A DNA stretch of 64,000 bases from assembly GCF_024436035.1 (NCBI RefSeq), contig NZ_JANFNG010000001.1, positions 79,689 to 143,688 on the forward strand. The letters run 5' to 3'. Shown one piece after another: positions 1 through 64,000 of the stretch (positions are counted from its first letter, which is position 1; the number at the start of each line of letters is the position of its first letter). The notes below the pieces were generated by a model that saw only the letters and a list, made by a program, of their open reading frames with translations, was not told the origin of the DNA and did not search any database. Source of the stretch: Streptomyces humicola. GTDB lineage: Bacteria; Actinomycetota; Actinomycetes; Streptomycetales; Streptomycetaceae. The translations under genes were made by a program, and so were the position numbers.

Positions 1-855
1 CTGTTGGCGAAGCTGCAGCGCAGCGAGCACGTCGAGGTGCGCTACATGGTGGGTGTCGACCCGACGTCGGACGGCCTGGAGCGGGCACGCAAGCGCGGCG
101 TTGAAGCGTCGGCCGGCGGCGTCGATTGGCTGCTGGCCCAGGATGACTTGCCGGACATCGTGTTCGAGGCGACGTCGGCGAAGGCGCACCAGGCGAACGC
201 CCCGCGGTACGCGGAGGCCGGGATCCAGGCGGTGGATCTGACACCGGCTGCGGTCGGTCCTCTGGTCTGCCCACCGGTCAATCTCAAGGAGCACCTGACT
301 GCGTCTAACCTCAACATGATCACTTGCGGCGGGCAGGCCACGATCCCGATCGTGAGCGCGGTCTCGCGCGTCGTGCCGGTGCCGTATGCCGAGATCGTGG
401 CGTCGATCGCGTCGCGGTCGGCGGGCCCCGGCACGCGGGCCAACATCGATGAGTTCACCGAGACCACGGCGCGGGCGATCGAGCGGGTCGGTGGCGCGCG
501 GCGCGGCAAGGCCGTCATCATTCTCAACCCGGTCGAGCCGCCGATGATCATGCGGGACACGGTGTTCTGCGCGATCCCGGCGGATGCCGACCGTGCCTGC
601 ATCACCGAATCGATCGAGAAGATGGTCACCGACGTGGCTCGGTACGTGCCGGGCTACACGCTCCGTGCAGAACCGCAGTACGACGACCCGCGCGATATAT
701 GGGCCGGGCAGGCCCGAGTGGCGGTCTTCCTTGAAGTGCGGGGGAACGGCGACTACCTGCCCCCGTGGGCAGGCAACCTGGACATCATGACCGCCGCAGC
801 GGCTCGCGTCGGCGAACTGCTGGCGGTCGCAAAGAAGACGGCGGTGGAGGCATGA
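1..855 (+). CDS. dmpF: Acetaldehyde dehydrogenase (acylating), 5' end cut by window
   Basis: Oxidises acetaldehyde with NAD+ and CoA to acetyl-CoA, the last step of the catechol meta-cleavage pathway, and in this family is channelled from the aldolase encoded next. The reading frame is open at base 1 and begins inside the Rossmann domain, so I infer that about 23 N-terminal residues lie outside the window. The catalytic cysteine sits in [12 protein letters not shown] (codon at 325-327). The motif matches the DmpF/MhpF family throughout. The stop overlaps the next start (ATGA at 852-855), indicating translational coupling. The TTG at position 4 is not the real start. Confidence 0.93.
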
Positions 856-1901
856 GTACTAACGAGGCAACCCGTGACCTTCGCATCACGGACTCGACGC
901 TGAGGGACGGCTCTCACGCCATGCGGCACCAGTTCACCGAGGAGCAGGTGCGTGGCGTGGTGCATGCCCTCGACGCTGCTGGTGTCGAGGTCATCGAGGT
1001 TGCCCACGGGGACGGGCTCGGCGGCTCGTCGTTCAACTACGGCTTCTCCAAGGTTGACGAGATCCAGCTCATCCGGGCCGCCGTCGACGAGGCGACGGCA
1101 GCGAAGATTGCGGTGCTGCTGCTGCCCGGCGTCGGCACGGTCGAGAACCTCAAGGCCGCGCACGAGGCCGGTGCGTCGGTGGCGCGTATCGCGACACACT
1201 GCACCGAGGCGGACGTGTCGATCCAGCACTTCGGTGCCGCGCGGGACCTCGGTATGGAGACCGTCGGGTTCCTGATGCTCTCGCACCGCATCGGGCCGGA
1301 AGCGCTGGCCAAGCAGGCGCGCATCATGGTCGATGCGGGTGCGCAGTGCGTCTATGTAGTGGACTCCGCCGGAGCACTCGTCCTCGCCGAGGCCCAGGCC
1401 CGCGTGCAGGCGCTGGTTCTGGAGATAGGGACGCAGGCTCAGGTCGGCTTCCACGGCCACCAGAACCTGTCCCTCGGCATCGCCAACTCGGTGCTGGCCT
1501 TCCAGGGAGGGGCGAGGCAGATCGATGGTGCGCTGTGCGCGCTCGGCGCGGGCGCGGGGAACTCGCCGACCGAGATCCTCGCCGCAACTTTCGAGCGGCT
1601 CGGGATCTCCACCGGTGTGGACGTGCAGGGTGCGATGGCCGCTGCCGAGGACGTGGTCAAGCCGTTCATCCCGCGCCTGCCGTGGATGGACCGCTCGTCG
1701 ATCGTGCAGGGCTACGCGGGCGTCTATTCCTCGTTTCTGCTGCACGCCGAGCGGGCGTCGGAGCGGTACGGCGTACCAGCGCACGCGATCTTGGAGCGGG
1801 TCGGCGAGGCCGGCTACGTGGGCGGGCAGGAAGACATGATCATCGACATCGCGCTCCAGCTATCGCAGGAACGCGAACTCGCCGCTGAGGGGGCACGCTG
1901 A
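852..1901 (+). CDS. dmpG: 4-hydroxy-2-oxovalerate aldolase
   Basis: A class II pyruvate aldolase of 349 residues that cleaves 4-hydroxy-2-oxovalerate to pyruvate and acetaldehyde, normally complexed with the acylating dehydrogenase encoded just before. The HMGL-like TIM barrel starts with [15 protein letters not shown], where the Arg18-Asp19 pair binds substrate and metal. The metal-binding HGH motif is at His201/His203 ([10 protein letters not shown]). The C-terminal communication domain of the DmpG family follows. The ATG at 852 overlaps the upstream stop, and the end overlaps the next ATG at 1901, so this is the core of a tightly coupled operon. Confidence 0.95.
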
Positions 1902-2683
1902 TGAGCACGTGGGATATCGACCGGGCCGCCACCGTGCTGCTCGAAGCGGAGGATACGCGCACCGACCGCGCTGCGATCACAGAGGAGTGGCCCGGCCTCG
2001 ACCTCACGACCGCCTACGCAGTGCAGGACGAAACGCTGCGACGTCGGCTCGAGCGCGGGGAGAAGCTGACCGGCGTCAAGCTGGGACTCACCTCGCGTGC
2101 CAAGCAACAGCGGATGAACGTCGCCTCACCGCTCACCGCGTGGCTCACCGACGCGATGGTCCTGCCCGCCGGTGACCCGGTCGCGCAGGACAGGCTCATC
2201 CACCCGCGCGCGGAACCGGAGATCGTCTTCGTGATGCGCGACCGGGTGGCCGGACCCGGTGTGACCGCGGCCGCCGCCCTCGCGGCTGTCGGTTCGGTGC
2301 ACGCTGGTATCGAGGTCATCGACAGCCGCTACCGCGACTTCAAGTTCACACTCCCCGACGTGGTGGCCGACAATGCGTCATCCGGTTGCTACGTGACCGG
2401 CCCGGTTGGCCGACCGCCCGAGGCGCTGGACCTGGCGCTCGAGGCGTGCCTCGTCGAGGTCGACGGCCAGGTCGTCGACTCGGCCACTGGTGCCGCCGTA
2501 CAGGGGCACCCCGCCGAGGCGCTCGCGCTCGCCGCGAACGACCTGGGCCGGCGCGGACACGCCATCGAACCGGGATGGGTCGTCCTCACAGGCGGCATGA
2601 CAGACGCGGTCTTCGTACCGCCCGGGGCCAAGGTGGCCGCGCACTTCACCAACCTCGGTTCCGTCTTCCTCGCTGGAGGCTGA
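1901..2683 (+). CDS. dmpH: 4-oxalocrotonate decarboxylase (hydratase/decarboxylase family)
   Basis: A 260-residue member of the fumarylacetoacetase-like hydratase/decarboxylase family. It most likely decarboxylates 2-oxo-3-hexenedioate to 2-hydroxypenta-2,4-dienoate in the oxalocrotonate branch. The metal-binding acidic residues appear in HPRAEPEIVFV and in GIEVIDSRYRDFKF. The stretch LPDVVADNASSG is more DmpH-like than DmpE-like, and a separate hydratase homologue (9190-9972) can fill the DmpE role. Start and stop overlap or abut neighbouring genes (ATGA at 1899-1902; the next start is two bases after the stop). The decarboxylase versus hydratase call rests on motif likeness and context. Confidence 0.85.
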   Translation: MSTWDIDRAATVLLEAEDTRTDRAAITEEWPGLDLTTAYAVQDETLRRRLERGEKLTGVKLGLTSRAKQQRMNVASPLTAWLTDAMVLPAGDPVAQDRLIHPRAEPEIVFVMRDRVAGPGVTAAAALAAVGSVHAGIEVIDSRYRDFKFTLPDVVADNASSGCYVTGPVGRPPEALDLALEACLVEVDGQVVDSATGAAVQGHPAEALALAANDLGRRGHAIEPGWVVLTGGMTDAVFVPPGAKVAAHFTNLGSVFLAGG

Positions 2684-2684
2684 C

Positions 2685-2933
2685 GTGCCGCTGATCGAAG
2701 TGACCCTGGTCAAGGGTCGCACACCGAAGCAGATCCGGTCGCTCATCCGCGAGCTGCATGAGGCGGTCGTCCGCGCGGTCGACGCACCGCCGGAGAACGT
2801 ACGCGTCGTCGTCCGCGAGGTGCCGCCCACCCACTGGGCTGCGGGCAACGTGACGATTGCGGAGCGACGAGCCGGCGCAGAGCTCGCGGCGCAGGGGCGG
2901 AGCGCAGTCGACAACGGAGGGAGGCGCAGTTGA
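2685..2933 (+). CDS. dmpI: 4-oxalocrotonate tautomerase family enzyme
   Basis: A small 82-residue tautomerase that ketonises 2-hydroxymuconate to 2-oxo-3-hexenedioate. Pro follows the initiator (MPLIEVTLVKGR), giving the N-terminal catalytic proline of the 4-OT family after Met removal, and an Arg is in the expected loop (GRTPKQIRSLI). It starts at GTG 2685, one base after the upstream stop. It is about 20 residues longer than classical 62-residue 4-OTs, with a polar C-terminal tail. It sits between the decarboxylase and the semialdehyde dehydrogenase, exactly where the oxalocrotonate branch needs it. Confidence 0.85.
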   Translation: MPLIEVTLVKGRTPKQIRSLIRELHEAVVRAVDAPPENVRVVVREVPPTHWAAGNVTIAERRAGAELAAQGRSAVDNGGRRS

Positions 2934-4378
2934 TGGATTTCTACGGACACGTGATCGACGGCGAAGAGGTAGCGTCACTCGACGGTGCACGGTTCGACAC
3001 GATCGACCCGTTCACGCGTCAGCCGTGGGCTCTGGTCGCCCTCGGCGGAAAGGGTGACGTCGACCGCGCGGTCGCTGCCGCGCGCAGCGCATTCGACGAA
3101 GGGCCCTGGCCACGGATGGGGTTCGTCGAGCGCGGCCGGATCCTGCACAGGCTCGCCGATCTGATCGAGCAGCACGCCGACGAGCTCGCCCTTGCCGACA
3201 CCCGCGACATGGGCAAGCCGATCGCGCAGTCCAAGGACAACGACGTGCCGCGGGCAGCGCGCAACTTCCGGTTCTTTGCGGACCACGCGAGGTTGTCGAC
3301 CGGTGAGGTGATGCCGATGGACACCGGCCATCACACGTACACGAGATTCGAGCCAGCCGGCGTGGTGGCGGCGATCGCGCCGTGGAACTTCCCGCTGATG
3401 CTGGAAAGCTGGAAGATCGCACCCGCACTCGCGTGGGGCAACACCGTCGTGCTCAAGCCGGCGGAGGACACTCCTGTCTCGGCAACGATCACCGCCCGGC
3501 TGGCCCTCGAAGCGGGTATGCCCCCCGGCGTGTTGAACGTCGTGCACGGCTATGGCCCCCGCTCGGCGGGGCAGGCTCTGACCGAGCACCCGGACGTTGA
3601 TCGCATCACCTTCACCGGCGAATCCGGCACCGGCCGGATCATCGCGGCAGCGGCCTCGGCACACCTGGTGCCGGTCAGCCTGGAGCTCGGTGGCAAGGGC
3701 GCCAACGTCATCTTCGCTGACGCGGATTTGGACAACGCAGTGGAGTGGTCGATCCGCGCGATCTTCACCAACGCCGGGCAGGTCTGCCTGGCCGGCAGTC
3801 GGCTCTACGTACAGCGCGCCGTCTACGATGACTTCCTCTCCCGGTTCGTCGACGCCGCCGACGCCATGGTGACCGGCGATCCTCGGGATCCGCACACGCA
3901 GATCGGGCCGCTCGCGTCGGAGGAGCACTACCGCAAGGTGCGCGGCTACGTGGAGACCATCGAGTCCGAGGGCGGCAAGCTGCGTACCGGTGGACTCGGT
4001 GACGGCTGGTTGGTCCGGCCCACGGTGATCACTGACATGCCGTCGGACGCGCGACACTGCCGCGAGGAGATCTTCGGCCCCCTCGCCGTCATCACCCCGT
4101 TCGACACCGAGGGGGAAGCGGTGGCACTCGTAAACGACAGTTCCTACGGGCTCAATGCGATGCTGTTCACCGAGAACCTGCACCGCGCGCACCGGGTCTC
4201 GGCCGCGCTGAAGGCAGGCACCGTCTGGGTGAACTGCTTCTTCGTCCGCGATCTGCGCGCCCCCTTCGGCGGGGTCGGCGACTCCGGCATCGGCCGCGAG
4301 GGCGGCAACTTCAGCCGCGAGTTCTTCACCGAGCCCAAGGCCGTGGTCATGCAGATCACCGGCGAGGAGGAATGCTAG
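2933..4378 (+). CDS. dmpC: 2-hydroxymuconic semialdehyde dehydrogenase (ALDH family)
   Basis: An NAD+-dependent aldehyde dehydrogenase of 481 residues that would oxidise the catechol ring-cleavage product 2-hydroxymuconic semialdehyde to 2-hydroxymuconate. Visible motifs are the substrate/NAD loop APWNFPL, the general-base Glu251 in LELGGKGAN and the nucleophile Cys285 in NAGQVCLAGS. The ATG at 2933 overlaps the preceding TGA. The in-frame TTG at 2930 is less likely. It is the last gene of the + strand block. Its substrate is inferred from the surrounding pathway, since HMSD and related ALDHs are hard to separate by motif alone. Confidence 0.85.
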   Translation: MDFYGHVIDGEEVASLDGARFDTIDPFTRQPWALVALGGKGDVDRAVAAARSAFDEGPWPRMGFVERGRILHRLADLIEQHADELALADTRDMGKPIAQSKDNDVPRAARNFRFFADHARLSTGEVMPMDTGHHTYTRFEPAGVVAAIAPWNFPLMLESWKIAPALAWGNTVVLKPAEDTPVSATITARLALEAGMPPGVLNVVHGYGPRSAGQALTEHPDVDRITFTGESGTGRIIAAAASAHLVPVSLELGGKGANVIFADADLDNAVEWSIRAIFTNAGQVCLAGSRLYVQRAVYDDFLSRFVDAADAMVTGDPRDPHTQIGPLASEEHYRKVRGYVETIESEGGKLRTGGLGDGWLVRPTVITDMPSDARHCREEIFGPLAVITPFDTEGEAVALVNDSSYGLNAMLFTENLHRAHRVSAALKAGTVWVNCFFVRDLRAPFGGVGDSGIGREGGNFSREFFTEPKAVVMQITGEEEC

Positions 4379-4634
4379 AGAGCGCTCCGGGCTGGTTGGA
4401 AGGAGACTCGAAGGTCCAAAAGAGCCGGGTCCGTCACGCGAAAGCCAGGATCGACGGATGGATGGGACGGGCGGCTCACGGCTGAACGTGTCAACGGGCG
4501 AGCGAGCAGGACCCGTCCCGTCGGATCTGGGGTCAGCGGGGCGGCCTTTCCGAATCCCAGTGGAACTCTGCCAAGGCCCGACAGCATTTCTCAGCATGGC
4601 GCTTGCCAGCACGGCCAAGACAGAAAGATCACAG

Positions 4635-4856
4635 ATGGACTATTGTATCCCTTGCCGTCGACAACTCAATGGCCATTTATGTTGTCCCGGTTGCGGCATA
4701 GAAATCCAGAATATGGTTTCGCTCCCACCTCGCCGTAGCATCGCCTCGGCTGCGCTGGGGGTGACATCGGAGTGTGATTCGGAGTCCTTTCCTGACGTGG
4801 CGGCAACCATCGATATCGGCACGGCGGTGGCATCCGGTAGGGTCAGCATACTTTAG
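4635..4856 (+). CDS. Short zinc-ribbon protein, SCO2400-type N-terminus, probably truncated
   Basis: A 73-residue frame whose first 21 residues form a zinc ribbon: two cysteines in YCIPC, then a second pair in CCPGCG. This start closely resembles the MDYC...CPGCG opening of SCO2400-type proteins in Streptomyces, as I remember them, which are several times longer. After about residue 30 the similarity is lost, so this looks like a shortened or decaying copy. GC content is lower than in its neighbours. No convincing ribosome binding site is visible. It lies alone between the catabolic block and the LAETG surface protein gene. Confidence 0.4.
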   Translation: MDYCIPCRRQLNGHLCCPGCGIEIQNMVSLPPRRSIASAALGVTSECDSESFPDVAATIDIGTAVASGRVSIL

Positions 4857-4955
4857 CAGGAGGCTGATCGTGACCTGCCCGCTGTGTCCTGTGCCGAAGA
4901 CTATGTCGACCGCACCTCGAGCAGTAACGCAGTCCGTTACCAGCACGGGAAAGGA

Positions 4956-5807
4956 ATGCAGCGTCACGCTTTCTTTGGTGTCACCGCCGCGTTGATAGGC
5001 GGTCTGGTCTCCAACGTTCCGGTGAACGCGGTGCTCGACGACGTGCACGCGCCCGCGGATGCCCGGCAGAACACGCTCAATGCCAAGGTTCAGGTGCCGG
5101 TCAGCGGCCAGCAGTTCAACATCCTGACCGCGGACGTCGCCACTGCCAGCGCCACCGCCGACCAGCAGAAGGCCGAGGGTTATGCGAACCTGGTCAACGT
5201 CAAGGTAGAGCTGCCCGGCTTGCCGGAGCCCGTGCTGCAGGCCAAGGCGCTGACCGCGCGGGCGACCTGCGTGGCGGGCGAGCAGCCGACGGCGAACGCT
5301 TCACTTCTCAAACTCGTCGTGCTGGGTAAGGCGCAGGAAGTCAAGGTGGGCCAGACCATCACGGTGCCCGTTCCGGGTGTCGGTCAGGTCAGCGTCGCCC
5401 TTACGACGACGACAAACACTGCTAGCGCCGCCGCCGCGACCGCTCTCGGCCTGCACGTCTTGGAGAATCCGCTGAAGGCGGGCTTCGCAGAGGTGAAGGG
5501 GGACATCACGCTCGCGCACGCGACGTGCGAGACGCCTTCAGGCGGCGGGACATCCACCGGCGGCTCGTCGGGTGGTGGCAGCGCGAACGGCGGGTCCACC
5601 AGTGGTTCGACGGCGGGTGGCAGCACCAGCGGCGGATCGCAGGGCGCCAGCAGCGGCACCACCGCAGGTACCGGCAAGCGTCTCGCCGAAACCGGTGCCA
5701 ACTCGAATACACCGTACATTGCAGGTGGTGCGGCAGCCCTCATCGTCGCCGGCGGAGCCGTGGTCTACGCTACGCGGCGTCGCAAGTCGTCTGCGGCAAG
5801 GGACTGA
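4956..5807 (+). CDS. SCO1860-type LAETG-anchored cell-surface protein
   Basis: A secreted, sortase-anchored protein of 283 residues. The N-terminus has a short hydrophobic signal-like segment (about residues 5-24). The middle (about 30-185) is a beta-rich domain with two cysteines (TARATC and LAHATC). A Gly/Ser/Thr-rich linker (about 190-240) follows, then the sortase signal LAETG at 243-247, a hydrophobic helix and the basic tail RRRK. The overall plan matches the SCO1860 family of Streptomyces. I chose ATG 4956, with GGGA five bases upstream. The signal peptide is poor in N-terminal basic residues, so the true start could differ. A strong hairpin follows the stop. Confidence 0.82.
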   Translation: MQRHAFFGVTAALIGGLVSNVPVNAVLDDVHAPADARQNTLNAKVQVPVSGQQFNILTADVATASATADQQKAEGYANLVNVKVELPGLPEPVLQAKALTARATCVAGEQPTANASLLKLVVLGKAQEVKVGQTITVPVPGVGQVSVALTTTTNTASAAAATALGLHVLENPLKAGFAEVKGDITLAHATCETPSGGGTSTGGSSGGGSANGGSTSGSTAGGSTSGGSQGASSGTTAGTGKRLAETGANSNTPYIAGGAAALIVAGGAVVYATRRRKSSAARD

Positions 5808-5813
5808 GCCCCG

Positions 5814-5847
5814 GCTCACCGGCCGGCTACGTAGCGGGCCGGTGAGC
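5814..5847 (+). terminator. Hairpin terminator of the LAETG gene
   Basis: A perfect 11-bp stem (5814-5824 with 5837-5847, arm GCTCACCGGCC) encloses a 12-base loop that itself contains the palindrome GCTACGTAGC. It begins six bases after the LAETG protein stop. No U-tract is present, which is usual for high-GC actinomycete terminators. Confidence 0.7.
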
Positions 5848-6019
5848 GGCACGCATGTAAGGGTGCTCTCATGTAGAGAGATGAGGCAAGGACCCTGCTG
5901 CTTCCCGAGTTGACGTTGTCCGTGGAGTTGGTGGGGGACAAGGCAGTGAGCTGGACGCTGCGCAGGGAACTGTGCAAGGCTGTGGCCCGTTAGCCCAAGT
6001 GCATTGGGGGTCCTGGAAG

Positions 6020-6290
6020 GGGCTGTGGGGAATCCCCGGTGGAGGCGGACCATGGTTTGGCGGCGGCTGGCGCGTCTACGGCCGTGACAGCGAGCGTTGC
6101 GACTGCAGCCGCATGATCGACGTCGATTACATCCGCTCGGCCGTCGATGACTGCACTCGACTGGGCTACGGCAAGGCCTATCCCGATTAGAGGACCGCTA
6201 CCTACGCCGGGCTGCGGTCTTCTTCGCTATGGTGGGCGACTTGAGCGGGGGTTCTCACCGCTGGTGTCATGGTCTACCGGCGGATTCCGA
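6020..6290 (+). pseudogene. IS481-family transposase remnant
   Basis: Translated fragments match the DDE core of IS481-type transposases: GGGWRVYGRD, then DYIRSAVDDCTRLGYGKAYPD (normally close to Y-HSAVDDHSRLAYSE-PDE), then after an in-frame TAG at 6188-6190 the sequence RTATYAG, and in another frame AAVFFA. An in-frame stop, a frameshift and missing ends show it is dead. It separates the surface-protein gene from the end of the phenol operon. The family call is from memory of the motif. Confidence 0.6.
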
Positions 6291-6319
6291 CCCCGGTAGC
6301 ACGCCCTGGCCCACCTTGC

Positions 6320-6355
6320 TGCGGTCGGTAGGCGCGGGTGCCCCTACCGACCGCA
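6320..6355 (-). terminator. Terminator of the minus-strand catabolic operon
   Basis: A perfect 13-bp stem (6320-6332 with 6343-6355, arm TGCGGTCGGTAGG) has a 10-base loop. It lies 27 bases beyond the stop of the last minus-strand gene, the second reductase. It is well placed to end the long phenol operon before the convergent + strand genes. Confidence 0.75.
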
Positions 6356-6382
6356 GACGCCTCCGTTTCACCATCGACGGTG

Positions 6383-7378
6383 TCAGCCGAAGCTGTCGTA
6401 GTGGATCCGGTCGAACTGGACACTGTGCTCACGCAACAGCACGCGAACGGCGTTCACCATGGGAGGCGGACCGGCCAAGTAGATGTCGCTGTCGGCCATG
6501 GCTTCCAAATACGGGGTCAAAGCGTCGGTGACCAACCCGGTGGTGCCTACCCAGGAATCTCCTCCCGTCAGCAATGCCCCGTGCAGACGACCGGAAGGCA
6601 AGCGATCGACCAGTGACGCGAGTTCATCCCAACAGACCAGCTGGTCCTGCGTGGTGGCGCCGTAGAAGACGCGCACCGGCCTTTGGTCACCGCTCTCCAC
6701 CAGCTGCCTCACGAGCGCAAGAATCGGGGAGACACCAGTGCCTCCGGCGATAAGAACGACAGGTCGTAGGCCCTCGCGAAGCCACATGTCACCGTACGGC
6801 AGCTCCATATTGATGGAGCTGCCAACCGGAAGCCGGAACAGTTGCTCACTTCCCGGTCGGCCTTCGTACCGCTTCGCGATCAACTCGACAACCGGGGAAC
6901 CGGGAAGATCCGACATCGAGTAGCAGCGTCGCAGTTTGGGTGCGAGTTCAAGGATGGCGTACTGTCCCGCACGGTAAACTGCCTCGCCCTCGAGCTGGAA
7001 GCGGAATCTGCAGATCTGCAAACCCAGCTCCTCGACCTCGACCAACTGTGCCTTGTGGTCCGCGGTTGGCAGCTCGGGGCGGGGTTCATCGCTCACCCAC
7101 GTGGGCTTGATGACGAGATCCGACAATGGCCTACTCTGGCAGGTCACCATCCGTCGCCGCCTGGCGTCCCTTGCATCCATCGCTGGAGCCTCGGCGAACA
7201 GCAGGTCAGCCTCGCCCTCGACCACGGTCACTTTGCAGGTTCCGCAGCTACCCCAACCACATTCGAAGGGAAGCCAGACCCCCGCGCGCCTGGCGGCAGC
7301 AAGAATCCGGTCGCCTTCACCAACCTCGAACGTCTCACCCGTGTTTGCTAGGGTGACCCGATAGGTGCGCATCGTCAT
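6383..7378 (-). CDS. Monooxygenase reductase: [2Fe-2S] ferredoxin plus FAD/NAD(P)H domains
   Basis: A 331-residue electron-transfer component of a soluble diiron monooxygenase. The N-terminal plant-type ferredoxin domain has Cys40, Cys45, Cys48 and Cys80. An FAD domain follows with RCYSMSD, then an NAD(P) domain with LIAGGTGVSPILA and the C-terminal YLAGPPPMV. It is a second, clearly different paralogue of the dmpP reductase at 11493-12551. It follows the truncated TmoA-like gene by five bases, so it may be the surviving reductase of a toluene-type monooxygenase. I chose ATG 7378; ATG 7372 and GTG 7396 are alternatives, and the ribosome binding site is weak. Confidence 0.85.
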   Translation of the reverse strand: MTMRTYRVTLANTGETFEVGEGDRILAAARRAGVWLPFECGWGSCGTCKVTVVEGEADLLFAEAPAMDARDARRRRMVTCQSRPLSDLVIKPTWVSDEPRPELPTADHKAQLVEVEELGLQICRFRFQLEGEAVYRAGQYAILELAPKLRRCYSMSDLPGSPVVELIAKRYEGRPGSEQLFRLPVGSSINMELPYGDMWLREGLRPVVLIAGGTGVSPILALVRQLVESGDQRPVRVFYGATTQDQLVCWDELASLVDRLPSGRLHGALLTGGDSWVGTTGLVTDALTPYLEAMADSDIYLAGPPPMVNAVRVLLREHSVQFDRIHYDSFG

Positions 7379-7383
7379 AGCAA

Positions 7384-7662
7384 TCAGAGACCGCACGAGT
7401 CAAAGGTGTCACGGCACCGCTCTTCCACGGCGCCCACGAAGTCGTCCCTGGTGACGTTGTTCACCGAGAACCCCACCTGGTTATGGACGTACTCGCAGTA
7501 AGTGATCTTATGGGGCTCATCCCATCTCCACCACGCCTCAGCCGGAACACCGAAGCTGTTGGAGAGATCCTCAGGCCATGCCTGGTCCTCATCGACGTAG
7601 GAAACCTTCCCGTTCATGTCCCGAGTGAGGTCGTAGCACTCGGAACGGGCAAGACCCGGCAT
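7384..7662 (-). CDS. N-terminal fragment of a toluene/phenol monooxygenase alpha subunit
   Basis: A 92-residue frame whose first about 60 residues align by eye with the N-terminus of toluene monooxygenase alpha subunits (YDLTRDMNGKVSYVDEDQAWP, then WDEPHKITYCEYV). A full subunit has about 500 residues, and none of the diiron EXXH motifs is present. The last about 30 residues (from VGFSVNNV to DTFDSCGL) are not recognisable. The start at ATG 7662 has a good AAGGGAG site seven bases upstream, so the short product may still be made. It is followed closely by the reductase gene. Probably a deletion product; a real small accessory protein cannot be excluded. Confidence 0.6.
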   Translation of the reverse strand: MPGLARSECYDLTRDMNGKVSYVDEDQAWPEDLSNSFGVPAEAWWRWDEPHKITYCEYVHNQVGFSVNNVTRDDFVGAVEERCRDTFDSCGL

Positions 7663-8010
7663 GAGTTCTCCCTTCTCGTCACCGACGGCATCGTCCCTTG
7701 TCCGCCGACGCTTGCGCCCGGCGGCGGGTCCGCGCCACCACGGGCTGTGCCCTTCGTGGCGGAATACAGCGTGGCGGATCCGCTGACGGGCCCGCAGGGG
7801 CCGTTCCCTCCTGCGGAACGACTGCGCACAAGACATCGTCTGCTGGAGGACGCACAGGCGAACACGTGGTTTCGCGGACCCGTGCCGAGCGGCACCCTGA
7901 CTTGGTCATTGGCCTCGGGCGTCGAACGACACAGTGCCGGCTGCCGACATCCCCTGCTGGCTGCGGCCGGGAACGAAGAAGTCAACGAACCTACGACCAC
8001 GCCGCGCAGG
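7663..8010. other. Intergenic, no gene recognised
   Basis: This stretch lies between the monooxygenase fragment and the transposase chimera. Both strands have open frames, but none shows a recognisable domain or a convincing start. It may contain the left-over upstream part of the broken monooxygenase operon. Confidence 0.4.
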
Positions 8011-8265
8011 TTAAACAAAGACGTGCTCGACGCGGGCGCGGTCCGGCGGTGAGAGGCGTTGGGTTTCCTGCTGCCGGGGCGGCAGGTCGTGACGGCCGGG
8101 CTTGCGGCGGTGTGGGATGACCAGGCCGGTGCCGAGGTAGCCGTCGTCGGTGGCCTCGATCAACTTCTGCAGGATCCGCTGGGCCAGGACCCTGAGCAAC
8201 TCGATTCCGTCGGCCGTGCCCAGTGACTCCATGAGGTGGCGTACATCAGATTGAGACAAGGCCAT
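8011..8265 (-). pseudogene. Chimeric transposase scrap: IS256-like N-terminus joined to IS5-like C-terminus
   Basis: The 84-residue frame starts like an IS256/Mutator-family transposase (MALSQSDVRHLMESL, TADGIELLRVLAQRILQKLIEA) with a typical GAGAGGTGCGCG leader before the ATG. From about residue 39 (near base 8148) it changes to the C-terminal region of an IS5-type DDE transposase (GYLGTGLVIPHRRKPG, then RARVEHVF) and stops early. No catalytic core remains from either element. This indicates one insertion sequence landing in or recombining with another. The identifications rest on remembered family motifs. Confidence 0.55.
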
Positions 8266-8457
8266 CGCGCACCTCTCACTTCAACGAGCCTCACCACGTG
8301 AGAGCCGCTTCGCACCTGGTGGCCATGCAGTTACACCCTCGGCGGACTCTGCTCACGGTAGTGGTGCGTACTTGCGCCGCCACTGCCGTGAGGGGAGTCC
8401 GGCCCGCTCACCGCTGTCTCGTGTGACCGCATGTCAGCCGCCGCGGGACAGGGGCCG

Positions 8458-8898
8458 TCAGCCGGTCAAGGTGAACAGCTCAAGCTGGATGCCATCGGGA
8501 TCGCGGAAGACGAGCACCGAGTAACCGAATGGCTCGTGCATGTCGGTGACACCTGCATGCTCAACCCCCAGCTCGTCCAGCCAGGCCACCCAGGCTTCCA
8601 GTGTCGTTCTGCTCGACACCGACAAAGCGAGGTGATCGAGCCCGGTACGGGTCTCGTCGAACTGCTCGCCCATGTTGGCCCGGTGATGGTGGAGGCCGAT
8701 GGCGAGGCCCGAGTTCGGATCGGTAAGCAGAATCGCATACCCGCTGTCTTCCGAGCCGTAGTGCGGGAAGGGCACCGGTACGCGCTCCAGCCCGAAGACA
8801 CGCTGGTACCACTCGGCGCTTGCCTCTATGTCGGTGACGGTCGGCGAGAAATGGTGAATGCCATCAACCGTCGGCTGCTGGGTCTTTCTCTGAGTCAT
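8458..8898 (-). CDS. VOC-superfamily (glyoxalase/dioxygenase fold) protein
   Basis: A 146-residue single vicinal-oxygen-chelate domain protein. Metal-ligand candidates are His in VDGIHHFSPTV, His in GLDHLALSV and Glu in RDPDGIQLELFT. The pattern fits glyoxalase-like or small extradiol-type enzymes. It is much smaller than the two-domain catechol 2,3-dioxygenase at 12622-13536, so it is not simply a second copy. Its place at the tail of the phenol operon suggests handling of a pathway intermediate or aldehyde by-product, but no substrate can be assigned. A 291-base gap separates it from dmpE, so it may have its own promoter. Confidence 0.8.
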   Translation of the reverse strand: MTQRKTQQPTVDGIHHFSPTVTDIEASAEWYQRVFGLERVPVPFPHYGSEDSGYAILLTDPNSGLAIGLHHHRANMGEQFDETRTGLDHLALSVSSRTTLEAWVAWLDELGVEHAGVTDMHEPFGYSVLVFRDPDGIQLELFTLTG

Positions 8899-9189
8899 GT
8901 CTGCTCCCTAGTTCGTGTATGCATATGGCGAGCGTGTTCTCGGTACCACGATCTTGGAGGGTGTGCCGGCTACCCAGAAACGTCTTCAGGTGTACCTACT
9001 CGTTCCCGGGGCCGACCACGTCTCTCTCCCTGAGTCGGACGTCTTCTCGCTTCGCCGAGAAGACGTCTGGGGGCGTCGACCGGTGGCGATCGGCAAGCGG
9101 TCAAAGCAACTGCGCCAGGTGTAAGCTGCACACGCCCTCGCTGCTTGCCTCCCAGTAACCACAAGGACCCGACAAGCACGGCGAGCATT

Positions 9190-9972
9190 TCAAGCGCTTC
9201 GACGGCCGCTGCGGCTCACGCCTATGCCGAACAGCCCGCCGAAGGTTGCAGACACGGTGCCACCGGCGGGCAGCGGTACCGCGGCCGTTAGCCCGCCGGT
9301 GATGATGATGTCGCCAGGCTCGAGCCGACCACCGTGAGCAGCCAGTTCGGTCGCGAGCCAGGCCACTGCCTGCGCCGGGTGGCCCATCGCAGCCGCACCT
9401 GTCGCCTCGGCGACGGGCCGACCGTCGCACGCCAGCTCGACACGTAGACGCGAGAGGTCGCCGCATCCTTTGAGCTGAGGGCCGAGCACGACATAGGCAG
9501 CCGAGGAGCCGTCAGCGGTGTTGTCCTCGAGCCGAAACCTGTAGTCGCGCCACACCGGGTCTACCACCTCGAGAACGGCCCGGGGCTGCGCGCAGGCTGC
9601 CAGTACCTGTTCCGGCGTCGCTCCCGCAGAAACCGGTCTCGACAGAACGAGGGCAATCTCAGGCTCGACCCTGGGCTGTATAACCCGATCACTTATGATC
9701 TCTCCGTCGTGCATCACCATTCGGTTGGTGAGTGGCGCGAAGTTTGGTAGGTCAATGCCCATCTGCTCACGCATCGAGAGAGACGTGTAGCCGAGCTTCC
9801 ACCCGATCCGCCGTTCCCCACGCTCGATACGAGCGGACAGCACCCTCGCCTGGATCGCGTACGCATCGTCGAGAGTCAATGGCACCTTGTCTGAGATCGG
9901 GTCCAGCAGCCAACCGTATCGCCGTGCCATGACAATGACGTCAGCCCAATGCTGCACGTCCGCCTCGTACAT
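9190..9972 (-). CDS. dmpE: 2-oxopent-4-enoate hydratase
   Basis: A 260-residue hydratase of the same superfamily as the + strand decarboxylase. It would add water to 2-hydroxypenta-2,4-dienoate to form 4-hydroxy-2-oxovalerate, the aldolase substrate. Conserved motifs are GWKLGYTS, QPRVEPEIALVL, LEVVDPVWRDYRF and the C-terminal GDIIITGGLTAA. I chose ATG 9972 because GAGGAG precedes it by about seven bases; an upstream in-frame extension to 10050 has no family similarity. It lies downstream of the GlcG-like gene with a 224-base gap. Confidence 0.85.
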   Translation of the reverse strand: MYEADVQHWADVIVMARRYGWLLDPISDKVPLTLDDAYAIQARVLSARIERGERRIGWKLGYTSLSMREQMGIDLPNFAPLTNRMVMHDGEIISDRVIQPRVEPEIALVLSRPVSAGATPEQVLAACAQPRAVLEVVDPVWRDYRFRLEDNTADGSSAAYVVLGPQLKGCGDLSRLRVELACDGRPVAEATGAAAMGHPAQAVAWLATELAAHGGRLEPGDIIITGGLTAAVPLPAGGTVSATFGGLFGIGVSRSGRRSA

Positions 9973-10196
9973 CGACTCGCTCCTCGGTTTAGGTATAGAA
10001 CATCTTGGCGCGATCGTCAGAGGAGCACCCGCACCATGCATCCACGACATCCCAGTCGAAGCAGATCACCTCGCACAGGACATCCAGTACCAGGACAGAT
10101 CTATGTCAAGGTGACGTCGTTATTGCACGAGGTTGACCCACTCAGGGACGCAGATGGCTTTGGACTGCTGGCGCAGAACGCCATCGAGGCGAACTG

Positions 10197-10640
10197 TCAG
10201 ACCGTACGAGCCTGGCTGCTGTCTCGTATCGCCGCCGCCGCACCGCATTCGGCGACCAGCCGATCCTCTTCGGTGCTGCCGCCGGAGACGCCGACTGCCC
10301 CGACCAGCTCGCCATCGACGGTGACAGGCACACCACCGCCGAAAACCACAAGACGCTCGGTCTTGACAATGCCATGAAGCAAGGCCGTTTCATCCTTGAT
10401 GAGGTTGAACCACTCATGGGTTGGCAGGCCGAATGCCGCCACCGTGTACGCCTTGTCCTGGGCCAGCTGTCCCGACAGGAGCGGAGCACCGTCCATCCGG
10501 CCGTACGCCAGCAGATGACCGGCTCTGTCAACCACCGCAACGCACACCACGACACCCAACGACGTGGCCTCGGCCACCGCGGCATCGACTGCGTTCCGGG
10601 CTGCCTCCCAACCGATGGTGCTGGCGTTGATCAGTGCCAT
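10197..10640 (-). CDS. GlcG/HbpS-family protein
   Basis: A 147-residue single-domain member of the GlcG/HbpS (formerly DUF336) family. Features are the alpha/beta start with AVAEATSLGVVVCVAVVDRAG, the GAPLLSGQLAQDKAYTVAAF segment and the glycine-rich VFGGGVPVTVDGELVGAVGV strand region. HbpS in Streptomyces is a secreted haem-responsive sensor, but this copy has no signal peptide. GlcG-like genes recur in aromatic meta-pathway operons with unclear function. It starts 22 bases after the hydrolase stop, with GAGGAG upstream of tandem ATGs (10643 and 10640). A chaperone or ligand-binding role is only a guess. Confidence 0.8.
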   Translation of the reverse strand: MALINASTIGWEAARNAVDAAVAEATSLGVVVCVAVVDRAGHLLAYGRMDGAPLLSGQLAQDKAYTVAAFGLPTHEWFNLIKDETALLHGIVKTERLVVFGGGVPVTVDGELVGAVGVSGGSTEEDRLVAECGAAAAIRDSSQARTV

Positions 10641-10662
10641 CATGCTCCTCTCCATCGTGTGC

Positions 10663-11496
10663 TCAGGCGGCCAGGAAGTCGGACACCAGCTGGTTGAACG
10701 CCGTGCTCCACTCGATCTGAGTCCAGTGGCCGCACTGGCCGAAGACGTGCAGCCGTGACCTTTCGATGAGGTGGTGCAGCCGCAGCGAGGTCTCGAGGGG
10801 AATCACCTTGTCGTCGCGCCCATGTACCAAGAGCGTCTCGTGTGGGAGCCGCGCGATCTCATCATCCGGCGTGGCCAGGGCGTCCACCCAGCGTTGCCGC
10901 GGCGCTGGGAACATCGTTGCGAACGCTTCTTGAAAGCCTGGCTGGATGCTGGCTCGGTAGCGCACCTCGGCGAGTTCCTCGGTGAGTAGTTCCCGTGAGT
11001 GGGCGAACACGTCGAGAATGCGCCGCATATTGTCCACCGACGGCCGGTAACCCCACACTGCGTCGAGCCCCGGGGTGATCCGGAATGGCACACCCACGCT
11101 GCCCATGAGCACCAGACGTTCCACACGGTCGGGATACCTGGCAGCCACCCGCAGTGCGATCGCGCCACCGAAACTGTTGCCCACCAGTGAGACCCGCGGC
11201 AGATCCATCGCGTCGAGGAACCCGACGAGCTGGTTGATCCAGGTGGACAAGTCGTACGTAACGTCAGCCGGACGCTCGGTATAGCCGAAGCCGACCATGT
11301 CCGGGGCGATCACCCGAAAATGCTGTGCCAGTGCCGGCATCGTCAGCCGCCAGTTGGCATATGCCGTAACACCTGGCCCCGAACCGTGCACCAGCACGAC
11401 CGGTGCACCCGAACCAGCCTGCAGATAGTTGGTCCGGATGCCATTGGCGACGGTCGACAAGCCGATCTCGGGCCGCTGCTCCTCCACCGTCGTCAC
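10663..11496 (-). CDS. dmpD: 2-hydroxymuconic semialdehyde hydrolase (alpha/beta hydrolase)
   Basis: A C-C bond hydrolase of 277 residues for the hydrolytic branch of meta cleavage, releasing formate or a short acid from the ring-fission product. Motifs are the oxyanion HGSGPGVTA, the nucleophile Ser108 in GNSFGG, the acid Asp in VHGRDDKVIP and the catalytic His in FGQCGHWTQIE. These are typical of DmpD/XylF/TodF. The start overlaps the stop of the upstream reductase by four bases (ATGA, 11493-11496). Together with dmpC on the other strand, both branches of the pathway are present. Confidence 0.88.
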   Translation of the reverse strand: MTTVEEQRPEIGLSTVANGIRTNYLQAGSGAPVVLVHGSGPGVTAYANWRLTMPALAQHFRVIAPDMVGFGYTERPADVTYDLSTWINQLVGFLDAMDLPRVSLVGNSFGGAIALRVAARYPDRVERLVLMGSVGVPFRITPGLDAVWGYRPSVDNMRRILDVFAHSRELLTEELAEVRYRASIQPGFQEAFATMFPAPRQRWVDALATPDDEIARLPHETLLVHGRDDKVIPLETSLRLHHLIERSRLHVFGQCGHWTQIEWSTAFNQLVSDFLAA

Positions 11497-12551
11497 CTCT
11501 TGAGCAGCGGACTCTTAAGACCGCCACTGGCCTTGTCGGACTCGTCGAAGAAGTCCTCGCGGTAGATGTCGCGAGGGAACAGCCGTTTGCCCATCAGCGT
11601 CTTGATTGCCGCATCGACCATTGGCGGGGGCCCACACACGTACGCGACATGGTCCCGGCAGCTGGCCATCTCCCGGTCAAGCACATCGGTAACCAGCCCA
11701 GTCTCGAAGCCGTCCACCTCCTGCGCCGACAGGCAAGGGCGGTAGCGGAACCGGCCGGGACGCTCCTCCTCGAGCGTGCGGAAGAAGTCGACGTCGTAGA
11801 GCATGTCCACGCTGCGGGCACCCTGGTAAAGGGTCATCTGCTGCTGGGCTTCACCGGCCAGCACATGTTGGACCATCGACTTGATCGGCGCCAGCCCGGT
11901 CCCGCCAGCAATGAGAAGGACGGGCTCGTTGCGCATCTCGTGGAAGAAGAACCGGCCGTAGGGCCCCGAGACCCGCAGCTCGTCACCGATAACAAGATTC
12001 TTAAAGATCCAGCCGTCGGTGGCGAGACCGCCTCGCACGCGGCGCACGTGCAACTCGATACGGCGTCGGTCGGAGGGGGGGTTGGCCATCGAGTAGGTCC
12101 TGGTCACTCGTGTACCCGGGACCGACACCTGGAGGTACTGACCTGGGTTGAACGCAATGTCGTCATCGAGATCCACCGTCAGTCGCCGAGTGTCGGTCGC
12201 GCAGTCCTCGATGGCGGCGACTGTCCCGGTGAAGTCGCGTACCGGGTGGGTGGTGACACCCTCCTCGACGTCCACGTCACCCTCGACGACAACGTCTGAC
12301 CGGGGCCGGGCGCAGCACAGCAGAGCCTTGCCCTCGTCACGCTCGAACTCCATCAGCGCGAATGTCGAGGCTTCCCCATGGTCCACGTCCCCGTCCAGCA
12401 CCTCTGCCTTGCAGGTGCCGCAGGTGCCATGAGTACAGGCATGTGGCAGCCACACGCCGGCGCGTAGACAGGCGTCGAGTATCGTCTGATCTCCTCGGCA
12501 GGAGACGCTCTTGCCGAGCGGCTCAACGGTAACGGTATATCTGGCAGACAT
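11493..12551 (-). CDS. dmpP: Phenol hydroxylase reductase (P5)
   Basis: A 352-residue reductase passing electrons from NAD(P)H through FAD and a [2Fe-2S] cluster to the diiron hydroxylase. The ferredoxin domain has Cys39, Cys44, Cys47 and Cys79 or Cys80. The FAD motif TRTYSMANPPSD, NAD(P) motif LIAGGTGLAPIKS and terminal YVCGPPPMVDAA follow, as in DmpP. ATG 12551 is preceded by GGAGGAGG; a longer frame to 12608 is GC-rich non-family sequence. In the Pseudomonas dmp operon this gene directly follows dmpO; here the ferredoxin and catechol dioxygenase come between them. Confidence 0.9.
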   Translation of the reverse strand: MSARYTVTVEPLGKSVSCRGDQTILDACLRAGVWLPHACTHGTCGTCKAEVLDGDVDHGEASTFALMEFERDEGKALLCCARPRSDVVVEGDVDVEEGVTTHPVRDFTGTVAAIEDCATDTRRLTVDLDDDIAFNPGQYLQVSVPGTRVTRTYSMANPPSDRRRIELHVRRVRGGLATDGWIFKNLVIGDELRVSGPYGRFFFHEMRNEPVLLIAGGTGLAPIKSMVQHVLAGEAQQQMTLYQGARSVDMLYDVDFFRTLEEERPGRFRYRPCLSAQEVDGFETGLVTDVLDREMASCRDHVAYVCGPPPMVDAAIKTLMGKRLFPRDIYREDFFDESDKASGGLKSPLLKR

Positions 12552-12621
12552 CGCACCTCCTCCGGCGAAGGAACACGCGGCCGGGAGCGGGGGAGCGCCC
12601 CCGGCCACGCCAGCGGTTGGA

Positions 12622-13536
12622 TCAGGTAAGGACGGTGGTGAACCGTTCGTTCAGTTCGCGGCTGATGTAGAAGATGCCCTTCGCCAGCTGGTCAGGGGTC
12701 CAAGTGATCGTCGGGAAGTCAGGGTATGTGATGTAACCGCCCGAGAAGACCTCGTTCCGGTTGCCCGACGGATCGAAGAAGTAGATGGTCTCGCCACGGG
12801 TAATACCGTGACGGGTTGGTCCCACGTCGACGGACACATCGTCCATGGCGAACAGGTCGCCGGCGTGGCGGATCTCATTCCAGTCGTTGAGCCAGTAGGC
12901 GAAGTGGTGAAGCTTACCGTTGGGGCCCTTGATGAACGCGATGTCGTGCGGGGTGTTCGTGCAGAACATCCATGAGCCGATCAGATCCGCGTCGCGGTCC
13001 AGCCCGGTGACCACCCGCTCGGACGGCTTGAAGTCGAGGCACTCGGCGAAAAACCGCTCGAGAGTTGCCGGGTCTTCACAGGTGACAAGCGTGTGGTCGA
13101 TACGGGGCACGCCCACGCCGACGAGGTGCCGCGGGAACGGGTCGGGATTGAGTGACCCGGTCTCCGTACCGACGACATCGATCTCGGAGTACAACTCGAG
13201 CACATGCTCTGACGGCAATACGACGCGGATACCGTCGCCAACGGACAGGTTCTCGCCCTTGCTCATGCGCTCGGTGACCGCACCGAAGGACTGGATGCGG
13301 TTCTCGAAAGCCGCGATGTCGTCGGGTGTTCGGCACTTGTAGCCCAGCTTCACCAGCCCGACGCCGCCTTCTTCGAGGACCACCGAGTGATGGTCGTACT
13401 CGTCCCAGGCCTTGAGAAACAGCTTGCCCGGCTCCTCGGCAACGACCCGCATGCCCAGGGTGTCGACGTAGTGCTTCCGGGACTCCTCGAGGTCCGTGAC
13501 GCGTGTGTGCACGTACCCCAGTCGCATGACGCCCAT
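12622..13536 (-). CDS. dmpB: Catechol 2,3-dioxygenase (extradiol)
   Basis: A two-domain extradiol ring-cleavage enzyme of 304 residues that converts catechol to 2-hydroxymuconic semialdehyde. Fe(II) ligands are His148 (RIDHTLV), His210 or His211 (KLHHFAYWL) and Glu262 (NRNEVFSGGY). His243 in TRHGIT matches the acid-base histidine. Length and motifs fit the XylE/DmpB class I.2 enzymes. ATG 13536 overlaps the ferredoxin stop and follows AAGGGA. The pairing with a plant-type ferredoxin is meaningful, since XylT-type ferredoxins re-reduce the iron of catechol dioxygenases after oxidative inactivation. Confidence 0.92.
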   Translation of the reverse strand: MGVMRLGYVHTRVTDLEESRKHYVDTLGMRVVAEEPGKLFLKAWDEYDHHSVVLEEGGVGLVKLGYKCRTPDDIAAFENRIQSFGAVTERMSKGENLSVGDGIRVVLPSEHVLELYSEIDVVGTETGSLNPDPFPRHLVGVGVPRIDHTLVTCEDPATLERFFAECLDFKPSERVVTGLDRDADLIGSWMFCTNTPHDIAFIKGPNGKLHHFAYWLNDWNEIRHAGDLFAMDDVSVDVGPTRHGITRGETIYFFDPSGNRNEVFSGGYITYPDFPTITWTPDQLAKGIFYISRELNERFTTVLT

Positions 13537-13901
13537 CAGTCTTTTCCCTTCTGTACAGAGGAGTTGCCGCTCGATCCGCCCCGCACCGCTGCCGCGAGGA
13601 ACGGCGCGACGCAGCGCAACCGGTCGTCCTCGCGAAGCCGAATCACCGAGTCGGTGACAGGGACCGCTCGGCAGGACAAACACACACCAGCAGCACGCTC
13701 ATCCGGAGCGAGAACCTCATCGGACACTGTTACCGGATAGTCGACCGCGCCCTCGACGAGGTCGACCTTGCATATCCCACAGCCGCCGCGCTTGCACCCG
13801 ACGCGGTAGGCGTAGCCGGAGCGGAACAGTCCGCTGAGCATCGGCTCGCGATCATGGAGTTCCACGGTCACGTCCGCTCCGGCTACAGTCAACCACGTCA
13901 T
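13536..13901 (-). CDS. dmpQ: [2Fe-2S] ferredoxin, XylT/DmpQ type
   Basis: A 121-residue plant-type ferredoxin. Cluster ligands are Cys36, Cys41 and Cys44 (GCKRGGCGICK) plus Cys74 or Cys77 (GVCLSC). The XylT/DmpQ role is reactivation of oxidised catechol 2,3-dioxygenase, which agrees with the ATGA overlap with that gene. The last about 30 residues form a Gly/Ser-rich basic tail (AAAVRGGSSGNSS) that I do not recognise as part of the family. The start is placed at ATG 13901, immediately after the dmpO stop. Confidence 0.85.
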   Translation of the reverse strand: MTWLTVAGADVTVELHDREPMLSGLFRSGYAYRVGCKRGGCGICKVDLVEGAVDYPVTVSDEVLAPDERAAGVCLSCRAVPVTDSVIRLREDDRLRCVAPFLAAAVRGGSSGNSSVQKGKD

Positions 13902-13902
13902 G

Positions 13903-14223
13903 TCATGCCTCGAAGGTGAGCAGGCTCTTGTGCCCGACGCCGAGACTGGCGAGTGACATACCCGGCTGCGGCGAGAAAGGGTCGTCATCGAGAATCCAGG
14001 CTTGAGTCGAACCTGGCACAAAGCTGGGGTCGGACGCTGCCCACGGCTCGACCATCCCGGCAGTGAATTCAGCCCAGGTCATGGCCCGTGGTGCTCGGAA
14101 GCAAGCCGCTGCGCAGAACATCTCGTTGTTTCGCCAGAGCACGTGAACAAGCTGGTCGTCGCCGTAAAGTTCCTGCCTGGACCTCGAGGGGAACTCGTAC
14201 GTTCCGATCGATTGCACCGCCAC
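13903..14223 (-). CDS. dmpO: Phenol hydroxylase P4 subunit
   Basis: A 106-residue small (gamma) subunit of the phenol hydroxylase. Diagnostic positions are YEFPSRSRQELY near the start, the HVLWRNNEMFCAAAC strand and the C-terminal LASLGVGHKSLLTF, all matching DmpO-type P4. I placed the start at GTG 14223 because it aligns with the family N-terminus and has AAGGAG eleven bases upstream, five bases after the dmpN stop. An ATG at 14277 would overlap dmpN by 49 bases and adds unlike sequence. Confidence 0.85.
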   Translation of the reverse strand: MAVQSIGTYEFPSRSRQELYGDDQLVHVLWRNNEMFCAAACFRAPRAMTWAEFTAGMVEPWAASDPSFVPGSTQAWILDDDPFSPQPGMSLASLGVGHKSLLTFEA

Positions 14224-14228
14224 TGCGA

Positions 14229-15761
14229 TCAGCTCTCCTTGGTTGTCGAGGCCACTGCCGGCTCGCTCGCGTGCCATCGCCGCCAGTCGAGGTGGTCGAG
14301 GGACCCGGTGTATTCGCCGTTGTCGCCATCTTGGATCCCGTACCAGGCAAGGACCTCAGGCACCGACGGACCACCGCAGTTGCCCTGGTAGATCTGGTGC
14401 ACCGGCATCCATGCCTGGACGTACTTCTCCGGCTCCCGATCGAAGATCCACTTGCAGCCGTCGGAGCAGAAGTCGAAGCGCTCGCCCCTGTAGACGCTGT
14501 GCCGCTGGCACAGCGTCGTGGGGTCGCCGGGTTCGGTGAACACCATCGGAATTTGACAGGTCTGGCACAGCTGTGGCAGGCCCTGGAAGAAGAAACGCCC
14601 ACCACCGTCAATGATTGCTTGAGCCTTGTCCCAGCGGGGCTTGTAGAACGTGTTGAACGTATCCGGATACTGCTCGGCCAGCCAGGCCCGCTCGCCAGCC
14701 TCAGGCACGGTCGTCGTGAACGCCGCGGCAAAGGAGAACGAGTACAGCGTCCAGTAAACCTGGTGACTGAGCAGGTCCTTCTCCGCGATCGCGTGCTCGA
14801 CGTGGCGTGGTGGGGTGATGCCGTAGAACTCCAGGTCCTTAAAAAGGCCGCCCAGCATCTGCTCCTCGAAGTAGAGCTCGAATGCCTCCTTCCAGCTCAT
14901 CACCTTCCGGGGAAGCATGTAGTCGAGCATGCCGGCGACGAGCGCGGTGACCCGATACCCGCGCCAGAACCATTTGTCAATCCATCCCTGCACGATCGGG
15001 ACGTTGCCCTCATCCTGCTCGAGCAGGAACTTGATGGCCTCAAGGCCGAGCGTCATGTGCCGGCTCTCGTCACTCTGCGCAGAGAAGCCGAAGGTCATCG
15101 ACGGGAGGTCCCCGTTGAAGCTGGCACCGCTCATGAACGGGACGAAAAGCAGGTTGGTCAACAAGTACTCGAAGGAGAATCCAATCGCGATGAGGAACTC
15201 GAACGGCCCAGCCGAGATGGCGTCGTCGAAGAACGACTTGGGCACCGAGAGGTACCACACTCGGTCATGCATCTTGCTCCATGAATGCAGACCGCCATAG
15301 TACTTGTTGTAGTTCGACAGCGTGTGGATCTCGGTTTGCGTGTGCCGCAACTCGTCGATCGACTGACACAGCGCCGCGAACCGCGGGCCCGGGCCGTTCA
15401 AGTGCCGTGCGAGATAGCCGAAATGGCGGTGTGCCTGGTACTCCAGCGGCGTCACGCCCTGGAGGAACAGCTTCATCGCGTTCAGGTAGCGGGCGTCCGA
15501 GAGCGTGAGGTGCCCCTGTGACTGCGCGAAGCCGTCAAGCACGGCGTAAAGCCGCTTGTCCTTCTCCGCCTGGTACTTGCAGTATGCGTCGATGGTGAGC
15601 CGGAACGGATCCTCCCACTTCGCCCAGTCATGGATCTTGATGCCTTCGAACTTCGTGTGCGGGAAGAGCTCTTCCTCGCTCACATAGGATGACTCCCAGT
15701 CAAGATCACGAGTCAGCGCCGAGTACCGCTGCTTCATGGAGAGCTTTTTCGTGTTAGCCAT
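14229..15761 (-). CDS. dmpN: Phenol hydroxylase P3, large diiron subunit
   Basis: The 510-residue catalytic alpha subunit that hydroxylates phenol to catechol. Carboxylate-bridged diiron ligands are Glu107, Glu137 and His140 (DELRHTQ), Glu198 and Glu231 and His234 (DESRHMTLG). The C-terminus carries the YHS-type cysteine domain (LCQTCQIPMVF and FDFCSDGCKWIF) typical of phenol hydroxylases rather than TmoA. The line-up with DmpN is close along the full length. ATG 15761 is preceded by GAGGAG at ten bases. Gene order L-M-N-O is conserved with the Pseudomonas dmp cluster. Confidence 0.93.
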   Translation of the reverse strand: MANTKKLSMKQRYSALTRDLDWESSYVSEEELFPHTKFEGIKIHDWAKWEDPFRLTIDAYCKYQAEKDKRLYAVLDGFAQSQGHLTLSDARYLNAMKLFLQGVTPLEYQAHRHFGYLARHLNGPGPRFAALCQSIDELRHTQTEIHTLSNYNKYYGGLHSWSKMHDRVWYLSVPKSFFDDAISAGPFEFLIAIGFSFEYLLTNLLFVPFMSGASFNGDLPSMTFGFSAQSDESRHMTLGLEAIKFLLEQDEGNVPIVQGWIDKWFWRGYRVTALVAGMLDYMLPRKVMSWKEAFELYFEEQMLGGLFKDLEFYGITPPRHVEHAIAEKDLLSHQVYWTLYSFSFAAAFTTTVPEAGERAWLAEQYPDTFNTFYKPRWDKAQAIIDGGGRFFFQGLPQLCQTCQIPMVFTEPGDPTTLCQRHSVYRGERFDFCSDGCKWIFDREPEKYVQAWMPVHQIYQGNCGGPSVPEVLAWYGIQDGDNGEYTGSLDHLDWRRWHASEPAVASTTKES

Positions 15762-15775
15762 TGTCGGTCGTCTCC

Positions 15776-16072
15776 TCAGTGGTCCCACTTGATGACGATT
15801 TCGTCGTCATCCCACTCAGCGATGTGGCCGTAGTACGAGACAATCGCGAGCTGGAACTCGTGGGTCTCCCACGGACGGCCGAGCAGGTCCTCGACTGTTT
15901 GCCTTCGCACCACCAGGCGCCCAGGCGCCTGAATCTTCACGAGTCCGGGCAGGTAGCTGACGGTGGCGTCCTCATTGTCGCGTTCGATTGCCTCGACGAC
16001 GCGGCGGGTGTCCTCCGTCGCCTCCTGGAGGTCGACGCCGACCTTGCGGACGTCAGTGGCTTCGCTGGTCAT
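15776..16072 (-). CDS. dmpM: Phenol hydroxylase P2 regulatory/coupling protein
   Basis: The 98-residue cofactor-less effector protein of the MmoB/DmpM family, which binds the hydroxylase and tunes its activity. Typical features are an acidic N-terminus, DATVSYLPGLVKIQAPGRL and the HEFQLAIVSYYGHIAEWDD core ending IVIKWDH. The start overlaps the dmpL stop by four bases (ATGA) and the stop lies 14 bases before dmpN. Confidence 0.88.
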   Translation of the reverse strand: MTSEATDVRKVGVDLQEATEDTRRVVEAIERDNEDATVSYLPGLVKIQAPGRLVVRRQTVEDLLGRPWETHEFQLAIVSYYGHIAEWDDDEIVIKWDH

Positions 16073-17088
16073 GCCATCTCCTCCGTGTTCATCGTGGCAT
16101 CCAACGCCGCGGTGAGCTCTTGGGCTTGGCGTCGTACGGCGTCGATGGCGCCTACGTCAATGGCCCCGTCGATAGCAGTGGCCACCGCGGTGACTGCCTC
16201 GATCGCCTGCGGCAGGCGTGCGGTCACGATGGCGCCAAGTGCTGAGCGGTTGGCCGCACCGTGCTGCTCGTCCGTGACCCACGCGGCGATCAGCGCGTCG
16301 ATCCAGCGACGGTGGTCAGCGAACCAGCCGGTAAGGTGCTGCGCTACCAGGCTGTATGCGCCGGCGCCGCCCAAGAGCGCAGCCTCGTCGAGGTACCGGT
16401 ACAGCAGCGGATACAGCATTCGGTCAACAAGATCGAAACCGACGACCCCGGTGGCCCAGTCCCGTTCGACGAGCAGTTCCTCTACCAGCCGGCGCAGCCC
16501 CTGCAGGCTGCCATCGTCGACCCAGGCCCGCTTCGCGTCGGCAAGGGCGTCCGCAGTGCCGCCCGCGGCTGTGATACCAACCCTGCTGAGTAGTTGTGCA
16601 TTGCCGATGCGGTCGAACGCCGCGTACGACAGGCACTGCTCCACGGTCGTGCCGTAGGCGAACCTCGCGCCGTTTACGGTCACAAGCTGAGCACCTGACT
16701 CGTAGTGGCGCAGGGGCACCATCAGCTGCATCAGCACGGTGCGCCAGCCATCGGGAAGCCGGTCGAACAAGTCGCGGCTCTCGAGGTAACCCAGCGTCTT
16801 ACCAAAGGACTCGTGCAGCTCCGCGCGCGAGGCAACGTACGGCGCGTAGTAATACTGCCGAGGATCGGTGAAGGTATACGGATCGGTCAGTTTCAGCGCC
16901 GAGTAATCCTGGTCGTACAGCTCATGCGCGGGATCCCACAGGGGACGGTAGTGAAAGTTCTCCGTCGCCTGAACGTCGATGGTCCCTTCCTCGTAGCGAC
17001 TCGCTCCGCGGTCTCCGTACCGCTCGATCAGGTGCTGAAATGTCTTGCGCCGCGGCTCGATCACCTGCTGGCGTAGCTCATACTGCAC
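16069..17088 (-). CDS. dmpL: Phenol hydroxylase P1, beta subunit
   Basis: A 339-residue structural beta subunit of the hydroxylase, related to the alpha subunit fold but without iron ligands. Family-like segments are FQHLIERYGDRGASRYEEGT, TENFHYRPLWDP and ESRDLFDRLPDGWR. GTG 17088 is the likely start, since GAGGAGGAATC lies directly upstream; an extension to 17154 has no family match. It is the first recognisable hydroxylase gene of the operon. Confidence 0.88.
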   Translation of the reverse strand: MQYELRQQVIEPRRKTFQHLIERYGDRGASRYEEGTIDVQATENFHYRPLWDPAHELYDQDYSALKLTDPYTFTDPRQYYYAPYVASRAELHESFGKTLGYLESRDLFDRLPDGWRTVLMQLMVPLRHYESGAQLVTVNGARFAYGTTVEQCLSYAAFDRIGNAQLLSRVGITAAGGTADALADAKRAWVDDGSLQGLRRLVEELLVERDWATGVVGFDLVDRMLYPLLYRYLDEAALLGGAGAYSLVAQHLTGWFADHRRWIDALIAAWVTDEQHGAANRSALGAIVTARLPQAIEAVTAVATAIDGAIDVGAIDAVRRQAQELTAALDATMNTEEMA

Positions 17089-17169
17089 GATTCCTCCTCG
17101 GGTTAACTGCGACTGTGCGCCGGTTCCAAGCGGTCTGCCGCGGTCGTTCCGCAATGGGGAACGACGTGC

Positions 17170-17589
17170 TTAGCCAGCGGGGCTGCTGGTGGCGTCTGGA
17201 TCAGTAAGGAGCAGCAGGAGAAGCGTCTCCACCTCCTCCGGGCTGGTCAGCTCACAGGGCTGGCTGGTGCCCACTCCATCGCCGAGCAGCCGGCCCAAGG
17301 CACGGCCCCGCGTGAATCGCGTAACCACCCGAGCACAGCGGTCCCGGTAGGCCAGACGGAATCCGAGTCGGCCGTCAGCAAGTTCGTCCTCCAGCGTGAT
17401 CACCTCTCCATGGTTGGCGAGCACGGCATTGGCCTCCGACACGAGCTGCTCAGCCAGAGATCTCATCAGCACGTGGTCGTCCGCCCCGACGCCCACGGGT
17501 TTCGGCATGCTGGGCCTGATCGCTGGTAGTAGCCCCCGGTCGGGAGGTCTGCCGACGATGTGGGCCACACGGGCCATAAAAGGTGTCAT
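17170..17589 (-). CDS. Unrecognised small protein in the dmpK position
   Basis: A 139-residue soluble protein that opens the operon. It starts at ATG 17589 with a near-perfect GAGGAGGT site, so it is almost certainly translated. No domain is recognised. It has a helical LMRSLAEQLVSEANAVL segment, a beta-like stretch with paired basic residues (LAYRDRCARVVTRFTRGRAL) and the leucine run VETLLLLLL near the end. In Pseudomonas the first gene is dmpK, a P0 assembly protein of about 90 residues needed for iron loading; this protein does not look like it but holds the same place. A replacement assembly factor is a reasonable hypothesis. Confidence 0.7.
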   Translation of the reverse strand: MTPFMARVAHIVGRPPDRGLLPAIRPSMPKPVGVGADDHVLMRSLAEQLVSEANAVLANHGEVITLEDELADGRLGFRLAYRDRCARVVTRFTRGRALGRLLGDGVGTSQPCELTSPEEVETLLLLLLTDPDATSSPAG

Positions 17590-17669
17590 CGCGACCTCCT
17601 CGATAGCGCGGCGGCGGAGATCCGTCGCTGGAGACACGGTGCGCCCATTGACCGAGCATCGCTGGCTGC

Positions 17670-17686
17670 GTTCCGCGGCGCGGAAC
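17670..17686. promoter_or_regulatory. Perfect palindrome, candidate IclR operator of the phenol operon
   Basis: Arms GTTCCGCG (17670-17677) and CGCGGAAC (17679-17686) flank one central base. It lies 81 bases upstream of the first operon gene and just downstream of the IclR gene. IclR-family operators are often TTCCG/CGGAA-type palindromes. A matching half (GTTCCGCG) occurs at 18625-18632 upstream of the iclR gene itself. Confidence 0.5.
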
Positions 17687-17769
17687 AGGGGCCCATGCCC
17701 GAGGGCGCAATCCGCAGCGGATGCGCACGGTGAGCGCTCCCCTCAGCAGCCCCCGCTCGCCTACGGGCG

Positions 17770-18570
17770 TTACAGGTAGGGGGAGGAAGTGAACGGCAGG
17801 CGGCCGGCCAACTTGTTCGCTGCAAGGATGACGAGTCGTGCATAACCTTCGGCGTGGTCCGCCACGCCGAGGCTCGGCCCGTCAATGGAGATCGCAGCGC
17901 GGGCCCGCCCGGTATGATCACGTACAGGTGCGGCAAGCGAGCTCAGGCCATCCGCAGCTTCATCCCGGCTGACTGCAACGCCACGTCGGCGCGTTTCGTC
18001 CAGTGCGCGATCCCAACTTGCGGGCGTCGTTATCGTCGATAAGGTCAAACCGGGAAACCCGGCGGCCAGGCGACGTTGGGCGAATTCGCGGTCGAAAGCA
18101 GCTATTGCCTTGCCGGAACTGGTGGAGTGCGCCGGCAACCGGAGTGGAGAGTTGGCGAACACCCGCATACCGTTGGGCGAATGGAGTCGCTCAACGTAAA
18201 GGACGTCCACGCCGTCAGGCACGGCCAGGTGCACCGTGTATCCGGTCCGCTCTCGTAGATCCTCAAGCAAGGGCAGAGCAGATTGGCTGAGCGGGAATCT
18301 ACTTGCCGCTAGCTGACCCAGTTCCATCAGATGGAGTCCGAGGTGATACCGCCCCGTCTCGGGATTCTTCGCGACCAGTCCGCTCTTGGACAAAGTTGTC
18401 AGCAGCCGGTGTACCGTGCTTTTCGCCACACCAAGCCGTCGGGCGAGGTCCGAAACGCCCAGTTCGCGAGCACCTCTAAAGCACGCAAGCAACTCAAAAG
18501 CTGTCGAAACCGACTTCAATCCACCATCGACGGTAACACGCTCAACAGTACCTGTGGTTCGATTGTGCAT
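17770..18570 (-). CDS. IclR-family transcriptional regulator
   Basis: A 266-residue regulator. The winged helix-turn-helix (about residues 18-75) contains LARRLGVAKSTVHRLLTTL. The C-terminal IclR effector domain (about 90-260) has TGYTVHLAVPDGVDVLYVERL and the STSSGKAIAAF motif. It lies upstream of and co-oriented with the phenol operon, with 180 bases between them, so it is the prime candidate for pathway-specific control. In Pseudomonas the equivalent regulator is the unrelated NtrC-type DmpR. ATG 18570 is chosen with GGGAG upstream; GTG 18576 is possible. Confidence 0.9.
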   Translation of the reverse strand: MHNRTTGTVERVTVDGGLKSVSTAFELLACFRGARELGVSDLARRLGVAKSTVHRLLTTLSKSGLVAKNPETGRYHLGLHLMELGQLAASRFPLSQSALPLLEDLRERTGYTVHLAVPDGVDVLYVERLHSPNGMRVFANSPLRLPAHSTSSGKAIAAFDREFAQRRLAAGFPGLTLSTITTPASWDRALDETRRRGVAVSRDEAADGLSSLAAPVRDHTGRARAAISIDGPSLGVADHAEGYARLVILAANKLAGRLPFTSSPYL

Positions 18571-18624
18571 CGGCACTCCCGTCCTCCAAGGGTATTGAAG
18601 CTCGAGATCGTTCTCAACAGGCCA

Positions 18625-18632
18625 GTTCCGCG
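18625..18632. promoter_or_regulatory. Half-site of the IclR palindrome upstream of iclR
   Basis: GTTCCGCG, identical to one arm of the 17670-17686 palindrome, lies 55 bases upstream of the IclR start. The other half is degenerate (CGGGGA). It may mark autoregulation, but an 8-base match can arise by chance. Confidence 0.25.
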
Positions 18633-18849
18633 CCGGGGATCGCGCCCATGGACCGACCGCACCGGAAATGGCGCTCCCATGGGGCTCGAACCCGAAAAAG
18701 TTGCAGTTCTTCCTATGTGATGCGGGCTACTTGAATCCTGGGAGAGTAGAAGGGGCGCCGCGCCACAACAATCCGCTTTGCGCGACAGCGGTCCGGATCC
18801 CGCGGTGATGGGATCGTGGAGCGATGTACACGCCGCGTTTACATGCGTG

Positions 18850-18983
18850 TTGATCGGGTGTCCGCGGGTGGAGGCGCGCGTGAAGGCGCGCTGACCGACA
18901 GGTCCACACGCTGGCGAATGTCAGGCCTGGCGCGCGGTCTCAACCCGATGCTGCGGGGTTGGTGCTCTTACTTGCGGCACTGA
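18850..18983 (+). pseudogene. Group II intron reverse transcriptase/maturase C-terminal remnant
   Basis: One frame reads LTDRSTRW, then GLARGLNPMLRGWCSYLRH and a stop. NP-LRGW--Y is the hallmark of the maturase X domain of group II intron proteins. Nothing of the reverse transcriptase catalytic YADD region is found upstream in this gap, so only the tail survives. I did not find a domain V hairpin downstream. It sits between the divergent IclR and AraC regulator genes. Confidence 0.55.
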
Positions 18984-19562
18984 CGTGTCCGCAGCAACCT
19001 TCCGATATCTGGGAGAGTGAGCCTGGCTGCGAGTCGTTGCCTGGCTCGGCAGGCGACACCAGGCGCATCGTAGCTATGCCCATCGGCGCCGCTACCTCCG
19101 GGGGTAGCAGCCGATGCCGGACCGACCGCCAGTTCGACCCCGGCTCGGTCGCGAGCAGCCGCAACCGCTACCGGGGCCGCCGGACCCCGAGGAGACCATC
19201 AGTCCCCTCGTTGCAAGACGGATTGTTCCGGTTTCGACGCCGGCGACCAGGCCACAGCCCTATGCCGCCGCCACTGGCGCGTCACCCGAAGTCGCGAAAC
19301 CTTCGGGCAATGTGTCGGTATGTCAGTCAGTCCAACTCACAGAAAACGGGCCCTGGTCAGTGGGGATAGCACATTACTGCCGGAGGTGTCGCCGGGCTGC
19401 TCGACGTTCACTTGGTGGGGCGACGGTGTCAGCCCGCAGGCGAGCGGAGTAGCAGGTATCACCAGGTACGCCGAGAAGCGGGACGTACGTCGGGAGTCTT
19501 GCATCGGATGAACGGAACCGGTAAAAGCTAGCTACGTGACAGTGCGTGAAGGGTGATGTGCG
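18984..19562. other. Intergenic, no gene recognised
   Basis: This stretch between the intron remnant and the AraC gene has no coding frame that I recognise. The end (19540-19562) supplies the AraC ribosome binding site (GAAGGGTGA). It may hold the rest of a decayed intron or mobile element. Confidence 0.4.
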
Positions 19563-20540
19563 ATGCGCGAGGAGCCGCTCACCGAGTACGAACAGTTCCG
19601 CACCAGCGATCTTGACTTGATTCGTGAGGTCAGTGGGCGGGTTCTCGTTCCCCACCGCGTGGAAGCTTTGGGGCGGATGTCCTCCAATGCCCGTCTGAAT
19701 GCGGCATCGCTGGGCAGCATCACTCTGGCGTATCTGCGCTACGAATCCGACATGCGGCTGGAGGCGCCGACGACTGAGGCGAGGTACTTCTTCACCGTGC
19801 CGCTCACCGGGAAGGCGGAGGGAGTGCGGGGAAAGGGGGAAGTCGCCTCATCGGCGCGCTGTTCGGGACTTGCCTACCAGGCGGATGACCGCGGTGTGAT
19901 CACCCTCAGTCCTGACTACACCATGTTCTTCCTGCGTATCGAACGGCCCGCTCTCGAACGCCAGCTCGAGGGCTTGCTGGGTCGCGACGTCGTCGCACCG
20001 TTGCGCTTCGAGTTTGCCATGGACCTGTCCCAGCCTCCCCTGCGCAGGTGGGTCAACTCTGTTGGTTTGCTCAGGTCGGAACTCGAGCTGGGCCCGGAGG
20101 TCGATCAAGCGCCCCTCCTGAGGAACAGGATAGAGGAACTCGTCATAATGGGCCTCCTGCTCGGTCAACCGCACAACTATGCGGAGCTGTTGCACAACAG
20201 CCACCATCCGGCTCGGCCGCGCACAGTGAAGCGCGCGATCGATGTTATCGAGCAACAGCCCGAGCGACCCTGGTCCTTGGCAGATCTCGCACGGGTGACC
20301 GGGGTGAGCGGGCGAACCCTCCAGGAGGGGTTCCAACGCTATGTCGACATGACTCCCACCGCCTATCTCCGCGATGTCCGGCTGCAACGTGTACACGCGG
20401 ATCTGACCCAGGCAGCTTCGCATACCTGCGTTTCCGAGACGGCGTACCGATGGGGCTTCTCGCACCTCGGGCGGTTCGCCTCCGCATACCGACGAAAGTT
20501 CGGCGAGTCACCGTCAGAGACACTGCGGCGCAGCGTCTAA
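19563..20540 (+). CDS. AraC/XylS-family transcriptional activator
   Basis: A 325-residue regulator. The N-terminal ligand/dimerisation half (about 1-200) resembles the AraC-binding domain of catabolic activators (NAASLGSITLAYLRYESD). The C-terminal double helix-turn-helix (about 225-322) has WSLADLARVTGVSGRTLQEGF and AYRWGFSHLGRFASAYRRKFGESP. ATG 19563 follows GAAGGGTGATGTGCG. It stands alone and is convergent with the SDR gene. It could act on the aromatic genes, but nothing in the sequence shows its target. Confidence 0.88.
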   Translation: MREEPLTEYEQFRTSDLDLIREVSGRVLVPHRVEALGRMSSNARLNAASLGSITLAYLRYESDMRLEAPTTEARYFFTVPLTGKAEGVRGKGEVASSARCSGLAYQADDRGVITLSPDYTMFFLRIERPALERQLEGLLGRDVVAPLRFEFAMDLSQPPLRRWVNSVGLLRSELELGPEVDQAPLLRNRIEELVIMGLLLGQPHNYAELLHNSHHPARPRTVKRAIDVIEQQPERPWSLADLARVTGVSGRTLQEGFQRYVDMTPTAYLRDVRLQRVHADLTQAASHTCVSETAYRWGFSHLGRFASAYRRKFGESPSETLRRSV

Positions 20541-20725
20541 CTGAAGGACCTGCTCAAACGCCGCCATGCGGCGACCTGCACTCGGACTGTCGCGACCACA
20601 CGGATGCGCACTTTGGAGTGATCCACCAACTTCTCGATCACCGGAAGGGTTCAATCGATCATCCGCGGGTGGCGGGCTGCCTTCTCCGGGACAGGCCCCC
20701 ACATCTCGGCGGTCGACGCGAAACC

Positions 20726-21418
20726 TCACCTGCGGGGTTCGAGAGGTTGCGACAAGGCCTCCTTGACCTGTCTGGTCCGCTGGTCGGTGAGGACCTCGAC
20801 GTGGTCGTTCGCCAGGGCTTCCATGGTCTGCTGCGCGACGTCGTCCGCGCTGATCTTCGGCGCGTCGGTGAAGGAGCTGAGGTCCGTCTCCACGAAACTG
20901 GCGTGGACGCCGACCACGAGCGTCCCCTGTTCGCGCAGGCCTTGCCGCAGCGCGCCCGTCAACGACCACTGGGCCGCCTTGGAAGCCGCATACCCGGGGT
21001 AGTCCGGACGTGAGGCCCAGGACGCCGTCGACAGCATGTTCACCAGTGCGCCGCCGCCGTTGCGGGCCAGGATCGGGGCGAAGGCGCGGGAGACGGCCCA
21101 GGTGCCGAAGTAGTTGACCTCCATCGCCTGGCGCGCGCCGTCGAAGGAACCCGTCAGGAGCTTGGTGCCGAAACCTCCGATGCCCGCGTTGTTGATCACA
21201 ATGGTGACGTCACCTGCGGCGGCAGCTGCGTCGGCAACCTCCTCGGGCTGGGTGACATCCAGACGTAGCGGAGTAACGTCCTGATCGCTCACGCTTGCCG
21301 GATCACGGACGCCGGCGTAGACCTTGGACGCTCCGTGGTCGATCAGCGCGCGAGCGAACGCGCGGCCGATGCCGCGATTCGCCCCCGTCACCAGGGCAAC
21401 TGATCCTTTGATCTCCAT
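20726..21418 (-). CDS. Short-chain dehydrogenase/reductase (SDR)
   Basis: A classical SDR of 230 residues. The cofactor motif TGANRGIGRAFA, the structural motif NNAGIG, the catalytic serine in MLSTASWAS and the YAASK active site (YPGYAASKAA) are all present. The Rossmann fold accounts for nearly the whole protein. ATG 21418 follows GAGGAAG. Substrate unknown. It is convergent with the AraC gene and has no obvious operon partner. Confidence 0.88.
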   Translation of the reverse strand: MEIKGSVALVTGANRGIGRAFARALIDHGASKVYAGVRDPASVSDQDVTPLRLDVTQPEEVADAAAAAGDVTIVINNAGIGGFGTKLLTGSFDGARQAMEVNYFGTWAVSRAFAPILARNGGGALVNMLSTASWASRPDYPGYAASKAAQWSLTGALRQGLREQGTLVVGVHASFVETDLSSFTDAPKISADDVAQQTMEALANDHVEVLTDQRTRQVKEALSQPLEPRR

Positions 21419-22007
21419 CCGCGCTTCCTCCCTGCCCGCCATGCCGTGCCCGGCAGGCACCCGGGATGAGTGATGCTCTCGCGACCGGGATCAGCCCGGC
21501 TTGCACCGCACCGGACACGCCTATGCCCATCCGCTGCGTGCACGGAGAGCGGGCCATCGACCCCAGGTTCGGTATGGGTTTCTTGGCCGCGTTTGAGGGC
21601 GATGCCGGGCGGACAGGCAGTCGTGCGCCTCGGCACACCCTGGAGCGTGTTTCCTCAACTTCAGCCTGCACCGGGTGCGGCGGCTTTGCATTCGAACAGA
21701 CCCCGGTTTCTCACGGGAGCCACTTGGATAGCTCTACCCGCTGCGAAGGCCCGGTGCGCTACCACGCCGAGGCGGTCGTGGGGCTCGACCTGTTCGAGTC
21801 GTCCGTGGGCCACTGTGGCGGCTTACTCGGCGGGTGCCGGTCGCGGTGACGCGGGCGAAGAATCGCGCGGACAGCAGCGTACGGCACCGAGCTGGCGACT
21901 ACGAGTGATCACCGTGTCGTGTGCCGGTCACCGAGGGCCAGGCGGTGGCCGCACGCGTCAATGCATCGACCCACCTTTGCTTGCTGACGTCGCCATCGAG
22001 AGCGTGG
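21419..22007. other. Intergenic, no gene recognised
   Basis: This gap of almost 600 bases separates the SDR start and the end of the lipase-like gene. Open frames exist on both strands, but none shows a recognisable domain, a good start or neighbour-like coding character. I see no clear hairpin. Confidence 0.4.
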
Positions 22008-22820
22008 TCATCCCGCTGCCTGACCGGGTTGCCCCTTCGGGGGAACCGCACTGATGTCGGCCAGCAGTGTGCGGATCTCGTCAATGGCCGGCCTGTGGAT
22101 GGGGAGGGACAGATGGCCGACTCCGCGTACGAGGACGTTGCGAACGTCCAGGTCCGGATGGTCGATGCGCGCCCTGCTGGTCGGGATGACGGCCTCGTCC
22201 AGATCGCTGTAGAAGGCGACGAACCGTGTGCGGCAGCCGACGGCCGGCTCGGCGAGCTCTCTCAGCACGTCGCTCCCGGGCCGCATCTGGCGCAGGTACG
22301 GGTGGGCAGGGACCCATGCCGCTGCCGTGGTGCCGCCGTGCGGTGTGCCCAGGGTGATCAGCAGCGTTACGTGCGCGTCTCCGCCGAGCCGCTGTACGTA
22401 GTAGCGGGCGATCAGCCCACCCAGGCTGTGACCTATGACACAGACGGGTCGGCCGCCGCTGTCGACGCGTGCCTGCTCGACCTGATCGCCCAGTGTCCGA
22501 GCCGCCTGGCGGATGTCGGGCAGCACTCCGTTGGTGACCGAGATCAACGCACCTGCGCCGCAGTCCCGCAACCCGCGGCGCAACGCCATGAAGACCGATG
22601 GCCGGTCCGCCAACCCGTGGACCAGCAGTACCGGCAGCCCCGGCCCGGCCGACGCTGCCACCTCGCACGACGTCGGCGGCCTCGGTGCCGACTGGCCCAG
22701 TCGCCCGGCCAGACGTCTCAGCCCACCGGCGGTCAGTTCCGCCGGGATCCCGGCCACCCGGACTGCAGCCCAGCCGGCTTCCAGGGCGGCACCACGTGCG
22801 ATCACCCACAACGGCGTCAT
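22008..22820 (-). CDS. Lipase/esterase-like alpha/beta hydrolase
   Basis: A 270-residue hydrolase. The start of the fold is GLPVLLVHGLADRP, the nucleophile elbow is VIGHSLGGLIARYYV, and LGTPHGGT follows, the signature of triacylglycerol lipase/PGAP1-like enzymes. The catalytic acid is probably Asp in AFYSDLDEAV and the His is in GVGHLSLP. No clear signal peptide is seen, only a mildly hydrophobic N-terminus. I chose ATG 22820; a TTG at 22829 is also in frame. Substrate unknown. Confidence 0.82.
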   Translation of the reverse strand: MTPLWVIARGAALEAGWAAVRVAGIPAELTAGGLRRLAGRLGQSAPRPPTSCEVAASAGPGLPVLLVHGLADRPSVFMALRRGLRDCGAGALISVTNGVLPDIRQAARTLGDQVEQARVDSGGRPVCVIGHSLGGLIARYYVQRLGGDAHVTLLITLGTPHGGTTAAAWVPAHPYLRQMRPGSDVLRELAEPAVGCRTRFVAFYSDLDEAVIPTSRARIDHPDLDVRNVLVRGVGHLSLPIHRPAIDEIRTLLADISAVPPKGQPGQAAG

Positions 22821-23664
22821 CGAGATCAACGCCTCTCTCAGAACGCGGGTGCTCTACCCGCACGACCTCCGGCGCCACTTGACGGGTCACACGCACACGC
22901 GGTGGCAGACCGCCGCACGTGACCGGCAGGCGCGTCGTCAGTCGATAGCGGAGCGAGGGTCCCTGAACCTCGCAGTGGTTGTGAGCGGACACGCTACGCA
23001 CGCTTCGCGCCCCTGGAGGCCACCGAGTGACAACCCTCACACCCGCCCATGAGGAGGTTGGGCATGGGCGAACCCGTGCTCACGGGAGGTCGTCACTGGA
23101 CGTTTTGGGAGTGTTCGTTCAACTTTGGGCCGCGGCTTGACGCCACTCCGTGCGGGTGCACGGGCGGGGCGTCGTCAACAAGCCGGGGACGGACTCGGCC
23201 AGGACGCTATGACCGACGAAGCGCTCGAGAGTGGCGCGGGTGTCATCGACCTGCTTCGGCTCCGACCCGGCGGACAGGGCCTGACGCGCGTCGTACCCAC
23301 GACTTCGGTGGGTGCGGCGGGACAGCGTCCGTCCCCAGCTCCCGTCCCAGTTCGAGCGGCTGGTGCGCCGTGTGTTCGTCTGCATGACCAGTTGAAACCA
23401 ACGTGCAGCCGCCGCCCACAGACCCTTCCGAGCAGGCAAGGCCTGGCCTGCCACCGCAATTCACCTATGGCATAGGGATCGGCCCGAACCTCGCCCGTGA
23501 GCCGGGCGGCACCGCCGGCCGGTGGATCCTTCGTCCGCGGTCGCGCGTGACCTCGTGAATTCCTCGAACGGTCAGCGGGTATATGCCAGTTGTCCGCTCG
23601 CGGTTGCCCGAGGGTGTGGTGCCATGCCGTGGTTGTCGGCTGATGGCGGACCGGTGGGGGAGCC
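22821..23664. other. Long intergenic stretch, no gene recognised
   Basis: More than 800 bases lie between the divergent lipase-like and phosphodiester glycosidase genes. Minus-strand frames around 23120-23460 are open but show no domain I can name. Promoters for both flanking genes must lie here, yet I cannot point to good -35/-10 pairs. Confidence 0.4.
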
Positions 23665-24939
23665 ATGACGCACCGCACGCATGCTCGTTCCGACCTGATC
23701 CGGCCGCGCCGCGTTGCTGTGGTGATGGCGGTGTTCGCCGCCACCGCGGCGCTGTTGGCAGGTGCCGGGACGGTGCACGCCGCGGCCGTCGAACGCTTAC
23801 GGCTCGGCGCGGCGACCTGGATCGCGCCCGGGGTGGAGTACGAGTCGTTCTCGATCACCACCACGCGAGATGTCGCATACGGGCACCTGCTCACCGCCGA
23901 CCTGAGCAACCGCCATGTCTCCGTCGACCTGTTGACCCCGGGAGCTGTCACCGCGCGTGAGCCGCTGAGCGAGATGGCCGACGCGCAAGGCGCCGTCGCG
24001 GGAGTCAACGGCGACTTCTTCGACATCACCGAGGCGCAGCATGCCGACGTGGCGGCCACCGGTGCCGCCGATGGTCCGGCGATCGGACACGGGGTACAAC
24101 TCAAGGCGGCGGTACCGGACGGACAGCGCTTCGGCCCGGCGATGCCGCCCAGCGACTCGGCGCAGGACGTGATCGCGGTGGCGTACGACGGCGTCGCCCG
24201 CCTCGACCGGCTGGCGCTCGCAGGTTCCGCGTCCTGGCCGGGCGGATCGGTTCCATTGGGCGGCTTCAACCAGTACGCACTGCCCGTCGGCAGCGTCGGC
24301 GCCTACACCTCACAATGGGGGCAGGTCTCGCGGGAGCGCGCAGTGTGCGGCACCGACATTGACCGGGCTGCGCCATGCACATCGGACGCATATGAGGTGA
24401 CGTTGCGTCAGGGGAGGGTGAGGGCCGTGTCGGCGCAGCCGGGGGCCGGCCCCATCGCACCGGGCACAGTGGTGCTGCTCGGCCGGGAGTCCGGCGCGCA
24501 GGTACTGCGCCGGCTGAGGGTGGGTGAGCCGGTCCGCGTCGGCGCGCACCTCATGGCGAGCGATCACGTGCCGCTGCGGTTCGCTGTCGGCGGCTTCCCG
24601 ATCCTCCGGGGCGGCACGCCGCTCGCCGGACTCGACGATACGGCGGCGGCAACGCGCACGGCTGCCGGATACGGCAACGGCGGACGGCGCTTGTATCTGC
24701 TGGCGTTGGACGGCAGTGCGGAGAGCGGCGCCGGACTGACCGTTGCCGAACTCGCCGACGTCATGCACGGGCTCGGCGCGGTCGCGGCCGTGAACCTCGA
24801 TGGCGGAGGCTCGACGACACTGGTCGCCCGTCCTCCCGGCAGCAGTCGGGTGACCGTGCGTAACCACCCGACGGGCGGCGCCGAACGCCCTGTCCCGGAA
24901 GGCATCGGGATCTTTTCGGGGGTCGCGGAAGGCCGCTGA
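23665..24939 (+). CDS. Secreted phosphodiester glycosidase-family protein (NAGPA domain)
   Basis: A 424-residue exported protein. It has a signal peptide (about 1-40) with a basic start, a hydrophobic core VAVVMAVFAATAALLAG and a likely cleavage after HAA. The catalytic domain matches the phosphodiester N-acetylglucosaminidase family: GVNGDFFD near residue 112, the middle FAVGGFPILRGG and the C-terminal NLDGGGSTTLV. Such enzymes remove GlcNAc or related caps from phosphodiesters, or act on wall glycans. ATG 23665 follows GGGGGAG. It is monocistronic, with a strong hairpin beyond its end. Confidence 0.85.
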   Translation: MTHRTHARSDLIRPRRVAVVMAVFAATAALLAGAGTVHAAAVERLRLGAATWIAPGVEYESFSITTTRDVAYGHLLTADLSNRHVSVDLLTPGAVTAREPLSEMADAQGAVAGVNGDFFDITEAQHADVAATGAADGPAIGHGVQLKAAVPDGQRFGPAMPPSDSAQDVIAVAYDGVARLDRLALAGSASWPGGSVPLGGFNQYALPVGSVGAYTSQWGQVSRERAVCGTDIDRAAPCTSDAYEVTLRQGRVRAVSAQPGAGPIAPGTVVLLGRESGAQVLRRLRVGEPVRVGAHLMASDHVPLRFAVGGFPILRGGTPLAGLDDTAAATRTAAGYGNGGRRLYLLALDGSAESGAGLTVAELADVMHGLGAVAAVNLDGGGSTTLVARPPGSSRVTVRNHPTGGAERPVPEGIGIFSGVAEGR

Positions 24940-24990
24940 CGCTGAGCTGATCCGGGGGGTGCTCGCCGGGGGATGCATGCTCTCGTCCCG

Positions 24991-25020
24991 AGAGACGCGC
25001 AGAGACGCGCAGAGACGCGC
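24991..25020. repeat. Three tandem 10-bp repeats
   Basis: AGAGACGCGC is repeated three times without change, directly before the terminator hairpin. It is too short to call a satellite; probably slippage. Confidence 0.8.
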
Positions 25021-25023
25021 AGG

Positions 25024-25065
25024 GTCCTCTCCCGGAGCAGTAGGGGGCGCGTTCCGGGAGAGGAC
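25024..25065. terminator. Strong hairpin between convergent glycosidase and MarR genes
   Basis: A perfect 13-bp stem (25024-25036 with 25053-25065, arm GTCCTCTCCCGGA) has a 16-base loop. It lies in the 503-base gap between two convergent genes and can serve either strand. The rest of that gap holds no gene I can support. Confidence 0.65.
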
Positions 25066-25442
25066 GTCCGGTCACCGGGGCCGATGCCCCGGGCGGCAAC
25101 GGAGTCGTCGCGTACGTGCCGTCAGGCCGGGAAATGCTCTGCCGGTGATGGCAGAGCTCGTGATGGATCACGGCCTGGACACCGGCGTGCCGGCTCCCTC
25201 GCGACTCGGCCGAACGCACCACGTTCGTTCCGTAGCGCTGTTCCAGACGTCGCACCTTCCACCAGGCCACGCTGCCCAGCCAGGCGACGAGGAAGATCGT
25301 CACAATGGCGTACCCGATCTTCGCGGCAGCAGCGTTCCGCAGTCGCGCGCTCGTGCTGCCCGGTGAGCGGCGTTCCGTCCTTCGAGTGTCTGGGCCGGGT
25401 TTTGTACGGGCATCTCGCTATGCCGTACCACGCCCCGCGCGG

Positions 25443-26009
25443 TCACGGGTGATCGATGAACAGATCGGGAGCGGATAGGGGGTCGATGGCCGGCTCGTCC
25501 GCAGCGGTGATGAGTGCCTGCAGCGCCTGGACGAGGCCAGTGCGCTGGTCGGCCGGGAGGCGCGCCACGATCGTGGCGATCTCCTGGTGCCTGCGCGTCA
25601 TCACCTGCGCGACCAGGTTGCGGCCGTCCGCGGTCAGGCGGAGTACCACCTCGCGACGGTTGCCGGGATTGACCTGGCGGTCGACGAGGCCGAGCGCTTC
25701 CAGTTTGTCGACGGTTCGCATCGCGGTCGAGGGGTTGACTGTCAGGGCTGCTGCGAGCTCCGCCAGCTTGATCGGTCCTTGGGCCTCCAGGACGACAAGG
25801 GTCCGCAGCTGCTGCACGGTCAAGGCAGGAGTGATGTCGGCGAGTGCGCGCGCAGAAATCGCGACGAACAACCGGGACGCAGCCATTACCGCGGCTGCGA
25901 CGTCCGCCACGGCCCCGTCCAGGTTCGCACGGCTCGCACGGCTCGCACGGCTCGCACGGTCCGCACGGTCCGCATCGGATGCGGGTGCGTCGTTGCTGTG
26001 CTGCCTCAT
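25443..26009 (-). CDS. MarR-family regulator, copy 1
   Basis: A 188-residue MarR-type repressor. The winged helix-turn-helix is in the middle (PIKLAELAAALTVNPSTAMRTVDKLEALGLV), and the wing is NPGNRREVVLRLT. The N-terminus has an unusual low-complexity stretch (RASRASRASRA) encoded by 9-bp repeats. It shares very long identical segments with the MarR gene at 28554-29111, showing a duplication. A palindromic site shared with the second copy lies 77 bases upstream, on a divergent promoter, so autoregulation and control of the + strand genes are likely. Ligand unknown. Confidence 0.88.
   Translation of the reverse strand: MRQHSNDAPASDADRADRASRASRASRANLDGAVADVAAAVMAASRLFVAISARALADITPALTVQQLRTLVVLEAQGPIKLAELAAALTVNPSTAMRTVDKLEALGLVDRQVNPGNRREVVLRLTADGRNLVAQVMTRRHQEIATIVARLPADQRTGLVQALQALITAADEPAIDPLSAPDLFIDHP
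25926..25970. repeat. Five tandem 9-bp repeats inside the MarR copy 1 gene
   Basis: Units CGCACGGCT (three copies) and CGCACGGTC (two copies) run head to tail and encode the repeated Arg-Ala-Ser/Arg-Ala-Asp N-terminal tail. The second MarR copy lacks this tract, so it arose after the duplication and may vary in length between strains. Confidence 0.85.
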
Positions 26010-26085
26010 GGCGTCCTTCTCCCCGTCTGGCCGCGGCCCACAGCGACCGAGCGATCAGCTCATACTCGCGAGAATGTACTGCATC

Positions 26086-26108
26086 ATTGCTGGACGCAAT
26101 AGTACAAT
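26086..26108 (+). promoter_or_regulatory. MarR operator overlapping promoter, copy 1
   Basis: The palindrome ATTGC-N5-GCAAT (26086-26100) is followed by AGTACAAT, whose TACAAT (26103-26108) is a good -10 hexamer reading into the SPW genes. The same arrangement is found at 29186-29208 beside the second MarR gene. Binding here would block both the rightward promoter and marR transcription. Confidence 0.6.
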
Positions 26109-26175
26109 AGGGAACGTGGCTCCGGACCGGCTTCGGGGGCGGCCGGAGCCATCCAAGGGGTGATGCTCATGGACA

Positions 26176-26280
26176 CTGAACCATCCGCGAGGCGACTTCT
26201 TCACGTCCCCGCGGTGCGGGCAGGGATGGGAATACCAGACCGGACACGTCGCGCAGGCCGCTCGCCTGCACGTCTGCTGA
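26176..26280 (+). pseudogene. Decayed zinc-ribbon gene, paralogue of 29258-29509
   Basis: One frame reads FFTSPRCGQGWEYQTGHV and stops at 26278-26280. The intact paralogue has YSFVCLRCGHGWEQEYEIVH in the same place after the same operator. Here the first cysteine is lost, there is no proper start (TGA just upstream in frame) and the C-terminal half is missing. It marks the first module as the degenerate copy of the MarR-operator-zinc-ribbon duplication. Confidence 0.4.
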
Positions 26281-26427
26281 CGCCCAGGCGCATCACTTCG
26301 GGGCGTGCGCGGCGCACAGCGCATCTTCGACGCCCTCCGTCAACGTGATCCGGGCACATCAGGTTCGGGCACGCGACCAGATGAACTTCACAGCACGATC
26401 TAATGCATTTGAGAGGAAGCGAGCGGC

Positions 26428-26877
26428 ATGTCTGACCTCTCCCATCGCCCCGACATTGCCGGTCACCCCGATGTGGCCGAGATGCGGGAACGCTATGCCC
26501 GGGTGGCGGGCGGCCGCCAGGCCGTCGCCGTCGACGGACTGATCCTGCTGACCGGGCTGTACGCGGCGATCTCACCGTGGGTCGTGCACTTCCACGCGCT
26601 GCCCGACATCACCGTGAACAACCTCATCGTCGGCATCACCCTGGCGATCATCGGCCTGGGCATGACCCTGGCAGGCGACAGAATGCTCCGGCTGAGCTGG
26701 ACCGTCGCCGCCATGGGCGTCTGGGTGATCATCTCGCCGTGGGTCGTGACCGCCGGACACGGCGCCTCGCCGGGGATCGTCTGGAACAACTGCTGGATCG
26801 GCGGCATCGCCTGCGCCCTCGGACTGGCCACTCTGGCCATGGTGAGGGCGGCCGATCGCACCACCGGCAAGAAGTAG
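26428..26877 (+). CDS. SPW-repeat membrane protein
   Basis: A 149-residue integral membrane protein. The two SPW repeats each carry the ISPWVV signature in a four-helix layout (helices near residues 38-57, 66-82, 88-105 and 117-138). SPW proteins are common in actinomycetes and their function is unknown. ATG 26428 follows GAGAGGAAGCGAGCGGC. It is probably the first intact gene under the MarR-controlled promoter at 26103, followed by DUF3040 and transporter genes. Confidence 0.88.
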   Translation: MSDLSHRPDIAGHPDVAEMRERYARVAGGRQAVAVDGLILLTGLYAAISPWVVHFHALPDITVNNLIVGITLAIIGLGMTLAGDRMLRLSWTVAAMGVWVIISPWVVTAGHGASPGIVWNNCWIGGIACALGLATLAMVRAADRTTGKK

Positions 26878-26958
26878 TGCCGAACCGGCGCGGCCCGGGC
26901 TCGCACCACCGCGGCCGGCCGCGCCCTGCGGCACGGGGATCGCCCCCGGGAGGTTCCC

Positions 26959-27288
26959 ATGAGTCTTTCCATGCACGACCGGCGGGTCCTCGCCGACATA
27001 GAGGAGCGACTGACCGAGCACGACCCGCAGCTTGCGCTGATGCTCAGCTCCTTCGGCAAGGCGACACCCCTGCGCACAGGCCTCCCGCGCCTGCTCCTGC
27101 GCCGCCACGCCGTTCTCCTGGCCACCGCACTGTTTCTGCTCCTGGCCGCGCTGCTGCTGGTCGCCGCAGTCGCCGTTCGCAGTCCGGTGGTCTTCATCGC
27201 GGCGGTGAGCATGGCAGGTGCCTCCGCATCGCCGAAGCTGATCGGGTTCTGGCTGCGCCGCCCGCGCACCCGCCGCGCGGCCGGCTGA
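26959..27288 (+). CDS. DUF3040 membrane protein
   Basis: A 109-residue protein. The N-terminus MHDRRVLADIEERLTEHDPQLA is the hallmark of actinobacterial DUF3040. Two hydrophobic helices (about 52-68 and 72-88) follow, and the C-terminus is basic. Function unknown; such genes are often stress or sigma-factor regulated. It lies 81 bases after the SPW gene in the same orientation. Confidence 0.85.
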   Translation: MSLSMHDRRVLADIEERLTEHDPQLALMLSSFGKATPLRTGLPRLLLRRHAVLLATALFLLLAALLLVAAVAVRSPVVFIAAVSMAGASASPKLIGFWLRRPRTRRAAG

Positions 27289-27347
27289 CACCGGGACCGC
27301 CCCTTGCGGCGTCAGTCGTGAAAGCAGACCTCCATACCAGCGACCGG

Positions 27348-28523
27348 ATGGAGCCCGTGACAGCACGTGTACGCATCGTCGCAGCGGCCAGGCGGCTGGC
27401 ATTCGCCGAACCGCCCGGCGCCGCGGCGGCGGTGATGGCCGGCGGCGTGCTGTCACTGTGCTTCGGGATGACCGGGCCGCAGTGGCTCTCCGATGCCCTG
27501 CTGGCCGTGACCGCGACCGTATGGGTCGTCCTCATCACGGCGTTCGCCGCCTGCCCGGTCTTCGACCCGGCCCGATGGACCCGCGAGGCCGACCTGCCGC
27601 CGGCTCTCACTCTGGTCGCCGGCACAGCTGTGCTGGGATCCCGCACCCTGACGCTTGGCCAGGAAGCACTCGCCCAGGGCTTGCTGATCATCGCGACGCT
27701 GCTGTGGATCGTCCTGCTGCCGGGGGTTCTGCGGCACTGGCAGACCCCCGCCACGGGGTCAAGTTTCCTGGTCTGCGTCTCGACGCAATCGCTTGCTGTG
27801 CTGGCCGCCCAACTCGCACGGCGAACGGGCGATCGGTGGCTGGCGTTCCCGGCCGCTGCCGCCTTCGTGCTGGGGCTCGCCCTGTACGCCCTCGTCCTTG
27901 TCCGCTTCGATCTCCGGCACCTCGTACGGGGCCGCGGGGATCAGTGGGTCGTGGGCGGCGCCCTGGCGATCAGCGCTCTGGCGGGCGCCGCGCTGTTGAA
28001 CGGCGTGAGCGCGGGCGGCAGTATCTGGAGCGCGGCGCAGCCTGCACTGCGCACCATTACGCAGGTGCTGTGGTGGGCCGCGGTCGCCGCCTACTTCCCG
28101 CTCGCCGCGAGCGAAGCGGGATGGCCTCGCCTGCACTACGACATCAGCCGTTGGTCCACCGCTTTCCCCCTCGGCATGCTGGCCCTGACAGGCCTTTCGC
28201 TGTCCCCGGTCATCCGCAGCCAGCCACTGCACGACGCCGCAAGCGCGCTGTCCTGGCTCGCCATGGCCGTCTGGCTGACCGTGGCGGCCGCGGCGCTGAG
28301 GCGAGCACGACCCACCGCCCGCCGCCGTCGCCGGTCCGGGAGCTGTCGGCGACATCATCTCTTCCCGCGAGTTGTACCCGTCGTTTACCCCAGGTACGGG
28401 CGAGATGGCGTGGACGTGCGGCAGGGCATGCTCGCCGGAGCATCTGCAGACGCTGCTGAAGACCTGCCAATGGCTCGCGTCCCGGGCGAGCTGACCGCCC
28501 GTCACGGGCGGCAGACGGACTGA
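27348..28523 (+). CDS. SLAC1/TDT-family anion or dicarboxylate transporter
   Basis: A 391-residue polytopic membrane protein, with about ten hydrophobic helices between residues 20 and 325. The start of the channel domain (EPPGAAAAVMAGGVLSLCFGM) and the repeated WW/Y-F helices resemble the tellurite-resistance/dicarboxylate transporter (TDT, SLAC1) family. The last 60 residues form a basic soluble tail with no known domain. Start ATG 27348 has only a weak ribosome binding site; GTG 27318 is an alternative. Together with the ClC gene at 29767 it gives this island an anion-transport theme. Confidence 0.7.
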   Translation: MEPVTARVRIVAAARRLAFAEPPGAAAAVMAGGVLSLCFGMTGPQWLSDALLAVTATVWVVLITAFAACPVFDPARWTREADLPPALTLVAGTAVLGSRTLTLGQEALAQGLLIIATLLWIVLLPGVLRHWQTPATGSSFLVCVSTQSLAVLAAQLARRTGDRWLAFPAAAAFVLGLALYALVLVRFDLRHLVRGRGDQWVVGGALAISALAGAALLNGVSAGGSIWSAAQPALRTITQVLWWAAVAAYFPLAASEAGWPRLHYDISRWSTAFPLGMLALTGLSLSPVIRSQPLHDAASALSWLAMAVWLTVAAAALRRARPTARRRRRSGSCRRHHLFPRVVPVVYPRYGRDGVDVRQGMLAGASADAAEDLPMARVPGELTARHGRQTD

Positions 28524-28557
28524 GCTCCCTGCGACGGTGCGGAGCCTGCGAGCTCAG
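28520..28557. terminator. Bidirectional hairpin between transporter and MarR copy 2
   Basis: Arms CTGAGCTC (28520-28527) and GAGCTCAG (28550-28557) overlap the stop codons of both convergent genes. It is a compact two-way terminator candidate. Confidence 0.5.
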
Positions 28558-29111
28558 CAGCGTTCGAGGTGCGACGCCGGGTCGGTCAGCGGGTCGATGG
28601 CGGGTTCGTCCGCAGCGACGGTGAGGGAACGCAGCGCCTGCACGAGACCGGCGCGCTGGTCGGCGGGCAGACGGGCGACGATCGCGGCGATCTCCTCGTG
28701 CCGGCGGGCCTGCACTTGTTCGACGAGCCGGTGCCCCTGCGCGGTCAGGCGCAGGATGACCTCGCGACGGTTGCCGGGATTGACCTGGCGGTCGACGAGG
28801 CCGATCGCCTCAAGCTTGTCGACCATGCGCATCGCCGTGGACGGGTTGACCGCCAACGCGGTCGCCAGGACGGCGAGTTTGATCGGTCCCTGGTTCTCCA
28901 GGACGACCAGAGTGCGCAGTTGCGGCAGCGTGAGCGTGGCATCGATGTCGGCGAGCGCGCGGGCGGACAAGGCGACGAACAACCGGGACGCCGTCATGAC
29001 CGCAGCAGTGACCTGTGCGACATCGTGATCGAGATCTGTACCGTCTGCACCCGGTGCACCCGGTGCATCCGCGTCGAGCGGCCGCCGACCGCTGCTCGCC
29101 TGGTGTCCCAT
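28554..29111 (-). CDS. MarR-family regulator, copy 2
   Basis: A 185-residue paralogue of the regulator at 25443-26009. Segments such as NPSTAMRMVDKLEAIGLV and DRQVNPGNRREVILRLT are almost the same in both. It has a different N-terminal tail, rich in Asp/Gly/Ala instead of the Arg-Ala-Ser repeats. ATG 29111 is chosen; a longer frame to 29162 is not similar to the paralogue. Its divergent control region carries the shared ATTGC-N5-GCAAT operator. The two proteins may compete for or cross-regulate both sites. Confidence 0.87.
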   Translation of the reverse strand: MGHQASSGRRPLDADAPGAPGADGTDLDHDVAQVTAAVMTASRLFVALSARALADIDATLTLPQLRTLVVLENQGPIKLAVLATALAVNPSTAMRMVDKLEAIGLVDRQVNPGNRREVILRLTAQGHRLVEQVQARRHEEIAAIVARLPADQRAGLVQALRSLTVAADEPAIDPLTDPASHLERC

Positions 29112-29185
29112 AGGGCCTTTATATCGCGTGCCTGGACAGAGCATCGATCGTCGCGCACACACATCCCTATCTTCCTATCTTAATT

Positions 29186-29208
29186 ATTGCGGACTGCAAT
29201 GGTACAGT
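29186..29208 (+). promoter_or_regulatory. MarR operator overlapping promoter, copy 2
   Basis: ATTGC-N5-GCAAT (29186-29200) is followed by GGTACAGT, with TACAGT (29203-29208) as the -10 hexamer. Spacing between palindrome and -10 is identical to copy 1. TTAATT at 29180-29185 is a poor -35 candidate at 17 bases. Confidence 0.6.
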
Positions 29209-29257
29209 GGTCGCAGGCTGGTCCCGGCGTGGGCGCTGCCGGGACTGGAGAGGGGTG

Positions 29258-29509
29258 GTGACCGTGAACGGACAACAGCTGCACGAAGCGTATTCGTTCG
29301 TCTGTCTGCGCTGCGGGCATGGGTGGGAGCAGGAGTACGAGATCGTGCACTGCGTCGATCCGTCGCGACACGAGCACGTCCAATACTTCGTGGGCGCGCA
29401 TTGCGTTCCCTCGCCTCTGACGCGGGCCACGTGCCCGTCCTGCGGCGGCCGGCAGATCCGGACACTGCGGTACGGGCGCATTGACTCGGCCCGCCTCTAC
29501 CACGACTGA
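29258..29509 (+). CDS. Zinc-ribbon protein
   Basis: An 83-residue protein with two zinc knuckles: CLRCGHGWEQEYEI near the start and CPSCGG (TRATCPSCGGRQIRTL) near the end, separated by about 50 residues. This layout is familiar from small Streptomyces proteins of unknown function. GTG 29258 follows GGAG at seven bases; GTG 29264 is also in frame. It is the first gene under the second MarR operator and probably joins the ClC gene 257 bases downstream in one regulon. Confidence 0.75.
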   Translation: MTVNGQQLHEAYSFVCLRCGHGWEQEYEIVHCVDPSRHEHVQYFVGAHCVPSPLTRATCPSCGGRQIRTLRYGRIDSARLYHD

Positions 29510-29766
29510 TCGCCCGCCGAGGCAGCCATCCGGCTGCGGCGCGTGCAACGGAGCCCGCGCCGGTCACCGGGACACAGCTGCGGCGACTGGCCCGTGCGGG
29601 CCGCGATCGGCGGTCATCCGGCCCGTACGGGGCCTTATCCCATCACGGGCAGTGCCGCCCGTAACCCAAATGTCACAAAGGCAGGACAGTGCTGTCCGCA
29701 CGGGGGCTTGAGCCCGGGCGGCTGTGACGACCGACCAATTAAGACAGCGAACAGCGGAGGTGTTCC

Positions 29767-31701
29767 GTGGCGCAGGCCCATGCTGCCCGGATCCGGAAGA
29801 AGGACAACGCGCGGCGGCCCATCGGCCATCGCCATCAACCGAAGGTGGCGCACCTGGGCGACTTCGACGTCTCGCCACGCGTGGTGGTGATATCCCTGCT
29901 TGCGCTGCCCATCGGCGCCGCCTCGGCACTGGTGGCGGCCGGCCTGCTCAAACTGATCGCCCTGTTCACCAACCTCGCCTTCCACTTCCGCTTCGGCTTC
30001 GCGACCAGCGCGCCCGGCGACACGCCGCACCGGTGGCTGATCCTGGTGATGCCGGTCATCGGCGGCCTGGTGATCGGGCTGATGGCCCGGTACGGATCGG
30101 AGAAGATCCGCGGGCACGGCATGCCCGAGGCCATCGAATCGATCCTCATCGGCGGCAGCAAGGTCCAGCCCCGCGTCGCCGTGCTCAAACCGCTCTCGTC
30201 CGCGATATCCATCGGCACCGGCGGGCCGTTCGGCGCCGAAGGGCCGATCATCATGACCGGCGGGGCCGTCGGCTCGATCGTCGCCCAGTTCCTGCGCGTG
30301 ACCGCGGACGAACGCAAGACCCTGCTGGTAGCCGGGTCCGCCGCCGGGATGGCCGCGACCTTCAACGCCCCCCTGGCATCGATCCTGCTCGCCGTCGAAC
30401 TGCTGCTGTTCGAGTGGCGGCCCCGCTCCTACCTCCCCGTGGCCGTCGCCGCAGTCACGGCGACCATCGTGCGCGGACCGATCCTGGGCACCAAGCCGAT
30501 ATTCGGCGGCGCGCACGTCCCGGTACACCTGCAGATGTCCGCATATGGACTGTGCATCGTCGCCGGAGTGGTCGCCGGACTGCTCGCCCTTCTCGCCACC
30601 GCGCTGGTGTATTTCTCCGAGGACACCTTCGCCAAGCTGCCGATCCACTGGATGTGGTGGCCCGCAATCGGCGGCGCGATCATTGGCGTCGGCGGGATGA
30701 TCGAACCCCGCGCCCTCGGCGTCGGCTACGACGTCATCGGTCAACTCCTCACCGGCCAGGCAACAGTGGGCCTGATCATCGGCATCCTGGTCGTCAAGAC
30801 CCTCATCTGGGGACTGTCACTCGGCTCCGGCACCTCCGGCGGCGTCCTCGCCCCCATATTCATGATCGGTGGTGCCCTCGGCGCAGCCGAGGGCCTGATC
30901 TTCCCTCATGTCAGCCCTGGCTTTTGGGCCCTGGTCTCGCTCGCCGGAGTGCTCGGCGGAGTGATGCGCTCACCACTGACAGGCATCGTGTTCTGCCTCG
31001 AACTCACCCACGAGATCAACGCCATCATCCCCATGGTCATCACCGCCTCGTCCGCCTACCTCCTCTCGGTGATCGTCCTCAAGCGGTCCGTGCTGACCGA
31101 GAAGATCGCCCGACGCGGCCTGCACCTGACACGCGAATACTCCGTGGACCCACTGGAAGTCCACCTGGTGCGCCACATCGAGACCCCCCACGTTGCCGCG
31201 TTCACTGCCGACCAAACTGCCGCCGAAGCCACCGCCATGCTTCAGACGGCACACCAGGGCAAGGACGCGGACGGACTGCTGGCCCAACGGCTCTACCCGG
31301 TCCTCAACCAGGACGGACGCCTGACTGGGGTGGTCACCCGCGCCGAACTCCTGCACGGCGACCCGCAAGACCTGCGACCACTGGCCGAACTCGCCCGGCC
31401 GGCCATCACCGTCCACTCCGAACACACCCTCCGCGAGGTCGCGTCCACCATGGCCAGGCACACCGTGACCCGAGTCCTGGTCGTTGCACAGGACGAACAC
31501 CAAACTGTCCAAGGCGTCCTCAGCCTGAGGCAACTGCTCCACGCCCGCCGCATCGACCTGCACGAAGAGCACCACAGCGAACGGATCCTCACCCTCCGGC
31601 TGCCACGCAACCCCCGCCGAAGCACCACGGATCCCACCGGCAGCTCCGCCGCAACGCCGGAGCACGAGGCGCAGACCAGCAGGGTCGGATCCGCTGCCTG
31701 A
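29767..31701 (+). CDS. ClC-family chloride channel/transporter with C-terminal CBS pair
   Basis: A 644-residue membrane protein. The ClC core (about 40-445) has the selectivity motifs GTGGPFGAEGPI, with the gating glutamate retained, which points to H+/Cl- exchange rather than a pure channel. It also has GSAAGMAATFNAPL, LGSGTSGGVLAP and GVMRSPLTGIVF. Two CBS domains (about 470-590) follow, usually nucleotide sensors, and a polar tail. GTG 29767 follows GGAGG. It is likely controlled by the MarR operator upstream of the zinc-ribbon gene. I looked for a fluoride riboswitch in the leader and did not see one. Confidence 0.9.
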   Translation: MAQAHAARIRKKDNARRPIGHRHQPKVAHLGDFDVSPRVVVISLLALPIGAASALVAAGLLKLIALFTNLAFHFRFGFATSAPGDTPHRWLILVMPVIGGLVIGLMARYGSEKIRGHGMPEAIESILIGGSKVQPRVAVLKPLSSAISIGTGGPFGAEGPIIMTGGAVGSIVAQFLRVTADERKTLLVAGSAAGMAATFNAPLASILLAVELLLFEWRPRSYLPVAVAAVTATIVRGPILGTKPIFGGAHVPVHLQMSAYGLCIVAGVVAGLLALLATALVYFSEDTFAKLPIHWMWWPAIGGAIIGVGGMIEPRALGVGYDVIGQLLTGQATVGLIIGILVVKTLIWGLSLGSGTSGGVLAPIFMIGGALGAAEGLIFPHVSPGFWALVSLAGVLGGVMRSPLTGIVFCLELTHEINAIIPMVITASSAYLLSVIVLKRSVLTEKIARRGLHLTREYSVDPLEVHLVRHIETPHVAAFTADQTAAEATAMLQTAHQGKDADGLLAQRLYPVLNQDGRLTGVVTRAELLHGDPQDLRPLAELARPAITVHSEHTLREVASTMARHTVTRVLVVAQDEHQTVQGVLSLRQLLHARRIDLHEEHHSERILTLRLPRNPRRSTTDPTGSSAATPEHEAQTSRVGSAA

Positions 31702-31980
31702 GCACTGACCTCGTGCCGACCCTGCCCTTGCCGATAACCTAATGGGAGCAGCCGGGTCGTGGAGACTTGGTGCCGTAGCCGCCAGCACGGCCGTGATCGC
31801 CTGGAGCTGCAAAGCGCCTGATCCGAGATTGCGCGTGACTTTTGGCACCCGACAACGCTCTCCCGGGCCGGCTGGGACGATCCGGATTCGGTGGGCCTCG
31901 AACGGGGCGTCTTGGCCCACCGACGGGTGTTCAAACCGATCGAGCGAACTCAGTCGCGTCGGCCGAACAGGATCGTGCCG

Positions 31981-32000
31981 AAAGTTGTCTATACAACTTT
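31981..32000. promoter_or_regulatory. Perfect GntR/HutC-type operator before the phosphonate operon
   Basis: Arms AAAGTTGT (31981-31988) and ACAACTTT (31993-32000) flank CTAT. The centre GTCTATAC fits the GT-N-TA-N-AC consensus of HutC/PhnF-type GntR repressors. It ends 32 bases before the start codon of the next gene and stands out as AT-rich in a GC-rich leader. No GntR/HutC gene lies beside it. The rest of the 331-base gap (31702-32032) holds nothing I recognise. Confidence 0.7.
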
Positions 32001-32032
32001 TCATTCGGGGCTCGTCCAACCAGGAGGTCCTC

Positions 32033-33106
32033 ATGTCCGCCCCCACGCTGCTGCCACCTCTGTGGCTGCGGGACAACTGCGGCTGCGCCGACTGCCGCGA
32101 TCCGCGCAACGGGCAAAAGCTGTTCCAGATCGACGAGCTGCCGGAGGACCTGGCCGTGGCCGAGGCCAGGGAGCTCGACGGTGGTTGGGAGGTGCGCTGG
32201 GCGCCGGACGGTCACAGCTCCTTCTATCCACGTGAGTTCGCCTTCGCGCTCTCCGAGGCCCCGCCGGATCCACGCACCGAGACGGCCAAGCAGCTGTGGC
32301 AGGCTGCTGACCTGACGGGGTGTCTGCCGGAGGCCGAGTGGACTGCCTACCGGCAGGATCCGGCCGTGGCGGAGCGGGTGCTCGGCGATGTGGCCAGGCT
32401 CGGCTTCTGCCTGCTCCGGGGCGTACCCGCGACCAGCGGTAAGTCGCTGGAGGTCGCCGAGAGCTTCGGCTTCGTCCGCGAGACCAACTACGGGCGGCTG
32501 TTTGAGGTCCGGGTCGAGGAAAATCCGAACAACCTGGCCTTCACCAGTGCCCGAATCACCCCGCACACCGACAACCCCTACCGTGACCCTGTGCCCACCC
32601 TGCAGATCCTGCACTGCCTTGCCAACGAGGTGGAGGGTGGCGACTCGGGTCTGGTGGACGGCTTCGCCGCAGCCGCACTGCTGCGCGCCGAGGACCCCGA
32701 GGGCTTCGCCGTCCTCACCCGCACGCCCGTACCCTTCCGCTTCGCGGACCAAAACACCGAGTTGAGCGCGGAACACCCGCTGATCGCGGTGGACCCGCTC
32801 GGGCAGATCCGCGAGGTGCGTTTCAACAACCGCTCCACCGCGACGCTACGCCTACCCGCGGTCGAACTCGACGCCTTCTACCGCGCTTACCGGCGCTTCG
32901 CCGCGCTGCTGCTGCGCCCCGCACTCCGGCTCGACTTCAGGCTCGTTCCCGAGGACTGCCTGATCTTCGACAACACCCGCCTGCTGCACGCGCGAACTGC
33001 CTTTGACAGTGGTGGCCGACGCCTGCTGCAGGGCTGCTACGCCGACCTTGACGGACTGCTCAGCACACTGACCGTGCTCCGCCGTGACCGGCAGGACCAC
33101 GCATGA
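32033..33106 (+). CDS. tmpA: Fe(II)/2-oxoglutarate dioxygenase, TmpA-like (2-trimethylaminoethylphosphonate hydroxylase)
   Basis: A 357-residue gamma-butyrobetaine-hydroxylase-type dioxygenase. The N-terminal zinc domain has Cys16, Cys18, Cys21 and probably His61, as in carnitine-pathway enzymes. The TauD domain has the iron triad His178, Asp180 (ITPHTDNPY) and His319, with Arg321 for 2-oxoglutarate. By itself it could be a betaine hydroxylase, but a four-base overlap with a PhnZ-like gene matches the TmpA/TmpB pair, which turns 2-trimethylaminoethylphosphonate into glycine betaine and phosphate. ATG 32033 follows AGGAGG. Substrate choice is inferred from context. Confidence 0.78.
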   Translation: MSAPTLLPPLWLRDNCGCADCRDPRNGQKLFQIDELPEDLAVAEARELDGGWEVRWAPDGHSSFYPREFAFALSEAPPDPRTETAKQLWQAADLTGCLPEAEWTAYRQDPAVAERVLGDVARLGFCLLRGVPATSGKSLEVAESFGFVRETNYGRLFEVRVEENPNNLAFTSARITPHTDNPYRDPVPTLQILHCLANEVEGGDSGLVDGFAAAALLRAEDPEGFAVLTRTPVPFRFADQNTELSAEHPLIAVDPLGQIREVRFNNRSTATLRLPAVELDAFYRAYRRFAALLLRPALRLDFRLVPEDCLIFDNTRLLHARTAFDSGGRRLLQGCYADLDGLLSTLTVLRRDRQDHA

Positions 33107-33666
33107 CCCTCGATGACAGTCGCCAGATCCTCGACATTATAGAACGACTATTCGAAGGGCCCGGCGCCGGGGAGTACCTCGGCGAGGAGGTCACCCAGGC
33201 GCAGCACATGCTCCAAGCGGGAGCGTTGGCCGAGGCCGCCGGGGCACCCGCCGCCTTGATAGCGGCCGCGCTCTTGCACGACGTCGGGCACTTCCGTGGC
33301 GAGATCAGTGGCGCGGAGCTGATGGCCGGAACGGACAATCGACACAGTCACACCGGCGCGGACTGGCTGGCCCAGTGGTTCGGCCCGGAGGTCACCGAAC
33401 CGATCCGGCTGCACGTGGCCGCCAAGCGATACCTGTGCGCGGCCGAACCCGACTACTTCGGCCAGCTGTCGCCCGCATCCGTCCACACCCTGGTGGTCCA
33501 GGGCGGCCCGATGTCGGAAGCGGAGGCTGCCGCCTTCGCCGCCCACCGCTGGGGCGCGGACGCGGTGCGCCTGCGCCGCTGGGACGAGGCCGCCAAGGAC
33601 CCGCAGGCACCCACGCCGCACTTCTCGCACTTCCGTCCCTTGCTCGCGCAACTGCTGAGCAGGTGA
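33103..33666 (+). CDS. tmpB: HD-domain mixed-valent diiron oxygenase, PhnZ/TmpB-like
   Basis: A 187-residue HD-superfamily oxygenase that cleaves the C-P bond of a 1-hydroxy-phosphonate. Residues matching PhnZ are visible: Tyr25 and Glu28/29 (the mobile active-site pair), His35, the HD pair His59-Asp60, His81 or His83, His104 and Asp162. Also present are LHVAAKRYL, the near-diagnostic VVQGGPM and RRWDEAAKD. Such strong PhnZ likeness rules out an ordinary HD phosphohydrolase. ATG 33103 overlaps the tmpA stop, so the two are translationally coupled. Confidence 0.85.
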   Translation: MTLDDSRQILDIIERLFEGPGAGEYLGEEVTQAQHMLQAGALAEAAGAPAALIAAALLHDVGHFRGEISGAELMAGTDNRHSHTGADWLAQWFGPEVTEPIRLHVAAKRYLCAAEPDYFGQLSPASVHTLVVQGGPMSEAEAAAFAAHRWGADAVRLRRWDEAAKDPQAPTPHFSHFRPLLAQLLSR

Positions 33667-34120
33667 TCGACGGGACTGACTGTATGCGGTTGCCACGACA
33701 TGCCGCCGCTGCGGTCCGACCTGTCCGTGGTTGGAGTTGGAAGGCGTGGATCAAGGCCAGGTCGCCCTCGCCGGTAGTCTGACGTCATCCTCCATCTTGG
33801 CCTGCCTTTATGCGTGCGGGAGGAGAGTTCGGCGGCTTGCTTCGCGGCTCGTTCGGCCGCATGTTCTACTCGCTCCGTACATCCTTGGACGCTCTACCAG
33901 CTCAGCGCGCTCATCGCCGAGGTCAGCGATCCGTGCAATGGGGTTTGGCGCATCTGGGGGGGCGCGAAGTGCTGCGTGGAGGCCGGGGGAGTACGCGCGC
34001 AGGTGGGAGCGGAGTCCCGATGGCCGCTGCCCGCTACCGACTCAGGACACTAGGTTGGCCAGGCGCATCTCCAATGATGCGCGTGCCCCGGTCTTGAGCT
34101 GCTGGTCTGCGGTCTCGTGG
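33667..34120. other. Intergenic, no gene recognised
   Basis: This gap lies between the convergent phosphonate operon and dienelactone hydrolase gene. It contains open frames without recognisable domains. GGTCCGACC occurs at 33713-33721 but is not near a promoter and is treated as a chance match to the 59-62 kb motif. Confidence 0.4.
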
Positions 34121-34831
34121 TCAGCGGGTGGCGCCGAGTTGCGCCCAGAGGAATTCGAGAGTACGCCGCCAGGCCAGGGCGGCCTGCTCGGGGGCGTAGG
34201 TCCCGAGCAGGTTCTCGTCGTTGAAGAACGCGTGACCGGCCGGATAGAAGTAGAACTCCGGCTTGCGACCCGACTCCCGCTCGATGGCGGCAGCCATTTC
34301 GCGGACCTTTGTGGGCGGAAGGAATTCGTCGTACTCGCCGAAGTGCCCCTGCAACCGGGCGGACAATTTCGAGAACTCCGGACTCGGGCCGGGAACGATT
34401 CCGTAGAACGTCACCGCCGCGCCGATCCTGACTCCCTGCTTGGCGGCCAGGAGAAGTACGAAGCCGCCGCCCATGCAGAACCCGACAGTACCCGCCGTGC
34501 CGCCGGTGACCGCCTCGTGACCGAGCAGGAAGTCCACCGCGCCGGACAGGTCGCGGACGGCACGGTCAACCGGCAGCTGCCGCATGAGCGTGGCCGCCTC
34601 CTGGGCGTCATGGGTGGTTCTACCGCCGAACAGGTCGGGGGCGAGCGCGACGAACCCCTCGGCCGCCAGACGGTTGGCCACCTCGGCGATGTGGTCGGTC
34701 AGCCCCCACCACTCCTGGATGACGATGACGCCCGGGCCGCTGCCGGACTGCGGCAGTGCGAGGTAGCCGTGCGCGCTGGACCCGTTGCTGGGGAAGGTGA
34801 CGTTCTGCCTGGGGTTGTCATCATTGACCAT
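34121..34831 (-). CDS. Dienelactone hydrolase family protein
   Basis: A 236-residue alpha/beta hydrolase of the DLH family. The catalytic Cys is in GFCMGGGFVLL, the early GVIVIQEWWGLTDHI loop is characteristic, and the C-terminal His is in YPAGHAFFND. DLHs open lactone rings in ortho-cleavage pathways, but many act on other esters. Start ATG 34831 gives the family N-terminus, though its ribosome binding site is weak and longer frames reach 35005. No other chloro-aromatic genes are nearby, so the true substrate is open. Confidence 0.82.
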   Translation of the reverse strand: MVNDDNPRQNVTFPSNGSSAHGYLALPQSGSGPGVIVIQEWWGLTDHIAEVANRLAAEGFVALAPDLFGGRTTHDAQEAATLMRQLPVDRAVRDLSGAVDFLLGHEAVTGGTAGTVGFCMGGGFVLLLAAKQGVRIGAAVTFYGIVPGPSPEFSKLSARLQGHFGEYDEFLPPTKVREMAAAIERESGRKPEFYFYPAGHAFFNDENLLGTYAPEQAALAWRRTLEFLWAQLGATR

Positions 34832-35046
34832 GTATCCGATCGCATCATGGGCGGCTGCCGATCGCATCTGATCCTTCATGGCGAGTGATGGTGCAGCGCC
34901 CGTTTGGTGTGATCGCCCACAAGGGTGATTGGCCGATGCCCCCATCGGGTCCATGGCCCACGTGTGTTGTCCTGCACCAGTCCCGTCGTGCCCCTTGGCC
35001 GGCACGGATGAATTCTCGGCACACGCACGACCCCATGTGCGGGCGA

Positions 35047-35250
35047 TCAGTGCGGGTGGGCGCGGCTGACGACCGTACGCGCCAGGACGTCAGTGGCGTC
35101 CATGACGGGGCAGCGCACCAGGGCTCCCCTCAGTGAGCAGGAGTGGGATCTCGGTGCACGCGCCACCGCGATGTCGGCGACGGGCCGTGGCGAGCGCTTC
35201 CACGGCCTGTGAGATCCGGGCGCGGGCCGGTCCGGTTCGCCACCGCATGA
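35047..35250 (-). pseudogene. Aspartate/glutamate racemase-family C-terminal remnant
   Basis: One frame gives AVEALATARRRHRGGACTEIPLLLTEG and another continues GALVRCPVMDATDVLARTVV to a stop at 35047-35049. CTEIPLLL followed by a P-DxT-LA end is the C-terminal signature of Asp/Glu racemases. The frame change between the two pieces and the lack of the N-terminal domain show that it is broken. Together with the alcohol dehydrogenase remnant it marks a decayed segment. Confidence 0.5.
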
Positions 35251-35289
35251 TGTCTTGCTTATTCCCTGTGGTTCTGGGTTGACGCATCT

Positions 35290-35920
35290 TCAGGCGCTGG
35301 GCCGAATTTGGATCTTGCGTCCGGAGCCGTCGCGGAACGTCTGCAGCGCCTGCTCGAACTCCTCCAGTGCGAAGCTGTGCGTGATCATGGTGTCGGCGTC
35401 CACGACGCCCTTGGCCATGAGATCGACGGCCCGGCCGAAGCTGTGCAGCACGGCCATGGAGCCCACAATGCTGATCTCGTCGTTGTACACCTTAAACGGC
35501 GAGAAGGTCGCGGTAGCGGCACTGGGTGCAACTCCGAATTGCTGGAAGGTGCCGCCGCGCCGGACGCGGCCGACCCCGTCCTCGATCGCGGCGACCACGC
35601 CCGTGCAGTCGATGACCGTCTCCCAGCCCTGGGGCCTGTCGAACGCGTCGGCATTGGTGGCCACCGAGTCGGCGCCGAGGCCCTGAGCGACTTTCAGCCT
35701 GTCCTCGTTGATGTCGACGACCGACAGCGACGCGGCGCCTGCGATCCTGGCGAGCTGCAGTATCAACAGGCCCATGGTGCCGGCGCCGTAGATCAGGTAA
35801 TGGTCCCCGAGGCGACGCGGCAGCATATCGAAGCCGTGTACGGCGCATGCCAGTGGTTCGATCAGCGAGCCTTGGGCGAGGTCGAGGCTCTCCGGAAGCC
35901 GGTAGCAGTTGCCGCAAAGG
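35290..35920 (-). pseudogene. Zinc-type alcohol dehydrogenase, C-terminal half only
   Basis: The C-terminal half of a medium-chain dehydrogenase of the sorbitol/threonine dehydrogenase type. It begins near ALCGNCYRLPESLDL and holds the complete nucleotide-binding domain (YLIYGAGTMGLLILQLARIAG, SVVDINEDRL). The GroES-like half with catalytic zinc ligands is missing. The break falls exactly at a terminator hairpin (35921-35949) belonging to the upstream His-rich gene, so the insertion or rearrangement that cut the gene brought that gene in. No start codon is convincing. Confidence 0.75.
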
Positions 35921-35949
35921 GCGGGCCTGGGGCATCGCCCCCGGCCCGC
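35921..35949 (-). terminator. Terminator of the His-rich protein gene
   Basis: Arms GCGGGCC-T-GGGGC (35921-35933) and GCCCC-C-GGCCCGC (35937-35949) form a 12-bp stem with one mismatch and an ATC loop. It begins 19 bases after the stop on the minus strand. Confidence 0.75.
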
Positions 35950-35968
35950 CCTTGTCATGCCGTGTCCG

Positions 35969-36271
35969 TCAGTGGTCGTCCCAGTGGTGCTCGTGGCTGG
36001 CGTGGCGGTGTCCGTCGTGGATGTAGTCGACGTGGTCCTCGTGCGGCACGGCCACGTGGCCGCACCCCGCCCCGTGGCGGTGTTCGTGGTCCTGGTGGAC
36101 CGCGTGTTCCCCGGATGCGCACTCGTCGACGTGGTCGCCGTGCACCCGGTGGATGTGGCTGTCGTGCACGTAGTCCACGTGATCACCGTGGGGGACCGCG
36201 ACGTGCCCGCAGCCCTCGCCGTGGGTGTGGGGGTGGTCTTCGTGGGTGCGGTGCAGCGTTGCGGCAGACAT
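35969..36271 (-). CDS. His-rich metal-binding protein
   Basis: A 100-residue soluble protein with about one quarter histidine. Two imperfect repeats share the pattern GCGHVAVPHxDHVDYxHDxHxH (about residues 20-43 and 71-94) and include Cys-Gly-His, so each repeat could bind several zinc, nickel or cobalt ions. No signal peptide or membrane segment is seen. ATG 36271 follows AGAGGGAG. Similar proteins are loosely annotated as zinc-transport associated, but this one cannot be a permease. The AT-rich leader (about 36340-36375) may hold a metal-regulator site. Confidence 0.78.
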   Translation of the reverse strand: MSAATLHRTHEDHPHTHGEGCGHVAVPHGDHVDYVHDSHIHRVHGDHVDECASGEHAVHQDHEHRHGAGCGHVAVPHEDHVDYIHDGHRHASHEHHWDDH

Positions 36272-36631
36272 CGGGGACTCCCTCTCGTGTGCCACACCTG
36301 CCGGAAGACGTGCATCAACGGCGGCACGGCTGTTCACTGCGTAGAGACATCAGTATATAGCAATGTCTGCATGTATTGGCAAGTGTGACATGCGTGACTG
36401 GTGGGCCTTCACGTCGCGGTGTCACCGTCTGGTCGTAGCCGTCGGGGTGGGGCGTGCGGAGATCAGCCGGCTGTGGCGCGACTTCCCGGCCGACTGGCCC
36501 CGGGGGCCCGGCGGGCCGGGGGCGCCGTGGATGACGCGCTTTTCCCCAACCCCGAAATCTCCTGGGCGCGAGATCATGGGCGGTAGACAGCGACAGTGAA
36601 ACGTCGTTCATTTAACGAGGTGGGACCGCAG
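36272..36631. other. Divergent control region of His-rich and SpoIIE-type genes
   Basis: This 360-base region carries the promoters of two divergent genes. The part at 36345-36375 (TATATAGCAATGTC and on to GCATGTATTGG) is conspicuously AT-rich and contains CAAT...ATTG arms, a possible ArsR- or MerR-type metal site. The GAGGTGGG site for the right-hand gene is at 36617-36624. No small gene is supported. Confidence 0.4.
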
Positions 36632-37717
36632 ATGCCCGGCAGGATCCGCCGAACGTGGTGGGCCGACTATGCGCTGCTGGCACTCCCTTTGATATTGATC
36701 GGGGCCATCGTCACGGCCGATGTGCTCTCGCCGCAGGACATCCACCTGGGGCCGTTGCTGATCGTGGCTCCCGCCATCACCGCGTCGTTCGCCCGGCCGC
36801 GCGTCATTGCGGTGATCAGCGTCGTAACCGTGATGGCACTGGTGGCGATCGGGCTGTTGCGCGGGGTGCTGGCCACCCAGAACGTCGAGTCGCAGCTCGG
36901 CGCGGTCGTGGTGATCTCTACGGTGGTCACTGTCTTCAGCATCGTGCGGGAACGACGCGGCCGGGAGCTGGCCGAGGTCCGGACGGTGTCCGAGGCCGCT
37001 CAGCGGGCGCTGCTGCGGCCGCTGCCGCGTAGGATCGGCCCGCTGCGCGTTGCCTCGATGTATCTCGCCGCTCAGGACCAGGCGCAGATCGGCGGCGACC
37101 TTTACGCAGCCGTACGGACCACCGCCGGCACCCGAATCATCATCGGCGATGTCATGGGCAAGGGCCTGACGGCCATCAGCGACTCCGCACTGCTGCTCGG
37201 CGCGTTCCGCGAGGCCGCCCACCGCCAGTCCACCTTGCGGGAACTCGTGTCCTACCTGGAGGCCAGCGTCTGCTGGAACATGACCGAGCCGACCGAGCAG
37301 GAACGTGACGGTGAAATTTTCATCACCGCCCTGGTCCTCGACATCCCAGACAACTCCTGGACCGCCCAGATGGCCGTGTGCGGGCACCCGCCCCCGCTGC
37401 TGCTGCACAACCACCGGGTCACCGAGCTCTACGTCGCGCCCGCATTCCCGCTCGGCCTGTGCCTGACCACCCCGAACCCCGACGTCTGCGAGTTTCGCCT
37501 CGAACCCGGTGACGTCCTCGTGCTCTACACCGACGGCGTCACCGAGGCCCGCAACACCAACGGCGCCTTTTACCCGCTCGCCGACCGGATGGGCGCCTGG
37601 ACCCCCCACCACAGCCCCCAGGCACTCATTCACCACCTTCGCAACGACCTGCTCAGCTACGCCGGCGGCCGACTCGCCGACGACGCTGCCGTCATCGCCC
37701 TTCAACGCACCGCCTAG
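36632..37717 (+). CDS. Membrane-anchored SpoIIE/PP2C-type serine phosphatase
   Basis: A 361-residue protein. The N-terminal membrane part has three hydrophobic segments (about 14-34, 41-58 and 60-105), followed by a PPM-type phosphatase domain (about 130-358). Metal-binding motifs are AQIGGDLYAAV, IIIGDVMGKGLTA, LYTDGVTEAR and DDAAVIAL. Such RsbU-like enzymes dephosphorylate anti-sigma antagonists and are very numerous in Streptomyces. No kinase or antagonist gene lies next to it. ATG 36632 follows GAGGTGGG; the upstream in-frame GTG 36596 is less likely. Confidence 0.88.
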   Translation: MPGRIRRTWWADYALLALPLILIGAIVTADVLSPQDIHLGPLLIVAPAITASFARPRVIAVISVVTVMALVAIGLLRGVLATQNVESQLGAVVVISTVVTVFSIVRERRGRELAEVRTVSEAAQRALLRPLPRRIGPLRVASMYLAAQDQAQIGGDLYAAVRTTAGTRIIIGDVMGKGLTAISDSALLLGAFREAAHRQSTLRELVSYLEASVCWNMTEPTEQERDGEIFITALVLDIPDNSWTAQMAVCGHPPPLLLHNHRVTELYVAPAFPLGLCLTTPNPDVCEFRLEPGDVLVLYTDGVTEARNTNGAFYPLADRMGAWTPHHSPQALIHHLRNDLLSYAGGRLADDAAVIALQRTA

Positions 37718-37719
37718 AA

Positions 37720-37810
37720 GTGCGGTGACCACATACGTTCACCGGGATTGATCACGCGGCTTTCGCGGTCGCTCGCGTGATCAACCCGGCGAACGTTCTT
37801 GGTACCGCAC
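37720..37810. repeat. Long imperfect inverted repeat after the phosphatase gene
   Basis: Inner arms of 22-23 bases (37736-37758 and 37774-37795; CGTTC-CCGGG-TTGATCACGCG with one mismatch and one bulge) are flanked by outer arms GTGCGGT (37720-37726) and ACCGCAC (37804-37810). It can fold into a 91-base near-continuous hairpin starting three bases after the stop. It may be a very strong terminator or a small palindromic mobile repeat. Confidence 0.7.
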
Positions 37811-38104
37811 CGATCAGTCGATGAAGGCGGCGCGATGGTTGTCGGGGCGCGTGCGGGCGAGTGGACGGGCTACTCGCTCGGCAGCGGGACGTGGCCCAGG
37901 CGCTGGCGGTCCACGAGTTTTTGGTCGACACTCAGCGGCCCGGACGTACCCAAAGCGCGGATGGCGCTGTAGCACGTCGACGACCCGGCCTGACCGTGCA
38001 GACGGTAGATGCGATGCAGCCCCGCTCCCGGGCACACCCCGGGGCGGAGACTTAGGGGTACCCCGTCCAGGTGCGCCCGACTGGTGGTCGCCGCAGGCTG
38101 GGGT

Positions 38105-38308
38105 ATGGAGTATCCGCCGCTGGTCGTGCACCCGCCGCAGCACGGGGGGCGCCTGATGACGGTCATGGGTGAGCCCGTGGGCGTCGCCAAGTCGGTGGAC
38201 GATGTTGAGGCGGTTCTGCGTCACGCTGGTCTCCACCTGGATGAGGTGGCGCTCGATGATCCGGGTCTGATCGAGTGGCGGGGCGGCGGCCCAGACGCGT
38301 GGGGCTAG
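38105..38308 (+). CDS. Small conserved-type hypothetical protein
   Basis: A 67-residue protein that resembles short Streptomyces hypothetical proteins with a VVHPP...GGR start and a DDP-LIEWRGGGPD end. It has an acidic helix SVDDVEAVLRHAGLHLDEV in the middle. No domain name is known to me. It starts at ATG 38105 with a weak GG-rich leader. It stands alone; the 294 bases before it hold only the inverted repeat and no other gene. Confidence 0.55.
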   Translation: MEYPPLVVHPPQHGGRLMTVMGEPVGVAKSVDDVEAVLRHAGLHLDEVALDDPGLIEWRGGGPDAWG

Positions 38309-38381
38309 CGGCTCGTCTCGCGTCGCCGGTTAATCGACGGTGATAGGGGCGCCCCGGGATAGGTATGACACTCCGTCAGTA

Positions 38382-39161
38382 TCAGCTTTTGGCCGCGGCT
38401 TGAAGAATGAGCCTGCCGATCACTTCCGGGTGCGTCACGAGCGACAGGTGGCCTGCGTCGACCTCGATGGTCGTGGCGTTCATCCGCTGGGCCATGAAGC
38501 GCTCAAGCTCGGGATTGATGGTGCGGTCGTTCTTCGAGACCGCGTACCAAGACGGCTTCTGATGCCAGGCGGCGACGCTCGTGGTGGACGGTGCGGTCGA
38601 TAGCGGCCCTTGGGCCGCGTACAGTTCGAGAGCCTCCTTCCTGGGCACGCCGTTCGCGAAGTCCTGGATGAACGCCGGCCGGCTCAGAAACTTGAAGCCA
38701 CGCGAGGTGATGATTCCGGAGTTGACCGGCGGGTTGGGGAACTTCGCGGAGAGCGCGGTGAAGTCTTCGCCGGCTTCTGGGGCGCGGGCGGCAACGTAGA
38801 CGAGCCCAGCGACGTTCGGGGCGAGCCCGGTCTGGGAGATGACGGTGCCGCCATAGGAGTGCGCGACCAGGACCGTGGGCCCATCCTGCCGAGCCAGTGC
38901 GAAGTTCGTGGCGGCGACATCGTCGGCGAGAGACGTGAGGGGGTTCTGCACCGCGATGACGTTCATTCCGGCCGCTTGCAGCAGCGGGATGACCTTCGCC
39001 CAGGAAGAGCCATCCGCGTAGGCACCGTGTACGAGTACGACATTGCGTACTGCGGGCTTTCGGCTACGGGTTGCTGCCCGGGCTGTCGGGGCCCCAGAAA
39101 GCGTGGTTGCTGCGACTCCCGCGCCGAGAACAGAAAACTGACGACGACTGATCACCATCAT
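38382..39161 (-). CDS. Tat-exported alpha/beta hydrolase
   Basis: A 259-residue hydrolase. The N-terminus MMVISRRQFSVLGAGVAATTL carries a twin-arginine signal (SRRQFS) and a lipidless cleavage region near TARAA. The fold starts with VVLVHGAYADGSSWAKV, the nucleophile is in VAHSYGGTVIS and the His in DAGHLSLVTHPE. This set matches the small alpha/beta hydrolases (EstC/salicylate esterase-like) common in soil bacteria. ATG 39161 follows AAGGGA. Substrate unknown; export suggests a medium component or antibiotic ester. Confidence 0.85.
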   Translation of the reverse strand: MMVISRRQFSVLGAGVAATTLSGAPTARAATRSRKPAVRNVVLVHGAYADGSSWAKVIPLLQAAGMNVIAVQNPLTSLADDVAATNFALARQDGPTVLVAHSYGGTVISQTGLAPNVAGLVYVAARAPEAGEDFTALSAKFPNPPVNSGIITSRGFKFLSRPAFIQDFANGVPRKEALELYAAQGPLSTAPSTTSVAAWHQKPSWYAVSKNDRTINPELERFMAQRMNATTIEVDAGHLSLVTHPEVIGRLILQAAAKS

Positions 39162-39421
39162 TACCGTCCCTTGCATGTACGCACATTTTTGCCTACGGGA
39201 CAGCGGGCACCTTCAGGTGCGCGAACGAATGCAGCCCGTAGGCACATGACCTGCCTCGTCCAACGAGATCGACGGGACAGAAGGAGGGCGGATGACCGAT
39301 GGGCATACAGGACACGTTCCGGCGCCATCGCCCGACACCGGATTGTCCTCGATAGGCAATTTACCCTGGGGCGGTGGTTGGCGCTTGGTGGCGACGATGC
39401 ATACTCCAGCCGTAGATGTGA

Positions 39422-39562
39422 TCACAGCAGGGCGTCGGCCCGCGAGTGCAGGAACGCAGCCCATGTCGTGTCCGTGCGCTGCGGCGCCGGGTCGATTCCC
39501 GTGGCGCGCAGGATCTCCCAGACCGTCGAGGCCGCGACACTGATCCCGAGCACCGCGAGCTC
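39422..39562 (-). pseudogene. Integrase-core transposase remnant
   Basis: The frame reads ELAVLGISVAASTVWEILRA, then GIDPAPQRTDTTWAAFLHS and ADALL before a stop. This is the region just before the DDE catalytic core of a common actinobacterial integrase-type transposase (normally followed by a CDFFET motif, absent here). Both ends are missing. Confidence 0.6.
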
Positions 39563-39933
39563 AGGGCCTCGCCCTCGTGCTCGTGTCCGGCGCTCGCACC
39601 AGGTCAGCAACGGTCGGACGCCAGCCCGCTCGGGGCCTCTTTTGCTGCCCAGGTATCCGCCTCCACCAGCAGGACGCCGGACAGGTCCCGGTGGGTTTCC
39701 ATAGGTCCCGCACGGGCGCCCAGATGCGTGTTCGCCGGCCTCGACGAGAACCCGGCCCGCCACACCGAATAGGCCAGGTCGTCGGGCAATCAGGTGCATC
39801 GGCCACGCCCGGGAGTCTACGTCGGCGCGGTGCGCCGCTGCTCGCATGTTCGAATGTCTTTTCGATAACCTGAGTAATTGGAGGGCTCGAGAGACAGGCC
39901 GGGGAGGGGCGAACCACGAAGCAGGAGGTGCGT
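39563..39933. other. Intergenic, no gene recognised
   Basis: This is the leader of the mutasome-like pair. I see no intact gene. TTCGAA occurs at 39848-39853 but a full LexA-type palindrome is not present. AGGAGG at 39923-39928 serves the next gene. Confidence 0.4.
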
Positions 39934-40725
39934 ATGCCGGGCTTCACGCACCTGCACGCCACGTCCGGCTACTCCGCTCGGTACGGGGCATCGCTTACCG
40001 ACCAGCTGGCGGTCGCGGCCGCCGAGCGGGACCTGGACGCACTCGCGCTGACCGACCGCGACACCGTCGGCGGGGTGGTGCGGTCCGCCAAGGCCTGCAC
40101 GGCCGCGGGGATCCGCCCGCTGTTCGGGGCCTCGCTCGCCGTCCCCGAGACCACCCCGCCCGCGGCCGCCGAGCGGCGGCGCCGCACCCCGGTACGCGGC
40201 GGAGCTTCCGCCCGGATCGTCGCCGGCCGGCCCTACACGTCCCTCCGCGACCTGAGGCACCGCGCCCATCCCTCCCGTCCGGTCGTCGAGAACCTCATCA
40301 AGGTCGGCGCCTGCGATACCTTCCTCGCCTCGGGACTGACCCGGCGCGATCTGCTCCTGCAGACTGCCGAGCTGCACCGGGCCCGCCGGGCCGCGGCCGC
40401 CGACGGCCAACTGCCCCTCGGCGGCACCACACAGCAACCGACCGCCCCCTCCGGACTTCCCGAGACGATCAGCGTTGTCGGCAGCGCGGCCTGGAACCTT
40501 GCCGATCTGGCCCGCCTGCGCACCAAGCATGGCCGTAAGGCAGTCGCCGACCAGATCGCCCGTGGTCCGGGTGAACCCCGGCCCGTCGAGTCGAGCGACG
40601 ACGGCCGGCGCATCCGGATGCCCACCGGCTACGAGATGAACCCACGGGCCGACCTCGAGCCCGCGGGTGACCGCACTGCCACCGGCCGCAAGCTGTGGCA
40701 CTCCAGCCCCGGGAGCGCCGGATGA
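39934..40725 (+). CDS. DnaE2 (ImuC)-derived protein lacking the polymerase core
   Basis: A 263-residue protein made of pieces of the error-prone polymerase DnaE2. It has the PHP start (FTHLHATSGYSARYGAS, LALTDRDTVGGVV, RRRTPVRGGA), then directly the helix-hairpin-helix part (GRPYTSLRDL, SRPVVENLIKVGACDTF), and finally a C-terminal KLWHSSPGSAG end. A full DnaE2 has over 1000 residues, so the palm, fingers and thumb are gone, yet the frame is open and AGGAGG precedes the ATG. It overlaps the Y-family gene by four bases. It may be a deletion relic or a minimal scaffold. Confidence 0.7.
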   Translation: MPGFTHLHATSGYSARYGASLTDQLAVAAAERDLDALALTDRDTVGGVVRSAKACTAAGIRPLFGASLAVPETTPPAAAERRRRTPVRGGASARIVAGRPYTSLRDLRHRAHPSRPVVENLIKVGACDTFLASGLTRRDLLLQTAELHRARRAAAADGQLPLGGTTQQPTAPSGLPETISVVGSAAWNLADLARLRTKHGRKAVADQIARGPGEPRPVESSDDGRRIRMPTGYEMNPRADLEPAGDRTATGRKLWHSSPGSAG

Positions 40726-41765
40726 GCAATCACCGTGAGCCCCACGTGCTGTACGTCCAGGCCCGCCACCTGGTCGGCGAGCCATGGACCGACGAGGCAT
40801 TCGCACAGCTCCTGGCCGTCCTCGCCGATATCACCCCACTCGTTGAAGCCCTCCCGCCCAACGCGGCCTTCGCCGAGGTCCGCGGCGGCCTGCGCTACTT
40901 CGGCCGCACCGCCGCCGAACTCGCCGCCATCATCAGACTGCGGGCGCTGGCCCTGCACTCCATCGACTGCACCATCGGCGTCGCCGCCAACCCGCAGCTC
41001 GCACGCATGCTCGTCCACCACGGGCCGCCCGGCGCCATCCGCACCCTCGGCAGCGACCCGCACACCACCGAGACCTTCCTGAGGCCACTGACGCCAGAAG
41101 CCCTGCCCGGCATCGGCCCGGCCACCGCACGCACCCTCGCCCAATACGGGCTCACCACCATCGGCCGCATCGCCGCAACCCCGCTCGGCACCCTGCAGCG
41201 CATCCTCGGCGCCACCGCCGGCCGCCAACTGCACGACCGCGCCCGCGGCATCGACCCCCACCACATCAGCCCCAACGCCCCGGCCCGATCCATCAACGCC
41301 CACCGGGAGTTCGACCACGACGAACTCGACCCCGACCAGCAACGCGCGGCGCTGCTGTCGATCGCCGAAGAACTCGGCGTACGTCTCCGCACGGAACGGC
41401 AGATCGCCACGTCCCTCACCCTCACCGTCCGCTACGCCGACCGAACAACCACCAGCCGCAGCCGACGACTGCACGAAGCCACCGCCCACGCCCCCGACCT
41501 GACCGAGGCCGCGTACGCCCTGCACCAGCACCTTGGCCTGCAACGCGCCCGCGTACGCGCCATCTCCTTGCGAGCAGAAGGCCTTCGGGACGCCGCAGGC
41601 GCCACCCACCAGCTCACGCTGGATGCGGCCGACGACAAGAAGCGCCAGCTGGAGGCCGCCGCGGACCGGGCACGACGACGTTTCGGCGCGCACGTGGTCC
41701 GCCCGGCAGCCCTGCATGGCACGGCGCGACGACACTGGAAATCCGGTCCCAGCGTGGCCACCTGA
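40722..41765 (+). CDS. Y-family polymerase-like protein (ImuB-type, catalytic residues absent)
   Basis: A 347-residue protein with the Y-family layout: a palm-like N-terminus (HVLYVQARHLVGEPW), the AFAEVRGGLRYFG strand, the IGVAANPQLARM segment, the LPGIGPATARTLAQYG helix-hairpin-helix thumb and a little-finger domain (about 225-340). The usual catalytic aspartate after the first strand and the SIDE-type Asp-Glu pair are not seen, as in ImuB proteins that act as mutasome hubs. ATG 40722 overlaps the DnaE2-derived gene stop, so the two are produced together. No imuA-like gene is present. Confidence 0.75.
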   Translation: MSNHREPHVLYVQARHLVGEPWTDEAFAQLLAVLADITPLVEALPPNAAFAEVRGGLRYFGRTAAELAAIIRLRALALHSIDCTIGVAANPQLARMLVHHGPPGAIRTLGSDPHTTETFLRPLTPEALPGIGPATARTLAQYGLTTIGRIAATPLGTLQRILGATAGRQLHDRARGIDPHHISPNAPARSINAHREFDHDELDPDQQRAALLSIAEELGVRLRTERQIATSLTLTVRYADRTTTSRSRRLHEATAHAPDLTEAAYALHQHLGLQRARVRAISLRAEGLRDAAGATHQLTLDAADDKKRQLEAAADRARRRFGAHVVRPAALHGTARRHWKSGPSVAT

Positions 41766-41831
41766 CGGCCCGGGGCCTCGCCGCTCTCGCCCGCCTTTGA
41801 ACCACAGCTCCTATGCCCCTGTCCTGACGAG

Positions 41832-41850
41832 TTTGGCGGCCGCCGCCAAA
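41832..41850. terminator. Short palindrome after the Y-family gene
   Basis: TTTGGCGG (41832-41839) and CCGCCAAA (41843-41850) are perfect arms with a three-base loop. It lies 67 bases after the stop; a probable terminator. Confidence 0.45.
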
Positions 41851-41971
41851 GCATCGCGAGCATCGCGTGCCTGGCCTTTTGGTGGCGTCGCGTCCCATGA
41901 AGTGGTGTAGGGGCAGCTCCGCCAGCAGCGCGGCCGCACACCGACATCTGGCCGACCGCGCATCAGAGAAC

Positions 41972-42006
41972 GGGACGGCGGGACGGTTCGGGACGGGATG
42001 GGACGG
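41972..42006. repeat. Four GGGACGG direct repeats
   Basis: GGGACGG begins at 41972, 41980, 41990 and 42000, so the last two intervals are one helical turn (10 bases). It could be a small iteron-like binding array or only G-rich drift; four G runs could also form a quadruplex. Confidence 0.5.
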
Positions 42007-42376
42007 TAGGCCGCGTCGCGCAGCGTGGGGGAAGCGTGGGGGAGGGGCGCGTTCGCGGCCGTGTCACGGTTCTCGCCGGCGGCCCTGGAACGGCACCGCC
42101 GGATTGGCCGATGTGGCTGTCGGTTGAGCATAGGCCAACGGTTGCCCGACAGTCGCATGAGCCGCTTTACTCTTCAACAGATCGTCATGTCGGGTTCGCA
42201 TTTCGAGAGCGAGTGGCCGACAAGTAGCCGAATGTGCAAGGGTGCTGGCGCTCACTCATCCGGTGACGACGGCATATGCGAGGTGGATGGGTCAACACTG
42301 CTCGTTTCTGGCGACACCCGGCGAACGGATCGCCTAGCCTGTCATGTCTGCCGGTCCACATGTTCCGAGGACGCTC

Positions 42377-44161
42377 ATGTCTGAACTCCCCGCTCCCGAT
42401 GCACGTACCGGAACCGGTCGCCTGACCGTCCGACGCCACGGCAAACGTCCGGCTCGCGGCCTGAGCGCCGCCGGCGGACTCCGGTCGCGGCTCGTCACGA
42501 TCTGCGTGCTCCCGGCCGCAACCGTCGCGGTGCTGGCAGCCGCCGCCACGACCTACCTGACCACCTCGGCATCCGCTCCTGAGTTCGGCGGGATGACGGC
42601 CGTGGTCCTCATCGTCGCCGCGGCTGCCTGCCTGGCCGTCATCGTCGCCGCGGCCAGGCAGGCCAGCGCCGTGGCGCGGGCGATACGCCTGCAGAGCGTC
42701 AACGCGGACTCCGAAGTGCAGCAGCGCATATCCCAGTTGCGATCCTCCGTCGCCGTCGGCGTGGAGGAGCTGCAAAGGCTGGCGGAGCAGGGCCAGCGCG
42801 GTCAGCACCTGACCCTGCCCGAGGAGACCGTCGTCACCGCGCCCGGGACTCCGTTCGCCCAGCTCGAACAGGATCTGCGGCAGATGCTCCGCGCCGCCCA
42901 GTCGGCCGTCGTGCGGGCGGCATCCCACCGGCAGGTGGAGGTCTCGATCAACCTGGCCCGGCGGCTGCAGACCCTGGTCGGCCGGGCGATCAAGGAGCTG
43001 GACGAGCTGGAGCGCGAGGTCGAGGACCCCGTGCTCCTCAAGGGCCTGTTCTCCGTCGACCACCTCGCCACCCGGGTCCGCCGTCAGGCCGAGAGCCTCG
43101 CGGTGCTCGGCGGCGCCGTGTCCCGGCGCTTCAGCAGCCCGGTCAACCTCTACACCGTGCTGCGTTCCGCGGTGGCCGAGGTCGAGCAGTACGCACGAGT
43201 CAAGGTGATCCCACCCGTCGAGGGTGCCGTCCGCGGCCACGCCGTCGCCGACGTGATCCATCTGATCGCCGAACTCGTCGAGAACGCCACGATGTTCTCC
43301 CCTCCCGAGACCCAGGTGTCGTTGCGCGCCCAGAAGGTCGCGGCGGGGCTCGCCCTGGAGATCGAGGATCGCGGCGTCGGCATGCCGCCGCAGGACCGGC
43401 AGCGGATGAACAACCTGCTCGTCGCGCCGGAACGGTTCGACATCGGAGACCTGCTCAAGGACGGTCGCATCGGACTGTTCGTGGTCTCGACGCTCGCCCG
43501 GCGCTACGGGATCGCCGTACAGCTCCAGAGCAACATCTACGGCGGCACTCAGGCCGTGGTCGTCCTGCCGCACGCCCTCCTCGGCGACGCCTCGGCCCCG
43601 GAGGGCTCCCAGGCGCAGCCGGACAAGCACCAGCCTGTCCAGCAGGGCCCGGAACCCGTCCGGGGCTCCCATGTCCCCGAGGCGCCCGCTGCCCATCGCA
43701 CGCGCGTCGCCGCCCCGGCCCTGGACTCCCTGCCGTCCGCCACCACGACACACGCCGAGGTCCGGGAACCGATCGCGCCGCTGTCGGCGCCGGCCGAGCG
43801 GGCCGGCGTCCACGCCGCGGAGGCGGAGACCACCGACACATCACCGGCCAACGGTGACCACCCCTCCCGGCTGCCCACGCGGGAGCCCGGAGCACAGATG
43901 CCCGCAGCGCCCCCCACCGCCGCGACGCCGCCGAAGGCCGGCGACGATCCCGTCGGCCGTCCCGGCCCCGACCACGCCGCACGACCGCCGCTGCCGCACC
44001 GCAGCGGTTCGTACATGGCACCCGAACTGCGTCAGGCCCGCGAAGCCCGGCCGGAGCCGGTCGCCGGCCACACCCCCGGACTGTTGGCCGCCTTCAGGGA
44101 CGGACTCAGCCGGGCCGATGAACAGAACGGCCCGTTGAGCGAGACCGATCGCACGAGCTGA
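42377..44161 (+). CDS. cvnA: Conservon histidine kinase-like sensor
   Basis: A 594-residue membrane sensor and first protein of a conservon. It has two N-terminal membrane helices (about 38-58 and 70-90), a coiled linker, a dimerisation region and a C-terminal HATPase domain with the N box LIAELVENATMFSPP, then EIEDRGVGMPP and DGRIGLFVVSTLARRYG. The last 200 residues are a disordered Pro/Ala-rich tail. CvnA proteins resemble sensor kinases and pair with the next three genes in a membrane complex likened to eukaryotic G-protein systems. ATG 42377 follows GAGGA. Confidence 0.92.
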   Translation: MSELPAPDARTGTGRLTVRRHGKRPARGLSAAGGLRSRLVTICVLPAATVAVLAAAATTYLTTSASAPEFGGMTAVVLIVAAAACLAVIVAAARQASAVARAIRLQSVNADSEVQQRISQLRSSVAVGVEELQRLAEQGQRGQHLTLPEETVVTAPGTPFAQLEQDLRQMLRAAQSAVVRAASHRQVEVSINLARRLQTLVGRAIKELDELEREVEDPVLLKGLFSVDHLATRVRRQAESLAVLGGAVSRRFSSPVNLYTVLRSAVAEVEQYARVKVIPPVEGAVRGHAVADVIHLIAELVENATMFSPPETQVSLRAQKVAAGLALEIEDRGVGMPPQDRQRMNNLLVAPERFDIGDLLKDGRIGLFVVSTLARRYGIAVQLQSNIYGGTQAVVVLPHALLGDASAPEGSQAQPDKHQPVQQGPEPVRGSHVPEAPAAHRTRVAAPALDSLPSATTTHAEVREPIAPLSAPAERAGVHAAEAETTDTSPANGDHPSRLPTREPGAQMPAAPPTAATPPKAGDDPVGRPGPDHAARPPLPHRSGSYMAPELRQAREARPEPVAGHTPGLLAAFRDGLSRADEQNGPLSETDRTS

Positions 44162-44167
44162 CTGAGT

Positions 44168-44629
44168 ATGGAATCAAGGAGCGTCAACGCTGTCATGGTG
44201 AACCCGAGCCCGTACGGCCAACCCTCCGATCTCGACTGGCTGTTGACAAACTTCGCCAAGCAAGTTCCGCATGTTCGCAGCGCCCTGGTGGCCAGCGCGG
44301 ACGGGCTGAAGAAGTACGTCCACGGCTTGGACCCCGACGGGGCGGACAAGCTGGCCGCGATCGCGTCCGGCCTGTGCTCGCTGGCGCGCAGCAGCAGTGT
44401 CACCTTCGGAGGCAGCCCCGTGGTGCGCCAGGTGATCGCCGAGCTCGACGACACGCTGCTGTTCGTCTCGTCGGCCGGCAGCGGGGCTTTGCTGGCGGTC
44501 ATCGCCTCCAGCGAGGCGGACGCGGGTGTCATCGGCTACGAGATGGCGCAGTTGGTGCGTCGCGTGCCGTCCTACCTGGCGACGCCTCCCCGGTTCGAAC
44601 CGGCCCCGCCCGGCAGCACGGTGCGGTGA
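44168..44629 (+). CDS. cvnB: Roadblock/LC7 protein of the conservon
   Basis: A roadblock/LC7-domain protein of up to 153 residues, MglB-like and possibly a GTPase-activating or scaffold partner of the conservon GTPase. The domain runs from DLDWLLTNFAKQVPHV through ALVASADGL to DAGVIGYEMAQLVRRV. Two starts are possible: ATG 44168, six bases after the cvnA stop with no clear ribosome site, and ATG 44195, with AAGGAG 13 bases upstream. Order kinase, roadblock, DUF742, GTPase is the standard conservon order. Confidence 0.9.
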   Translation: MESRSVNAVMVNPSPYGQPSDLDWLLTNFAKQVPHVRSALVASADGLKKYVHGLDPDGADKLAAIASGLCSLARSSSVTFGGSPVVRQVIAELDDTLLFVSSAGSGALLAVIASSEADAGVIGYEMAQLVRRVPSYLATPPRFEPAPPGSTVR

Positions 44630-44632
44630 GCC

Positions 44633-45004
44633 ATGCCCTCTGGCGACGATCCGTGGATCGACGAGGATACGGGACGCCTGATCCGCCCGTACACGCTGAC
44701 GGGAGGACGCACCCGGCCTCGGCACCAGCTGAATCTGCTGTCCCTGGTCAGGACCACGGAGACGGGGGTTCGCGAGCGCCTGGACCCCGAACACGTCCAG
44801 GTGCTCGACGTGTGCAGCGGCCCCCCCGTCTCGGTCGCGGAGGTCGCGGCCAGACTGAGACAGCCCGTGCAGGTCGCCAAGATCCTGCTCTCCGACCTGA
44901 TCGACGTACGAGCCGTGACCACCCGGGCACCCGTCACAAACGCCGACCCCACCACCAGAGAAACCCTGGAGGCAGTGCTCGATGGCCTACAACAGCTCCT
45001 CTGA
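44633..45004 (+). CDS. cvnC: DUF742 protein of the conservon
   Basis: A 123-residue DUF742 protein. The family start is RLIRPYTLTGGRTRP, and the rest is a winged-helix-like domain with PPVSVAEVAARLRQPVQVAKILLSDL. CvnC proteins are thought to link the kinase and GTPase. The start lies three bases after the cvnB stop and the end overlaps cvnD by 23 bases. Confidence 0.92.
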   Translation: MPSGDDPWIDEDTGRLIRPYTLTGGRTRPRHQLNLLSLVRTTETGVRERLDPEHVQVLDVCSGPPVSVAEVAARLRQPVQVAKILLSDLIDVRAVTTRAPVTNADPTTRETLEAVLDGLQQLL

Positions 45005-45566
45005 GCCGTTTCCCCAGGCGCTGAAGATGCTGATCGCAGGCGGCTTCGGCGTCGGCAAGACGACGTTCGTCGGCTCGGTGAGCGAGATCGAACCGCTGAC
45101 CACGGAGGAGATCCTCACCACTGCAAGCGTTGGGATGGACAGCCTGGCGGGGGTGGAGAACAAAGCCACCACCACCGTGGCGATGGACTTCGGCCGTATC
45201 ACCTTCACGCGGCAGAACATCGTGCTCTACCTCTTCGGCACCCCGGGCCAGCAGCGTTTCTGGTTCATGTGGGACGAGCTGTCCAACGGCGCGCTCGGCG
45301 CCGTCGTCCTCGCGGACACCCGGCGCCTGCAGGATTGTTTCGCCGCCGTCGAGTACTTCGAGCACCGCACCATCCCCTTCGTCGTCGCCGTCAACGAATT
45401 CGAAGGAGCCTTCCGCTACACGACCGAAGAAGTACGACAGGCGCTGGAGATCAAACCGGAGGTGCCGGTGCTGCTGTGCGACGCCCGCGACCGGGCCTCG
45501 GCGCGTGACGTACTACTGTCTCTGATCCAGCGAGCGCTGGTCGCCCTGCCGTCTCCGACCGCGTAG
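44982..45566 (+). CDS. cvnD: Small GTPase of the conservon
   Basis: A 194-residue Ras-like/MglA-type GTPase. It has the P-loop GGFGVGKTTFVGSV, a G3-type FGTPGQQRFW and the G4-like AVNEFEGAF, in which NEFE stands where NKxD is usual, as in other CvnD proteins. ATG 44982 lies inside the end of cvnC. It would switch between GTP and GDP forms under control of the roadblock protein. Confidence 0.92.
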   Translation: MAYNSSSEPFPQALKMLIAGGFGVGKTTFVGSVSEIEPLTTEEILTTASVGMDSLAGVENKATTTVAMDFGRITFTRQNIVLYLFGTPGQQRFWFMWDELSNGALGAVVLADTRRLQDCFAAVEYFEHRTIPFVVAVNEFEGAFRYTTEEVRQALEIKPEVPVLLCDARDRASARDVLLSLIQRALVALPSPTA

Positions 45567-45614
45567 ACCTGACCGGACCGTAGCCCTTCCACCGTAGGAA
45601 TCCAGGAACCCGCC

Positions 45615-46214
45615 ATGACGACCTATGATCCCCTGACAGGGCACCACCTGCTCACCCCCGTGGACCAGGAGGCACCGCGCCGCGTGGCGCGGCTACGCGA
45701 ACTCGGACTGGGCGAGAAGCCCGACGTCGAATTCGACGTCTTCGCCGCCGATCTGGCCCGTACGGCGGGCGATCTGGCCGGCATCGCCGGTGCCCCGTAC
45801 GCGATGGTCAACTTCATCAGCGAAGAGCGCCAGTACTTCGCGGGCCTCTATGTGCCGTCCGCCGGCCCCGCGCACGCGGGCCTGGACACGCCCGGCGCGC
45901 AGGAGACGGGCGTCAGCCGGGTGATGTCACGCGACCACGGCTACTGCCCGCATGTTGTGGTCCGGCGCAAGGCCCTGGTTCTCGACGACGTCTGCGACTA
46001 CCCGCGGTTTGCGGGCAATCCGGTGGTCGACGAGATCGGCATCCGTTCGTACCTCGGAGCTCCGCTGATCGACCACACCGGCACCACCCTCGGCACGATC
46101 TGCGTGGTGGACACCGAGCCGCGGGAGTGGGGGCGCCCGGGGCTCGAACTCATCAAGGCCAGGGCGGATGAGCTGGTCAGGCTCATCCACCGTCGCGAGG
46201 GATATCGGGACTAA
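45615..46214 (+). CDS. GAF-domain protein associated with the conservon
   Basis: A 199-residue soluble protein that is essentially one GAF domain (about 35-190), with APYAMVNFISEERQYFAG, a GYCPHVVVRRKALVLDDV segment and SYLGAPLIDHTGTTLGTICVVD. This is the oxidant- or ligand-sensing type of GAF domain that often accompanies conservons, in place of the cytochrome P450 seen in others. The His and Cys in YCPHVV could bind a cofactor. It starts 48 bases after cvnD, co-oriented. Confidence 0.85.
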   Translation: MTTYDPLTGHHLLTPVDQEAPRRVARLRELGLGEKPDVEFDVFAADLARTAGDLAGIAGAPYAMVNFISEERQYFAGLYVPSAGPAHAGLDTPGAQETGVSRVMSRDHGYCPHVVVRRKALVLDDVCDYPRFAGNPVVDEIGIRSYLGAPLIDHTGTTLGTICVVDTEPREWGRPGLELIKARADELVRLIHRREGYRD

Positions 46215-46247
46215 TCGGGACTAGGTCGACGGGTTCGGACCCATGGG

Positions 46248-47450
46248 TCAGACCCAGGAGAGGGGCTCGGCCGCCATCTGCTCGGCCAGCCGCTGCGACC
46301 ACTGACCCTTCGACCTGCCGAGCGCAACCTCGGCGAGGCGCAACAGTTGCACGTCGGAGGTGCCTGCAGGGGCGAAGATGTGGTGGGCGTCCCGCAGGTA
46401 CCGTTCGATGGGCCGGTCGGTGAACAGCCCGCAGGCGGCATGCACCTCCATGGCCGTCCGGGCGGAGTCGAGGGCGGACTCGACGTTGACGAGCTTGGCG
46501 TTCATCAGTTCCGCGTCGCACGGCAGACCGCGGTCCAGGAGGTGCACCGCGTGATAGGCGGTCAGCCGTGCCGTCATCAGCCGGGACTGCATCTGCCCCA
46601 GCTTCTCTTTGACCGTGGGGAGTTCGCACAGCGGCTTGCCGTACCGGTGCTGCCGGGCGGCGAAGGCCACCGTCTCCTCCACCACCGCCTGGTGGATGCC
46701 GAGCGAGACGGCGGTCAGGTTGGGCCTGCCGTACAGGATGCTGGAGGAGTAGGCGACGGCCAGGCCGTCGCCTTCCTGGCCGAGCAGATTGTCGGCGGGC
46801 ACCCGGCAGTCGTCGAAGACGAGTTCGCCGAAGCTGAATCCATGCAGGCCCATGGCGGGCTTGTGCACGCCGAGCGAGAAGCCCGGCCGGTCCGACTCGA
46901 CCAGGAAGGCCGACAGGCCCTTCGAGCCGGGGCCGGTGCGCACCACGACGCCGTGCAGGTCGCCGACGTGGCTGTTGCCGACGAAGACCTTGCGTCCGTT
47001 GAGCAGGTAGTCGTCGCCCTCGCGCCGCGCGCTGGCCGTCATGCCCAGCACATGGCCGCCGGACTCCGCCTCGGTGACGGCGATCGTCGGCAGGCACGCG
47101 CCCGCCGCTATCGCCGGCAGCCAGATCTTCTTCTGCATCTCGTTGCCGAAGTGCAGGATCTTGGCCACGCCAAGCTGAGATGCCTGGACCATGGCGCCCA
47201 TGGCCCCGCTGACGCGTGACAGTTCCTCGATGATGATGGTCTTGGCGAGATGCCCCAGGCCCATCCCGCCGTATGCCGCCCCGATCGTGACGCCGATCCA
47301 GCCCTGTCGTGCGATCAGACGGGACAGCTCGTGCTGCACTGACCGGGAATCTTCCATCTCCCCTATCCGCGGGCGCACTTCACGCTCGGCGAAGTCTCGC
47401 ACCCGCTCCCGTAGGCGTTTGTGACGATCCGTGGCGAAGTAGCCGTCCAT
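46248..47450 (-). CDS. Acyl-CoA dehydrogenase-like flavoprotein
   Basis: A 400-residue acyl-CoA dehydrogenase family protein. It has the N-terminal helical domain, the flavin motif LPTIAVTEAESGGHVLG and the C-terminal helical domain with RLAEVALGRSKGQW. In such proteins on antibiotic gene clusters (FkbI/NcnT types) the substrate is an acyl carrier protein or another acyl, so the role is open. ATG 47450 follows GGGAGG at ten bases. It is convergent with the GAF gene and has no operon partner. It is different from the acyl-CoA dehydrogenase at 62301. Confidence 0.85.
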   Translation of the reverse strand: MDGYFATDRHKRLRERVRDFAEREVRPRIGEMEDSRSVQHELSRLIARQGWIGVTIGAAYGGMGLGHLAKTIIIEELSRVSGAMGAMVQASQLGVAKILHFGNEMQKKIWLPAIAAGACLPTIAVTEAESGGHVLGMTASARREGDDYLLNGRKVFVGNSHVGDLHGVVVRTGPGSKGLSAFLVESDRPGFSLGVHKPAMGLHGFSFGELVFDDCRVPADNLLGQEGDGLAVAYSSSILYGRPNLTAVSLGIHQAVVEETVAFAARQHRYGKPLCELPTVKEKLGQMQSRLMTARLTAYHAVHLLDRGLPCDAELMNAKLVNVESALDSARTAMEVHAACGLFTDRPIERYLRDAHHIFAPAGTSDVQLLRLAEVALGRSKGQWSQRLAEQMAAEPLSWV

Positions 47451-47837
47451 CGGCAGCCATTCCTCCCGCGTCTCCCGTCGGCCCGATACTGCGGGGACCG
47501 CACCGTTCGCGGACCCGCCATGGAACAGACCTACGGCAACACCGTCCAGAATATTCCCCCCACGTTGGCCAAGATCGCTCCGTGGCGTGGCTGAGACTAG
47601 CGCATGGATACGTGTAGTGGACACACCGCGCGCGAGTGGCCGGTTCTCCTCCTCCCCGGTCGTCCGCCCATGCATCTGGCATAGCAGGAGTCGGTAGGAA
47701 TGGATAGTTCCGGTCAACCCCGAAGGGATCGTCTCACGGGTCAACGGCCGCCCTGGGCAGAGGTATTGACAAGTTCACTTCGAGGTATTCGCTTCGTGTG
47801 CAGGCACAACGGAAGACGTACGCCTGTCCCGCGCGAA
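47451..47837. other. Intergenic, no gene recognised
   Basis: This is the leader of the acyl-CoA dehydrogenase gene. An in-frame upstream extension to 47744 has no family likeness and is not taken as coding. The right end abuts the peptidase-domain remnant. Confidence 0.4.
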
Positions 47838-48146
47838 AACCCACGCGTCCCATGTGCCGCTGTGGGCGGGCTGACCCTGGCAGCCGTACTGGCCGATCGC
47901 GCCCGGGCTGGCGGACCGGACGGTGTTGCCGGACTCGAAGCTGGGGTTGCCGAGCTTCTGGCCGGTGCTGGTGCAGTTGCCGCCGCCGGAGGGGTTGATC
48001 GTCCAGGTGGACGTGACGGAGCCGGTGGCGCCGGTGGTGTCGGTGTCGGTGTCGGTGTCGGCGTACGTGCCTGCGATGGTGGCCGTGCCGGAGATCTGGC
48101 CGGTGCCCGCGTCGATCGCCAGGCCGGGCGGCAGGCCAGTGGCGCT
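47838..48146 (-). pseudogene. Fragment of a secreted peptidase: Ig-like (He_PIG) and C-terminal binding domain
   Basis: The frame reads SATGLPPGLAIDAGTGQISG and TATIAGTYAD, the putative Ig (He_PIG) pattern, then TSTWTINPSGGGNC and QKLGNPSFESGN with HSGTWDAWV, the start of a carbohydrate- or surface-binding domain found at the end of large Streptomyces peptidases. Catalytic domain and true C-terminus are missing on both sides. The four GGTGTC repeats at 48036-48059 encode an Asp-Thr run and suggest slippage. A remnant without a start codon. Confidence 0.6.
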
Positions 48147-48253
48147 AGGTGAGGGTCGCTGACGAGGAGGAGTCGGTTGCCTTCCCTGGAGGTCGGCCGC
48201 ATTACCCACCTGGGGCGGGAGGTTTTCGGCACCCACAACCCCGCGGGCCCGAG

Positions 48254-49744
48254 TCAGCGGGGCAGGAGCTGCGTGCCGTCACGGAGAAACGATTCCTGGA
48301 CCCTGCGCCGCCACCCGTGCACCAGCATGAGGGCGGGCAGCACGCTCAGTCCGGCCATCGTGCTGAGCACGCGGTAGGCGACGTCGAAGGTGTGGGTCTG
48401 CGGTATGGGGTCGTGGCCGAGCGCATGGGGGATGCGGGCCAGGACCATGACGAGGATCGCTGTTCCCAATGAACCGCCGATGTGGTGCAGCGCGTTGAAC
48501 TGGGTGCTCGCCTCGCTGGCCTGGCTGGGGGAGAGCGTCTGGTATGCGGCGGTCATCGCGGGTGTCATGGCGAGCCCGATGCCGATCCCCCGAATCAACG
48601 TCAGGGTGACCAGCCATCTGTACGAGGTCGTCGGGGTGAGGAAGGCAAACGGCACGGTGGCGGTCAGCAGGATGCTGGTGCCGGCGAGCACTGTCAGGGT
48701 GCCGATCCGCTCGAAGAGCCTGCCGGACAGCCAGGTCGCGGCGGCCACGCCCACGCCCTGCGGGGCGATGAGCAGACCGGTGCGCGAGAGGTTCTCTCCC
48801 CGTACGGTCTGCAGGTACAGCGGCAGCAGAATGGTTCCGCCAATGACCGCGGCACCGGTGACCAGCGCCGACTGCGCGGCGGCCCTGAACACCACGTGGC
48901 GGTAGAGCCGCACGTCCAGCAGCGGCCTGCGGTCCCGGACCGACCAGACGACGAAGGCCACGATCAGCGCCACCCCGGTGCACGTCGGCACCGCGACCAT
49001 CGGGGAGTCGACGCCTCCGCCGTGGCCCGCGTTCGACACGCCGTAGGTCAAGCCGACCAGCCCTGGTGAGATGAGCACGAGACCGACCACATCGAGCGCC
49101 CGCTTGGGGCCGGACGGTCTCGGCCGCTCCAGACGGCGTGCGACGGTCATCGCGAGCAGGCCGATCGGGACGTTGATGAAGAAGATCGAGCGCCAGCCCC
49201 CATAGGTCAGCAGCTCCCCGGCGACCAGGGACCCCGCCACCGAGACGAGCATCACTGGGACCCCGAACGCCGCCATCACCCGTGGTAGCCGCCGCGGGCC
49301 GGAGGCGGTGACCAGCATCATCCGGCTCACCGATCCGAGCACCCCGCCCGCGGCCCCTTGCACCGCACGAGCGGCGATGAGTTGCCATGGCGCGTTGGAC
49401 GCGCCGCACAACACGGAGGCGAGGGTGAACAGGCCGAGCGCGGGCAGGTACGCGCGCTCGGGTCCGAAGCGCTGCATCACCCACGTGCTCGTCGGAACGG
49501 CCGCCGCGAAGGCCAGCAGGTACGCCGTCACGGTCCACTGGGCGGTGGGCAGCGGCATCCTCAGGCCGGCCGCCAGCGGCCGCAGGGCGACGTGCATGAT
49601 GGCGGAGTCGAGGAGGGGCATGACCTCTCCCGCCATGACGACGAACATCGTCATCCTCAGGCCGGCGGGCCATTTGTCGCCTCCGGGCGGGAGATCACCG
49701 TCCGTGGAAGTGCGCTGGGAGGCTTCGGCCATCGCCGCCCTCAT
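48254..49744 (-). CDS. MFS drug exporter, DHA2 (14-helix, EmrB/QacA) family
   Basis: A 496-residue polytopic transporter. Motifs are the first helix LLDSAIMHVALRPLA, WTVTAYLLAFAAAVPTSTWVMQRFG (motif A region), the antiporter motif C-like GVLGSVSRMMLVTA and WRSIFFINVPIGLLAMTVA. Fourteen hydrophobic helices can be counted. It is divergent from a MarR gene, the usual layout for an inducible efflux pump. ATG 49744 with GGAGGGGG is chosen; ATG 49732 and 49783 are alternatives. Confidence 0.88.
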   Translation of the reverse strand: MRAAMAEASQRTSTDGDLPPGGDKWPAGLRMTMFVVMAGEVMPLLDSAIMHVALRPLAAGLRMPLPTAQWTVTAYLLAFAAAVPTSTWVMQRFGPERAYLPALGLFTLASVLCGASNAPWQLIAARAVQGAAGGVLGSVSRMMLVTASGPRRLPRVMAAFGVPVMLVSVAGSLVAGELLTYGGWRSIFFINVPIGLLAMTVARRLERPRPSGPKRALDVVGLVLISPGLVGLTYGVSNAGHGGGVDSPMVAVPTCTGVALIVAFVVWSVRDRRPLLDVRLYRHVVFRAAAQSALVTGAAVIGGTILLPLYLQTVRGENLSRTGLLIAPQGVGVAAATWLSGRLFERIGTLTVLAGTSILLTATVPFAFLTPTTSYRWLVTLTLIRGIGIGLAMTPAMTAAYQTLSPSQASEASTQFNALHHIGGSLGTAILVMVLARIPHALGHDPIPQTHTFDVAYRVLSTMAGLSVLPALMLVHGWRRRVQESFLRDGTQLLPR

Positions 49745-49930
49745 CCCCCTCCGTCCGAGGCACCCGTCTTCAAGGGTGCCCATGTCCGCAAATACAGCGA
49801 TCAAATAGGGCGATTTGCTGCGTATGCAGGCTTTCCGGGGGGAGGGTTGGTCATCCGGCACGCCGAACCGGATCACCCCAACGATCGAAAGGCCGGTGCG
49901 GCGGTTGACGTGAGAGACTGTCTCGTGATG

Positions 49931-49945
49931 GTTCGCTCGACGAAC
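49931..49945. promoter_or_regulatory. Candidate MarR operator between exporter and marR
   Basis: GTTCG-CTCGA-CGAAC is a 15-base palindrome lying 24 bases before the marR start, in the divergent region with the MFS gene. A MarR dimer could bind here to control both sides. Confidence 0.4.
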
Positions 49946-49968
49946 TACTCTGTGTTAGATTTTTTGCC

Positions 49969-50394
49969 ATGAGCAACGAACTTCGGGAGGCCGTGCGCGC
50001 TCTCAGTCTGCTGACCCGGCTGTTGGAGCGCGCCTCGGGCGACATCAGCCTGGCGCACTACAGGGTGCTCGCGGCCATCGGCGAAGGGGACGAGCGTGCC
50101 TCCCGGTTGGCCGCCAAGCTCGCCCTGGGCAAGCCCACCATCAGCGCCAGCGTCGACATGCTCACCCGCAAGGGCCTGATCACGCGCGAAGGTGTTCCCG
50201 GAGACCAGCGCGCCAGTTCGCTGCGCCTCACTGAGCAGGGCGGCACCATGCTCGCCGCCGTTGAGGGTGAGATGAACGCCGTGCTGCGCGAGCTCACCGA
50301 GCGCACACCGGCCGCGCGCTCCGCCATCGCCTCGCTGGCCGCGCTGAGCGGTGCCATGGACAAGATACGCAGCGGGAAAGCCGCGACCCGGTGA
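49969..50394 (+). CDS. MarR-family regulator of the export locus
   Basis: A 141-residue MarR protein. The winged helix-turn-helix has ASRLAAKLALGKPTISASVDML, and the wing is VPGDQRASSLRLT. It is unrelated in detail to the MarR pair at 25-29 kb. Its GTGA overlap with the fused ABC exporter gene means the two are translated together, so the likely role is ligand-induced release of an efflux operon. ATG 49969 is preceded by a T-rich stretch and only weak ribosome-binding sequence, so the message may be nearly leaderless. Confidence 0.88.
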   Translation: MSNELREAVRALSLLTRLLERASGDISLAHYRVLAAIGEGDERASRLAAKLALGKPTISASVDMLTRKGLITREGVPGDQRASSLRLTEQGGTMLAAVEGEMNAVLRELTERTPAARSAIASLAALSGAMDKIRSGKAATR

Positions 50395-53300
50395 GCGCCG
50401 GGCAGCCCGGCTGGGTGCGCCGGTTGTCGGTCTACGTGCTGCGTCACCGCCGCAACGTGCTGATATCCGTCGCCGCGGCCGTGCTCGGCAGCACTGTGCA
50501 GACACTCGTCCCGCTCATCGCCCGGCAGATCATCGACCACGTCATCGTCGCCAAGGACGCGCCGTTGTGGCCGTGGATCCTGGCCCTGGCCGCGGCCGGG
50601 ATGCTCGTTTTCGCGATGTCCTTCCTCCGTCGCTACCTGGGCGCGAGGGCCGCGCTGGCCGTCCAGTTCGATCTGCGCAACGAGATGCACGACCACCTGC
50701 AGCGCATGGACATGCAGAACGTGGCGCGCATGGCTACCGGTCAGCTCGTGGCCCGCGCCAGCTCCGACTCCGCGCTCGTCCAGGGTCTGCTCAACTTCCT
50801 GCCGATCATGGGCGGCAACCTCCTGCTGATGGTGCTGTCCCTGGCGGTGATGGTCTGCCTCTCGCCGCTGCTCGCCGTCGTCAGCCTGATCGCCTTCCCG
50901 GCCCTGCTGATCGTCTCGTACCGGATGCGCCGCCGGGTCTTCCCGGCGACCTGGGACGCCCAGCAACGCGAGGGCGAACTGGCCCAGATCGTCGACGAGG
51001 ACGTCAACGGCGTCCGCGTGGTGAAGGCCTTCGGACAGGAACGGCGCGAACTCGGCCGTCTGGTCGAGGCGGCCCGCTCGCTGTTCGGGGCGCGGATGCG
51101 CAGCGTTCGGCTGCAGGCGCGCTACCAGCCCGTGCTCGAGGCCATCCCGTCGCTGTCGCAGGTGGCGATCCTCGCCCTGGGCGGTTGGATGGCGCTGCGT
51201 CACCAGATCAGCCTGGGAACCTTCCTCGCCTTCTCCACCTACATCGCCCAGTTCGTGGCGCCGGCCAGGCAGCTCACCGGTGTGCTCACCATCGCCCAGC
51301 AGGCCCGTGCGGGGGTCGAGCGGATCTTCCAACTGCTCGATCTGCGACCTGCGATCCAGGAAGCATCGGACGCGATCGAACTGCCCGAGCTGCGTGGTGA
51401 CATCGTCTTCGAAGACGTCCACTTCGGCTACGACGAGGATGCGCCCGTCCTGCGCGGCTTCGACCTGCACCTCACGCCTGGCGAGCGGGTCGCGATCGTC
51501 GGCTCCAGCGGCAGCGGCAAGTCCACGGTCGCCGCCCTCGTCGCCCGCATGTACGACCCCGATCAGGGAAGTGTGCTGGTGGACGGGCACGACGTACGCG
51601 ACGTGACGCTGCACTCGTTGCGCGGCCAGGTCGGCGTCGCCTTCGAGGAGGCGTTCCTGTTCTCCGACACCGTGCGCGCCAACATCGCCTACGGACGGCC
51701 CGACGCCACCGATGCGGAGGTCGAGGCGGCGGCCCGGGCGGCCGTCGCGCACGAGTTCATCACCGCCCTGCCCGACGGTTACGACACGCGCGTCGGCGAG
51801 CGCGGGCTGACGCTCTCCGGCGGACAGCGGCAGCGGATCGCGTTCGCCCGGACCATCCTCACCGACCCGGCGATCCTCGTCCTGGACGATGCCACCAGCG
51901 CGGTCGACGCCACCACCGAGGTGGCGATCCACGACGCGCTGCGCGAGCAACTCACCGACCGCACGACGCTGCTGATCGCGCACCGGATGTCGACGCTGCA
52001 CCTGGCCGACCGCATCGTCGTCCTGGACGGCGGGCGGATCGCGGCGTCCGGCACCCACGCCGAGCTGACGGCGAGCAGCATGCTGTACCGCACGCTGCTG
52101 TCCGGCCTTGAGCAGGAGGAAGCCGGGCAGGCCGGCGACAGCATCGAACAACTCGCGGCGCGCTGGTCGGTCTCGGACGGCGCCACCGCCTCGGCCTGGT
52201 CGGGCGCGCGCCGCCCGGTACGAGCCTCCGGTGGCGCAACGGTCATGGCGGCGATCAGCGCGCCCAGCCTCGGCGCCGGTCTTGGCGGCGGTGCCGGCGG
52301 CGGCTGGCGGCGCAACCTCCCCGCGACGCCCGAACTGCTGGCCCGGGTGGAGGCGCTGCCGCCGATCCGTGACACCGCCGAGATCGATGTCGAGCAGGAG
52401 GCGCGCCCGGAACCGCACTTCACCCTGGCCAAGCTGCTGCGGATGTTCCGTCGGCCGCTGCTGATCGGGCTCGTTCTCGTCGTACTCGACGCGCTGGCCG
52501 GCCTGGCCGGGCCGATCCTGGTCAAGATCGGGATCGACAGCGGCGTCGCCAAGAAGGACATGTTCGTCCTGTTCGCGGCGGCGGGGCTGCTGTTGGCCGT
52601 CACCCTTGCCGACCTGATCGTCGAGGTCGGCGAGACGTTCGTGACCGGCGGCGCCGCCGAGCGGATCATGCTGTCGCTGCGGGTGAAGATCTGGGCGCAG
52701 CTGCAACGGCTCTCGCTCGACTATTACGAGCACGAGATGGCCGGCCGGATCATGACCCGGATGACCACTGACGTCGACCAGTTCGAGTCACTGATCGAGA
52801 ACGGTCTGCTCTCGGCACTGGTGTCGTTCGTGACCTTCGTCGGGGTCGGCTGCGCGCTGGTGGCGGTCAACGCCGAGCTCGGGCTGTGGACGCTGACGGT
52901 CGCGGTCCCGCTCGCCGTGGCGACGATGATCTTCCGCCGCAAGTCCCGGGTGCTGTACGACCTGGCCCGCGACCGGATCGCGGTCGTCAACGCCGCGTTC
53001 CAGGAGAGCCTGTCGGGCGTGCGCGAGTCGCAGGCGTTCACGCACGAGGACGAGACCTCACGCCACTTCCACGGTCTGGGGCGCGACTACCTTCGCGCCC
53101 GGGTCGCGGCCCAGCGGCTGGTGGCGATCTACTTCCCGTTCGTCCAGTTCCTGTCGGCCGCCGCGGACGCCATCGTCCTCGGCGTCGGCGTCCGGATGAT
53201 CGCCTCGGGCCACCTGGCGGTCGGCACGCTGATCGCGTTCATCCTCTACATCGACCTGTTCTTCTCACCCATCCAGCAGTTGTCGCAGGTGTTCGACTCT

Positions 53301-54242
53301 TGGCAGCAGACCCGGGTCTCGGTCAACCGCATCTCTCAGCTGATGGCGCTTCGGACACTCACCCCCGATGCCCCCGACGCCCTCGTCCCGAGGCGGCTCA
53401 GCGGCGATGTGCGACTCACCGGCGTGCAGTTCTCCTACCCGCTGGCGCCCGACGGGTTCCGCGCGCAGCCGGTCGGGCCCGCGGACCCACGGCTGACTCG
53501 CTCCGCTGCCCCGGTACCCAAGCAGGAGGCGCTGCGCGGGCTGGACCTGCACGTCCGCGCGGGCGAGACGGTGGCGCTCGTCGGCGAGACCGGCGCAGGC
53601 AAGTCGACGGCGATCAAGCTGCTGGCCCGCTTCTACGACCCCGACAAGGGTGCGGTCACCATCGACGGGCACGACCTGCGCACGCTGGACCTGCATGCTT
53701 TCCGTACCCAGCTGGGATACGTGCCGCAGGAGGCATTCCTGTTCAGCGGCACCATCCGGCACAACATCGCCTACGGGCGGCCCGACGCCAGCGACGCGGA
53801 GGTCGAGGCCGCGACGCGGGCGGTCGGCGCGCACGACTTCGTCGCTGGCCTGCCCGGCGGCTACCTGCACATGCTCTCCGAGCGCGGCGCCTCGCTGTCG
53901 GCCGGGCAGCGGCAGCTGATCGCACTGGCACGAGCCGAACTGGTGGACCCGAGCGTGCTGCTGCTCGACGAGGCCACGGCCAACCTCGACCTGGTCACCG
54001 AGGCACGCGTGGCGGCGGCGATGCAGCACGTCTCGCGACGGAGGACCACCATCGTCATCGCCCACCGGCTGCAGACCGCCCGCATCGCCGACCGCATCGC
54101 CGTCCTCGACCGGGGCCGGATCATCGAGGTCGGCTCGCACGACGAACTGCTCTGCCGCGACGGGCGCTACGCGCGCATGTGGCAGGCGTACGAGGGGGCC
54201 TCGGCGCCCGATGCCGGCGGGCGAACCCAAAACGTCGGGTGA
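50391..54242 (+). CDS. Fused ABC exporter (two half-transporters in one chain)
   Basis: A 1283-residue chain carrying two complete half-transporters: TM domain 1 (about 1-320), NBD1 (about 335-575), a linker of about 110 residues, TM domain 2 (about 690-985) and NBD2 (about 1000-1270). NBD1 has GSSGSGKST and LSGGQRQR, but its Walker B reads ILVLDDATS (Asp for the catalytic Glu) and the Q-loop Gln is Glu (VAFEEAF). NBD2 has GETGAGKST, VPQEAF, LSAGQRQL and LLLDEATANLD. It is thus an asymmetric exporter with one degenerate ATP site, like heterodimeric multidrug pumps. The start GTG 50391 overlaps the marR stop. Confidence 0.92.
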   Translation: MSAGQPGWVRRLSVYVLRHRRNVLISVAAAVLGSTVQTLVPLIARQIIDHVIVAKDAPLWPWILALAAAGMLVFAMSFLRRYLGARAALAVQFDLRNEMHDHLQRMDMQNVARMATGQLVARASSDSALVQGLLNFLPIMGGNLLLMVLSLAVMVCLSPLLAVVSLIAFPALLIVSYRMRRRVFPATWDAQQREGELAQIVDEDVNGVRVVKAFGQERRELGRLVEAARSLFGARMRSVRLQARYQPVLEAIPSLSQVAILALGGWMALRHQISLGTFLAFSTYIAQFVAPARQLTGVLTIAQQARAGVERIFQLLDLRPAIQEASDAIELPELRGDIVFEDVHFGYDEDAPVLRGFDLHLTPGERVAIVGSSGSGKSTVAALVARMYDPDQGSVLVDGHDVRDVTLHSLRGQVGVAFEEAFLFSDTVRANIAYGRPDATDAEVEAAARAAVAHEFITALPDGYDTRVGERGLTLSGGQRQRIAFARTILTDPAILVLDDATSAVDATTEVAIHDALREQLTDRTTLLIAHRMSTLHLADRIVVLDGGRIAASGTHAELTASSMLYRTLLSGLEQEEAGQAGDSIEQLAARWSVSDGATASAWSGARRPVRASGGATVMAAISAPSLGAGLGGGAGGGWRRNLPATPELLARVEALPPIRDTAEIDVEQEARPEPHFTLAKLLRMFRRPLLIGLVLVVLDALAGLAGPILVKIGIDSGVAKKDMFVLFAAAGLLLAVTLADLIVEVGETFVTGGAAERIMLSLRVKIWAQLQRLSLDYYEHEMAGRIMTRMTTDVDQFESLIENGLLSALVSFVTFVGVGCALVAVNAELGLWTLTVAVPLAVATMIFRRKSRVLYDLARDRIAVVNAAFQESLSGVRESQAFTHEDETSRHFHGLGRDYLRARVAAQRLVAIYFPFVQFLSAAADAIVLGVGVRMIASGHLAVGTLIAFILYIDLFFSPIQQLSQVFDSWQQTRVSVNRISQLMALRTLTPDAPDALVPRRLSGDVRLTGVQFSYPLAPDGFRAQPVGPADPRLTRSAAPVPKQEALRGLDLHVRAGETVALVGETGAGKSTAIKLLARFYDPDKGAVTIDGHDLRTLDLHAFRTQLGYVPQEAFLFSGTIRHNIAYGRPDASDAEVEAATRAVGAHDFVAGLPGGYLHMLSERGASLSAGQRQLIALARAELVDPSVLLLDEATANLDLVTEARVAAAMQHVSRRRTTIVIAHRLQTARIADRIAVLDRGRIIEVGSHDELLCRDGRYARMWQAYEGASAPDAGGRTQNVG

Positions 54243-54764
54243 CAAGATGGCCGGGCTTCGACGTTGCCCTTGCCGAAAACCCATCCGCCCTGGTGGGAGC
54301 CGTCGTGCTGGATGTCGACCGCGGGCGCTTGCGCCAGCGCTCTCGCGCGGCCGGCGATTGCCGCGACATGATGATCGGCCGTGCTGCTGCGATCGGCTGA
54401 TGTGCGCGTCAGGACGCGTTCGCCATGCTGCGTCTGCTGCCGATGAGCGACAAGGACAAAGCTAGGCGGCGCGGCTGTTGTTGATGCCGCCGTAGACGTC
54501 GCCCTCGTCCGACTGCCCTCCGGACGAGCCGGAGCGATGGTGAACCGTGAACCAGCACGGCGCCGATCGGCTGCGCGGCGAGAACGCGACACTTACTTCC
54601 GTGAACTCGCACGTCATGGCGATCAGGTCTCCCCGCGGAGCGGTCTCGTTCGAGCGGAGCTCCACAGGACGTGTGCCGATGGTCGCTGCCCTCACCATCC
54701 ACCACCGGGGCAGGCGCCGTCGCGTATTGTGACCTGGAGTCAGCCATCCGGGAGGGCACACGCC
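54243..54764. other. Intergenic, no gene recognised
   Basis: This gap of about 520 bases lies between the ABC exporter and the epoxide hydrolase. Frames on both strands are open, but no domain or good start is seen. GGGAGG near 54750 serves the next gene. Confidence 0.4.
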
Positions 54765-55724
54765 ATGGTGGAGCACCGCACGGTCGAAACAAACGGCATC
54801 CGGCTGCACGTCGCCGAGGAAGGTGAAGGCCCCCTCGTTGTCCTGCTGCACGGCTTCCCCGAATGCTGGTACTCCTGGCGCCATCAGTTCGCGCCGCTCG
54901 CCGCCGCCGGATACCACGTCGTCGCCCCCGACCAGCGCGGCTACGCTCGCAGTGACCGCCCCGAGGCCATCGACGCCTACACCATCCTGCACCTGGTCGG
55001 CGACGTCATCGGCCTGATCCACGCGCTCGGCGAGGAACGAGCCGTCGTCATCGGCCACGACTGGGGCGCGCCCGTCGCCTGGCACACCGCGCTGCTGCGC
55101 CCCGACGTCGTACGCGGCGTGGCCGGCCTGAGCGTGCCGCCGCAGCCCCGCGGCTCCGTACCGCCGCTGCGTGCCATGCACGAGCGCTACAACGGCCAGT
55201 TTTACTGGAACTACTTCCAGACGCCCGGGGTCGCCGACGCCGAGCTCGCCGCCGACCCGCGCACCACCTTCCGCCGCACCCTCTACGCGGCCTCCGGCGA
55301 CAATCCCCGCAATAATCCGCCGGCCCAGCCTCTGGTGCGCCCCGGCCGCGGCTTCCTCGACGCGGCCGAGGACCCCAAGGAACTCCCCTCCTGGCTCGAT
55401 GAATCCGACATCGACGCGTTCGTCGCCGAATACCGCGAGGCGGGCTTCACCGGCGGCCTCAACTGGTACCGCAACCTGGACCGCAACTGGGAACTGACCG
55501 CCGCATGGGAGGGCGCGGCCCTGCGGGTACCCTCCCTCTACGTCACCGGCGACCGCGACCTGGTCTACGCCTTCCCCGGCATGGACCGGCTGATCCCCGC
55601 CCTGCCGCAGCTCGTTCCCGGAATCCGGCCGCCCATGATCCTCCCGGGCTGCGGCCACTGGACCCAGCAGGAACGCCCCGCCGAGGTCAACGCCGCGCTC
55701 CTGGACTTCATCGGCTCCCTGTAG
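54765..55724 (+). CDS. Epoxide hydrolase (alpha/beta fold)
   Basis: A 319-residue soluble epoxide hydrolase. The oxyanion motif is LLHGFPECWYSWRHQF, the nucleophile aspartate is in VIGHDWGAPVAW, and lid residues lie in GLNWYRNLDRNW. The acid is in TGDRDLVYAF and the His in PGCGHWTQQERP. These give high confidence in the class. It would open epoxides to diols. ATG 54765 follows GGGAGG; an in-frame extension to 54537 is not family-like. It is monocistronic; the substrate is unknown, perhaps an oxidised aromatic or fatty acid. Confidence 0.9.
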   Translation: MVEHRTVETNGIRLHVAEEGEGPLVVLLHGFPECWYSWRHQFAPLAAAGYHVVAPDQRGYARSDRPEAIDAYTILHLVGDVIGLIHALGEERAVVIGHDWGAPVAWHTALLRPDVVRGVAGLSVPPQPRGSVPPLRAMHERYNGQFYWNYFQTPGVADAELAADPRTTFRRTLYAASGDNPRNNPPAQPLVRPGRGFLDAAEDPKELPSWLDESDIDAFVAEYREAGFTGGLNWYRNLDRNWELTAAWEGAALRVPSLYVTGDRDLVYAFPGMDRLIPALPQLVPGIRPPMILPGCGHWTQQERPAEVNAALLDFIGSL

Positions 55725-55759
55725 CGGGAAGCTCCCCGAGCGCGTAGGCGCGCCGGGGA

Positions 55760-55927
55760 TCACGTGGCGCAGTCGAACTCGGTGCGGCACAGCGCGCAAC
55801 GGGCCGGCACGCGGATTCGCTGGTGGCAGGTCGGGCACCGAAACGAAGCCCGCAGCTGGGCGTTGCCCTCGAAGGCGTAGCCGCCGGAAACGGGTGGCGG
55901 CAGCCCGCGGCGGGTGCGGCGCTGCAC
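55760..55927 (-). CDS. Very small zinc-ribbon protein
   Basis: A 55-residue frame from GTG 55927 ending with two CxxC knuckles: FRCPTCHQRIRVPARCALCRT and then FDCAT. A double zinc knuckle spaced 11 residues is unlikely by chance and looks like a tiny zinc-ribbon or rubredoxin-like peptide. The start has only AGGT as a ribosome site, and a stop lies about 20 codons upstream in frame. It could be the preserved end of an older gene. Confidence 0.4.
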   Translation of the reverse strand: MQRRTRRGLPPPVSGGYAFEGNAQLRASFRCPTCHQRIRVPARCALCRTEFDCAT

Positions 55928-55976
55928 GCGACCTGACCCTGTGTGGACGGGATTATCGGCAGGGGGCGCCGTTCAC

Positions 55977-56004
55977 CCTGTTGCCTGTTGCCTGTTGCCT
56001 GTTG
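55977..56004. repeat. Four tandem 7-bp repeats
   Basis: CCTGTTG is repeated four times perfectly, upstream of the quinone oxidoreductase promoter. It has no coding role and is a probable slippage tract. Confidence 0.8.
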
Positions 56005-56056
56005 CCTGCGTCGCAGCGACGCCGGGCTTCGCAGCGAAAGAAGCACCCTTGCCTAT

Positions 56057-56065
56057 GGTCAGGCC
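56057..56065. promoter_or_regulatory. Imperfect copy of the FadR-type operator
   Basis: TAT-GGTCAGGCC-ATGAC differs from the GGTC-N-GACC motif of 58991-62261 by one base. It lies 43 bases before the quinone oxidoreductase start, next to an AT-rich stretch (GTATTTTTAATGG) that may be the promoter. Confidence 0.3.
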
Positions 56066-56107
56066 ATGACGTATTTTTAATGGTACATCCTTTTGTCGGA
56101 GGTTGCG

Positions 56108-57088
56108 TTGCAGGCAGTCGTCTTGCGCGAGTTCGGCTCGGCGCGGAACTTGCTGTACGAGGAGCACCCCGACCCCGTCACACGACCGGGATGGACGACG
56201 GTGCGCCTCCGTGCCAGCGGGCTGAACTGGCATGACGTACTTGTCCGCCAGGGGAGGTACCGGTCTCCGCTGCCGCACGTCATCGGCGCCGACGGTGCGG
56301 GAGTCTGCACCGACACCGGTGAGGAAGTCCTGATCCTGCCGTCGCTGTGGTGGGGAGACGACCAGAGCGCGCCGGCACCCGAGTGGCGGATCCTCGGTGA
56401 TCGCCACGCGGGGACGTACGCAGAGCTGGTGCAGGTACCGACCGAGTGCGTGCTGCCCAAGCCCACCGGGCTGAGCTGGACCGAGGCGGCTGCCCTGCCC
56501 CTGGTGGGTCTGACAACCTACCGCGCCCTGTTCACCCGCGGCCGACTGCGTGCGGGAGAGTCGGTGCTCGTGCTCGGGGCCGGCGGGGGCGTCGCCACGA
56601 TGGCGGTCACGCTCGCCGCCGGCATCGGCGCCCGGGTCGTGGTCACCTCGTCCTCCATGGACAAGATCGCGCAGGCTCAGTGCCGTGGTGCCGCCGGAGG
56701 CGTTCTCTACACGGACGCCGACTGGGCCGAGTCGGCCAGGGAACTCTCCGTCGGAGGCCGTGGCTTCGATCTAGTGCTGGACTCGGCCGGGTGCTGGTCG
56801 GACTCCGTGCGGGCGCTGCGTCCGGGCGGGCGGCTGGTCGTGCTGGGCGCGTCCCGAGACGAACACCCGCTACTCGACGCGCGGAAGTTCTACTTCGGCC
56901 AGTACGACCTGCTCGGCAGCACCATGGGCAGTCCCCGCGACTTCCGCGGGCTCCTCTCCCTTCTCCACAGCCACAGCATTCCGCCGCCGGCGATCGACAG
57001 GGTCTTCCCGCTCGACCAGGCCGCAGCGGCGCACGAGTACATGGAACAGGGCAGCGGGTTCGGGAAGCTCGTTCTGACCCATGCCTGA
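56108..57088 (+). CDS. Zinc-free medium-chain quinone oxidoreductase-like dehydrogenase
   Basis: A 326-residue MDR-superfamily protein. It has a GroES-like N-terminal half (LREFGSARNLLYEEHPD, LRASGLNWHDVLVRQGRY, HVIGADGAGVC) and a nucleotide-binding half with VLVLGAGGGVATMAV and DLVLDSAGCWSDSVRAL. Catalytic zinc ligands are not evident, as expected for the quinone oxidoreductase branch. TTG 56108 is the likely start, since CGGAGG stands five bases before it. It leads a two-gene unit with the enoyl-CoA hydratase 75 bases downstream. Confidence 0.85.
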   Translation: MQAVVLREFGSARNLLYEEHPDPVTRPGWTTVRLRASGLNWHDVLVRQGRYRSPLPHVIGADGAGVCTDTGEEVLILPSLWWGDDQSAPAPEWRILGDRHAGTYAELVQVPTECVLPKPTGLSWTEAAALPLVGLTTYRALFTRGRLRAGESVLVLGAGGGVATMAVTLAAGIGARVVVTSSSMDKIAQAQCRGAAGGVLYTDADWAESARELSVGGRGFDLVLDSAGCWSDSVRALRPGGRLVVLGASRDEHPLLDARKFYFGQYDLLGSTMGSPRDFRGLLSLLHSHSIPPPAIDRVFPLDQAAAAHEYMEQGSGFGKLVLTHA

Positions 57089-57163
57089 GCGGGTTCGCCA
57101 CGGGTTCACCACAGAGGAAGCGGACCAGGAGGGACCGGCCGCGATGCGGAAGGGGAGCGTCGG

Positions 57164-57949
57164 ATGACGGAGAAGCGGGTCCGTTACGCGGTGGACGAGA
57201 AGGGAGCCGCCTTCGTCACCCTTGATCACCCTCAGACACGAAATGCCCTCAGCGACGAACTGCTCGACGACCTGCTGGGCGCGCTGGAGGAGGCGCAGCG
57301 GGACGAGGCGGTGCGAGTCGTCGTGCTCAGCTCCTCCCACGACCGCATCTTTTCCTCTGGCGGCAATCTCAAGGCGTTCGCGGATGTCCGGGCCGCGATC
57401 ACAAAGTACGCCGGGCTGTATCGCTTCCCGCGCCTGTTCCGGCTGATCGGTGCTTTGGGGAAGCCGGTCATCTGCGCGGCCAACGGAGATGCCCTGGCGG
57501 GGGCGTTCGGTCTTGCCCTGGCCTGTGATCTCGTCATAGCGAAGGAGTCGGTGCGGTTCGGCTGCCCGGAGATCAACGTCGGCGTGTTCCCGTTCATGAT
57601 CTCGGCCCTCATCTACCGGAACATCGGCCGAATGAAGGCCAACGAGCTCATGATGCTGGGAGAGCTGATCAGCGCCCGGGAGGCGCACGACCTGGGAATC
57701 GTCAACGCAGTCGTTCCGGACGAGGAGTTCGACGAAGCGGTCGTCAGGTGGGCGCACAAGGTTGCCGCTAAGTCGCCACTGCTGATGAAGCTGGGCAAGG
57801 ATGCCATCAACGCCACCCGGGACCTCGCTCTTCACGAGGCGCTTGACGTGCTGCAGGCGCAACTCGCCCTTGCCTTCACGACCGAGGACATGGCCGAGGG
57901 TGTCAGTGCGTTCCAGGAGAAGCGCCAGCCGAACTGGCAGATGCGGTGA
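57164..57949 (+). CDS. Enoyl-CoA hydratase/isomerase family protein
   Basis: A 261-residue crotonase-fold protein. The first oxyanion segment is DRIFSSGGNLKAF, the second is ANGDALAGAFGLALACD, and one catalytic glutamate is present in FGCPEINVGVFP. The first catalytic Glu of classical hydratases is replaced in the AGAFG segment, so the enzyme may be an isomerase, a hydrolase or a hydratase with altered chemistry. ATG 57164 follows AAGGGGAG. It shares the unit with the quinone oxidoreductase and ends before a clear hairpin. Confidence 0.85.
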   Translation: MTEKRVRYAVDEKGAAFVTLDHPQTRNALSDELLDDLLGALEEAQRDEAVRVVVLSSSHDRIFSSGGNLKAFADVRAAITKYAGLYRFPRLFRLIGALGKPVICAANGDALAGAFGLALACDLVIAKESVRFGCPEINVGVFPFMISALIYRNIGRMKANELMMLGELISAREAHDLGIVNAVVPDEEFDEAVVRWAHKVAAKSPLLMKLGKDAINATRDLALHEALDVLQAQLALAFTTEDMAEGVSAFQEKRQPNWQMR

Positions 57950-57996
57950 GAGCCGCGGATCCGGCTTGATCGGCTCTCGAGGCACCCCGGAGACAT

Positions 57997-58031
57997 GGGT
58001 CACCCGGAGAATCGCATCCTCCCGGTGACCC
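57997..58031. terminator. Terminator after the enoyl-CoA hydratase
   Basis: GGGTCACC (57997-58004) pairs with GGTGACCC (58024-58031), extended inward by a near-match. It lies in the gap between the convergent hydratase and FadR genes. Confidence 0.65.
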
Positions 58032-58182
58032 ACCGGACTGAAACGGTACGGCAGACGGGGTGACCACGGCCCGCGCGCTCGCCCGCACCACCGCCTCGCC
58101 ACCGCGACCAACGCGGTCGCCGACAAGTTCACTGCTCAACCGGACTCCCTATGTGCGGGGGGATGCCTTGGCCGAGCACCTG

Positions 58183-58962
58183 TCATGCTCCGCCCGCGAC
58201 CGAGATCTCGGTGCGCTTGTCCACCTTGAGGACCGCGGCGGCGTAGCTGTGCACGTGCCGGTTCATGCGGCGGACCGCCGCGTCGGGGTCCTGAGCCCGA
58301 ATCGCCTTGGTGATCGAGCGGTGAGCGCGTACCGTCAGACGGCGCACTTCCTGGTCCACGAACCGCTCGTTCTCGGTGGCGGTGTAGATCGCTTGGGACA
58401 GGGCGGTCATGAAGCCGGTGAGGAGCTCGTTGTGGCTCGCGGTCGCGACGGCCACGTGCCAATCGACATTGGCCTGGAGGAATGCCGCCAACGGACTGCC
58501 GTCGTCGGCGATCGCGTCGTTCGCGGCATCGAGTGCGTCGAGGTCCTCGGCGGTCCGGTGCAGGGCGGCGAGCTGGGCGCAGTAGGGTTCGATCGCCTCG
58601 CGCGTCTCCAAAAGCGCGGACAGCCGGATCTGGCGTCCACGGATCAGCAGGCTCACGGAGCTTGCGACCGCGTCCTTGTTCGGACGCTGCACGAAGGCAC
58701 CGCCGGCGCGACCCGTCTTGATTCGGACCAGGCCCTGCACTTCCAGGATGCGCAGAGCCTCCCGGATGGTGGCGCGACTCATCTGCGTCTGAACCACGAG
58801 TTCGCGCTCGGGGGGCAGAGCAGCGCCTTCCGCGAACTCGCCGCTCAGGATGCGTTCGCGCAGCTCTCTGGCAAGCACGTCCGAGGCCTTGGGCACCTCC
58901 ATGGGCGCGAGCTGGATAGCGGACTGCCTGCTTCCGGACGAGCGGGCGGTTGCCTCAGGCAC
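58183..58962 (-). CDS. FadR-subfamily GntR regulator, copy 1
   Basis: A 259-residue GntR/FadR protein. The winged helix has LRERILSGEFAEGAALPPER, VVQTQMSRATIREALRILE and GLVRIKTGRAGGAFV. The C-terminal FCD domain has likely metal-binding residues: Asp/His in NVDWHVAVATASHNELL, and a His in RMNRHVHSYAAAV. It is close to the gene at 59131-59913 along the whole length, a tandem duplication. GTG 58962 follows GGGGAG. The operator GGTCCGACC lies 28 bases upstream, so autoregulation is likely. Acyl-CoA or another acid may be the ligand. Confidence 0.9.
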   Translation of the reverse strand: MPEATARSSGSRQSAIQLAPMEVPKASDVLARELRERILSGEFAEGAALPPERELVVQTQMSRATIREALRILEVQGLVRIKTGRAGGAFVQRPNKDAVASSVSLLIRGRQIRLSALLETREAIEPYCAQLAALHRTAEDLDALDAANDAIADDGSPLAAFLQANVDWHVAVATASHNELLTGFMTALSQAIYTATENERFVDQEVRRLTVRAHRSITKAIRAQDPDAAVRRMNRHVHSYAAAVLKVDKRTEISVAGGA

Positions 58963-58990
58963 GGTCTCTCCCCGTGGTTCATTTGCTAAT

Positions 58991-58999
58991 GGTCCGACC
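58991..58999. promoter_or_regulatory. FadR-type operator, site 1
   Basis: TAAT-GGTCCGACC-TAAGTCA. The palindrome GGTC-N-GACC, followed by T, fits the TGGT-N3-ACC pattern of FadR-subfamily regulators. It lies upstream of the first FadR paralogue. Confidence 0.6.
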
Positions 59000-59130
59000 T
59001 AAGTCACCTCAATCTAACATACGCGATCGCGGCGGTCGCGAACGGATTGGAGCAAGAGCACCTTGGCGTTCCGGAGCCGACGACCGTCCCATCCAGCGAT
59101 CACCCGCGCGCTGTCAGGCCCCGGCTTCGG

Positions 59131-59913
59131 TCATTCACTACCCGGAACCGCGATCTCGGTGCGCTCCTCGATCTTGAGGACCGCGGCGGCGTAGCTGTGC
59201 ACGTGCCGGTTCATGCGGCGGACCGCCGCGTCGGGGTCCTGAGCCCGAATCGCCTTGGTGATCGAGCGGTGCGCCCGTGCCGTCAGGCGTCGTACCTCAG
59301 CGTCGACGAACCGCTCGTTTTCCGTGGCGGTGTAGATCGCGCGGGACAGGGAGGCCATGAAGCCGGCAAGGAGCTCGTTGCGGCTCGCGGTTGCGACGGC
59401 CACGTGCCAGTCGACGTTGGCCTGGAGGAATGCCGCAAGGTTTCCGTTCACCTCGTCGAGTGCCGCGTTCGCGGCCTCCAGGGCCACGAGGTCGTCGTCC
59501 GTTCGATTCACTGCGGCCAGCTTGGCGCAGTAGGGCTCGATCGCCTCGCGTGTCTCGAGGAGCGAGGAGAACCGGATCTGCTGGCCGCGGATCAACAGGC
59601 TCACGGAGCCCGCAACGGACTCCTTACCCGGGCGCTGCACGAAAGCGCCGCCTGCGCGACCCGTCTTGATCCGGACCAGGCCCTGGACCTCGAGGATGCG
59701 CAGGGCTTCCCTCACTGTGGCGCGGCTCATCTGTGTCTGGACGACGATCTCACGCTCGGGGGGTAGGGCGGAGCCTTCGGCGAATTCGCCGTTCAGTATG
59801 CGTTCACGCAGTTCGCCCGCGAGCACGTCCGAGGATTTTGGGACCTCCATGGGGGCGAGCTGGATCGCGGACTGCCTGTTGCCGGATCGGCGGGCAGGTG
59901 CGGCCTCAGGCAT
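59131..59913 (-). CDS. FadR-subfamily GntR regulator, copy 2
   Basis: A 260-residue paralogue of the preceding gene, with almost identical DNA-binding and FCD domains (SRATVREALRILEVQGLVRI; NVDWHVAVATASRNELL; RMNRHVHSYAAAVLK). Differences cluster in the middle of the FCD domain (NRTDDDLVALEAANAALDEVN), which suggests ligand divergence with a kept DNA site. ATG 59913 follows CAGGAG. Its promoter carries GGTCTGACC. Both copies have intact frames, so neither looks silent. Confidence 0.9.
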   Translation of the reverse strand: MPEAAPARRSGNRQSAIQLAPMEVPKSSDVLAGELRERILNGEFAEGSALPPEREIVVQTQMSRATVREALRILEVQGLVRIKTGRAGGAFVQRPGKESVAGSVSLLIRGQQIRFSSLLETREAIEPYCAKLAAVNRTDDDLVALEAANAALDEVNGNLAAFLQANVDWHVAVATASRNELLAGFMASLSRAIYTATENERFVDAEVRRLTARAHRSITKAIRAQDPDAAVRRMNRHVHSYAAAVLKIEERTEIAVPGSE

Positions 59914-59937
59914 GGTTGCTGCTCCTGACACACTGGT

Positions 59938-59946
59938 GGTCTGACC
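59938..59946. promoter_or_regulatory. FadR-type operator, site 2
   Basis: TGGT-GGTCTGACC-TGAGTTA, 24 bases upstream of the second FadR paralogue. The bases after the palindrome (T-AGT-A) are shared with site 1. Confidence 0.6.
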
Positions 59947-60041
59947 TGAGTTACTGTAAGACCTCTAAACCACGATTGTGCCGTGTTGTTCCGCGAGTGG
60001 TACCCGGGTGATCCCGGCGGTGGTCCGCGCGATCAGGCGGT

Positions 60042-61055
60042 TCAACGGGCGAAGGCCTCGGTGATCGCCTCGGTGTTCTCCGCGACCCGCCCAGGGGGGA
60101 GGGTGAAGCTCGGCGAGTAGAGCGCGGCGTGGTCGTAGCGCTTCTCCAGCGCCGGCAGGGCATCGCGGACCTCGTCGACGGTGCCGGCCACGGCCATCTG
60201 CGCAAGCATCGCGTCCGAGACCGCGTCGACCATTCCCTGGTGGTCGCCGGCGCGGAATGCAGCCTGGATCGCGGCGGCCTCGGCCGCGAACCCGGAGACT
60301 TCCATCACCGGTCCGTACGCCTTGGGCGCGACGTAGAACGCGATTTGGGCAGCGGCCTCCCGGCGGGCGGTCGCGGTGTCATCGGCGATCGCACAGATGA
60401 TGACGCCTTTGAGCTTGATCTCCTCGGGCGACCGGCCGGCCTTCTCGGCGCCGCGGGCGATCGCGGGCCGGGCGACGTCGTCGAGGTACCGGTCGGTGAT
60501 GGTGGGGTGGCAGATCAGTCCGTCCGAGACCCGGCCGGCCACCTCGATCATCCGGGCGTTCACACCGGCGGTATAGACGGGGATCGAGGGGCGCAGCGGT
60601 GGCTGGATGTCGGCGGTGGGGTTGATGTCGACGGAGTAGAAGCGACCTTCGTGCCTGACCGGCCCCTCGTGCAGGCGCCAGAGCCGACGCAGCAGCGGGA
60701 CGAGCTCCTCCATCCTGGTGGCCGGGCCGTCGGGGTCCTTGACGCCGTGCCAGCCCTGCATCATCCGGCGGGTGCCGGTGCCCAGCCCCAGCGTGAGCCG
60801 GCCGTCGCTCATCTCGTCCAGGAAGCGGGCGTCATTGGCAAGCACCAGGGGAGAGCGCCCCACGGCATAAGCGATCGCCGATCCCACGCCGATCCGGGTC
60901 GTGGCGGCGGCCATTGCCGCCACGGAGACGACGGCGGAGCGGTGCAGGAACTCCCCGGACCACGCCGCATCGAACCCGGCCGCCTCCGCGCGCCGGGTGA
61001 TCTTCTGGGTCTCCTTGAGCCCGCCGGCAAGAACGGTGATGCCTCGAGTGGTCAT
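60042..61055 (-). CDS. LLM-class (F420-dependent type) oxidoreductase
   Basis: A 337-residue luciferase-like TIM-barrel oxidoreductase. Motifs are AEAAGFDAAWSGEF near the start, ATTRIGVGSAIAYAVGRSPL, LDEMSDGRLTLGLGTGTRRMM and YTAGVNARMIEVAGRVSDGL. The pattern is that of actinobacterial F420-dependent enzymes, though an FMN-dependent monooxygenase cannot be ruled out. ATG 61055 follows GAAAGG. It is divergent from a second LLM gene, with the FadR-type operator between them. Confidence 0.87.
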   Translation of the reverse strand: MTTRGITVLAGGLKETQKITRRAEAAGFDAAWSGEFLHRSAVVSVAAMAAATTRIGVGSAIAYAVGRSPLVLANDARFLDEMSDGRLTLGLGTGTRRMMQGWHGVKDPDGPATRMEELVPLLRRLWRLHEGPVRHEGRFYSVDINPTADIQPPLRPSIPVYTAGVNARMIEVAGRVSDGLICHPTITDRYLDDVARPAIARGAEKAGRSPEEIKLKGVIICAIADDTATARREAAAQIAFYVAPKAYGPVMEVSGFAAEAAAIQAAFRAGDHQGMVDAVSDAMLAQMAVAGTVDEVRDALPALEKRYDHAALYSPSFTLPPGRVAENTEAITEAFAR

Positions 61056-61117
61056 GCCAACGCCTTTCACGCCCGCGCCCGGCCGCTACCGGGACTCCCG
61101 CCCCTGCAAGAATGAAT

Positions 61118-61126
61118 GGTCAGACC
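61118..61126. promoter_or_regulatory. FadR-type operator, site 3
   Basis: GAAT-GGTCAGACC-TTATTAT, in the divergent region of the two LLM genes (61056-61246). The adjoining TTATTAT could be a -10 element for the rightward gene. One site could control both directions. Confidence 0.6.
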
Positions 61127-61246
61127 TTATTATGCAACCCGGAGAGGCCGGTGCGATCCGACTCTCACGGTGTCCCGTTCGACTTTGGTCATACCGTAAC
61201 CGGCGTAAGTGAGCCGGCTCGCTAGGGATTGGAAGGTGGCTGCTTC

Positions 61247-62179
61247 ATGGCACCGCTCAAGCTGGGCATCTCGGACCAGGATGGCTTCACCACGCCCGAC
61301 CCCCGGGTCCGACGGCGACTGCTCGACCGAGTCGTGGAGGCAGGGCTGGACCACGTGACCATGGGAGACCACATCAGCTTCCACGACGGGAGCGGCTTCG
61401 ATGGCATGATCAGCGCGACCACCGTGCTGTCCTCGCACGACCGGTTGTCGGTGATCATCGGGGTTTACCTGCTGGGGCTGCGCCACCCGATGCTGGCCGC
61501 CCGGCAGTTGTCCACGCTGAGCCAGACGGCGCCCGGACGGCTCACGCTCGGTGTCGGCGTGGCCGGTGAGGACCGCCGCGAGGTCAGCAACTCCGGTGTC
61601 GATCCGAAGACCCGGGGTCGCCGCCTCGATGAGGCGCTGATGCTGGTCCGGCGGCTGCTGGACGGCGAGGAGGTCACGCACCACGGAGAGTTCTTCCGAC
61701 TCGACGAGGCCCGGATCCTCCCGACGCCGGAGCCGAGGATCCCGATCGTCATCGGTGGCAAGGGCGATGTCGCGGTCCGTCGCACCGCCCAGTTCGGCGA
61801 CGGCTGGTTGGGCATCTTCTGCTCCGCGCGCCGGTTCGCGGAGACTCGGCAGCGGATCCTCGAGGCGGCGGCGGGCCTCGATCGCGAAGCACCGTCGTGG
61901 TTCGGGGTGAACGTCTGGTGCGGATTGGACGCCGACGCGGCACAGGCCCGCGAGATGCTGGCCGCGAAGATGGAGGGCCTCTACCACGTGCCCTATGAGA
62001 AGTTCCAGTACATCGCCCCGGCCGGGACCCCGGAGCAGGTAGCGGAGTTGCTGCAGCCCTTCGCCGAGTCGGGAGCCGAGTACATCACGCTGATCCCTGT
62101 CGGCTCGTCCATCGAGGCGGAGATCGACGCGGTGGCGGAGGTGAAGGAGCGACTCGGGAAGGCCGTTGGCGCGACGTGA
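61247..62179 (+). CDS. LLM-class oxidoreductase, second type
   Basis: A 310-residue luciferase-like protein that is not a close paralogue of the one at 60042-61055. Motifs are GLDHVTMGDHISFHDGSG, SHDRLSVIIGVYLLGLRHP, LSQTAPGRLTLGVGVAGEDR and RIPIVIGGKGDVAVRRTAQFGDGW. It likely uses F420 or FMN. ATG 61247 is chosen, with GGAAGG ten bases before; TTG 61229 is also in frame. The two LLM genes, acyl-CoA dehydrogenase and synthetase probably serve one degradative route. Confidence 0.87.
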   Translation: MAPLKLGISDQDGFTTPDPRVRRRLLDRVVEAGLDHVTMGDHISFHDGSGFDGMISATTVLSSHDRLSVIIGVYLLGLRHPMLAARQLSTLSQTAPGRLTLGVGVAGEDRREVSNSGVDPKTRGRRLDEALMLVRRLLDGEEVTHHGEFFRLDEARILPTPEPRIPIVIGGKGDVAVRRTAQFGDGWLGIFCSARRFAETRQRILEAAAGLDREAPSWFGVNVWCGLDADAAQAREMLAAKMEGLYHVPYEKFQYIAPAGTPEQVAELLQPFAESGAEYITLIPVGSSIEAEIDAVAEVKERLGKAVGAT

Positions 62180-62252
62180 GACCGTGGCTGCGCGGTCGAC
62201 CACGGCACCGATCGGCTCGGCCAAGAGCAGGCTTCCGACGGGCAACTGATTT

Positions 62253-62261
62253 GGTCTGACC
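62253..62261. promoter_or_regulatory. FadR-type operator, site 4
   Basis: ATTT-GGTCTGACC-TATAGTA, 39 bases upstream of the acyl-CoA dehydrogenase start. The overlapping TATAGT (62262-62267) is a good -10 hexamer, so a bound regulator would cover the promoter. Confidence 0.65.
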
Positions 62262-62300
62262 TATAGTATGGTTTGAACTCAGACCGACGAGGTGGTGACC

Positions 62301-63476
62301 ATGGACCTGTCCGACGATCCTGACGAGGCGCAGTTCCGGCACGACGTCCGGACCTGGCTCCACAACAGCCTCCCCAAGCTCCCTTGGCCGGAGCCGGCCG
62401 ACCTTGGGGCGAAGGCGCCCTTTTGGCGGCAGTGGCAGCGGATGCTCTTCGATGCGGGCTACGCCGGTCTCACCTGGCCGAAGGAGTACGGCGGCCAGGG
62501 GCTCGACGAGCGGATGCGCGCAATCTTCACGGAGGAGTGCGATCACGCAGGTGCTCCGGAACGGTTGAACACCATCGGCGAGGATTTCGCCGGGCCCACC
62601 ATCGCGCACTTCGGCACCGAGGCGCAGAAGGCGCGGTACCTGCGGCCGATCCTGACCGGCGAGGAGATCTGGTGCCAGCTGTTCTCCGAACCTGACTCCG
62701 GATCCGACCTCGCCTCACTGCGCACCAAGGCGACCAAGGCCGACGGCGGCTGGCGGATCCAGGGGCAGAAGATCTGGACCAGCCGCGCGCAACTGGCCGC
62801 CCACGCGATCCTGCTGGCGCGCACCGGCGGCGGGGAGCGCCACAAGGGCATCACCTACTTCCTCCTGCCCATGGACAGCGACGGCGTCACCGTCCGCCCT
62901 CTTGCCCACATGTTGGGTGAAGCGGAGTTCAACGAGGTGTTTCTCGACGAGGTCTTCGTATCCGACGACGCCGTGGTGGGCGAGGTCGATGGCGGCTGGA
63001 AGGTGGCCATGGCGACACTGGCCTTCGAGCGGGTCGCCATCGCCACCGGCCGCGTCAACACCACAAAGGCGATCGAGGACATCATCGCCGACATCCGCAC
63101 CAGGAAGTCCGCCGATGGCAGCCCGCTCGGCGCCGACCCGCACGTGCGGCAGAAGGTCGCCGACCTGTGGGGGCGCGCGCTGGTGCACCGCACGATCAGC
63201 CAGCGGGTGATCTCCGGTGCGGAGTCCGACGAACTGCCCGGGCCGGTTACGTCGATTGGAAAGCTCTACTTCTGCCCGCTGGTGGAGGAGCTCGCCGACT
63301 TCCGCCTCTCCCTTGAGCCGCTGGGCGGCCAGTTCGCTCTGGACGACGAACGTGCCGAAGCGCAGAGGTGGCTGCGGCTCGCCAACCAGTCCCGGGGCAC
63401 CGCGATCGCAGGTGGCTCGACCTTCATCCAGCGCAACATCGTCGCCGAGCGGATTCTCGGCATGCCGAGGAGCTGA
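62301..63476 (+). CDS. Acyl-CoA dehydrogenase
   Basis: A 391-residue flavoprotein of the acyl-CoA dehydrogenase family. Motifs are GLTWPKEYGGQGLDERM, the flavin motif CQLFSEPDSGSDLASLRTKA, GQKIWTSRAQLA and the C-terminal QSRGTAIAGGSTFIQRNIVAERILGMPR. This resembles the large group of actinobacterial enzymes that act in steroid or branched-acid side-chain breakdown, often as heterodimers, although no partner subunit is seen here. ATG 62301 follows GAGG. The next gene begins two bases after the stop. Confidence 0.9.
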   Translation: MDLSDDPDEAQFRHDVRTWLHNSLPKLPWPEPADLGAKAPFWRQWQRMLFDAGYAGLTWPKEYGGQGLDERMRAIFTEECDHAGAPERLNTIGEDFAGPTIAHFGTEAQKARYLRPILTGEEIWCQLFSEPDSGSDLASLRTKATKADGGWRIQGQKIWTSRAQLAAHAILLARTGGGERHKGITYFLLPMDSDGVTVRPLAHMLGEAEFNEVFLDEVFVSDDAVVGEVDGGWKVAMATLAFERVAIATGRVNTTKAIEDIIADIRTRKSADGSPLGADPHVRQKVADLWGRALVHRTISQRVISGAESDELPGPVTSIGKLYFCPLVEELADFRLSLEPLGGQFALDDERAEAQRWLRLANQSRGTAIAGGSTFIQRNIVAERILGMPRS

Positions 63477-63477
63477 C

Positions 63478-64000
63478 GTGGTCTACACCTGGCACCCGTC
63501 GCGGGACTACCTGGAGAACTCCAACGTCGCCCGTCTCATGCGCACACTGGGCGTGGCCACCGCCGACGAACTGCGCGCCCGGTCGGTGGCCGACATCGGC
63601 GACTTCTGGGACCGGGTGGTCAAGGACCTCGGCATCCCGTTCCGCACGCCCTACACGGACGTGGTCGATCTCAGCCGCGGTGTCGAGTACCCCGAGTGGT
63701 TCGTCGGGGGCCGGATCAACATCGTCGACGCGGCGCTGACTCGTTGGGCTCGTCAGACCCCCGACGGCATCGCCATCGTGCACGAGAGCGAGGACGGCAC
63801 AGTACGCCGGTTGACCTTCGCCGAGCTCGACGACCAGGTGGCCCGGGCCTGCGCCGGCCTCCGCGCACGGGGCGTCGGCAGGGGCGACGCCGTCGCGATC
63901 TACCTGCCCATGACGCCTGAGGCCGTCGTCGCGACGTACGCCGTGGCAAGCATTGGTGCGATGGCGGTGCCGCTGTTCTCCGGATTCGCGTCCGCCGCCA
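63478..64000 (+). CDS. Acyl-CoA synthetase (AMP-forming), 3' end beyond window
   Basis: The first 174 residues of an AMP-dependent synthetase, open to the end of the window. The start VVYTWHPSRDYLENSNVARL and YPEWFVGGRINIVDAALTRW are of the acetyl/propionyl-CoA synthetase N-terminal (ACAS_N) type, followed by the general LTFAELDDQVARACAGLRARGVGRGD and IYLPMTPEAVVATYAVASIGA. The ATP-binding core lies outside. GTG 63478 is one base after the dehydrogenase stop, so the two genes form an operon. It would activate an acid for the dehydrogenase. Confidence 0.88.
   Translation, partial: MVYTWHPSRDYLENSNVARLMRTLGVATADELRARSVADIGDFWDRVVKDLGIPFRTPYTDVVDLSRGVEYPEWFVGGRINIVDAALTRWARQTPDGIAIVHESEDGTVRRLTFAELDDQVARACAGLRARGVGRGDAVAIYLPMTPEAVVATYAVASIGAMAVPLFSGFASAA

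Follow-up and report, generated by a model that had tools for sequence, protein, structure and literature searches.

Two tandem paralogous GntR/FCD regulators, R1 and R2, probably control a local catabolic regulon (we put this reading at roughly 0.78): they would bind a common operator and most likely repress the cluster around them until a ligand from the pathway binds their FCD domain. The regulators lie in the 64-kb window, i.e., the whole stretch of DNA analysed. The regulon, first proposed in an earlier note on this DNA, looks real because the predicted operator recurs beside a related regulator in most of 50 actinobacterial loci. It is apparently a real regulon built on a well-known kind of regulator, and apparently undescribed; no published description of it was found in the literature searched.

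Regulators, neighbouring genes and pathway

The genes at the end of the window are:

56093..57088, + strand: zinc-type MDR oxidoreductase, quinone oxidoreductase/enoyl reductase-like (PF00107, PF08240; PIG3-like below cut-off)
57164..57949, + strand: enoyl-CoA hydratase-family protein (PF00378)
58183..58962, - strand: R1, GntR/FCD transcriptional regulator, 259 aa, GTG start (PF00392 62 bits, PF07729 88 bits; 83% identical to R2)
59131..59931, - strand: R2, GntR/FCD transcriptional regulator, 266 aa as listed (PF00392 61 bits, PF07729 92 bits)
60042..61070, - strand: LLM-class oxidoreductase 1, luciferase-like, probably F420- or flavin-dependent (PF00296)
61229..62179, + strand: LLM-class oxidoreductase 2, divergent from the first (PF00296)
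62292..63476, + strand: acyl-CoA dehydrogenase (PF00441/PF02770/PF02771)
63473..64000, + strand: acyl-CoA synthetase, 5' part, acetate/acetoacetate--CoA ligase-like (PF00501, PF16177)

Both regulators exceed the cut-offs for the GntR helix-turn-helix (HTH; PF00392, 27 bits) and FCD (PF07729, 24 bits) families, and the likelier start of R2 is the ATG at 59913 (MPEA..., level with the R1 start). The description "near-identical" had been used for the pair, but 83% identity fits better, with 91% in the HTH region, 78% in the linker plus FCD, and 82% in the FCD. R1 and R2 have in common R60, R70, T72, R74 and the wing, so that the presumed DNA-contact residues are identical, as are the presumed metal residues N172, H176, H221 and H243. 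The three histidines, presumed metal ligands with spacings of 45 and 22, are invariant in 30 aligned proteins. FCD domains commonly have an Asp at the fourth position ahead of the first metal histidine, though it is not known to be obligatory; here both copies and every aligned relative have Asn172 instead, an invariance that is biased because a peptide pattern containing Asn172 was used to find the relatives. As a subfamily label (GntR HTH combined with an FCD, operator TNGTNNNACNA), "FadR-type" is appropriate; orthology to E. coli FadR, however, we rejected: R2 scored 45 bits against the fadR equivalog (TIGR02812 / NF003444, cut-offs 249 and 189), and the acyl-CoA-binding FadR_C domain (PF07840) reached 19.9 bits in R1 (cut-off 23.6) and was not listed for R2.

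Among the neighbours, the acyl-CoA dehydrogenase is nearest to the pimeloyl-CoA dehydrogenase large subunit (TIGR03204, 203 bits, cut-off 624), and the synthetase reading frame extends past the window to ~65412 (start approximate). Beyond the window, the cluster includes a BadH-like SDR at 71945-72703, with the 2-hydroxycyclohexanecarboxyl-CoA dehydrogenase model TIGR03206 as its best match (312 bits, cut-off 431), and a BadI-like reading frame at 80646-81491 (badI 327 bits, cut-off 468; the MenB-type model NF005637 scored higher, at 345 bits), as well as AliA-, AliB- and PimC-like enzymes, P450terp-like P450s and an HMG-CoA lyase-family gene. BadI-related genes are found in most relatives' loci. 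While several of these enzyme names correspond to scores under the NCBIfam equivalog cut-offs, the BadH-, BadI-, AliA- and PimC-like enzymes together with the P450terp-like P450s suggest a catabolism of alicyclic, perhaps monoterpenoid, acids. A plain fatty-acid regulon is less likely given the BadH/BadI/AliA-like genes and the P450terp-like P450s.

Operator sites and their conservation

The six GGTCNGACC positions reported previously (33713, 46246, 58991, 59938, 61118 and 62253) were all recovered exactly, but as a bare count they are unremarkable (6 observed vs. 2.9 +/- 1.5 expected from dinucleotide shuffles of the window). The 11-mer TGGTCNGACCT, with zero mismatches allowed, is found in the window at 58990, 59937, 61117 and 62252 only, and each exact match lies ~6-50 bp 5' of at least one listed start codon, in agreement with the proposed four promoter sites in 3.3 kb. 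Candidate operators in the window are:

56056..56066, no strand: weak predicted operator TGGTCAGGCCA before the MDR oxidoreductase gene (one mismatch; 4.7 bits, matrix rank 45)
58990..59000, no strand: predicted operator TGGTCCGACCT before R1 (exact match; weight-matrix rank 3 in 720 kb)
59937..59947, no strand: predicted operator TGGTCTGACCT before R2 (exact core; 15-bp matrix weak, 4.7 bits, rank 44)
61117..61127, no strand: predicted operator TGGTCAGACCT between the divergent LLM genes (exact match; matrix rank 2)
61186..61196, no strand: predicted second operator TGGTCATACCG in the LLM intergenic region (matrix rank 4; also a match to the genome-wide pattern)
62252..62262, no strand: predicted operator TGGTCTGACCT before the acyl-CoA dehydrogenase operon (matrix rank 1)

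The degenerate copy mentioned in the earlier note corresponds to the site at 56056, 37 bp 5' of the gene start at 56093, and the MDR orthologue has a stronger site upstream in 9 of 15 loci. The site before R1 is placed as in the own promoters of R1/R2 orthologues, that before the acyl-CoA dehydrogenase has counterparts at the orthologous promoters too, and the flanks of the site before R2 are non-consensus and GC-rich. The four sites thus stand, but the extent of the regulon had been underestimated: the site at 61186, 69 bp from that at 61117, had been overlooked, and further candidates lie outside the window (66584/66601, 72768, 73641, 80625 and 91620), for a total of ~12 predicted operators across 36 kb, at nearly every promoter of the adjoining gene set.

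The operator type in the window, TGGTCNGACCW, has T rather than A as its outer base on one side. By eye, the conserved T after GACC, which disrupts the palindrome, resembles an overlap with a -10-like sequence at these promoters.

Across species, GGT[C/A]NGACC is found directly upstream of the regulator orthologue in 45 of 50 actinobacterial loci, including Amycolatopsis, Frankia, Nocardia, Gordonia, Rhodococcus, Nocardioides and Mycobacterium among others. The weight matrix was built from these own-promoter sites of relatives alone (45 sites, 34 distinct, none from the window), its core being fixed by selection because the input sites were chosen to contain GGT-N3-ACC. Away from the regulator, its matches in relatives' loci were mostly upstream of genes (100, vs. 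14 in coding sequence and 5 in neither), with 2 expected in all under a third-order Markov model; GGT-N3-ACC alone was moderately enriched upstream (39% vs. 18%). When over-represented palindromes were sought in these loci in an unbiased way, conserved coding sequence drowned the signal. This cross-species footprinting (own-promoter sites, matrix ranking and upstream matches in relatives) strongly supports the proposed regulon.

Genome-wide (7.07 Mb), the core motif TGGTCNGACC has 69 matches vs. 58 for its reversed control; without a clear excess, the signal is therefore local, and bare motif counts in the window or the genome cannot carry the regulon claim. TGGTCNGACCT has 11 genomic matches (reversed control 14), 4 of them within these 3.3 kb, where ~0.003 would roughly be expected from the 7 matches elsewhere. 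When 720 kb of the window's contig were scanned with the matrix, the best six positions (ranks 1-6) were all inside the locus, and the 38-kb cluster contained 9 of the 11 that scored at least 12. The IUPAC pattern WWNGGTMNKACCNWW, picked after the matrix was known, matches at 7 positions in 7.07 Mb, of which 5 are at the locus (reversed control: 1 match per strand). No distal regulon members were found with this genome-wide pattern, the outside matches being C3:118258, within a predicted coding sequence, and C16:23507, without a clear promoter position. Whether hits would concentrate here or spread evenly had been suggested as a check on the regulon, and the outcome depends on the motif: matches to the bare core are distributed nearly as by chance, and those to the flank-aware motif are concentrated at this locus.

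Proposed control and alternative readings

The two proteins, the candidate sites, and the conservation and locus specificity of these sites are direct results of the analysis; we infer binding, repression, an effector and a substrate as follows. R1 and R2 would sit as dimers on one operator, TGGT-CNG-ACCW. From there they would hold down transcription of R1 and R2 themselves, of the LLM pair, of the acyl-CoA dehydrogenase/synthetase operon and of further operons as far as ~30 kb downstream of the window; repression is the most likely mode because -10-like sequences lie under or directly beside the operators. A pathway carboxylate or CoA ester bound to the FCD domain, whose three metal histidines are retained, would lift this repression, and the enzyme set would provide alicyclic acid ring opening and beta-oxidation, possibly from a p-menthane-type monoterpenoid. 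An acyl-CoA as effector is a guess because the enzyme set suggests breakdown of alicyclic acids. The two regulators are most likely redundant, or partly so, as was shown for GntR1/GntR2 of Corynebacterium glutamicum, and would be able to heterodimerise.

A possible though unlikely arrangement is that one copy works on the operators, the other decaying or controlling something else. Relatives as a rule have one copy, and R2 has more departures from otherwise conserved residues (4 vs. 1, including H184R and A194S in the FCD; R1 departs at V73 in the recognition helix) and a longer branch (0.15 vs. 0.09). However, both frames are intact, the presumed DNA-contact residues are conserved in the two proteins, and each gene has an operator in front of it. 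The tree neither supported nor rejected a sister relation of R1 and R2 (AU test p 0.49 with the two held together).

E. coli FadR activates as well as represses, by promoter. Activation instead of repression, or both depending on the promoter as for that protein and C. glutamicum GntR1/2, appears quite unlikely for R1 and R2, as the sites lie over or beside -10-like sequences, where a bound protein usually blocks RNA polymerase; yet their placement relative to these sequences varies among promoters, and activation is known for relatives (C. glutamicum GntR1/2, PMC2230225).

A two-input switch had also been suggested, in which R1 and R2 use common operators but sense different effectors, the pathway integrating two signals. 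Its ground would be the lower identity of the linker plus FCD than of the HTH region, the R2 substitutions H184R and A194S set beside the R1 change at V73, and an operator of its own before each copy. This idea found no positive support: the FCD is 82% identical, the presumed metal residues are alike, the densest FCD differences (residues 141-164) are variable among orthologues as well, and one copy suffices in almost all other loci. In addition, R1 and R2 share a tract covering two of the three metal histidines:

58225..58323, - strand: 99-bp tract in R1, codons for HRSITKAIRAQDPDAAVRRMNRHVHSYAAAVLK (zero differences from R2 in 99 bp)
59173..59271, - strand: the same tract in R2 (spans the presumed metal residues H221 and H243)

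Outside this tract, 65 of 178 conserved residues differ synonymously between R1 and R2, so that 99 bp without one difference point to recent gene conversion. Purifying selection on the DNA was rejected as its source, orthologues having no raised codon conservation there. The tract and the conserved metal residues favour a shared effector over a two-input switch, which we regard as improbable. Also improbable is a working two-signal pair in which conversion maintains the likeness of the metal histidines and C-terminal helices, but differences at residues 141-164 and R2 H184R allow different alicyclic or monoterpenoid acid intermediates to act as signals at the same operators, possibly via heterodimers.

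Finally, the bare counts in window and genome might suggest chance or composition matches without function, a barely credible explanation contradicted by conservation at orthologous promoters and by the matrix ranking.

Comparison with known systems

The regulator, its operator and the gene set recur across many actinobacteria, from soil genera to root-nodule Frankia and some mycobacteria, and the regulon comes with a defined operator and gene set, and with a substrate class open to testing. The tandem pair also represents a small test case for the effect of gene conversion on paralogous regulators.

The predicted operator fits the FadR-subfamily consensus, TNGTNNNACNA / TKGT-N3-ACMA (PMC2230225, PMC4494728). 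Members with an FCD domain (LldR, PdhR, NanR, TM0439, CitO) resemble R1 and R2 in combining a GntR HTH with an FCD, in their TKGT-N3-ACMA operator and in having a site before the regulator's own gene. The metal histidine spacing (45 and 22 here) is 48 and 22 in LldR and 40 and 22 in TM0439, and NanR has Asp where R1 and R2 have Asn172; R1 and R2 differ from this group as two paralogues in tandem. E. coli FadR shares the subfamily, a similar operator and acyl-CoA enzymes as neighbours, but in R1 and R2 an FCD carrying metal histidines takes the place of the acyl-CoA pocket of FadR_C, and the regulon is local.

GntR1 and GntR2 of C. glutamicum, which control gluconate and sugar genes and are redundant by deletion (PMC2230225), are likewise FadR-subfamily paralogues of one actinobacterium with common TNGTNNNACNA-type operators (predicted for R1 and R2). 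Unlike them, R1 and R2 are adjacent and carry an apparent gene-conversion tract, and their redundancy is predicted.

The bad-ali and chcpca clusters for cyclohexane carboxylate (PMC9795900, PMC5906575) share with this locus BadH-, BadI-, AliA- and AliB-like proteins and a pimeloyl-CoA dehydrogenase-like enzyme, whereas the cluster here adds the HMG-CoA lyase-family gene, the LLM genes and the P450terp-like P450s. Those clusters have MarR (BadR) regulators, or TetR-like ones in Gram-positives (PMC9795900, PMC5906575); at this locus, the linked regulator that is conserved and has matching operators belongs instead to the GntR/FCD type. Beside the TetR-like regulators described for Gram-positive cyclohexane carboxylate clusters (PMC9795900), control by a GntR/FCD protein would represent a second solution.

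Predicted operators in the locus

The four TGGTCNGACCT sites from which the earlier note had drawn a four-site regulon (58991, 59938, 61118, and 62253) were all confirmed with zero mismatches, ~6–50 bp 5' of the start codons as listed:

58962, minus: start of R1, a GntR/FCD regulator; TGGTCNGACCT site upstream
59931 as listed, 59913 likelier, minus: start of R2, its tandem paralogue; TGGTCNGACCT site upstream
61070, minus, and 61229, plus: starts of the divergent luciferase-like oxidoreductase (LLM) pair; TGGTCNGACCT site upstream
62292, plus: start of an acyl-CoA dehydrogenase gene; TGGTCNGACCT site upstream

The bare core is not rare: GGTCNGACC occurs six times in the window (2.9 expected), and TGGTCNGACC has 69 matches genome-wide vs. 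58 for the reversed control. The oddity is rather the crowding of the 11-mer, with 4 of the genome's 11 matches within 3.3 kb, so that the genome-wide scan proposed earlier leaves the core near control level but upholds a concentration of the 11-mer here.

Scanning 84,980 species genomes turned up 51 actinobacterial proteins closely related to the regulator, and two further hits, one of them distant and the other unrelated. Most relatives have AGGT[C/A]NGACCA-like sites 5' of the regulator start, and GGT-N3-ACC with an A/T flank lies near that start in 45/50 loci (in one of these, L060, a better site at −36 was substituted before matrix building). On the regulator strand, the aligned sites read GGTAnnTT-AGGT[C/A]nGACCA, with a −10-like TAnnTT directly 5' of the operator in these promoters. 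Site selection imposed the GGT-N3-ACC core and left spacer and outer flanks free; the spacer has C/A at +4 and G at +6, each in 44 of the 45 sites. Nocardia and Gordonia loci (e.g., L062, L063, L077, L078, L081) carry a pair of operators, TGGTATGACCA and AGGTACGACCA, in front of the regulator; spaced by ~70 bp, it resembles the window's 69-bp pair at 61117/61186.

A 15-bp matrix from the relatives' sites, to which the window contributed none, was scanned over a 720-kb part of the window's contig. The six top-ranked positions (in order 62252, 61117, 58990, 61186, 72768, 66601) all fall within this locus, as do ranks 8 (73641) and 10 (66584), and the cluster, bounded for counting at 55.0–93.5 kb in window coordinates, contains 6/6 positions scoring ≥15 and 9/11 scoring ≥12. 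The sites before R2 and before the zinc-type MDR oxidoreductase gene score 4.7 each (ranks 44 and 45) because of flanks or core mismatch. WWNGGTMNKACCNWW, a pattern picked once the matrix was known, has seven sites in the whole genome, five of them in this locus. Judged from these sequences, the regulon is real and mechanistically ordinary, and larger than the four sites first reported, with more operators in the locus (e.g., 61186, 72768, 66601, 73641, 66584).

Target promoters in relatives

With the regulator's own promoter set aside, the relatives' matrix hits fell 100 times upstream of genes, 14 times in coding sequence and 5 times elsewhere, where a third-order Markov model expects 2 in all. 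The acyl-CoA dehydrogenase c promoter has a hit in 26/37 loci, mostly as the variant AA[A/T]GGACTGACCAAA, which also occurs in the window's genome (66584, minus-strand reading). A half-degenerate operator, GGACTGACC, is maintained 5' of this gene across distant genera (in the window's genome at 66584), a pattern that would fit selection for a weaker site there. Sites also occur in the promoters of the MDR gene (at least 9/15 loci) and acyl-CoA dehydrogenase a (at least 10/21), both lower bounds given simple gene calling. A ligase (~89820–91691 in window coordinates) carrying TGGTCTGGCCA at 91620 has a relative that stands inside the regulator cluster of other genomes, behind a site, and gene 80646, with TGGTCAGGCCG at 80625, is 85–90% identical to a Nocardia and Gordonia gene located behind AATGGTCAGTCCTAA.

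The two regulator copies

By profile models, R1 and R2 each comprise GntR and FCD domains and are not FadR orthologues, should "FadR-type" be read in that sense. They are 83% identical overall (91% across the HTH region, 82% across the part covered by the FCD model) and alike at R60, R70, T72, R74 and the wing, which we take, by analogy to FadR, to contact DNA. H176, H221, and H243 are invariant among 30 aligned proteins, the last two spaced by 22 in R1/R2 as in LldR and TM0439 (PMC4746285).

Just one regulator copy was found in nearly all other loci. The second two-copy case is Nocardia sp. RYN_116 (loci L060 and L067, one contig, ~19 kb apart), whose copies are sisters in the tree; since they pair with each other, either duplication occurred at least twice or the copies were later homogenised. 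On R1 and R2 as sisters, the tree gave no decision either way. Their effector domains share a 99-bp difference-free tract:

58225–58323, minus: tract in R1
59173–59271, minus: tract in R2

Outside it, the genes are ~82% identical in DNA and 65/178 conserved residues differ synonymously, vs. zero differences across the 33 codons inside, a run length reached in 0/20,000 permutations. Raised codon conservation in the tract was sought among orthologues, and none was found. Recent gene conversion would be the simplest reading, and the identity may also be an assembly artefact. The earlier note's two-input switch, i.e., split effector sensing by R1 and R2, may draw on residues 141–164 and 184, which still differ between the copies, but the tract begins at H221 and takes in H243, so the presumed effector site appears homogenised, which speaks against such a split.

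Predicted pathway and known systems

Acyl-CoA dehydrogenases of pimeloyl-CoA-dehydrogenase-like and IpdE2-like type are encoded in the cluster, together with an acyl-CoA synthetase, two thiolases and a CoA-transferase-like protein. Its other products are a BadH-like SDR, a thioesterase-like protein, several members of the enoyl-CoA hydratase family, one of the HMG-CoA-lyase family (326 bits against a cut-off of 246), an APH-type kinase and a member of the Rv3169 family. Further along the locus are genes for a BadI/MenB-like hydrolase, for AliA- and AliB-like proteins (a ligase and a dehydrogenase, respectively) and for two P450s of CYP108 type, of which one scores 496 bits to P450terp.

76284–78361 (L032:8284–10358): APH-type kinase adjoining Rv3169-family protein
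~86900–93300 (contig C11:166577–167902, C11:171503–172978): two CYP108-type P450 genes, both close to P450terp, near the AliA-like CoA ligase
L048:4345–5682 and L046:18169–19671 (relatives' loci), both minus: LuxR-type (GerE) regulator genes

Together, these enzymes would activate a branched alicyclic acid, open its ring and then carry out beta-oxidation. We put the probability that the substrate is an alicyclic acid at about 0.6; a p-menthane monoterpenoid is a tentative suggestion. According to work cited in PMC12294881, Rhodococcus CYP108 enzymes oxidise p-cymene, limonene, and terpineols. Four other loci (L048, L051, L055, L080) also have a relative of one of the P450s in the regulator's neighbourhood. 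The kinase, by analogy, recalls hydroxyacyl-CoA kinases; its pairing with the Rv3169-family gene is conserved alongside enoyl-CoA hydratase genes in relatives. The LuxR-type genes in relatives adjoin either the GntR regulator gene or that of the MDR oxidoreductase, a possible second control layer.

Both the type of operator and the family of proteins are textbook cases (PMC4494728, PMC2230225); the open-licence papers searched contained no account of this regulon. Unlike this GntR/FCD-associated locus, bad-ali clusters elsewhere are described with MarR regulators where the host is Gram-negative and with TetR-like ones where it is Gram-positive (PMC9795900); TetR-like genes also occur in the chcpca cluster of Rhodococcus (PMC5906575).
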